Part shown: in pieces, positions 1-28,681 of the stretch | Position numbering within the stretch: position 1 is the first letter of the stretch | How the letters are laid out: each line of letters opens with the position of its first letter | IMG/VR virus record: IMGVR_UViG_3300042946_000375 | Span: 1 to 28,681 of that record | Length of the DNA: 28,681 bases | Reading direction: 5' to 3' (one strand) | DNA from: a virus | Program-made: the position numbers and the translations under genes | Notes under the pieces: model-generated | The model's input: the letters and a program-made list of their open reading frames with translations, nothing else | What the model was told of the DNA's origin: nothing | The model's database searches: none

Positions 1-641
1 AGCGTGTTAATGAAATGGTATTTCAAACTCAGTACATGCAAAATCCAACACCTAGAGAGGGCCTATTATTTCCAAAAGAAAAACTAACTTTCCAAGACTT
101 CAAAACAATTGATTTTAAAGATAAAATTGGAAGTTTATCTTATGTGGATATTGCAGACACTGGAGATGATAATCATTGTGTTATAATTGGAATATTGCAC
201 ATGAAACGGATTTTCATTACAGACGTTTTATTTACTAAATTGGGAACTGATCAGAATGTAAATTTAACAGCTGAAATTTTAAACAGAAACGTTCCGGAGT
301 TTGTATTAATTGAATCAAACTTTGGAGGTGGAATGTATGGCCAATTGTTGGCGCCAAAGCTAAATAAAATAATTTCAGTTAATCCAATTAAAGCAAAATC
401 GAATAAACACGCAAGAATTACGCAATTAGCTGGATTTATGAAGATGTATTGTGTATTTCGTTCCGACTATGAAAAAGGAAGCGATTATGACAAGTTTATG
501 CGTAATTTGATGGAGTATAACAAAAATGGTACGGTAAAACATGACGATGCACCCGACTGTTTAGAGGGCCTTTGTAAAACCGCTTTAGATTTGCACATTA
601 ATTACTTCGATGAAATACCAAGTAGTGATTCAGCTTCTTGA
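1..641 (+). CDS. terL: Terminase large subunit, C-terminal nuclease part (5' truncated)
   Basis: The reading frame is open to the window edge, so this is the C-terminal part of a longer gene. It matches the RNase H-like nuclease domain of large terminases, which cuts concatemeric DNA during packaging. Numbering from the Met at base 15, likely metal-binding acids are Asp45 in VDIADTGDD, Glu100 in VLIESNFGG, and Asp178 or Asp181 in HDDAPD. The ATPase motor lies outside the window. Its last 40 bases overlap the convergent portal gene in antisense, which is unusual. The family call rests on motif pattern and on the head-gene neighbours. Confidence 0.9.
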   Translation, partial: RVNEMVFQTQYMQNPTPREGLLFPKEKLTFQDFKTIDFKDKIGSLSYVDIADTGDDNHCVIIGILHMKRIFITDVLFTKLGTDQNVNLTAEILNRNVPEFVLIESNFGGGMYGQLLAPKLNKIISVNPIKAKSNKHARITQLAGFMKMYCVFRSDYEKGSDYDKFMRNLMEYNKNGTVKHDDAPDCLEGLCKTALDLHINYFDEIPSSDSAS

Positions 642-1828
642 AGTGAGTAACCAATAGAAACAAGTCCCTGAATTGCATTAGCTTTAGTTTGTGCAGTTTC
701 CGCTTCGGCTTTTTGGTCAACTTGCATACAAGGTAAATGTGAAAAATCCATTTCAACATAAATACCTTTATTGAATAAATCTAAAGAATCATTCAAGGCA
801 AAACAAAACTTTTCTGAAAATGGAATAATACAGTCTTGATAACCTGACTTTAAATAAGTGTTTGCATTATTAAATGTTGCTCCTTTTTCCTGACTAAACA
901 AATTAGAATTTAATCCAATTGCATCACAAGTACGTTGCATTCCTAAAGAAATAGTTTCAAAAATCATTTGATCTTTAATACCAAGTGAAAGCTGAGTGTA
1001 GTCGATTGGTTTGTTTACGATTCTTATTACGCTTTGATTATCAAATATTCCGTTTTCATCTTTAAAATCTTTCTCGATTTCAGTTCTATCGTTAGGAACT
1101 AAAGCAGTCATTCCGTTTGGGTTTACCTTTGGAGAAATAACACCAATTGCGCCACGTTTGGTAATATTCACGTTATTAAAACCGTGCGCCCCTCTAGCGT
1201 TTGTAATAGGCATTTCAAGTGAATTTAAAATCGATTCGCCTTTAATACCATTCTTTGAAAAGTTTTTAATATGGATTATTTCGCTAGGTTCAAATTCTTC
1301 ATTATTTGACTGCAAAAAATACTTTTGGATTATTTCGCTTAGTTCAGTTTGTTTGTACTTGACACCGCTTAATTTCATTGCTATATCATCGTTTGGTAGG
1401 TTTACCAATGTTGTTGGGTATTCCGATAAGATAGACGGTTGATTCTTATAAATGTAAACGTTTCCATAAATATCGTGATTTACTGATACTGAAATTAACC
1501 ATTCGTTACGATTCATTAAGGGGTTTGGTTTCTCCAGCAACTTAATCAAAGGGTGGTTTTCAATTGGTTCATTCGTTTTATAATCTTTGACAACAAAACG
1601 TCCGTTTGAAAACATTGATGCTTTTTTCATTATTGGAATGTAAATTTCTGAGGTTGTCGAAAACAAATGATATTCGTTGTTATTGACTGTTTCCCAAATT
1701 ACCTGGGGAGCGTTAAAATTTCCTATCTGTAAATTATCCCATAAAGGTAACATTCTTGTTAATCTATCAGTTCCACGAAACGCATTTCTAAAAAGATTTC
1801 CCAAACCTAAAAGCGAATTTTCTTGCAT
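602..1828 (-). CDS. Phage portal protein (HK97-like), on the opposite strand
   Basis: This 408-aa protein resembles HK97-type portals, the dodecameric ring at the capsid vertex through which DNA passes. It has the segment NRNEWLISVSVNHDIYGNVY, typical of the family, and a later stretch ending CDAIGLNSNLF like the portal segment that names the start of the stem region. I chose the ATG at 1828. An upstream in-frame TTG at 1849 would lie inside the probable -7 box TATATTTG and is rejected. It is the only minus-strand gene in the window, lying between terminase and protease where portals normally sit in the same direction. It converges with terminase, overlapping by 40 bases. Confidence 0.88.
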   Translation of the reverse strand: MQENSLLGLGNLFRNAFRGTDRLTRMLPLWDNLQIGNFNAPQVIWETVNNNEYHLFSTTSEIYIPIMKKASMFSNGRFVVKDYKTNEPIENHPLIKLLEKPNPLMNRNEWLISVSVNHDIYGNVYIYKNQPSILSEYPTTLVNLPNDDIAMKLSGVKYKQTELSEIIQKYFLQSNNEEFEPSEIIHIKNFSKNGIKGESILNSLEMPITNARGAHGFNNVNITKRGAIGVISPKVNPNGMTALVPNDRTEIEKDFKDENGIFDNQSVIRIVNKPIDYTQLSLGIKDQMIFETISLGMQRTCDAIGLNSNLFSQEKGATFNNANTYLKSGYQDCIIPFSEKFCFALNDSLDLFNKGIYVEMDFSHLPCMQVDQKAEAETAQTKANAIQGLVSIGYSLQEAESLLGISSK

Positions 1829-1846
1829 AATCAAAATATTTTTATA

Positions 1847-1854
1847 CAAATATA
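1847..1854 (-). promoter_or_regulatory. Candidate promoter -7 box for portal gene
   Basis: On the minus strand this reads TATATTTG, a full match to the Bacteroidetes -7 consensus TAnnTTTG. It lies 18 bases before the chosen portal ATG, giving a leader of roughly 12 bases. No TTG-type -33 box is visible at the usual distance. The repeat copy at 1856-1870 occupies the spacer directly upstream, so an activator site may replace the -33 box; that last point is inference. Confidence 0.5.
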
Positions 1855-1855
1855 A

Positions 1856-1905
1856 TTCTATTTAACATAATATTGTAAATTTGTACAAAGTTCTATTTAA
1901 CATAA
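1856..1905. repeat. Tandem 15-base repeat in the divergent portal/protease region
   Basis: TTCTATTTAACATAA occurs at 1856-1870 and again at 1891-1905, a period of 35 bases. Between the copies is TTGTA-6-TACAA, a short inverted repeat (1873-1888). The first copy extends to a 24-base match (1856-1879), exact and inverted, at 6678-6701. The second copy extends to an 18-base match (1888-1905) with 6687-6704. The position between two start sites suggests an operator or promoter element for structural genes. Confidence 0.8.
1876..1883 (+). promoter_or_regulatory. Candidate promoter -7 box for protease-capsid operon
   Basis: TAAATTTG matches the Bacteroidetes -7 consensus and lies 23 bases before the ATG at 1907, the same spacing as three early promoters in this window. 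No clear -33 TTG is present. It sits back to back with the portal promoter, between two copies of a 15-base direct repeat. Confidence 0.45.
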
Positions 1906-1906
1906 A

Positions 1907-2005
1907 ATGAAAAATGAGCAAATTAAGTTGTCAGATGAGCAAATTAAAAAGCTGAAATCTGATAAACAAAAGGTGGTTGATTCAACTAAATTGGTAAAGA
2001 AATGA
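1907..2005 (+). CDS. Small 32-aa peptide upstream of prohead protease
   Basis: A short ATG reading frame, very rich in lysine and glutamate, that ends in an ATGA overlap with the protease start (stop 2003-2005, next ATG 2002). The -7 box TAAATTTG lies 23 bases before its ATG. It contains two similar heptads, NEQIKLS and DEQIKKL, suggesting a short amphipathic helix. I do not recognise a family. It may be a leader peptide that couples translation to the protease, or a small structural or chaperone peptide. The start-stop overlap and promoter spacing are the evidence that it is translated. Confidence 0.6.
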   Translation: MKNEQIKLSDEQIKKLKSDKQKVVDSTKLVKK

Positions 2006-2802
2006 CTAAAGAAGAACAAATTAAGCACGTTTGGAAAAATCGTGAATTACTTATTACTCAAAAGACAAACGCTGTAAAACAAGCTGATGTTGTTTATCAT
2101 ACAAAGATTGAAAATGATACAACTAAAGGAGTGAATAAAGCTGGAGTTGATATTACAGTTGAAGATCCAAGTATTTTACGTGCTAAACTTGTAATAAATA
2201 CGACAAATTTGATTGATTCACACATGGATTGTCATATTTCAGGAATCTGGAAAAAATCATTGCAAGAAACAAAACAACTTTATTTGTTGCAAGAGCATGA
2301 AATGGAATTTGATAAAATAATTGCTGATTCAGTTGTTGACGAATTAAAAGCAAGCACTGAAACTTTATCATTCAAATCAATTGGTTTTGATTATCCAGGG
2401 AATACTGAAGCGTTGATTTTTGATGTACAAATTAAAAAAGACGTGAATGAGTTTATGTTTGATTTATACCGTAAAGGACGAGTAACTCAGCATTCAGTTG
2501 GAATGCGTTACATTAAAATTTTCCTTTGCGTTGATTCAAATGAAGCGATGTATTCTAGTGAAAAAGCAAACTGGGACAAATATTATCCAATGGTTGCCAA
2601 TAAAGAAATTGCAGATCAAAAAGGATTTTTCTGGGCGGTTACTGAGGCAAAAGTAATTGAGGGTTCTGCAGTTGTTAAAGGTAGCAACGAATGTACTCCA
2701 GTAATGGAAATTGAAATTGAAAAACAAAATATTGAAGCCGTCAATGACACTTCAGAAAACGAGCCGTCAAAAGACACTCAAAAAAGAAGAAGAACAATTT
2801 AG
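2002..2802 (+). CDS. Prohead (capsid maturation) serine protease
   Basis: This 266-aa protein looks like the HK97/S78-type prohead protease, which cleaves the scaffold part of the capsid protein after shell assembly. Residues 70-100 hold the family's SHMDCHISGIW region and a likely catalytic His99 in QEHE. Ser165 in QHSVGM is the likely nucleophile. The C-terminal TEAKVIEGSAVVKGSN (from residue 214) matches the conserved strand with an acidic residue (Glu215 or Glu220) that may complete the triad. A charged tail follows residue 240. It directly precedes the major capsid gene, the usual arrangement. Confidence 0.85.
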   Translation: MTKEEQIKHVWKNRELLITQKTNAVKQADVVYHTKIENDTTKGVNKAGVDITVEDPSILRAKLVINTTNLIDSHMDCHISGIWKKSLQETKQLYLLQEHEMEFDKIIADSVVDELKASTETLSFKSIGFDYPGNTEALIFDVQIKKDVNEFMFDLYRKGRVTQHSVGMRYIKIFLCVDSNEAMYSSEKANWDKYYPMVANKEIADQKGFFWAVTEAKVIEGSAVVKGSNECTPVMEIEIEKQNIEAVNDTSENEPSKDTQKRRRTI

Positions 2803-2827
2803 TATTAACAAGTAAAAACTTAAAGAA

Positions 2828-4084
2828 ATGTTTACTTACAAAACACAAGAAGAAGTTGATAAGATGACGGCTAGCGAGTACGAAACTTATACAACAGAAA
2901 AAAGCGCACACGAAGCTGATTTGAGAAAACAAGAAATCGAAAAAGCTATTGAAGAAGCGCAAAAAAACAACGCTACAAAAGAAGAAGTTGAAGCGTTAAC
3001 TGCGAAAAATGCTGACATCGTTAAGGAAATCGAAAGACTTTCTTTAGATGCTAAAAAAAGAAGCGAGCAACCAACAAAAGAAAACAAAACTTTTTACGGG
3101 GTTTTAAAAAGCACTTTTGAAGCTGTTTCTAAAGAATTGGATGCTGTAATTTCAGGCGAAGCAAAACAAATGACTGTAAAAGCTGTTGTGAATATCACAG
3201 ATGCCACTACAATTGATGCTGCTGGTTCTGCAAATCACATTAACCTAACAACAAACACTGGTATCATTTCAAAAATCCGTTCAAGAATTTTGGCGTATTT
3301 AACAAATGTATCTGTTGCTCCGATGGCTGGAAACCGTGTGAATTGGATTGAAGAACTTGATGAGCAAGGAACGCCAATTTTTATCGCTGAAGCTGCTGGA
3401 AAAACAAAAATTTCAGTTCGTTATGAGGAGCGTGAAATGAAGTCTAAAAAAATCGGTGTTTACGGCAAAGTTTCAACTGAAATGTTGCGTAATTTGCCAA
3501 TGTTGATTCCTTACATTCAATCTAATTTGATGAAAAGAGTTGACATCGTAACTGAAGATCAATTATTCGGAGGAGATGGTACAGGTAACAACTTGAAAGG
3601 TTTGTCTGAATACGCTGTAGATTTCACCGGTGGCTCAATGGCTGGTACTTTGACTGCGCCAAACATTAACGATGTATTTAGAGCAATCGCTTTGCAAGTT
3701 CAAGAAGCATACGGTACTGCAAGTGCGTTATTTGTTGAGCCGTCTGTAATTGCACAACTAGATGTATCTAAAGACGAAAATGGTTCTTACTTGTTGCCAC
3801 CTTTCAGAATGGCTAACGGTAATCAAATCGCTGGAATGACATTAATCGCTTCAACTGGTTTGCCTAGTGGGGTTGACTTTATTGGTGGGGATTTATCAGT
3901 TGTTCAAGTACGTTTTGCTGATGCAATGAATATCCAAATCGGTCAAGACGGTAACGACTTTACAAACAACTTAAGAACTATCTTAGTTGAGCAAGAGTTA
4001 TTGCAATTTGTTTCTGCAAACGATGCGCAAGTATTGGTACAAGGAGACGTTGCAACTGCAATTACTGCATTGACTATCGACTAA
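2828..4084 (+). CDS. Major capsid protein, HK97 fold with N-terminal scaffold domain
   Basis: A 418-aa HK97-type capsid protein. Residues 1 to about 85 are charged and heptad-like, matching the delta (scaffold) domain removed by the prohead protease. The rest shows family hallmarks: KKIGVYGKVSTEML, the long helix ending EDQLFGGDGTGNNLKG, and the C-terminal QIGQDGNDFTNNL. The exact cleavage site cannot be read from sequence; somewhere around residues 90-115 is plausible. Base composition is a little richer than neighbours, as expected for a highly expressed gene. A hairpin follows the stop codon. Confidence 0.93.
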   Translation: MFTYKTQEEVDKMTASEYETYTTEKSAHEADLRKQEIEKAIEEAQKNNATKEEVEALTAKNADIVKEIERLSLDAKKRSEQPTKENKTFYGVLKSTFEAVSKELDAVISGEAKQMTVKAVVNITDATTIDAAGSANHINLTTNTGIISKIRSRILAYLTNVSVAPMAGNRVNWIEELDEQGTPIFIAEAAGKTKISVRYEEREMKSKKIGVYGKVSTEMLRNLPMLIPYIQSNLMKRVDIVTEDQLFGGDGTGNNLKGLSEYAVDFTGGSMAGTLTAPNINDVFRAIALQVQEAYGTASALFVEPSVIAQLDVSKDENGSYLLPPFRMANGNQIAGMTLIASTGLPSGVDFIGGDLSVVQVRFADAMNIQIGQDGNDFTNNLRTILVEQELLQFVSANDAQVLVQGDVATAITALTID

Positions 4085-4092
4085 TATTAATT

Positions 4093-4118
4093 AGCCCTCT
4101 TTCGACTGATTGAGGGCT
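4093..4118 (+). terminator. Hairpin after capsid gene (weak terminator or 3' stabiliser)
   Basis: AGCCCTC (4093-4099) pairs with GAGGGCT (4112-4118) around a 12-base loop, 8 bases after the capsid stop. No T-run follows, so full Rho-independent termination is unlikely. A partial terminator, or a 3' end stabiliser that lets capsid mRNA accumulate over downstream genes, fits better. Confidence 0.5.
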
Positions 4119-4131
4119 TAATATTCAAGTT

Positions 4132-4290
4132 ATGAAAATTGAAATTATTGTTGAAGTTGCTGGAATGACTAAAGGAATGGTTAAAGATGTTCCTAAAAAT
4201 ATCGCTCAAAATCTTATTGATAGAGAATTGGCGGTTGAAGTAAAAGCGGAAAAGCCAAAGAAAGCAACAAAGGACGAAACAAAAGCGTAA
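4132..4290 (+). CDS. Small 52-aa head-module protein with lysine-rich tail
   Basis: An ATG frame between the capsid hairpin and the next head gene, ending 3 bases before it. The first 35 residues have a pattern seen in small phage head-region proteins: beta strand, a VKDVP turn, then an IAQNLIDRELAVEV helix. Residues 38-52 are a Lys/Glu/Thr tail (KPKKATKDETKA). Function is unknown. A comparable small lysine-tailed protein follows the tail-tube gene at 6441. The start is preceded by TTCAAGTT, the A/T-rich context typical here. Confidence 0.7.
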   Translation: MKIEIIVEVAGMTKGMVKDVPKNIAQNLIDRELAVEVKAEKPKKATKDETKA

Positions 4291-4293
4291 AAG

Positions 4294-4788
4294 ATGAGTA
4301 TTTTAGCACCAAGTGATTTTGTAGGTAGGTATGCGATAACGCAACATCCAACCAATGCTACTAAAATTCAATCGTACATTGATATGATTGAGCCAAGTAT
4401 TATGAATGAATTATTTGGGGTTGAATTGCTTGCTTTATACGTTCAGGGAATCGAGGACGAAGAAGAAATTTACACAAAACTTTTAAATCCATTCTTTGAA
4501 AATCTTTCATGTGGAAAGTTGATTGAATCTAAAGGTATTGTTGATATGCTTAAAGGATTCGTTTATTTCGCTTATTCGGCCGAGGACTATTCGGAAGTAT
4601 CTGTAAACGGAAATGTAGTACAGAACAACGAAAACTCAACCAAAGCGAACGATATCGAATCTAGTCTTTACACAAAGTATAATACTAGCGTAAAAACTTA
4701 CAAAGCTATTCAGGCGTATATTTTAGAGAATCAAGACGTTTATCCAACGTTCAAAGGGCAAAGAAAATCACTTTTAAACTGGTTCTAA
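4294..4788 (+). CDS. Probable head-tail connector (adaptor) protein
   Basis: This 164-aa protein is mainly helical by sequence, with an N-terminal segment (TNATKIQSYIDMIEPSIMNE) and a C-terminal helix and aromatic end. Length, helix content and position just after the capsid agree with adaptor proteins that dock beneath the portal (HK97 gp6-like or the uncharacterised Bacteroidetes phage equivalents). No catalytic motif is visible. It overlaps the next gene by one base (TAATG). The role is inferred from gene order. Confidence 0.55.
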   Translation: MSILAPSDFVGRYAITQHPTNATKIQSYIDMIEPSIMNELFGVELLALYVQGIEDEEEIYTKLLNPFFENLSCGKLIESKGIVDMLKGFVYFAYSAEDYSEVSVNGNVVQNNENSTKANDIESSLYTKYNTSVKTYKAIQAYILENQDVYPTFKGQRKSLLNWF

Positions 4789-5495
4789 TGCGACAAGATA
4801 TAAGCGATATTATAGAGTTTGAAATCATTGAGAAACTTGATACAACTGTTAAAGTGGTTTACGCTTCGCCAGTTGAAAACAATACTCAGGTTATTAGACT
4901 TTGTGACGTGAAATTCTTGCGTTTATTTGGGGTTATGTGGTACTTAGATGAATCGGAGTATTTCAGTGTATTAAATTACAATGAGGACGGTTCACTTACT
5001 GTTACCGCTTCAAACGAGGGAATCGAAGCGTATAAGGGTCAAGTCTTAAAGCTAAAGAAACCTTTTTATTTAAAAGGAACGCCAAGAGCAGTCAATTTTG
5101 AATGGAATAAATTAAGCGAAATTGAGGGCCTAAAATTACCTTTGGTTTGGTTAGTTAATCCAACAAATGAAAAGTTTATTAGTGATCCACCAATTGAAAG
5201 AACGAGCGACTGTCGATTATTCTTATTGACCAAGGCAAATTTTGCTGATGATTGGACAAAAGAGCATAGGGAAAAAAATGTAATTCCATTGATAAATTTA
5301 GCTGATGAAATTGTAAAATCTATAAACAAGAATCAATTGTATTTTAATCGACTAATTGATTTTGATGTTAAAGACTTTGCAAGATTTGGAACTGAAGATA
5401 CAACTGGAATTATCAAAAACATTATTGATGCAAAACTCTCAGGTGTAGAAATGAGGTTTTCGCTAGATGTGTTGAAACAAAATTGTAAATGTTAA
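4788..5495 (+). CDS. Hypothetical head-tail joining/completion-region protein
   Basis: I do not recognise this 235-aa protein. The N-terminal half is strand-rich with two glycine turns. The C-terminal half (from about residue 135) contains the segment RLFLLTKANFADDWTKEHRE and then predicted helices. It ends with two cysteines (QNCKC). The location between the connector and the tail tube, in a one-base overlap with the former, suggests a neck, stopper or tail-completion protein. That is position-based inference only. Confidence 0.5.
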   Translation: MRQDISDIIEFEIIEKLDTTVKVVYASPVENNTQVIRLCDVKFLRLFGVMWYLDESEYFSVLNYNEDGSLTVTASNEGIEAYKGQVLKLKKPFYLKGTPRAVNFEWNKLSEIEGLKLPLVWLVNPTNEKFISDPPIERTSDCRLFLLTKANFADDWTKEHREKNVIPLINLADEIVKSINKNQLYFNRLIDFDVKDFARFGTEDTTGIIKNIIDAKLSGVEMRFSLDVLKQNCKC

Positions 5496-5514
5496 ATTTT
5501 AAAACTTATAAATT

Positions 5515-6441
5515 ATGAGTGTAGCGGTAGGTTGCCAGTGTGGCACAGTTCACGGAAATACGGGTTTACCAAATTGTGTTGAACTTTTTGGAAAAGCCTT
5601 AGGATTTGGTGTTATTTCTTTGAGAGATAAACTAAATCAGTCAAACAAGATTTCATTGATTGCTCCAAATCCAGGAGTTACTTTGAACTCAATGTTAAGT
5701 AATCCTGACAGAACGAAAAGAATGTTTCCAATTACGGAACTTCGCAACGTTGTACCAGCTGTTGAGGATTCTCAATATGCAACGGATAACGCTGGAGGTC
5801 GAGTTCGTACAAGACGTGGTTTTAAATCATTGACTTACGAAAAATGGGAAGTTTCTGATGTGTTTGTAGGAAAAGCACAACAAGGAGAGTGTAACGCAAA
5901 CGGTATTTATTTGTTTTCCGCAAAAGGAATTCAAGGTATCAAAAGCAATGGTTTTTTATTGCCTATTCCAATTGAAGCGTATGACAATAAATTCATGCCA
6001 GCTGACGATGCAAATCCAGCTAAATTGATGGGGTCTTTTCAATATGCACCAACTTTGCAAGACGGAGATCTTTGGATGATTACATGGGAACAATTAGGAT
6101 GGGATTATAACAACATCACTGGTTTAATTGATGTTACTTTCATTGAAATTAACGAGCCAAGTGTAACTACGGGTACAACTTCTTTCGAGGTTTCTTTGGC
6201 TACAGATTACGGTTTCAATTACGCTGAAACTTCAAATGTTGAGGGGTTGGAAATTGCTGACTTTTATGTAGAGGACATCACAGACGGTGTGGAGATTGAG
6301 ATTGACGATTTAGAAATCAATCCAGTTACGAATACTTATACATTCTCATACGCTCAAACTGTACCGAATGCGAACGATGTAAAAGTTACTTTGTTCTCGA
6401 AAGGCTACGAGGGTTACTACACATATTCACAACCAGCATAA
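5515..6441 (+). CDS. Probable major tail tube protein
   Basis: A 308-aa protein placed where the major tail protein is expected, after the connector genes and before the tail-assembly and tape-measure genes. Residues 1-205 are rich in strands and glycine. Residues from about 208 (TTGTTSFEVSLATDYG) form a separate strand-rich segment that could be a C-terminal Ig-like decoration domain. The N terminus has three cysteines in CQCGTVHGNTGLPNC. The start follows AAATT and the stop overlaps the next ATG by one base. An alternative is another abundant tail sheath or tube component. Confidence 0.6.
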   Translation: MSVAVGCQCGTVHGNTGLPNCVELFGKALGFGVISLRDKLNQSNKISLIAPNPGVTLNSMLSNPDRTKRMFPITELRNVVPAVEDSQYATDNAGGRVRTRRGFKSLTYEKWEVSDVFVGKAQQGECNANGIYLFSAKGIQGIKSNGFLLPIPIEAYDNKFMPADDANPAKLMGSFQYAPTLQDGDLWMITWEQLGWDYNNITGLIDVTFIEINEPSVTTGTTSFEVSLATDYGFNYAETSNVEGLEIADFYVEDITDGVEIEIDDLEINPVTNTYTFSYAQTVPNANDVKVTLFSKGYEGYYTYSQPA

Positions 6442-6635
6442 TGTTTGTTAAATGTGGAAATGGTCAAACTCGCAGAAGTTTAGTAGAGGGTAAGACGTTG
6501 GACGAATTGAAAGTATTATTACCTCACAAGTCAGAAATGGCACTCATTCAAATGATGAAAAGATTGGAAGCTGAAAAGCCAGTCGAGGAGAAAAAGCCAA
6601 AGAAAGGTAAAAAGGAAGTTGATTCTGAAAATTAA
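6441..6635 (+). CDS. Small lysine-rich protein after the tail tube gene
   Basis: A 64-aa protein translated from a TAATG junction with the tail gene. Residues 1-45 look folded (strand, then helix SEMALIQMMKRLEAEKP) and 46-64 are Lys/Glu rich (EEKKPKKGKKEVDSEN). Its form recalls the 52-aa protein after the capsid gene, though the two are not obviously homologous. Function is unknown. It is the last gene before a strong terminator. Confidence 0.6.
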   Translation: MFVKCGNGQTRRSLVEGKTLDELKVLLPHKSEMALIQMMKRLEAEKPVEEKKPKKGKKEVDSEN

Positions 6636-6639
6636 AGTT

Positions 6640-6672
6640 AAAAGCCCTTGCAAATTGTAGGGGCTTTTTTTT
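6640..6672 (+). terminator. Rho-independent terminator after head/tail-tube operon
   Basis: AAAAGCCC (6640-6647) pairs with GGGCTTTT (6661-6668) around a 13-base loop, with eight consecutive T from 6665 to 6672. It separates the head and tail-tube genes from the second tail operon. The following gene therefore needs its own promoter or read-through. Confidence 0.85.
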
Positions 6673-6677
6673 GTACT

Positions 6678-6701
6678 TTTACAATATTATGTTAAATAGA
6701 A
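6678..6701 (+). repeat. Inverted exact copy of the portal-region 24-base element
   Basis: These 24 bases are the exact reverse complement of 1856-1879. The similarity extends upstream in gene direction as TTTGTAC, then 2 bases shorter than the first copy, and contains TTGTA-4-TACAA. It lies between a terminator and the next tail gene, pointing the same way relative to that gene as the first copy points to the portal gene. A promoter or activator site for structural genes is the simplest reading. Confidence 0.8.
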
Positions 6702-7138
6702 CTTCAATATACGAATTTTGCGAGCGTGTTAAAATGCTCAATGAAGTTGATATTTGGCTAAATTCATTTGACGATTCAACAATCAAAAAAATAATTGATT
6801 GGATTAAGATTTCGCAGTTAGAAAATGAGGGAATAGACGATTTAGGACGTGTTATAGGTACTTATTCTTATGCAACGGAAAAGATTACCAACGGACGAAA
6901 AAAAGCTGGAGACCCGTACAATTTACATGATACTGGTTATTTCTTACAGACATTGACAGTTCACGTATTCAATGACTATTTTTTAACGGATGCGGACGGT
7001 CAAAAGGAAAACGAAAACTTATTTGATAAATATGGAGACGGAATTATTGGTTTAACAGATGAAAACCTAGGAAAATTAATACTTGTTTTGAAAGATAATA
7101 TGCTTGAATATGCTAGAAAAATACTATTTGTCGATTAA
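6689..7138 (+). CDS. Hypothetical tail-module protein
   Basis: A 149-aa protein if the ATG inside the repeat (6689) is used, or 134 aa from the ATG at 6734. Which is right matters because the repeat may be a promoter, in which case 6734 is favoured. A TTG further upstream lies in the terminator and is rejected. The central segment GDPYNLHDTGYFLQTLTV resembles the 'DTG' turn seen in some phage tail-completion proteins, but this is weak. It overlaps the next gene by 29 bases and lies where tail-assembly chaperones are usually encoded. Confidence 0.6.
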   Translation: MLNRTSIYEFCERVKMLNEVDIWLNSFDDSTIKKIIDWIKISQLENEGIDDLGRVIGTYSYATEKITNGRKKAGDPYNLHDTGYFLQTLTVHVFNDYFLTDADGQKENENLFDKYGDGIIGLTDENLGKLILVLKDNMLEYARKILFVD

Positions 7139-7577
7139 TGAATTTCCGCTTTTCAATTGGTTTCGATGCAATGAAGAACAGTATAAATATTGCAGACGAG
7201 ACCCAAATATCGGAACAGAAAAAGAGGATTTGCAAGCGTGGGAAACTTTGTATAATGATTTTATTCAAAAGGTAGGTTTTAGCGATGAATTTAACCTTTA
7301 CCTAGACAATCTAAAAGCACGTGCAAAAAGTTGCTTAGAGTTCTTAGAATCACTAAAAGAGGGTAAAAGAAATATATTCTTGATAAATAGAATTAGAATG
7401 TTAACCATTAAGATCGATATGTTTGAATCAAAATTAACGGGAAACGAAAACAATGAAATTAAAATGTTGAACGCAATATCCAAATATCAAGGCTATCGAA
7501 TACCACAAAAGGAAATTACGGTGCTTGAATATGAGGAGTTGAAAAAACAGTTTGTTAATAGCTTAAAAGAAAATTGA
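7110..7577 (+). CDS. Hypothetical protein preceding tape measure (tail-assembly candidate)
   Basis: A 155-aa, mostly helical and charged protein starting at ATG 7110, inside the end of the preceding gene in the +1 frame. A TTG six bases upstream is a weaker start. Its N terminus is aromatic (NEFPLFNWFRCNEEQYKYC) and the rest is helical. The position immediately before the tape-measure gene, with a 29-base overlap to a similar-sized upstream gene, is that of the second tail-assembly chaperone frame in many siphoviruses. The sequence itself does not establish this. Confidence 0.6.
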   Translation: MLEKYYLSINEFPLFNWFRCNEEQYKYCRRDPNIGTEKEDLQAWETLYNDFIQKVGFSDEFNLYLDNLKARAKSCLEFLESLKEGKRNIFLINRIRMLTIKIDMFESKLTGNENNEIKMLNAISKYQGYRIPQKEITVLEYEELKKQFVNSLKEN

Positions 7578-7578
7578 A

Positions 7579-10500
7579 ATGGCAAAGAAAATAACCAAAG
7601 ATGAGATATTTGAGAAAGGATTACTTTCGGACGTTATCAAAGATGCGAACGAGGCGATTCAGGTATTTGATAAATTAGATACTGAGTTGCTAAAAGTATC
7701 AAAATCTTACAAAGCTATTATTGATAATTCAAGTAAGAACTCAAAAGGTTCAATTACTGAGTTAATAAACGCATCTAAGCAACTTAATCAAATTACTGAA
7801 CAAACTGTATTGATTGAAAAAGAAAAGTTAAAGGTTGACCAACAATTACGCATTTCCAAAAAAGAGCAACTTTCTGCAGAACAAAGTTTGCAACGCCAAC
7901 GTGAAAAAGGTATTGCACAAATGGAACGTGAAGCTAGAAAAGTAGCAGAAGAGGAACGACCATACAACAAAATGAGCGCAACGTTAAACGATTTGCGTAA
8001 AAAATACAAAGATTTAGCTGTTTCTGGAAATGAAAATACAGCCAGCGCTAGAGCAATGAAACGTGAAATTGATTCCCTGGATAAAACTTTGAAAAAAGCA
8101 GATGGATCAGTTGGGCAATTTCAAAGAAATGTAGGTAATTATCCACAAACATTTAAAGCAATTGGATCAGCACTTAGTCAATTAGGATTAGCATTTGGAG
8201 TATTTTCAACAATTCGTGGTATTGCAGAAACAGAGATTAAATTACAATCTTTGCAATTGGCACTTAAAAATGTCATGGGAACGCAAGAAAGATACAATCA
8301 GTCGTTTTCTTTCTTATCCAAACTTTCACGTGATTACGGGCAAGATTTAACGGTTTTGGTTGATACCTACAAAGGATTTATTGCAAGTTCGGAAAGTTCA
8401 AATTTGAGTTTAGAAGCTAGAAATAAAATCTATGAATCTGTTATTAAATCAGGTTCAAGTTTAGCACTTTCAAACGATCAGATACAAGGTTCACTTTTGG
8501 CAATTTCTCAAATGTTTTCAAAAGGTACGGTTTCAGCCGAGGAATTAAGAGGTCAACTTGGCGAACGTTTGCCAGGGGCATTTGGAATCATGGCTAAATC
8601 AATTGGTGTTTCTGAATCCGAACTTGGTAAAATGATGCAGAAAGGCGAAGTAATGGCAAAAGATGTATTGCCGAAATTCGCTGAGGAACTTGAAAAAACT
8701 TTTGGAGCAAATGCAAGTAAGAATTTAGAAACTATTGGCGGTGCTTGGAATGTTTTACAAACTGAAATTTCACTTTACATAAATGAAGCCAACAAAGGCG
8801 GTGCAATTACAAAACAGATAGCTGGAGCGATTAGTTTTCTAGCGAATAATATTGATACAATTGTTTCAGTACTTGGAAAAGCAATAAAAGCATGGATTAC
8901 TTTTAAAACAGTGATGTATGCATTGAATTTAAAAGAGCAAATTGGTAATTTTTCAAATTTAAAAGGTAAAATTTCAGATACAGCAACAAGTTTTAAAGAT
9001 GCTGAATCAAATGCTAAAAAGTTTGGACAATCTATAAAATCAATAGGCTGGACTGCTTTAATTGGAGCTGTTTCAGAATTAGCAATGAGTCTTTATGATG
9101 TTGCAAATGGATATGATGTAGCTAAAAAAAGAGCTGAATTATTTGCTAAATATCAAAAATTTGCAGAATTACAATCTAATAAAAATATAGAGTCTATTCA
9201 AGATGAAATTGATGCAAATGATAGAATGTTAAAATCTAAAATAGCTACTGGAGAAATTACACAAAAACAAGCGTTAGACTTACAACAACAATTTTTAACA
9301 AAAAAACAATTTGCAAAAGAAGAATCAGATTTTGAAACAAGAACAAATAAAGTAGTTTATAAATCTAGATTAGATTTAGTAAGAGATTTAATCGCTGAAG
9401 AAATAAGACGTAAAAATTTATCAAAAGCATATATTAAACAACTTGAAGAAGAATCATTTAAAAATAGATTTGCAATAGCAGATGAAGAAGCTAAAATTGA
9501 TGCTTCAAATGTTAAAATTAAAGCTTATCATGCATTTTTTGAGGTACTTGAAAGTACTAATAATTCTTTAATAGATGAATCAAACGAACTTAAAAAAACA
9601 ACAAAAGAAACAAAAGAAAAAACTAAAGCAATTGAAGACTATACAATAAGAGTAAAAGAATTACAAAACGCTAGAATAGTAGATGACCAACAAAGAAAAA
9701 CTGCTGAATTAGAGTTAAAATATACTACTGATTTAGCTAGTATTAAAGGCGATGGAATAAAAGCAAATGAATTACGAATTGAACTTGAAAAACAATATTT
9801 ATCAGATTTGAAAGATTTACAAGTTGAGTTTGATAAAATTAGAAATGAAGAAAACGATAAGAAAATAAAATTTATCAATGACCAACATTTACTTGATATT
9901 GAAAATCAAATTCAAGCTAAGGAAATTGAAATGCAAACTGAATTAAATAGTGCAGATTCAGAAAAGGAAAAATACAATATTCGTAAAGTTTATGGAGATG
10001 AATTAAGAGCATTAAAAATTAAGCAACTTGAAGAACAAAAAAGAATTGAGTTGCAAAACTATGAATTGACTGAAAAGGAAAAATTATCTATTCAAGAAAA
10101 ATATGATTTAGAAATTCTAAAATTAAAAGAAGGTACTATTCAAGATGGCGAAGATTTAGATAAAAATGCACTTGAAAAAGAAAAGAAACGCTTAGAAGAA
10201 ATGCGTAATTTCAGACGGCAAATATTTAATGAGTTGTTAGATGAATTGAAACGTCAATCTGAAGCTAGAGAAAGTCAATACGACAAAGACATACAAACGC
10301 AAAAAGATTTCCAAAGCCAATTACAAGCGCAAGCCAACGCTGGAAATATTACAGCTCAACAATCAATTGCTCAATCCATAGAAGCTGAGAAAAAAGCTAC
10401 AATTGAGAAAGCAAAAGAGCAAAAGAAACAACAACAAATTGAGGATATCAAAACGCTTTACAATTTGATCAATCAAAACATTGATAAAGGGGATAACGCT

Positions 10501-10983
10501 GGAGTGGCAACAGCAAAGGCAACAGCTTCAATGTCATTAATCAAAGGTATTGCAAAATTATTCCAAGGGTTTGCAAAAGGTACAAAATGGAAATTAGGAG
10601 ACGAGGACAAGCCGTTTATGTCAGGGGTTGACGGTCATATTGTACGTGTCGATTCTAGTGAAGCGATTATAAACGGGGGTTTAATGAATAAAGCTGAAAA
10701 AGCTGGAATTAAATCCACTGAGCAACTTGTAAATAGTGCCGTAATGTACCAAAATTATAACCCTCAAATGATGCGTATGAATGACGATAGACAAGGATTT
10801 AATAGTAGTAGTGCTATGATGTCAATTGAGCCAATTACACAGCGTTTAGAATCACTTGAGCAAACTATCAAAAATAAGGTTGAGTTTAGAATTGACCCGT
10901 ATATCGTAAATGGTATTGTCAAGGGAGTAATGGAGACCGAAAAATCTAAGAATTTAACACGAAAAAACATTTATAAGTCATGA
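7579..10983 (+). CDS. Tail tape measure protein
   Basis: At 1134 aa this is the tail-length ruler. Residues 20-170 are coiled coil. About 215-385 is the conserved tape-measure N-terminal domain, with GQDLTVLVDTYKGFIASS, SQMFSKGTVSAEELRGQLGE and RLPGAFGIMAKS. Two hydrophobic stretches (about 409-450 and 487-508) are typical of proteins injected through the membrane. Long charged coiled coil runs from about 520 to 960. The coding DNA between about 8930 and 10180 is much more AT-rich (near 22% GC in lines I counted) than the flanks (37-42%), suggesting a swapped middle segment. It ends in an ATGA overlap with the next gene. Confidence 0.93.
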   Translation: MAKKITKDEIFEKGLLSDVIKDANEAIQVFDKLDTELLKVSKSYKAIIDNSSKNSKGSITELINASKQLNQITEQTVLIEKEKLKVDQQLRISKKEQLSAEQSLQRQREKGIAQMEREARKVAEEERPYNKMSATLNDLRKKYKDLAVSGNENTASARAMKREIDSLDKTLKKADGSVGQFQRNVGNYPQTFKAIGSALSQLGLAFGVFSTIRGIAETEIKLQSLQLALKNVMGTQERYNQSFSFLSKLSRDYGQDLTVLVDTYKGFIASSESSNLSLEARNKIYESVIKSGSSLALSNDQIQGSLLAISQMFSKGTVSAEELRGQLGERLPGAFGIMAKSIGVSESELGKMMQKGEVMAKDVLPKFAEELEKTFGANASKNLETIGGAWNVLQTEISLYINEANKGGAITKQIAGAISFLANNIDTIVSVLGKAIKAWITFKTVMYALNLKEQIGNFSNLKGKISDTATSFKDAESNAKKFGQSIKSIGWTALIGAVSELAMSLYDVANGYDVAKKRAELFAKYQKFAELQSNKNIESIQDEIDANDRMLKSKIATGEITQKQALDLQQQFLTKKQFAKEESDFETRTNKVVYKSRLDLVRDLIAEEIRRKNLSKAYIKQLEEESFKNRFAIADEEAKIDASNVKIKAYHAFFEVLESTNNSLIDESNELKKTTKETKEKTKAIEDYTIRVKELQNARIVDDQQRKTAELELKYTTDLASIKGDGIKANELRIELEKQYLSDLKDLQVEFDKIRNEENDKKIKFINDQHLLDIENQIQAKEIEMQTELNSADSEKEKYNIRKVYGDELRALKIKQLEEQKRIELQNYELTEKEKLSIQEKYDLEILKLKEGTIQDGEDLDKNALEKEKKRLEEMRNFRRQIFNELLDELKRQSEARESQYDKDIQTQKDFQSQLQAQANAGNITAQQSIAQSIEAEKKATIEKAKEQKKQQQIEDIKTLYNLINQNIDKGDNAGVATAKATASMSLIKGIAKLFQGFAKGTKWKLGDEDKPFMSGVDGHIVRVDSSEAIINGGLMNKAEKAGIKSTEQLVNSAVMYQNYNPQMMRMNDDRQGFNSSSAMMSIEPITQRLESLEQTIKNKVEFRIDPYIVNGIVKGVMETEKSKNLTRKNIYKS

Positions 10984-12701
10984 TAGGAGCGATGCGATTT
11001 TATGCCTTTAACGGCTTAAATATTACGGAAATTCAACCAAGTGAACGAAACGAATTAGGTTATAAATCTACATTCGGTAAACGTCCAAATGTCATGCAGT
11101 TGACAAGTGAAACAATCACTTTGAGCGGTGCAGACCGTGAACTTGTTTACAATTGGATTTATAGCGGTCAAGGACGGTTTGAAAACATTGTCGTTCGATT
11201 AGATTCCGACACCCAACAAAAAGATTATTTCATTGATTTATCCACAGTTGAATTTACGGATAGTAGTTGTACGGTTGCAATTAGACCACGTGGGGCATTT
11301 GATGACTTTTGGAGTAAAGCCGATGCGCTTACATTTGAGGTTGTTGATGCGTTAGGAAACGGAGTACTTACGAACGCTTGCATACGACACCCTTATTTAA
11401 TTGTCAAAGATGATTTAGCCGTTCAAACTATTGTAATTTCACTTACTATTTTTTCACTTACAACTGAATTAATACGTACAGTTAAAGCAATTGCAAATTT
11501 AGCGGCAGAGGTTGCCAACGTTCCATTTGGTACGATTACAGCCGTTATTAATGCCGTTGTTTTGACAGTTTACTTATTTTCATTAGTAATTGCTATAATC
11601 CAATTTATTCAACAATTAGTTGCGCTTTATTTCCCAAAACTTAGATATTTAAAAGCAATTTCTGACTACGATTTAGTACGACTTTCATGTGAATATTTAG
11701 GGTATCAATTACAATCTAGTTTGCTAGAATCATTGAGCGACTGGTACACCGTTGGTATTCCAATTGAAAGATCACAAAATAGAAAGTCATTCTTTGATTT
11801 TATTTCAGATGAATTTGCAAACGATACTTTAAATTATGGATTTCCGACTGTTTACGACACCACACCAACACTAGGAAGTTTTATTTCGTCAATAGAAACT
11901 ATTTGCAATGCAGAAACAATTGTTTACGACAACATTGTAAGAATTGAAACTAGAGCGACATTTATACAAAATCCAGTAGCTACTATTCCGAATGTTTTTA
12001 ACGTTCAAGAAAAAAGGGAAATGAAATGGAGACCGGATACGGAAGAAGATTGGAAACGTAAAGTTTTGAAGTGGCAAACAGATTACCAGGACAAGCACAC
12101 GACAGACAATTTTAGCGGAGTAATTTCTGAATATTCAACTGAGCCGATCCAGTTCCAAAACCGTGATATGGTTCAAGTTTTAGGATTCAAACAAGAAGAA
12201 TTTTTATTTAGTCTTTCTAAGCGCAAAAAGAATTTAACTAAAATTGAAAAGCTAATAAAAGCCTTATTTGATACGACTGACAAGGTTGTAAATGCTTTTG
12301 GTGGCAATTCGTCTTTTGCTTCAAATATTACAAACAGAATAGGTGCTTCAATGCTTTCTGAGGAAGTATTTTCTATCACTAAAAAAATGATTTTAGCAAG
12401 TGATGGACGGCAAAAAGAGTTCTATATGGACGTTTTAAACACCGATTCAATTTATAACAGATTTCACAAAGACTTAGAGGTTTTTGTCAATTCGGGTAAA
12501 ATCTATGAAACGATGCCAATACCATGCACTGAGTTTGATTTTTCAAAGTTTTCTATAAATAAATACGTAAATTTGGGAAATACTGGGAAAGTTGTTGAAT
12601 TATTAGATGCTAAATTTTTGTACGGTCAAGCCAAAGCAGAAATTACTTTTAAAGAATACGACAACTCAGGATTTAACACGAAAACAATTAAAATTTATTA
12701 A
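10980..12701 (+). CDS. Distal tail/baseplate protein with hydrophobic segments
   Basis: A 573-aa protein directly after the tape measure. The N-terminal 120 residues are strand-rich, like the first ring-forming domain of distal tail proteins. Residues 147-161 and 184-218 are strongly hydrophobic and long enough for membrane spans, which is unusual for a tail-tip component and suggests contact with the host envelope during DNA entry. The remainder resembles a hub-like domain by length and position, without a recognisable enzymatic motif. The ATG overlaps the tape-measure stop (ATGA); an alternative start is the ATG at 10992. Confidence 0.6.
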   Translation: MIGAMRFYAFNGLNITEIQPSERNELGYKSTFGKRPNVMQLTSETITLSGADRELVYNWIYSGQGRFENIVVRLDSDTQQKDYFIDLSTVEFTDSSCTVAIRPRGAFDDFWSKADALTFEVVDALGNGVLTNACIRHPYLIVKDDLAVQTIVISLTIFSLTTELIRTVKAIANLAAEVANVPFGTITAVINAVVLTVYLFSLVIAIIQFIQQLVALYFPKLRYLKAISDYDLVRLSCEYLGYQLQSSLLESLSDWYTVGIPIERSQNRKSFFDFISDEFANDTLNYGFPTVYDTTPTLGSFISSIETICNAETIVYDNIVRIETRATFIQNPVATIPNVFNVQEKREMKWRPDTEEDWKRKVLKWQTDYQDKHTTDNFSGVISEYSTEPIQFQNRDMVQVLGFKQEEFLFSLSKRKKNLTKIEKLIKALFDTTDKVVNAFGGNSSFASNITNRIGASMLSEEVFSITKKMILASDGRQKEFYMDVLNTDSIYNRFHKDLEVFVNSGKIYETMPIPCTEFDFSKFSINKYVNLGNTGKVVELLDAKFLYGQAKAEITFKEYDNSGFNTKTIKIY

Positions 12702-12702
12702 C

Positions 12703-12933
12703 ATGGATTTCGATTTTAAAAACATTTTTAAGGACGTTAACAAGGTTTTAAATAGCGCAAAAACTAATTTAACACCCGAGCAACAAGTCCAAGTTAACCA
12801 ATTCCAAAACAAAACAAAAAACTTTTTTAAAGGCAACGATTTAAGCGATGTTTCTAAAATTGATATTAATTCCTTAAATTTACGACTTGAAGAACTTAAA
12901 ACACTAGCGAATGGCTTTGCAGATAATAAATAG
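12703..12933 (+). CDS. Small 76-aa tail-region protein
   Basis: Starts at ATG 12703, one base after the preceding stop; a longer upstream frame exists but would run inside the previous gene. Aromatic N terminus (MDFDFKNIFKDVNKV) followed by amphipathic helices with regular leucines (LNLRLEELKTLANG). No family recognised. It overlaps the start of the giant fibre gene by 23 bases, so the two are probably translated together; a small chaperone or connector for the tip protein is possible. Confidence 0.6.
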   Translation: MDFDFKNIFKDVNKVLNSAKTNLTPEQQVQVNQFQNKTKNFFKGNDLSDVSKIDINSLNLRLEELKTLANGFADNK

Positions 12934-15900
12934 ACGGTTTGTTGATTACCAAAATAGGGGTTTATCATTTCCATTCTTTCAGGGTTGGGATTTTGTAACC
13001 GCTATTTACACAGTTCAAGTTGATTTTAGTGTACAGATTTCAATTTCTAATCAATTGGTTGTTTCAGGTACAACTTTGAGTTTGACAAATGGAAACTGGG
13101 AAGAATTTGGATTTTTTGCTGGTGCTAATATTTCAGGAACTTACACACACGCAACGGGTGGAGCGCACACAATACCAAGTGGTTCAACTGTCGATTATGT
13201 CGATGGTGGAATAATGACAATCATTTTAGGTTCTGGTTCACTTTCGGCCGGTACGGCTTCAATTGGATTAATTACTTGCGATGAAATACCGAACGCCTTT
13301 GAGGTTGAATTTAACTTAGTTCCAAATACTTCAGGAGCAGAAAATCAATTTTCGTTAATTGATGGAGAGGTTAACAGATTTTCAGTATTAACAGACGGCA
13401 TGGCAATTTCAGATCCTCCGATTGATTTTACTAGAATAGGTGCTAATTTCTCAGGTGGTTCGATTATGTCAGCTTCGATTGACAGAAAAGCGAATATTTC
13501 AGGTAGACAAGTATTTGAAATTTCAGTAAGTTTTAAGAATTGGACAATAAAAGATTTAGGATTATTCTTAACTGCAAATTGCGTTAAACCATGGATAAGA
13601 ATAAAGGTATTTCCTGAGTATCAAAATCCAACGGTATCAATTGATATTGTAAACACTCCGAGCGATGCGCAAACGGGTGCATTTAATGAAGTTGGAAACG
13701 GTGGTATTCCTGATTATTCAATTGGGTCAATTGCGTGGGAAAATGAAAGCGCAGAAACTTTACCAACATTCGACTACTCACAACCTAGTATTTTCACAGC
13801 TGTAATTAACGGAGTGTTTACAAGTGGCTCAAAATTTAATTTAGCGTGGTATTTTGATTCTGTTGAAGATTCGGACTATAAAAATTTACCGTTACCGATT
13901 GACAATAATTTAATGTTGGTAACAAAAACAGCACCTTTTAATGTAGGAACAACACCTAGTTTTTTAGGGTATGCAAGAGCGGACGGTGCGCAATTAGGAT
14001 TGAGCGATATTTTGATAACTCAGTCAGGAACGAGCGCAACAATTACGGGAAAATTCACGCCAAATGCAGAATTTATAAGTTTTATCGAATCAAAAGAATC
14101 GTTTAACAGAAATTTCAGACTTGCAATAAGAGTTGAAAACCCTAGTTTGACAGATAATTTTATTAAGCCAGTTTGGTTGGATGTCGATAGCCAAACAATG
14201 ACTAAACAAATCATTCCTTTAGGAGAATATGACATTGAAAATTATTCGTTATTTGGTCACGATCAAACTTTAAATCCAAATAATTTAATCATTGAGGATG
14301 ATTTTAGAACGGTAACAAAATTCACTCTACCTAGAAATAATAACTTTGAATCAATTGAGGTGGGTTGTATAGTGTTTAATACCGACAACAATAATAGATT
14401 TACACTTGAATCTGTAACTTGTAATTTAAGCGGTTTCCCTACTTTGATTGACGGGTCAAAACCAATTAACCAAACTATCAATTTACCAATTAATCTAAGT
14501 CCTACAAATCCAAATAAACAAATCATTTTTGAACGTGAAACATCTTTAGATGACGAGGGAAATTACGGGGTTAAAGTAACTTATTCAAGCGTAATTGATT
14601 GGAAATATTGGTTAGAGCAAGTAAACGCTGATATTTTCTTTTTCCCAAATCAAAATAAGGATTGGTTAAATTATCAAAGTGGGGATTGGGTAATACTTTT
14701 TGCACTCAGAATTAATACTGAGTTAGGGCAATATGAAAACGGCTGGCAATTAGATTTGAAAGATTACGACGATTGGAGTGGTTCGACTGAGTGGGAGTAT
14801 TTTAAAGAAGATATGACACCGTTGACAAAGCCGTTAATTGACGAAATAACAATTATCAAAGCTACACATACAGCTGGAAGTGCCTTTGATGAAGATGCGT
14901 ATTTTTGGGGCCAAATGACAGTTGAGCCAAATGAATCAAATCCACGTTGGGATATTTCTAGTGTTTACGATACTTTACCAAATCCGCTAAGTCCTTTGAT
15001 GCCTTTGGACGGAGAAGATAGGTTAAAACTTGTAATTGACGGCTCAACTATGGAAACATGGTGCAAGTTTGACCCTACAAAATTAAGTGATCCGTCAAAC
15101 GTTTCTTTTTCATCAAGAATTTACAACGAATTACCAAAAGATGATTCAGACGTTGAAGTGAGAAATAAGGTAACAACAAAAACTGTTAAATTACCAAAAG
15201 ACACAACAAACGAGCCACGACTTGATAGTGGTAATTGTTGCGATTGTATTTGGGACGTTTTCGCAGATGAAAATAGCAATGATACATGGAAAAATCATGT
15301 TTCATCACGTTGGGCAACTGGCGAAACTGTTACTTTTCAACTTTACAAAGCTGGAGTTTTAACTTCATTTCAACCAACAGCGCAAGATTTTCCTAACGAT
15401 GTAGATTCTAAATATTGCACAATTCCATGGAAAGACGTTTTGCTTTCGGAGGGTCAAGGTTGCTATACCTTAAAGGCTTCGATTGAAGTCGCTGGATTAG
15501 AATTTGAAAGAACGCTAGGAGTGTTTGATTTAAAACAATTCGATTGGTTTTTAGCACGCACAAAAGTAATGATTCGTTCGGTTTTTAACGATGCTAATAT
15601 GCGTGAACAAATCAATTTCACTAACGCAAACGTAGTTGATTGTATTATGTTTGATGGAGATATTGAGGAGTTTCAACCAAATACGGAAATTTCAAACTTG
15701 ACTTTTTCGGATTTTTCACAAAACAAAATTAAGCGTGAAAATCTTACAAGTTGGTCGGTCAATGTAAATCCAAGCGGTTACTGTTTAATTAATCGACTTG
15801 TAAATATTCATTTAGTAGGAGAAAATAAACTATTTGCGACTGATTATAGATACAATTCATTCGATAAAACAATACTTGATAAACCTTGCATTTTATCGGA

Positions 15901-17623
15901 ATCGCCACAAATGACACCTTTGTACACTTCGGAACGTCAAAAGTCAACTTTCAAAATTCAAGAAAAGATCGTTAATAATTTGACGAAATACGGAAGTGTT
16001 ACGGCTTCAGGAGATGTAAACGCAGAACAATTGCTTTATCCAAATACGATAAATGAGGAGGGTGGAGATGCAAACTATGAATTAGTTGATACCGATGGCG
16101 ATTTAATCAGTTCAGGCTCTATTCCTAGCGGAGATACTGAAACGATTATTGCACCTGACGGAACGGTTGTAATTAAAAATTCAGGGCTTGCAGTAATTTC
16201 AACACAAAATGTAAAATCAGGAGATAGTCAAGATTACATTGTTGCAAATAGTGTTGTGATATTAAGAGATTCAGCATTAACAACAATTGATACTTTTAAT
16301 TTACCTGCTACTTCGGCTACATTTAGAACGGTTGCTGATTCTCCATTAACCGTTAACGGGTCAAGTATAGGTTCGGTAAAAGCGACAGCAACAAGAAACC
16401 TATTCGTAAAATTAAACGGTACTAATTCGGGAACTTACGATGGTGTCGATACGATTAACGTAACTTCTAGTGATGCGTGGGTTCGTCCTACTGGATGGCT
16501 TCCATTAGATACAGTTGGAACTGGTACAAATAAGTTTAGTGGTTTATTTGCCGTTTATGAAACGAAAAAGAATGTTTGTACAATGTATATTTCTATTCCT
16601 TCAGGAACACGTACAATCAGTTGGGGTGATGGAACAACACAAAACGCAGTAAATAACACTATTTACACAAAAGTTTATGATTACGCTACATTGTCAAGTC
16701 CAATATTGACTGATGAATTTGGTTTTAATTACAAAATGGCAGTTGTAAATGTAAATTTAACTGGTGCAACATCTATTCAGGTTGACCGAAATACAACGGC
16801 AACATTAATAAATAATGGTCGAACTTTGGGATGGTTAGATATTGCTGTTGATTGTTCAACAATGACAAACATCATGCTTTCATCACAAGGAAAATCTACA
16901 TTATTACAGAGATTTTTAGTTTATAATTTAGCAACAGGTGTTGGTGGTTGTGATTTCACTTCATTACCACATTTAAGAGTATTGAAATTTCCTTTTAATC
17001 TCATGTCAAGTGCAACATCATTATTTAATGGGCAATTAGGATTTGTAAGAGATGAATCCAACAATCCAATTACAGTTAATTTAACAAGTGCGACTGGAAA
17101 TAATCAAAATTTATTTTTGAATGGATTAATTGATAAGGTAGGAAACATAAGTGCACCAGCAATTACCAATGCTTCACAATGGTATCAAAATTGTCAAAAC
17201 TTACAACAAATTGGAACTTCTAATTTCCCTTTGGTAACAACTTTAGCATTGCACTTATATGAATGTCGTGAACTTGTAAATGTTGGAACTTTTACAACAA
17301 GTGCATCTCTTACTTCATTAAGTAATTTTGCTTTAGGTTGTAGAAAATTAAAATCTTTGATTTTTACACAATGTTCAGGAGTTACAGATTTTACAAGTGC
17401 TTTTGGTCAAATGGTATCTTTAGAAACTTTGATTTTACCAAATGCGACTAGAGGTTTTACGATTGATGACTGTAATATGTCAGCAACGGCAATCGATGCT
17501 TTATTCACTTCATTGGGTAATGCCGTAGGTTCTCAAACGATAAACGTCCGTAGAAATCCTGGTTCTGCAACTTGTACAACGTCAATTGCAACATCAAAAG
17601 GTTTCACAGTGGTAATCGCTTAA
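12911..17623 (+). CDS. Giant tail tip/fibre protein with LRR-like C terminus (probable receptor binding)
   Basis: A 1570-aa structural protein, strand-rich throughout, in the tail-tip position. Residues 1-1050 are beta-rich modules. About 1057-1155 hold three tandem units of roughly 31 residues with a recurring SGxxxxxIxxxxxVxxxxS pattern. About 1234-1245 is TISWGDGTT, a PKD-like turn. About 1297-1515 are irregular leucine-rich repeats of BspA type (for example FTSAFGQMVSLETLILP) with scattered cysteines. The last 50 residues resemble the closing part of such domains. LRR ends of this kind are typical of adhesins, so host-receptor recognition is the likely role. Start Met is the only good ATG, overlapping the previous gene. 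Confidence 0.75.
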   Translation: MALQIINRRFVDYQNRGLSFPFFQGWDFVTAIYTVQVDFSVQISISNQLVVSGTTLSLTNGNWEEFGFFAGANISGTYTHATGGAHTIPSGSTVDYVDGGIMTIILGSGSLSAGTASIGLITCDEIPNAFEVEFNLVPNTSGAENQFSLIDGEVNRFSVLTDGMAISDPPIDFTRIGANFSGGSIMSASIDRKANISGRQVFEISVSFKNWTIKDLGLFLTANCVKPWIRIKVFPEYQNPTVSIDIVNTPSDAQTGAFNEVGNGGIPDYSIGSIAWENESAETLPTFDYSQPSIFTAVINGVFTSGSKFNLAWYFDSVEDSDYKNLPLPIDNNLMLVTKTAPFNVGTTPSFLGYARADGAQLGLSDILITQSGTSATITGKFTPNAEFISFIESKESFNRNFRLAIRVENPSLTDNFIKPVWLDVDSQTMTKQIIPLGEYDIENYSLFGHDQTLNPNNLIIEDDFRTVTKFTLPRNNNFESIEVGCIVFNTDNNNRFTLESVTCNLSGFPTLIDGSKPINQTINLPINLSPTNPNKQIIFERETSLDDEGNYGVKVTYSSVIDWKYWLEQVNADIFFFPNQNKDWLNYQSGDWVILFALRINTELGQYENGWQLDLKDYDDWSGSTEWEYFKEDMTPLTKPLIDEITIIKATHTAGSAFDEDAYFWGQMTVEPNESNPRWDISSVYDTLPNPLSPLMPLDGEDRLKLVIDGSTMETWCKFDPTKLSDPSNVSFSSRIYNELPKDDSDVEVRNKVTTKTVKLPKDTTNEPRLDSGNCCDCIWDVFADENSNDTWKNHVSSRWATGETVTFQLYKAGVLTSFQPTAQDFPNDVDSKYCTIPWKDVLLSEGQGCYTLKASIEVAGLEFERTLGVFDLKQFDWFLARTKVMIRSVFNDANMREQINFTNANVVDCIMFDGDIEEFQPNTEISNLTFSDFSQNKIKRENLTSWSVNVNPSGYCLINRLVNIHLVGENKLFATDYRYNSFDKTILDKPCILSESPQMTPLYTSERQKSTFKIQEKIVNNLTKYGSVTASGDVNAEQLLYPNTINEEGGDANYELVDTDGDLISSGSIPSGDTETIIAPDGTVVIKNSGLAVISTQNVKSGDSQDYIVANSVVILRDSALTTIDTFNLPATSATFRTVADSPLTVNGSSIGSVKATATRNLFVKLNGTNSGTYDGVDTINVTSSDAWVRPTGWLPLDTVGTGTNKFSGLFAVYETKKNVCTMYISIPSGTRTISWGDGTTQNAVNNTIYTKVYDYATLSSPILTDEFGFNYKMAVVNVNLTGATSIQVDRNTTATLINNGRTLGWLDIAVDCSTMTNIMLSSQGKSTLLQRFLVYNLATGVGGCDFTSLPHLRVLKFPFNLMSSATSLFNGQLGFVRDESNNPITVNLTSATGNNQNLFLNGLIDKVGNISAPAITNASQWYQNCQNLQQIGTSNFPLVTTLALHLYECRELVNVGTFTTSASLTSLSNFALGCRKLKSLIFTQCSGVTDFTSAFGQMVSLETLILPNATRGFTIDDCNMSATAIDALFTSLGNAVGSQTINVRRNPGSATCTTSIATSKGFTVVIA

Positions 17624-17633
17624 TTTTAGAAAT

Positions 17634-17792
17634 ATGTTTTACAAATTTGAGAATAACAAGTGGGAATATGGCTATACAGTTTGCCTACCTAGTGGCGAAA
17701 TTTTAACCGAAGAAAATAAGGTTAATTCTGACGGTTGGGAGTGGCACGATGAACAACCTATTGATTTTAATGTAACTAATGTTACAGAATAA
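17634..17792 (+). CDS. Small 52-aa protein after tail fibre
   Basis: An ATG frame 10 bases after the fibre stop. The sequence has the look of a small beta protein: MFYKFENNKWEYGYTVCLP, then ILTEENKV and GWEWHDEQP. Short tryptophan-rich proteins with this layout are often found after tail-fibre genes, sometimes as assembly helpers, but I know no defined function. Its end lies over a palindrome that may be an operator for the lysis genes. Confidence 0.65.
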   Translation: MFYKFENNKWEYGYTVCLPSGEILTEENKVNSDGWEWHDEQPIDFNVTNVTE

Positions 17793-17811
17793 AAATAAAT
17801 AGTTACATTTG
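17771..17811. promoter_or_regulatory. Palindrome and -7-like box ahead of lysis genes
   Basis: TGTAACTAATGTTACA (17771-17786) has six-base arms around a 4-base spacer. A third half-site GTTACA lies at 17802-17807 and merges with TACATTTG (17804-17811), a full -7 consensus. No TTG -33 box is present and transcription would start almost on the ATG at 17817, so the promoter is uncertain; translation might begin at the ATG at 17820 or at a downstream gene. Confidence 0.35.
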
Positions 17812-17816
17812 ATGCG

Positions 17817-18065
17817 ATGATGGAAGCGGTTAAAATATTTAAAACATACGGAGGGCTGGGAGTGGTTTCCGTTTGGTTATTCATGACGAATAGTAGAGTA
17901 GATAAATTGGAACTAGAATTGCAAGCGTGCAACGATTCTAAAATAGATATTTACAGAGAGTTAACCAAGCCGATAACAAGCAAGCACAACGAAAATAAAC
18001 CGCCATTAATCGCAATATTAACGCAACCAGTAACCATAAAAAACGTAGAACATGAAGAATGTTGA
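17817..18065 (+). CDS. Small membrane-anchored protein in lysis cassette
   Basis: An 82-aa protein with one short hydrophobic segment near the N terminus (GGLGVVSVWLFM, residues 12-23), then an amphipathic charged helix (RVDKLELELQACNDSK) and a proline-rich tail. This is the layout of small phage lysis-accessory proteins such as inner-membrane spanins or holin partners. It overlaps the holin-like gene by 14 bases. Function is inferred from topology and position only. Confidence 0.55.
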   Translation: MMEAVKIFKTYGGLGVVSVWLFMTNSRVDKLELELQACNDSKIDIYRELTKPITSKHNENKPPLIAILTQPVTIKNVEHEEC

Positions 18066-18273
18066 AAAAATGGATTTGTTGGACCGCTTAGAAGCACCTA
18101 CACCAAAAAAGAACAAAAGAATAGGTCGTATTTTTACGGCTATCGGAGTAATCGCTGGAACTATTTTAAGCGCTGGAGTTGTTACCGCACCGTTAGGAGT
18201 TACTATCCTTACAATCGTTACCGCCGTAAGTGGTGGCGTAGCAGTATTTAACGGTCAGAAAGTAGCTGAATAG
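18052..18273 (+). CDS. Holin-like small membrane protein
   Basis: 73 aa: a charged cytoplasmic N terminus with five lysines/arginines (PKKNKRIGR, residues 18-26), then two hydrophobic segments, about 28-47 and 49-67, joined by a proline-glycine turn, and a short charged tail. Size and topology suit a class II holin, which forms the membrane lesion that releases the endolysin. It sits two genes before the CHAP endolysin. A start at the ATG 18070 is possible. Confidence 0.6.
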   Translation: MKNVEKMDLLDRLEAPTPKKNKRIGRIFTAIGVIAGTILSAGVVTAPLGVTILTIVTAVSGGVAVFNGQKVAE

Positions 18274-18274
18274 C

Positions 18275-19135
18275 ATGGTAGAAAAAATAAGCAAGAATGT
18301 TCACAAGATTAGTTTATCGGGTGAATACAACGAGGTTGCTTTACTTTCCGATTTACATTGGGATAATCCGAAATGTGATAGAGTGCTACTTAAAAAGCAT
18401 TTAGATTATTGTTTGAAAAATGAGATTCCTGTTGTTATTACTGGGGATCTTTTTTGTTTGATGCAAGGACGCGGAGATAAACGTTCAAATAAATCTGACA
18501 TATTACCTGAACACAATAATTTCAAGTATTTAGATTCAATCATTGAAACGGCCGTGGAATGGTTTACGCCTTATGTAAGCGTGTTAAGTGTTATAAGTTA
18601 TGGTAACCATGAAACGAGTATCATTAAATGGCAAGAAACGGATATTTTGCAAAGGTTTGTAGATTTACTAAACATGACTACGGGCGGAAATGTGCAAGTA
18701 GGCGGTTATGGTGGTTGGATAGTTTACGAAGTTTTAAATAGAAAAAATGTAAGAGCAAGTTTTAAGCATAAATACTTTCACGGTTCAGGCGGTGGTGGTA
18801 TTGTAACAAAAGGCGCAATTAATCTAACTAGAGCGTTGGAAACTTACGAGGGTTTTGATTTGTTTAGCATGGGACATATTCACGAAAACAGTTGTAGAAA
18901 TGATAGCCGTGAAATACTACACATGCATGCAGATACTACTGAAATTAGGCTTAAACAAATACACCATTGTATCACGGGAACGTACAAGGAAGAATACGGC
19001 GACGGCTCTAAAGGGTGGCACATTGAAAGGGGCGCACCGCCAAAGCCTTTGGGTGGTCGTATTTTGATGCTTAGTGTAAAGCGTGAAAATGAAAAGTTAA
19101 TTAAGTGTTTAGATAGTAAAGGCTTTCCAATTTAG
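18275..19135 (+). CDS. Calcineurin-like metallophosphoesterase
   Basis: A 286-aa enzyme with all core metallophosphoesterase motifs in order: D-x-H (SDLHWD, Asp26 and His28), G-D (TGDL, Asp58), G-N-H-E (residues 110-113), a lone His169 in KYFHGSGGGG, and G-H-x-H (residues 200-203). Such enzymes use two metal ions to hydrolyse phosphoesters; the substrate (nucleic acid, cyclic nucleotide or lipid) cannot be told. It starts one base after the holin-like stop and is in the same operon. Its place inside a lysis cassette is unusual. Confidence 0.88.
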   Translation: MVEKISKNVHKISLSGEYNEVALLSDLHWDNPKCDRVLLKKHLDYCLKNEIPVVITGDLFCLMQGRGDKRSNKSDILPEHNNFKYLDSIIETAVEWFTPYVSVLSVISYGNHETSIIKWQETDILQRFVDLLNMTTGGNVQVGGYGGWIVYEVLNRKNVRASFKHKYFHGSGGGGIVTKGAINLTRALETYEGFDLFSMGHIHENSCRNDSREILHMHADTTEIRLKQIHHCITGTYKEEYGDGSKGWHIERGAPPKPLGGRILMLSVKRENEKLIKCLDSKGFPI

Positions 19136-19195
19136 GCTATTATATTAGTCAAAAAGGATTTATTTGAGTAATTTAGCTAATATATTAATCAAAAA
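19131..19195 (+). repeat. Imperfect direct repeat between phosphoesterase and next gene
   Basis: TTTAGGCTATTATATTAGTC followed by AAAAA (19131-19155) recurs as TTTAGCTAATATATTAATC followed by AAAAA (19172-19195), one gap and two substitutions, at a 41-base period. The first copy covers the phosphoesterase stop codon. The pair is directly in front of the ATG at 19199 and may be a regulatory site. Confidence 0.55.
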
Positions 19196-19198
19196 AAA

Positions 19199-19438
19199 AT
19201 GGGTAAAGTAATTTTAGAATTTGATAGCGTTGAAGAACAAGACGAAGTAAAGACGGCACTCGATGGCTATAAGTGGAAACTTGCGATTTGGGACTTAGAT
19301 CAAAAGTTACGCAGCATAACTAAGTACGGCGAAAGTTTAATTCAAGATTCAGCAAGCGAAATAGAACAAGAAATTGCAAATGCTATGCGTGAGGAACTAA
19401 GAAACGTTTTAAGTAGTTACAATTTAAATTTAGATTAA
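19199..19438 (+). CDS. Hypothetical 79-aa protein before endolysin
   Basis: An alternating strand-helix start (KVILEFDSVEEQDEVKTAL) leads into a helical stretch with IWDLDQKLRSITKYG and an acidic helix to the end. I recognise it only as a type of small acidic protein seen in phages of flavobacteria, with no defined role. It stops one base before the endolysin start and its leader carries the 41-base repeat, so it is co-expressed with the lysin. Confidence 0.6.
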   Translation: MGKVILEFDSVEEQDEVKTALDGYKWKLAIWDLDQKLRSITKYGESLIQDSASEIEQEIANAMREELRNVLSSYNLNLD

Positions 19439-19921
19439 ATGACAAACGTAAAACAAGTAGCTGAAAGTTACATAGGACAAAAAGAAATATCAGGAAATCA
19501 AGGATTCATTGATAAGGATTTTGAAAAGAAAATGCGAGCGTGTGGATTTTATACGGGTGCACCTTGGTGTGCATTTTTCGCAAAGCTAGTTTGGAAAGAA
19601 TCAGGAACGGAAAGGTTTAAATTAATCGCTGGTTCTGCACTTCAAACAATGCGTAATTTCGTGAAAGCTGAAAAGTTACAGTTAACAGCAAAGCCAAACA
19701 TCGGTGCAATTGCAATTTATCGCACAATGAAAAATGGCAAAGCACAAACTACGGGACACGTGGCGGTTGTTGTTGGATTTAATGATTTAGGATTTACAAC
19801 TGTTGAGGGAAATACAAACGCAAGCGGAGGACGTGAGGGTATTGAAGTAGCGTTAAAGAAACGTTCATATAAATTTTACGAGCCGAACGGTTTACAATTA
19901 ATGGGATTTATTAACTATTAA
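19439..19921 (+). CDS. CHAP-type endolysin (peptidoglycan amidase/peptidase)
   Basis: A 160-aa single-domain lysin. Cys44 in GAPWCAFFAKLVW is the nucleophile, His107 in TGHVAVVVGF the base, and Asn125 in VEGNTN the third polar residue, in the order of the CHAP/NlpC-type fold. It would cut the peptide part of peptidoglycan at the end of infection. It has no signal peptide and no wall-binding domain, so it needs the holin for release. It follows the holin and phosphoesterase genes and is followed by a strong terminator. Confidence 0.85.
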   Translation: MTNVKQVAESYIGQKEISGNQGFIDKDFEKKMRACGFYTGAPWCAFFAKLVWKESGTERFKLIAGSALQTMRNFVKAEKLQLTAKPNIGAIAIYRTMKNGKAQTTGHVAVVVGFNDLGFTTVEGNTNASGGREGIEVALKKRSYKFYEPNGLQLMGFINY

Positions 19922-19974
19922 TTACTACCTTTGTTTTTTCATAAATTAATTTTTAGTTTTCGTTTAGGTAAATT

Positions 19975-20004
19975 AAAGCGTGTCGTAACTGATGCGCTTT
20001 TTTT
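19975..20004 (+). terminator. Rho-independent terminator after lysis operon
   Basis: AAAGCGTGTC (19975-19984) pairs with GATGCGCTTT (19991-20000) with two G-T pairs, a six-base loop and seven T (19998-20004). It closes the late (structural and lysis) transcription and insulates the early region that begins directly after it. Confidence 0.85.
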
Positions 20005-20039
20005 ATTTACCGTTTATCATTGATATTTACCGTTCATCA
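20005..20039. repeat. Operator-like direct repeats, 20-base period
   Basis: ATTTACCGTTTATCA (20005-20019) and ATTTACCGTTCATCA (20025-20039) differ at one base and are spaced exactly 20 bases apart, about two helical turns. A half-site in inverse orientation, GGTAAAT, lies at 19967-19973. They stand 32 bases upstream of the first early -7 box. A repressor or activator site, or replication-origin iterons, would look like this. No regulator gene is visible in the window. Confidence 0.7.
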
Positions 20040-20070
20040 CAATTGTAGTATTTTATCGAAAGTGAGTTAG

Positions 20071-20078
20071 TAGATTTG
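20071..20078 (+). promoter_or_regulatory. Early promoter 1, -7 box
   Basis: TAGATTTG followed by CTGAAAC. The last G is 23 bases before the ATG at 20101. No consensus TTG at 19-20 bases upstream; TTTTATC (20051-20057) is the only candidate for a -33 box. The downstream sequence CTGAAAC matches two other promoters in this window. Confidence 0.65.
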
Positions 20079-20100
20079 CTGAAACTTAAAAAGAAAAATT

Positions 20101-20175
20101 ATGAACGAAAGAAAATGCGCGTTAATTATGTTCGGGGCTTATTGCTTAGTATTAATCATTTTATTTATTGTGTAA
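20101..20175 (+). CDS. 24-aa membrane microprotein heading the early operon
   Basis: A complete ATG frame beginning 23 bases after the early -7 box: MNERKCALIMFGAYCLVLII and four more residues. A charged start followed by a single 18-residue hydrophobic span, typical of a one-pass membrane peptide. The stop overlaps the next ATG (TAATG), so the two are translationally coupled. A longer frame from 20076 would begin inside the promoter and is rejected. Function is unknown: a short toxin-like, signalling or leader peptide are all possible. Confidence 0.6.
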   Translation: MNERKCALIMFGAYCLVLIILFIV

Positions 20176-20345
20176 TGGAAAACTTCCCACTATTTGAGTT
20201 GAAAGCAAAACTCAAAGAAATCGAAAAAAGACTTTCGGAAGATGTAATTGTAGATTTACGTTTCCAAAGTGAAATACAAGACGACAAAGAAAAAGTAAAG
20301 CAGTTGAAAAGATCGATTGCTATTTTAGAATCAAATAAGTATTAA
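20175..20345 (+). CDS. Hypothetical 56-aa coiled-coil protein
   Basis: Starts at the TAATG junction with the preceding microprotein. Nearly all helical and charged, with heptad leucines (LFELKAKLKEIEKRL and KVKQLKRSIAIL), so a small dimeric coiled coil is likely. Ends one base before the next gene. No family recognised; could be a partner of the membrane microprotein. Confidence 0.6.
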   Translation: MENFPLFELKAKLKEIEKRLSEDVIVDLRFQSEIQDDKEKVKQLKRSIAILESNKY

Positions 20346-20346
20346 G

Positions 20347-20781
20347 ATGGCAAAGTTAAAATTAAATATCACAAAAGAAATTGCATTAGATATTATGTCA
20401 ATGCACAGACAAAGTATAGATTTAAGGGTAATATCTAAAAAATATAATTTTTCAGCTACTTTTATATCTATGTTTACAAGGGCGTTCAATGGAAATGAAA
20501 TAACATTAAAAACACTTCACGAAGACCACCAAGTTTTAATAAAACAAATATCGCCTTTTTACAACCAAAACGCAACAAAACAAAACGATGTAAAAAATGA
20601 AGTTTGTGAGTATAAATTATTACATGAATTGTTTGTGGATAAAGTTTGTGAATATTTAGGTTTTAGCAAAACTTTAAGTATTTTAAAAGAAGTAAAACAA
20701 CAAGTAAGTGTTTGCAACCATGAATTAATTTTAGGTAGCGATGATGATTTTTATTGTGCTGAATGTAATAAACAAATGTAA
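20347..20781 (+). CDS. Hypothetical protein with HTH-like start and C-terminal zinc-type cysteines
   Basis: 144 aa. Residues about 10-50 (EIALDIMSMHRQSIDLRVIS, then KKYNFSATFISMFTRAF) resemble a helix-turn-helix of the type that reads regularly spaced codes in DNA. The C-terminal end has C-x-H and C-x2-C (VCNHELILG, then YCAECNKQM), a likely zinc-binding site. Base composition is AT-rich compared with neighbours (25% GC in a line I counted), so it may be an added gene. A DNA-binding regulator is possible but unproven. Confidence 0.6.
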   Translation: MAKLKLNITKEIALDIMSMHRQSIDLRVISKKYNFSATFISMFTRAFNGNEITLKTLHEDHQVLIKQISPFYNQNATKQNDVKNEVCEYKLLHELFVDKVCEYLGFSKTLSILKEVKQQVSVCNHELILGSDDDFYCAECNKQM

Positions 20782-20783
20782 TT

Positions 20784-21173
20784 ATGGAAAATTTAAAAGT
20801 AGAAGATTGGGTAATGTATCAAGGCAAAAAACGCCAAATTGCAATTGTAAACAGAGACGGAACGGTACGACTAAAATCAGACGACCCGAATGAAATGAGT
20901 TACTGTAACGGAACTATTGGTTGTTTTCATAAAAATTGGCTTAGTCCAGTAATTGAAAATAAAACAGCAGTAGACTGGTTATTTGAACAACTATGGAATA
21001 GTGATAAAGATAAGTTTGTTTGGCACTCTTTATTAGAACAAGCAAAAGAAATGGAAAAAGAACAAATAATTGAAGCGCATGGTAATAAGAAAAAGACCGC
21101 AAGAGATGTGAAAAATTATCAATATACCTATACTGGAGAAATGTATTTTAATGATAATTATTTTAAAAAATAG
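20784..21173 (+). CDS. Hypothetical phage protein with AVDWL motif
   Basis: 129 aa. N-terminal part (VEDWVMYQGKKRQIAIVNRD) is a small beta unit. The C-terminal part carries KTAVDWLFEQL, then SLLEQAKEMEKEQIIEA and YTGEMYFNDNY; this 'AVDWL ... FEQAKEMEK' pattern is common in small early phage proteins of unknown role. The joining of the two parts may be a fusion. The stop is followed by the second early promoter. Confidence 0.6.
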   Translation: MENLKVEDWVMYQGKKRQIAIVNRDGTVRLKSDDPNEMSYCNGTIGCFHKNWLSPVIENKTAVDWLFEQLWNSDKDKFVWHSLLEQAKEMEKEQIIEAHGNKKKTARDVKNYQYTYTGEMYFNDNYFKK

Positions 21174-21195
21174 TATTTTATTAAAACTAAATTAC

Positions 21196-21203
21196 TATAT
21201 TTG
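21196..21203 (+). promoter_or_regulatory. Early promoter 2, -7 box (ERF operon)
   Basis: TATATTTG followed by CACAAAC, 23 bases before the ATG at 21226. The upstream -33 region has no TTG (TTTTATTAAAAC, 21177-21188). It gives the recombination genes their own transcript start. Confidence 0.65.
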
Positions 21204-21225
21204 CACAAACGAAAATTAATTAATT

Positions 21226-21705
21226 ATGAAAAATTTGTATTTGAAGCTTGCTGAAGTCAAAAGAGAAGTAGGCAAAGTTTCCAAAAATTCCAAGAATCCA
21301 CATTTCAAAAACACGTATGCGGATTTAAACGCTTTAATCGATGCAGTTGAACCGATACTACTTGAAAAAGGTTTATTGATGTTACAGCCTATTCAAAACG
21401 GAAACGTAACAACTATAATCATTGATTGTGAAAACAATGAAAGTGTAGAAAGTTCAATATCTTTGCCAGCGTTGCAAGATCCACAAAAGTTAGGTAGTGC
21501 TATAACTTATTTCAGACGTTACACATTGCAAAGTTTATTGAGTTTGCAAGCTGAAGACGACGACGCAAACAAAGCAAGCAGAAAAGATACGCTTTCAGAC
21601 GAAAGATTTACCAACGCATTACAAGCTATTGCAGACGGTAAAGCAACCAAAGAAAGTTTAATTAACAATTTTACATTAACAGCTAATCAATTAGCACAAT
21701 TATAA
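21226..21705 (+). CDS. erf: ERF-family single-strand annealing recombinase
   Basis: 159 aa with the ERF signature: KNPHFKNTYADLNALIDAVE (residues about 23-42), then LPALQDPQKLGSAITYFRRY (about 85-104), then LLSLQAEDDDAN, the acidic end of the domain. ERF proteins form rings on single-stranded DNA and promote annealing in phage recombination and repair. The protein is short with a helical C-terminal extension (from about 120). It is followed by a small partner gene and an SSB-like gene, a common set. Confidence 0.88.
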   Translation: MKNLYLKLAEVKREVGKVSKNSKNPHFKNTYADLNALIDAVEPILLEKGLLMLQPIQNGNVTTIIIDCENNESVESSISLPALQDPQKLGSAITYFRRYTLQSLLSLQAEDDDANKASRKDTLSDERFTNALQAIADGKATKESLINNFTLTANQLAQL

Positions 21706-21710
21706 TAATC

Positions 21711-22220
21711 ATGCAAGAGAATCACATTTACGACATCGATAGAGATGCAGAAGCACACGGTTGGGCAAACGCTCAACCAAACGCTAACTTTGACTTAGTA
21801 GTAGCAAAAGAGAGTTTAGTTCCAACAGTCGAGGGATTTATTAAAACACTTAACGAGGGCGTGGATAACGGCGAATTGAAAGCACTGGAAGTGTTCGCAG
21901 TTTACAAGAAGCTGGAAAAAATCTTTGATGAAGCAAAACGCAAAGTAGAAGAGACCGCAATGGACGAAGCTAGAAGTTACGATAAAACTTTTACAATCGC
22001 TGGAGTTGAATTCACATCAAAAGAGGGTAGTAAGTTGTTAAACTATTCGGAGGATTTCCTTATTAAAGATTTGAACGAAAAACTTAAACAACGTCAGGAG
22101 TTAATTAAGGTCGCTACGGCATCAAAAGAAGCGATTTACGACGCTGACGGTATAGAAGTAACTAAAGTATCTTTAAAGCCAACAAAAAGCAGTTTAAGTG
22201 TAAAATTTAAAAACAAGTAA
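21711..22220 (+). CDS. Hypothetical recombination-associated protein
   Basis: 169 aa lying between ERF and the SSB-like gene. Mainly helical with a charged centre (VYKKLEKIFDEAKRKVEETA, about residues 65-84), then a short strand unit (FTIAGVEFTSKEGSKL) and a lysine-rich end. This type of protein often accompanies phage recombinases in Bacteroidetes phages, possibly as a nuclease inhibitor or loader. I cannot name a family from sequence alone. It ends one base before the SSB-like start. Confidence 0.6.
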   Translation: MQENHIYDIDRDAEAHGWANAQPNANFDLVVAKESLVPTVEGFIKTLNEGVDNGELKALEVFAVYKKLEKIFDEAKRKVEETAMDEARSYDKTFTIAGVEFTSKEGSKLLNYSEDFLIKDLNEKLKQRQELIKVATASKEAIYDADGIEVTKVSLKPTKSSLSVKFKNK

Positions 22221-22221
22221 T

Positions 22222-22518
22222 ATGAGTGCAATTATCCAAATGTCAATTGATGTATCAAAGATTGACAAATCAAAATTGAAAGACGGAAAATATTTGAATG
22301 TAAGTATTTCTGTAAACGATGAAACGAAGTACGACAACAATGTTTCAATGTGCTACAATCAAAGTAAAGAGGAGCGCGAATCTGGCGCTAAGAAAACCTA
22401 TTTTGCAAACGGTAGAGTGATTTGGACAGACGGAAGCATTAAAGTAGCTGAAAAAGCTATTCAGAATGATATTCCAGCGGGTAACGTTTCGCAAGAAAAA
22501 GATCCATTACCGTTTTAA
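22222..22518 (+). CDS. Probable SSB-like single-stranded DNA-binding protein
   Basis: 98 aa. N-terminal half has regular strands (MSIDVSKIDKSKLKDGKYLN, then VSISVNDETK) and the C terminus is acidic and ends in DPLPF, resembling the DDDIPF tail through which SSB proteins recruit partners. It follows ERF and its partner in one operon. It is shorter than bacterial SSB, and no aromatic pattern of the standard OB fold is certain, so the call rests mainly on the tail and context. Confidence 0.5.
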   Translation: MSAIIQMSIDVSKIDKSKLKDGKYLNVSISVNDETKYDNNVSMCYNQSKEERESGAKKTYFANGRVIWTDGSIKVAEKAIQNDIPAGNVSQEKDPLPF

Positions 22519-22568
22519 TCTAATCAAAAAGGGGATGCGCATCTTTAACGCATATTAATTTTAAAGTT

Positions 22569-22880
22569 ATGTTTCAGAAAACAAAAACTTACTTTGCGAT
22601 TTATGAAAATTTAAGAGATAGAAATGTTTTAGATGAAGATGCTAATTTTACTAGTTATTCAGATAATACATTTACTTATCAATATACTGGCGATTTTATT
22701 TCAATAAATTTTGAAATTTCAGCAGAGAATTTAGTTTTAATGGATAAAATGGCAATATTAGACTTATTAAATTTAGAGAAATTAAACTATTTTTTTATGA
22801 CTTGCAGTATAAATGAAAGTCCAATATTTCACGCTAAAGTTTTTGAGTGGTCATCTTATAGTTTTGCAAATCCAAATTAA
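22569..22880 (+). CDS. Hypothetical 103-aa AT-rich gene
   Basis: Base composition is clearly lower in GC than neighbours (23% in a line I counted), with AT-rich codons, indicating an added gene. The protein is acidic (DRNVLDEDANFTSYSDNTF, then helices IAILDLLNLEKLNYFF region) with no recognised family. It is followed by a strong terminator. The 50-base gap before it contains only a short palindrome GATGCGCATC. Confidence 0.55.
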   Translation: MFQKTKTYFAIYENLRDRNVLDEDANFTSYSDNTFTYQYTGDFISINFEISAENLVLMDKMAILDLLNLEKLNYFFMTCSINESPIFHAKVFEWSSYSFANPN

Positions 22881-22896
22881 ATAATCACACTTTTTT

Positions 22897-22932
22897 AAGT
22901 CCGCTATTCCACGAGTTTAGCGGATTTTTTAT
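22897..22932 (+). terminator. Rho-independent terminator after recombination operon
   Basis: AAGTCCGCTA (22897-22906) pairs with TAGCGGATTT (22918-22927), one G-T pair, 11-base loop, then a T-rich tract. It ends the ERF transcript and separates it from the next early promoter. Confidence 0.85.
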
Positions 22933-22961
22933 TTTATTTTCAATTATTATTTAAAAAAGTA

Positions 22962-22991
22962 TTGTTTAATTAAAAAGTTTTAGTACATTTG
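22962..22991 (+). promoter_or_regulatory. Early promoter 3, complete -33/-7 promoter
   Basis: TTG (22962-22964), a 19-base spacer, then TACATTTG (22984-22991): an ideal Bacteroidetes promoter. It continues as CTGAAACGAAAACG, and the ATG of the next gene is again 23 bases after the -7 box. It follows directly behind a terminator, so it must drive the next operon. Confidence 0.85.
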
Positions 22992-23013
22992 CTGAAACGA
23001 AAACGAAAAAGTT

Positions 23014-23199
23014 ATGAGAATTAAAGCAAAAATTACTCCAGCGGAGAAAGCGACAAACCGTCGTGAAACACAAAAGTACAAGTCAACAACTGCAAAAGGT
23101 GTTATGCCTTATGATGTTGTAGAAATTACTTACAGGTCTGTTTTTTTTAATGGTAAAATGAACCAAGTAAAGACTATTGATTTATTTTTAAACGACTAA
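23014..23199 (+). CDS. Hypothetical 61-aa basic protein
   Basis: First gene of the operon from early promoter 3. Lys/Arg-rich N-terminal half (KAKITPAEKATNRRETQKYK) and a strand-rich C-terminal half (VVEITYRSVFFNG, then VKTIDLFLND). No family recognised; a small nucleic-acid-binding role would fit the charge. Spacing of 23 bases to the promoter supports the start. Confidence 0.55.
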   Translation: MRIKAKITPAEKATNRRETQKYKSTTAKGVMPYDVVEITYRSVFFNGKMNQVKTIDLFLND

Positions 23200-23201
23200 T
23201 C

Positions 23202-23399
23202 ATGGCATTCAATAATTTTAACTACGATCATGAGGGAATAACTTTTGACGTGTACTACAAAAAAAACCGTGAAGATGAACCAGTCATTGAGCGAATAATG
23301 TTAGGCAAACACGACGTAACCGACGAGATTCAAGAAACAGACGTTTTTAGCTTCATTGATGATACGTTAACCGAAAAATGGCAAAACCATGACTTATAA
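23202..23399 (+). CDS. Hypothetical 65-aa protein
   Basis: Acidic, with a tight beta start (DHEGITFDVYYKKN) and a helical acidic end. It overlaps the next gene by 11 bases and starts two bases after the previous stop. No family recognised; part of a run of small early genes. Confidence 0.5.
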   Translation: MAFNNFNYDHEGITFDVYYKKNREDEPVIERIMLGKHDVTDEIQETDVFSFIDDTLTEKWQNHDL

Positions 23400-23637
23400 A
23401 ACCAAAAGCGACATTACACCCACAAATATCTATATTCCGAGCCATTTAATTGGTTTGGAATTAGAGGGGGTAGTTCAAGGTAATTTAGTCGTAAAAAAGA
23501 ACCATGTTAATATTCATACTTTCGACACTATCACAGTAATTGAGGAAAGTGAATGCGAAAAAACAAAGCGGACTTTTTACCAAGCAATTGCCTATTTGAA
23601 CAAGAAACGATATTTTGTAATTTTAAAAAAGAAGTAA
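23389..23637 (+). CDS. Hypothetical 82-aa protein
   Basis: Strand-rich, with the stretch PSHLIGLELEGVVQGNLVVK and a lysine-rich C terminus (NKKRYFVILKKK). Its start lies inside the preceding gene, in a different frame, consistent with coupled translation. No family recognised. Confidence 0.5.
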   Translation: MTYKTKSDITPTNIYIPSHLIGLELEGVVQGNLVVKKNHVNIHTFDTITVIEESECEKTKRTFYQAIAYLNKKRYFVILKKK

Positions 23638-23638
23638 G

Positions 23639-24220
23639 ATGAATGATACATCTAGGATTGGATTAATTTGTAAAAGAAATAGAGAAATCGAAAAAGAAAG
23701 AAAAATTTTAATTGAACAAAGAAAAAATAACACCATGAAAAAAGAAGAAATTTACGTTGTAATTGACAGCGAAGAAAAGAGATTAAGAGCGATTCAGATT
23801 TTGACTGATGCGAAAGAAGAAATATTTAGTATGAGTGGTATGTTGCAAAAAAACGACAAAGAATTTACAATAGATTATATTCTTGGTAGTTGGACTAGAA
23901 ATGCAAATAAAGAAAAGAAAACCGAAATCACCCTCGACCAACTAGAGCAAATGTTAAACCCTAATTTCGTTGTGAAAGAGATTGCACTACCTTTCGAAGA
24001 ACTGCAAAAACAAGCTGAATTGCACGGATGGAAATTAGTCAAAGAGGAACGACAAATAAAAGTTGGGGATTTTGGGAAGTTTTGGGATGAGAATGAACAG
24101 TGTTGTGTTTATGGTTTTTTAGAATCAATATTTATGTACAAAAGAAAAACAGGGTCGATATACATAAATTTCGCCCACCTAACAGACGAAGAAAAAGCAA
24201 ACATTCAACAAAATTGGTAA
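23639..24220 (+). CDS. Hypothetical 193-aa early protein
   Basis: Two parts: a charged helical first half with EEIYVVIDSEEKRLRAIQIL, then EIALPFEELQKQAELHGWKL, then a strand-rich end (IKVGDFGKFWDENEQCCVYG). The first 32 residues are highly basic and an internal ATG at 23735 is a plausible true start, giving 161 aa. No family known to me; such modular proteins of unknown role are common in early regions of phages. Confidence 0.5.
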   Translation: MNDTSRIGLICKRNREIEKERKILIEQRKNNTMKKEEIYVVIDSEEKRLRAIQILTDAKEEIFSMSGMLQKNDKEFTIDYILGSWTRNANKEKKTEITLDQLEQMLNPNFVVKEIALPFEELQKQAELHGWKLVKEERQIKVGDFGKFWDENEQCCVYGFLESIFMYKRKTGSIYINFAHLTDEEKANIQQNW

Positions 24221-24221
24221 G

Positions 24222-24449
24222 ATGAAACTAACAATTGAAATAAATTATACCAATTCAGTTGAGCGTGTAAGACATCGACAAAAAGCGGAAAAACTTATAC
24301 GGTCAGGACTTGAAAGTTATTCATGTAAAGAGTTTTCATTTGCGATTAACAAAGAAGTGAAACAAGAATTTCCGAGTATTAAATTAGTTAGATTCGAGCA
24401 AATAAACGGGAAAAAATGTATGATAATCCCTAGTAAAATGAATTTTTAA
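24222..24449 (+). CDS. Hypothetical 75-aa basic protein
   Basis: Strand-helix-helix-strand outline: KLTIEINYTNSVERVRHRQK, then a charged helix, then SIKLVRFEQINGKKCMII. No family recognised. Starts two bases after the preceding stop. Confidence 0.5.
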   Translation: MKLTIEINYTNSVERVRHRQKAEKLIRSGLESYSCKEFSFAINKEVKQEFPSIKLVRFEQINGKKCMIIPSKMNF

Positions 24450-24460
24450 AAACAATAATT

Positions 24461-24646
24461 ATGATAATAGAAGAAGTAAAACCTGGTCAAAAATGGAGTA
24501 ACGTAACAAGACCGCAGATAGTCGAAGTTACTTACATCGTAGGTAGAATGATTTGGTATAACATACTAGAGCAAGAAACAAAAATACACAAAAAGGAATA
24601 CTCAAAGTCAATTGAACATTTTACCAATAGTTACGTTAAGCTATGA
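24461..24646 (+). CDS. Hypothetical 61-aa protein
   Basis: Small beta-type protein (VKPGQKWSNVTRPQIVEVTY, then VGRMIWYNILEQE) ending in an ATGA overlap with the next gene. Start preceded by AAACAATAATT, the same A/T context as other starts. The PGQKW...VEVTYIVG...WY outline resembles short protein modules seen in other phages, function unknown. Confidence 0.5.
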   Translation: MIIEEVKPGQKWSNVTRPQIVEVTYIVGRMIWYNILEQETKIHKKEYSKSIEHFTNSYVKL

Positions 24647-24984
24647 AAGAGCCACTAGACAAATACATCGAATATTTTGATCCACGACACCATGAGCAAT
24701 ATCGTTTCAGTTATTTGGTAACAATGAAGAAACTTGTATTCACACATCTTAGAAAGCAAGGTTATTCAAAGCGAGATTTGTTAAAAGTTTTCCGGTGCAA
24801 CATTTCTAGCATTCGACATTTGGAAAACACCGCAAACGATTTTAAAGATAACAACGATTATTTTAAGGATAATTGGATGTGGATAATTTGCTCAAAAATA
24901 AAACCCGTTCAAGTGATGAATAATTGGAGCGAACACGGCAATCAAAAAGTAGGTTTTAAAATGGTTTTAATAAAAGATTTATGA
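24643..24984 (+). CDS. Hypothetical protein with possible HTH
   Basis: 113 aa. The stretch LRKQGYSKRDLLKVFRCNIS (about residues 36-55), continuing SIRHLENTA, has the outline of a helix-turn-helix (QGYSKRDLLKVF then SSIRHLE), suggesting DNA binding. The rest is aromatic and charged. Linked by ATGA overlaps to both neighbours. No named family. Confidence 0.5.
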   Translation: MKEPLDKYIEYFDPRHHEQYRFSYLVTMKKLVFTHLRKQGYSKRDLLKVFRCNISSIRHLENTANDFKDNNDYFKDNWMWIICSKIKPVQVMNNWSEHGNQKVGFKMVLIKDL

Positions 24985-25187
24985 AAGATATTGCAGAAAG
25001 AATACACTACAATGCAATAAAACACGCTTTAGATTCAGTTAATAAATTTGGATTTTATAAATGCTACAAAACAGAAGAAATAGCCAAAGACATCAAAGAA
25101 TTATTTGGAGTTAATGTAAAGGTAGGAAGTGGCGTATTATTGCAAATAAAAACATTAGATAACGAAAAACAATTAACACTTTTTTAA
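24981..25187 (+). CDS. Miniprotein ending in a sliding-clamp binding motif
   Basis: 68 aa with a helical first half (IAERIHYNAIKHALDSVNKF) and a middle of EEIAKDIKELFGVNVKVGSG. The final residues are KQLTLF, a canonical bacterial beta-clamp binding motif (QLxLF) placed at the extreme C terminus, as in many clamp partners. It starts in ATGA overlap and stops one base before the next gene. A clamp-directed function (recruiting, inhibiting or redirecting the host replisome) is an inference from the motif. Confidence 0.6.
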   Translation: MKDIAERIHYNAIKHALDSVNKFGFYKCYKTEEIAKDIKELFGVNVKVGSGVLLQIKTLDNEKQLTLF

Positions 25188-25188
25188 A

Positions 25189-25476
25189 ATGACAATACAA
25201 CAAAAAGACGACTTAGCGCACATAGTAATGGCAACAATGCAACTGCAAAGCGCAATTCATACCCTAGACAAAGTAACTGGAGAGGGCAACAAGTTTAAGC
25301 AGCTTAAAAAGAAAGAGTGGAATCAGTTTATTCACTACGTTCAAAAGTTCACGGCAAAGCATGAGATTGAACTTTACGATTTAACCGCCAAGTTGCCAGA
25401 CCAAACGCAAAATTACATTGACTGCGTTAACGAGTTTGATAAAATTGCCGAAGAAATGAAAGTAATTATACCGTGA
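25189..25476 (+). CDS. Hypothetical 95-aa helical protein
   Basis: Almost entirely helical and charged (HIVMATMQLQSAIHTLDKVT, then KKKEWNQFIHYVQKFTAKHE). No family recognised. It is the last gene before early promoter 4 and the structured leader of the HNH gene. Confidence 0.5.
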   Translation: MTIQQKDDLAHIVMATMQLQSAIHTLDKVTGEGNKFKQLKKKEWNQFIHYVQKFTAKHEIELYDLTAKLPDQTQNYIDCVNEFDKIAEEMKVIIP

Positions 25477-25491
25477 TTAGAAAGTAATTTG

Positions 25492-25499
25492 TATATTTG
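25492..25499 (+). promoter_or_regulatory. Early promoter 4, -7 box (HNH gene)
   Basis: TATATTTG followed by CTGAAC, which departs from the other early promoters only after the GAA. No clear -33 TTG. Transcription would begin near 25505, a few bases ahead of the pseudoknot stems, so the structure would form the very 5' end of the transcript. Confidence 0.6.
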
Positions 25500-25509
25500 C
25501 TGAACAGAA

Positions 25510-25586
25510 GGGTGAGAACTTCAGGAAATTTTATTGAAAAGCTAGCATGAAAAGGTAATCTCACCCACCTTGATTGCTGGCTTTTC
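25510..25586 (+). ncRNA. Pseudoknot-forming leader RNA upstream of HNH gene
   Basis: Two long stems interlock. Stem 1: GGGTGAGA (25510-25517) with TCTCACCC (25559-25566), eight perfect pairs. Stem 2: GAAAAGCTAGCA (25536-25547) with TGCTGGCTTTTC (25575-25586), 12 pairs including one G-T. The 3' strand of stem 1 lies inside the loop of stem 2, which defines an H-type pseudoknot. A shorter alternative, AAGGT (25552-25556) with ACCTT (25567-25571), partly competes. The structure starts about 10 bases after the promoter and ends 18 bases before the HNH start codon. A translational control element, a metabolite sensor or a small RNA are all possible. No known family was recognised. Confidence 0.65.
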
Positions 25587-25604
25587 GCATTTAAAGTAAT
25601 TAGT

Positions 25605-26102
25605 ATGGAATGGAGAGATGTTAAAGGTTATGAAGGTAGATATGAAGTTTCTGAAAATGGAGATTTAAAATCTATATTAAAAAGCGGTTCTGAAAAAAAA
25701 TTAAAAGGTAGCATAAGTAAAGAAGGGTATAGGCAATTTACTTTAAATTGGGGCGAAGAAAATAAGCGTAACACTTATACAGGTCAACAGTTAGTTGCAA
25801 TGTCATTTTTAGGTCATATTCCTAATTCAACAATTGGATATGTAGTTGACCATATTAATGATAACAAATTAGATAATAGAGTAGAAAATTTAAGGTTAAT
25901 TAGTAACCATGCAAATGGAATAAAAAGACTAAATAAAAATCAATTATTTGGAGTAACGAAAAAACCAAATGGCAGATGGCACTCAAAAGTTTGGCACTTA
26001 AATAAAACCATTTATTTAGGAAGTTATAATACAGAAATTGAAGCACATTTAAAATCTGTTGATTACCTTAAAAAAAACAATATTAAAAGAATAATTTATT
26101 AA
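25605..26102 (+). CDS. HNH homing endonuclease (NUMOD4-HNH-AP2 type)
   Basis: 165 aa with three parts. Residues 1-48 (EWRDVKGYEGRYEVSENGDL) are a NUMOD4 module. Residues 78-104 hold the HNH core, VDHINDNKLDNRVENLRLIS, with His83 and conserved Asn. Residues 115-157 resemble an AP2 DNA-binding module (GVTKKPNGRWHSKVW, then LGSYNTEIEA). Homing endonucleases of this type nick a defined site and spread into related genomes. Free-standing here, AT-rich (23-30% GC in lines I counted), and with its own promoter and structured leader; not an IscB-type guided nuclease. Confidence 0.92.
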   Translation: MEWRDVKGYEGRYEVSENGDLKSILKSGSEKKLKGSISKEGYRQFTLNWGEENKRNTYTGQQLVAMSFLGHIPNSTIGYVVDHINDNKLDNRVENLRLISNHANGIKRLNKNQLFGVTKKPNGRWHSKVWHLNKTIYLGSYNTEIEAHLKSVDYLKKNNIKRIIY

Positions 26103-26104
26103 TC

Positions 26105-26845
26105 ATGGCTGAGGGTAAAAAATCAGTTTTGTTGTATTGTGATTTAATTCACACCATCGAAAAGATGGACGACGAAACAGCAGGAAAGTTTTTTAAGCAT
26201 TACTTGAGGTACATAAACGACTTAAATCCAGTCGCTGAAAATATTATCATTGATTTGACATTTGAACCCGTGAAACAAAACCTAAAAAGGGATCTATCTA
26301 AATGGGAAAGTAGAGCAGATAAGAGCAGAAATAATGGAAAATTAGGGGGTAGACCAAAGAAAGAAGAAACCCAAAAAACCAAGCAGGTTATTTCAGAACC
26401 TAAAAAACCTGTTAAAGTAACAGTTAATGTAAATGATAATGTTAATGTAAAAGATAAAGTAAGTAATTCTCTTATGTCCGAAATTGAAATTTCAGACGTC
26501 CCACAAAATGAAATTGATTATTTTAATGTTGCCAATGCTTTTTTCCAACTATTCCAACAGAACGCAATTGATTTAGATGTGCGCTGGGTACACCTAGACA
26601 AACTTACTTATAAAAGATGCGTAACACCTATTCGATTACTTGCAACAAGCGACAACCGAACACGCGACGAAATGCTTTTAGTTTTTGACTTACTGAAAAA
26701 AGATTTATTTTGGAAACAGAATATTCAGTCAACTGAAAAACTTAGAGAAAAATTCGATCAATTAATCACTAAAGCACAAAACTATGGCAAAACAGACAAA
26801 CGAGTTACAAACGAACCGTACGACCTTAGTTGTTTCGACGACTAG
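26105..26845 (+). CDS. Probable replication protein (DUF6291-like)
   Basis: 246 aa. The N-terminal part (VLLYCDLIHTIEKMDDETAG, then FFKHYLRYIN) matches the DUF6291 outline used by many Bacteroidetes phage replication proteins. About residues 77-90 hold SRNNGKLGGRPKK, the hallmark linker, then a low-complexity VNVNDNVNVKDKV segment and a helical C-terminal domain. Such proteins probably act in initiation, similar to DnaD-type initiators or loaders. It is followed by an overlapping small gene; the function is inferred. Confidence 0.65.
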   Translation: MAEGKKSVLLYCDLIHTIEKMDDETAGKFFKHYLRYINDLNPVAENIIIDLTFEPVKQNLKRDLSKWESRADKSRNNGKLGGRPKKEETQKTKQVISEPKKPVKVTVNVNDNVNVKDKVSNSLMSEIEISDVPQNEIDYFNVANAFFQLFQQNAIDLDVRWVHLDKLTYKRCVTPIRLLATSDNRTRDEMLLVFDLLKKDLFWKQNIQSTEKLREKFDQLITKAQNYGKTDKRVTNEPYDLSCFDD

Positions 26846-27125
26846 CGAAATCGGAAAAGCGATAAAAACTTTCAACGCGCTAACGGCATACGCTTATACA
26901 GATGAACAATTCCTACTTTGGGAACGATTGATAATGAAAGCGCGCCCGCATACAACACCAAAGGAAATCGGTAACGTTGTTATGAAATTAGCAAGCGGAA
27001 TAGAAATACAAGCAGACCCGAAACTAGGAGTTCAAAACATATTGAAACATTTATTCACAAAAAAAGAATTACAAGATGCAGAAAATAGACGCCTTGAAGA
27101 AGAAATTGCAAACATTGAGAATTAA
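26784..27125 (+). CDS. Hypothetical protein overlapping the replication gene
   Basis: 113 aa starting inside the preceding gene in another frame (62-base overlap). This ATG (MAKQTNELQ) is the only good start; the next Met is at residue 51. Contains TYAYTDEQFLLWERLIMK-type helices and TTPKEIGNVVMKLASG. No family recognised, but the position between replication and recombination genes suggests a replisome accessory protein. The long overlap is unusual but both frames look coding. Confidence 0.55.
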   Translation: MAKQTNELQTNRTTLVVSTTSEIGKAIKTFNALTAYAYTDEQFLLWERLIMKARPHTTPKEIGNVVMKLASGIEIQADPKLGVQNILKHLFTKKELQDAENRRLEEEIANIEN

Positions 27126-27780
27126 TGTTTCAAATGAAGAATTGAATATTTTGGTTTCTTACGGTCAAGAAATCGAAAAGCAACCTAAAGAAATGGTTAA
27201 TCCTTCGCTTAGTTTATCTTTAAAGCGACTAGGAACGCTTTTCTACTCAAAAGAAATAGATATTACCACAGTATCGGAGTTCGTGTCGCAAATGCAAAAA
27301 AAACGAGGTAAAATTTCAGTCAAAGAAATTGATTACGTATTTCAAGAAATCATTGATAATAAAACAGACATAAATACTTTTTTTAAACTTTCTGAAATAT
27401 TAAGAATCATTGATGCGTACCTTGTCAAAAAGGCAAAAGTCGCGCGTGTGTCTTATGAAATCCATAACGAGAATAAAAAAGTTGAGGAGTTCGCGAATGA
27501 AGCAAACCAATTTTTACAAGACGCGGTTAAAAAATGGAAAGACGGTAAAGAACTTACGATTTACGAAAAGTGCGCGATAGGTAAGCGTCACGAATTTGAT
27601 GTAAGAAACGCGGATATTCTAAAAGAACAAGCCGAAAATGATTTAGACCAAGAAAATAGTAAAATTGTCACGCGACATAAAAACGAACATTTCGGATTGT
27701 TTATTGACGAATCACAAAACATTCCAGTATTTTGGACTTTTGAATTATTGTATCATTATTATTTATTTACGCACTTATGA
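27076..27780 (+). CDS. Hypothetical 234-aa protein
   Basis: Starts inside the preceding gene by 50 bases; a later Met (residue 40, base 27193) is an alternative. Charged and helical, with VSEFVSQMQKKRGKISVKEI, then a strongly helical middle and an aromatic end (FWTFELLYHYYLFTHL). Ends in an ATGA overlap with the next gene. It could be a replication or helicase-loading protein given its place, but no diagnostic motif is visible. Confidence 0.5.
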   Translation: MQKIDALKKKLQTLRINVSNEELNILVSYGQEIEKQPKEMVNPSLSLSLKRLGTLFYSKEIDITTVSEFVSQMQKKRGKISVKEIDYVFQEIIDNKTDINTFFKLSEILRIIDAYLVKKAKVARVSYEIHNENKKVEEFANEANQFLQDAVKKWKDGKELTIYEKCAIGKRHEFDVRNADILKEQAENDLDQENSKIVTRHKNEHFGLFIDESQNIPVFWTFELLYHYYLFTHL

Positions 27781-28028
27781 CATTTGAAGAACTTAATAAA
27801 AAATCATTCTTTGACCTGGTTAACGATGTGTTTAAATTTCCAAATCAGAAAGTAGATTGTAATCATTTCATTGCTTTTAATAGCCATTTCACAGCGACAA
27901 AGCAAAAGGAGATAGTTGATGCAATAATCGAAAAGAAAATTGATCCACGGACGAATAAAGATTGCCAGCGTGCAAAAGGAATAATTATCGAAGTATTAAA
28001 ACAATTACATTTAACAAACGAAATATGA
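27777..28028 (+). CDS. Hypothetical 83-aa protein
   Basis: Charged and mainly helical, with KQKEIVDAIIEKKIDPRTNK and CQRAKGIIIEVLKQLH. Joined by ATGA overlaps to both neighbours. Unknown function; next to NinG, so a partner in DNA processing is possible. Confidence 0.5.
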   Translation: MTFEELNKKSFFDLVNDVFKFPNQKVDCNHFIAFNSHFTATKQKEIVDAIIEKKIDPRTNKDCQRAKGIIIEVLKQLHLTNEI

Positions 28029-28534
28029 AGTGTAAAAACTGTAAAGACCAATTTACTCCAAAAACCTTTTTGCAAAAATACTGCATGGTAAGACCTGAAT
28101 GCGTTGAAATATTTGTAAGCGAAGTAAAAGCGAAACAATGGAAGAAAAAGAAAGCCGAAATGAAAAAGGAGTTGATGACATTGAGCGATTATCAAAACGC
28201 CTTGCAAGTTATTTTTAACAAATGGATTCGTAAACGTGACGAGGGGTTACTTTGTATTTCGTGTGGCAACATGACCGCAAAGCGAGATGCGGGACATTTT
28301 TACAGCGTAGGAAACTATCCAAGCGTTAGATTTGATGAGGACAACGTACACAGCCAGTGCGTACATTGTAACCAATTTCGAGGTGGTAACATTCACGAAT
28401 ACAAAAGATGGTTAACGCTTCGCATAGGACAAGAAAGAATTGAAGCGTTGGAGAAACGAGCGCACGAAAGCCGTAAATACTCTATTCCTGAAATAAAAGA
28501 AATGATTGAGAAATATAAAAACTTATTGAAATGA
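28025..28534 (+). CDS. ninG: NinG/Rap-type recombination endonuclease
   Basis: 169 aa. The family's two cysteine clusters are visible: Cys3, Cys6, Cys20, Cys26 (KCKNCKDQFTP, KYCMVRPEC) and Cys77, Cys80 (CISCG) with His91 of DAGHF, then His109, Cys112, Cys115 (HSQCVHCNQ) and NIHEYKRWLTLRIG. Lambda NinG/Rap cuts branched DNA such as Holliday junctions in phage recombination. I chose the ATG at 28025 (ATGA overlap with the prior gene); a longer upstream frame lacks support. It fits with ERF and SSB-like genes of this region. Confidence 0.9.
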   Translation: MKCKNCKDQFTPKTFLQKYCMVRPECVEIFVSEVKAKQWKKKKAEMKKELMTLSDYQNALQVIFNKWIRKRDEGLLCISCGNMTAKRDAGHFYSVGNYPSVRFDEDNVHSQCVHCNQFRGGNIHEYKRWLTLRIGQERIEALEKRAHESRKYSIPEIKEMIEKYKNLLK

Positions 28535-28681
28535 AAAAAATAAATGTAGTCAGTTTATTTAACGGGATGAATACGTTACGTCAAGCGATGGAAAATATAG
28601 GTATAAAAGTAGATAAGTATTATTCAAGTGAGATAAAGCCATACGCAATAGAATTAACACAACACCATTTCCATGACACTA
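28531..28681 (+). CDS. DNA cytosine-5 methyltransferase, N-terminal part (3' truncated)
   Basis: The frame begins at an ATGA overlap with ninG and runs off the window. The 50 visible residues match the start of phage C5-cytosine methyltransferases: NVVSLFNGMNTLRQAM (motif I region, where most relatives have SLFDG), then VDKYYSSEIKPYAI (motif II region, with the glutamate that binds the cofactor ribose). The catalytic PCQ and ENV motifs lie outside. Likely role: masking phage DNA from restriction; methylation specificity cannot be read. Confidence 0.8.
   Translation, partial: MKKINVVSLFNGMNTLRQAMENIGIKVDKYYSSEIKPYAIELTQHHFHDT

Follow-up and report, generated by a model that had tools for sequence, protein, structure and literature searches.

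A covarying, pseudoknotted leader RNA at the head of the replication module in phages of Flavobacteriia

The window analysed here is a 28,681-base Bacteroidota phage record (IMG/VR IMGVR_UViG_3300042946_000375), and the region of interest lies on its plus strand. It opens with a -7 promoter box of the Bacteroidota type, TATATTTG, at 25492-25499. Helix A (4 bp) is formed by GAAG (25507-25510) and CTTC (25519-25522), and the loop of this small hairpin holds GGTGAGA (25511-25517), the 5' strand of helix B. The 3' strand of helix B, TCTCACC (25559-25565), lies inside the loop of a second hairpin, C/D, making helix B a pairing between two loops. Hairpin C/D consists of helix C, in which GAAAAGCTAGCA (25536-25547) pairs with TGCTGGCTTTTC (25575-25586) through 12 bp, one of them G-U, and helix D, in which AAGGT (25552-25556) pairs with ACCTT (25567-25571) through 5 bp. 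With a predicted energy of -22.8 kcal/mol and a short U4 tract the hairpin resembles a terminator. Behind this structure lie a NUMOD4-HNH homing endonuclease gene (25605-26102; Pfam NUMOD4 and HNH_3) and a replication gene (26105-26845) with a DUF6291 N-terminus and profile matches to DnaD-like helicase loaders and O-like initiators. From profiles and synteny, the latter is likely to have been the original first gene behind the leader.

An earlier note on this DNA had described stems of 8 and 12 pairs, interlocked in H-type topology between the promoter and the HNH start codon and ending 18 bases before the ATG. We confirmed the interlocked pseudoknot at 25492-25604, with the strand order B5'-C5'-B3'-C3' that defines the H-type and 18 nt between the 3' strand of helix C and the ATG at 25605. 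The interlocked energy of helices B and C was -39.1, whereas 100 dinucleotide-shuffled sequences gave -19.1 +/- 2.5 and never equalled it (z = -8.0), and this was the strongest of all promoter-anchored knots in the record, the runner-up reaching -28.5. Two details of the earlier description required revision. Stem 1 had been drawn as 8 bp, GGGTGAGA (25510-25517) with TCTCACCC (25559-25566), and we assign its first G to helix A instead, giving helix B 7-8 bp depending on this choice; helix A itself, conserved in the subtype of the window, had been overlooked in a knot described as two stems. Plain nested folding of the window returned helices C and D without helix B, so that comparison with relatives was needed to test the knot.

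Among the leaders of NUMOD4-HNH homologues in viral contigs, more than 30 were found to repeat the interlocked layout behind a TATATTTG-type box, with stem sequences that largely differ; about fifteen HNH relatives have no leader and lie directly behind another gene. Further relatives were sought over viral contigs with a pattern of the conserved junctions and a structure descriptor, and the descriptor scan placed a promoter box at 126 of 502 unique hits as against 34 of 517 in reversed sequence. A covariance model built from 44 sequences on helices A, C and D alone collected 93 sequences, which make up the alignment of type I, a sister subtype to that of the window. Over the four helices of this alignment 97.6% of 2496 cells were paired and double changes occurred at 26 of 28 pairs. 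The covariation score was 0.747, whereas shuffles gave 0.193 and slid controls, whose pairing dropped to 36-44%, did not exceed 0.106. Helix A covaries in type I, and helix B, although left out of model building, was 98.9% paired with double changes at 6 of 8 pairs, while the homologue of helix C was 96.5% paired with double changes at all 10 of its pairs. Helix D was 97.9% paired and covaried at every pair, and so forms alongside B and C. The earlier note had suggested that helix D could be an alternative state, making a switch; being compatible with B and C and covarying, it belongs to the same fold.

The type-I model does not recognise the divergent subtype of the window, for which eleven relatives were gathered by a targeted scan and from earlier loci. 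In the resulting alignment of 12 sequences helix B was 100% paired with double changes at 4 of 7 pairs, and helices A and D were nearly invariant and hence uninformative there on covariation. These comparative data show a four-helix fold by covariation, and neither a loss of the stems nor a lack of covariation, which the earlier note had named as refuting, was seen.

The genes behind the leader vary. The same RNA precedes replication-type genes (DUF6291, DnaD-like and others), ParB-like genes, small ORFs and HNH genes, in the order promoter, knot, optional HNH gene or small ORF, and replication gene. In one relative (L361) a leader 83.5% identical to window positions 25465-25591 is followed directly by a DUF6291 gene with no HNH gene between them, and this is the gene that comes after the HNH gene in the window. 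A second group of phages gives the same picture: one (L187) has no insert, four (L102, L026, L051 and L030) carry an HNH gene and another (L186) carries a different small ORF, with leaders 90-93% identical, replication genes 96-98% identical and homology that breaks cleanly at the start codon. Both empty-site comparisons indicate that the leader is part of the replication operon and that the slot behind it takes insertions, and they show that the HNH ORF of the window was inserted in this way, separating the leader from the replication gene. The RNA is the leader of the phage replication module, its link to HNH genes being secondary. A leader specific to HNH genes was rejected on the grounds that the same RNA stands before other genes and that the empty-site phages L187 and L361 keep it. 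What survives of the earlier homing-endonuclease leader is the promoter-proximal knot, kept and covarying, and what falls is its restriction to HNH genes, as replication-initiator and other early genes have the same RNA.

Subtypes II to IV occur mainly with NUMOD4-HNH genes, and subtype II almost only with HNH genes. In Polaribacter phage P12002L an HNH gene among structural and tail genes has a promoter-knot leader of its own (2880-2988), which suggests a mobile cassette of leader plus HNH gene; together with the preference of subtype II, this indicates that a leader of this kind can also move along with an HNH gene. One subtype II leader (L285, about 9300-9420, minus strand) precedes a 221-aa ORF whose start is unlike that of NUMOD4-HNH proteins.

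We identified the knot before replication, HNH or other early genes in eleven named phages (z = -2.9 to -7.8), namely Cellulophaga phages phi19:3, phi13:2 and phi18:3, Flavobacterium phages elemoA, tooticki6-1, lillamy9-1, 11b and FCV-1, Polaribacter phages Danklef_1 and P12002L, and Olleya phage Harreka_1. Across several genera and families of phages that infect Flavobacteriia, including at least eleven cultured phages, a strongly covarying RNA stands at the front of the replication module. Four phage records outside this group that have homologous replication genes (Vibrio phages 1.182.O and 199E37-1, Dulem virus 31 and a faecal phage record) lack it. Searches of whole records found mostly a single type-I copy per phage of roughly 30 kb, and six records (L166, L058, L081, L301, G008 and G012) have a second knot of another subtype before a different gene. 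Under strict filters the type-I model, which misses the subtype of the window, had 0 matches in 150 Flavobacterium and 395 Bacteroidota genomes, and a host riboswitch was set aside on this basis. The search of Bacteroidetes genomes proposed earlier thus returned no type-I match, and the covarying homologues come from phage records, to which the type-I model is restricted among the records searched.

The window and nine relatives had no Rfam match above the curated gathering thresholds, the best sub-threshold hits lying far below, in keeping with the earlier impression of an unrecognised type of structure. A literature search for a description of such an RNA found none. The pistol ribozyme resembles the RNAs described here in that the loop of one hairpin pairs with a strand enclosed by another; unlike it, these RNAs have no third hairpin after the pseudoknot strand and no Rfam match. 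The widely conserved phage RNA is real and apparently undescribed.

The surroundings of the type-I knot bear on what it might do. Of 91 type-I relatives, 82 have a promoter box in the 60 nt upstream, where 8.5 were expected, and the distance from the end of the box to helix A is 4-7 nt in 83 of 92, which, given the promoter spacing usual in Bacteroidota, suggests a transcription start close to the first base of the knot. At the other end, a U-run of at least 5 follows helix C in 86% of type I compared to 3.8-5.7% of local or shuffled controls, and hairpin C/D has a mean energy of -15.1 kcal/mol. Promoter boxes are depleted between the knot and +120 (1 against 14.5 expected), suggesting that the genes behind it need read-through; a gene starts on the same strand within about 30 nt of the knot in nearly every case. 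Type-I leaders, in short, as a rule place a promoter and a terminator-like hairpin with U-run before the first gene, with few promoter boxes behind them, the window having U4 only.

The best reading of these features, to which we give a probability of about one half, is that the RNA is a pseudoknotted intrinsic terminator, an attenuator gating the replication genes. Transcription would start within a few bases of helix A, hairpins A and C/D would form, and their loops would pair as helix B to give an A-B-D-C knot of about 85-95 nt. Hairpin C/D, as a rule with its immediate U-run, would act as the intrinsic terminator, its large loop closed by D and tied by B to the 5' hairpin. Some transcripts would stop there as short RNAs; others would read through this point, which lies about 20-30 nt ahead of the first start codon, and so allow expression of the replication genes and, in the window, of the inserted HNH gene. 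That termination occurs and is regulated is our inference from this arrangement. The U-run and strong C/D hairpin, the depleted downstream boxes, the lack of antisense enrichment and the low complementarity of the tail to the knot together point to an attenuator more than to hiding of the start codon or control by antisense RNA. With its U4 the window may terminate weakly, and the missing U-run after the 3' strand of helix C in P12002L and in type II leaders indicates that not every member of the wider class would terminate. Antiterminator pairing between knot and tail was not seen in type I, where complementarity is below chance. The unpaired bases AUA, UGAA, AA and GGAU are conserved in type I and would be superfluous for a bare terminator, which suggests a role in binding or tertiary contacts. 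A broader and less probable proposal is that these leaders form an undescribed phage RNA class that would use a loop-tied, pseudoknotted terminator, and no dedicated protein, to influence RNA polymerase or termination, as a standard control of the replication switch in Bacteroidota phages. The knot offers a directly testable entry to replication timing in these phages and possibly a new way to build a regulated terminator.

The same conserved unpaired bases, and the position before the replication module, would also fit antitermination, in which the knot, as it emerges, would bind RNA polymerase so that the enzyme resists pausing and termination in the replication operon without a protein factor. 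HK022 putL, a structured RNA of about 70 nt, likewise opens an early phage transcript and is of similar size, and putL and putR also lie near replication or early genes (PMC9378689). In position and size put RNA, which antiterminates in cis through the zinc-binding domain of the RNA polymerase beta' subunit, is the closest alternative. The put RNAs, however, are two stem-loops whose copies are alike in sequence, and a pseudoknot is not mentioned in that paper (PMC9378689), whereas the RNAs described here have four interlocked helices ending in a U-run of their own, stems that vary freely between phage groups, other hosts and another promoter type. We consider put-like antitermination unlikely. 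Free variation of sequence with the topology kept would suit a structure that ties up the 5' end of the mRNA and blocks decay that depends on it, as would a helix A 4-7 nt past the box, which leaves little or no single-stranded 5' end; such protection would leave the U-run in 86% and the conserved junction bases unexplained, and appears decidedly unlikely.

The earlier note had invoked phage T4, in which the mRNA leaders of homing endonucleases hide the translation start. Here too a structure lies between promoter and endonuclease start, but replication genes have the knot as well, no start codon lies within it and the HNH gene is an optional neighbour. The region past the type-I knot is poorer than chance in 7-mers complementary to the knot (20 against 33.6), which speaks against T4-style hiding, and occlusion of the start codon was rejected on this depletion and on the 18-nt gap that separates knot and ATG in the window. 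More generally, the knot could govern how ribosomes reach the first start codon, a role that pseudoknots have in some plasmid replication-gene leaders. Among such leaders the references in PMC10724649 include the pseudoknot leaders of ColIb-P9 repZ and IncL/M repA and the attenuator of pT181 repC. The likeness to the systems listed there is a replication-gene leader with a loop-loop pseudoknot (as in ColIb-P9 repZ) or a terminal attenuator. Those leaders are controlled by antisense RNA, whereas reverse promoter boxes over type-I leaders are not enriched (8 against 8.6 expected, TAnnTTTG type only), and antisense control was rejected for this reason. Repeated stem strands near the start codon in some subtypes would favour translational control, and the low complementarity of the type-I start region weighs against it; as an account of these leaders we regard it as improbable. 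A promoter and terminator that tightly flank the RNA might also mark a separate trans-acting small RNA with an incidental downstream gene, which is very improbable given a same-strand gene within about 30 nt nearly always and the stable linkage to replication genes.

In L058 (1637-1780) and L062 (about 1880-2001) the helix B 5' strand (ACGTCGAA; ATACGG) recurs at the HNH start codon, so that the B 3' strand could pair with either copy, a possible translational switch in those subtypes. In subtype II leaders such as those of L053, L045, L060 and L088, two tandem copies of the C 3' strand (for example TTTAAACGC) immediately precede the HNH start codon, and both are able to pair with the C 5' strand. 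Elsewhere in the window, a portal-protein match (phrog_12, 602-1849) lies on the minus strand among terminase and head genes on the plus strand, a reversal that would represent an inversion or an unusual gene order.
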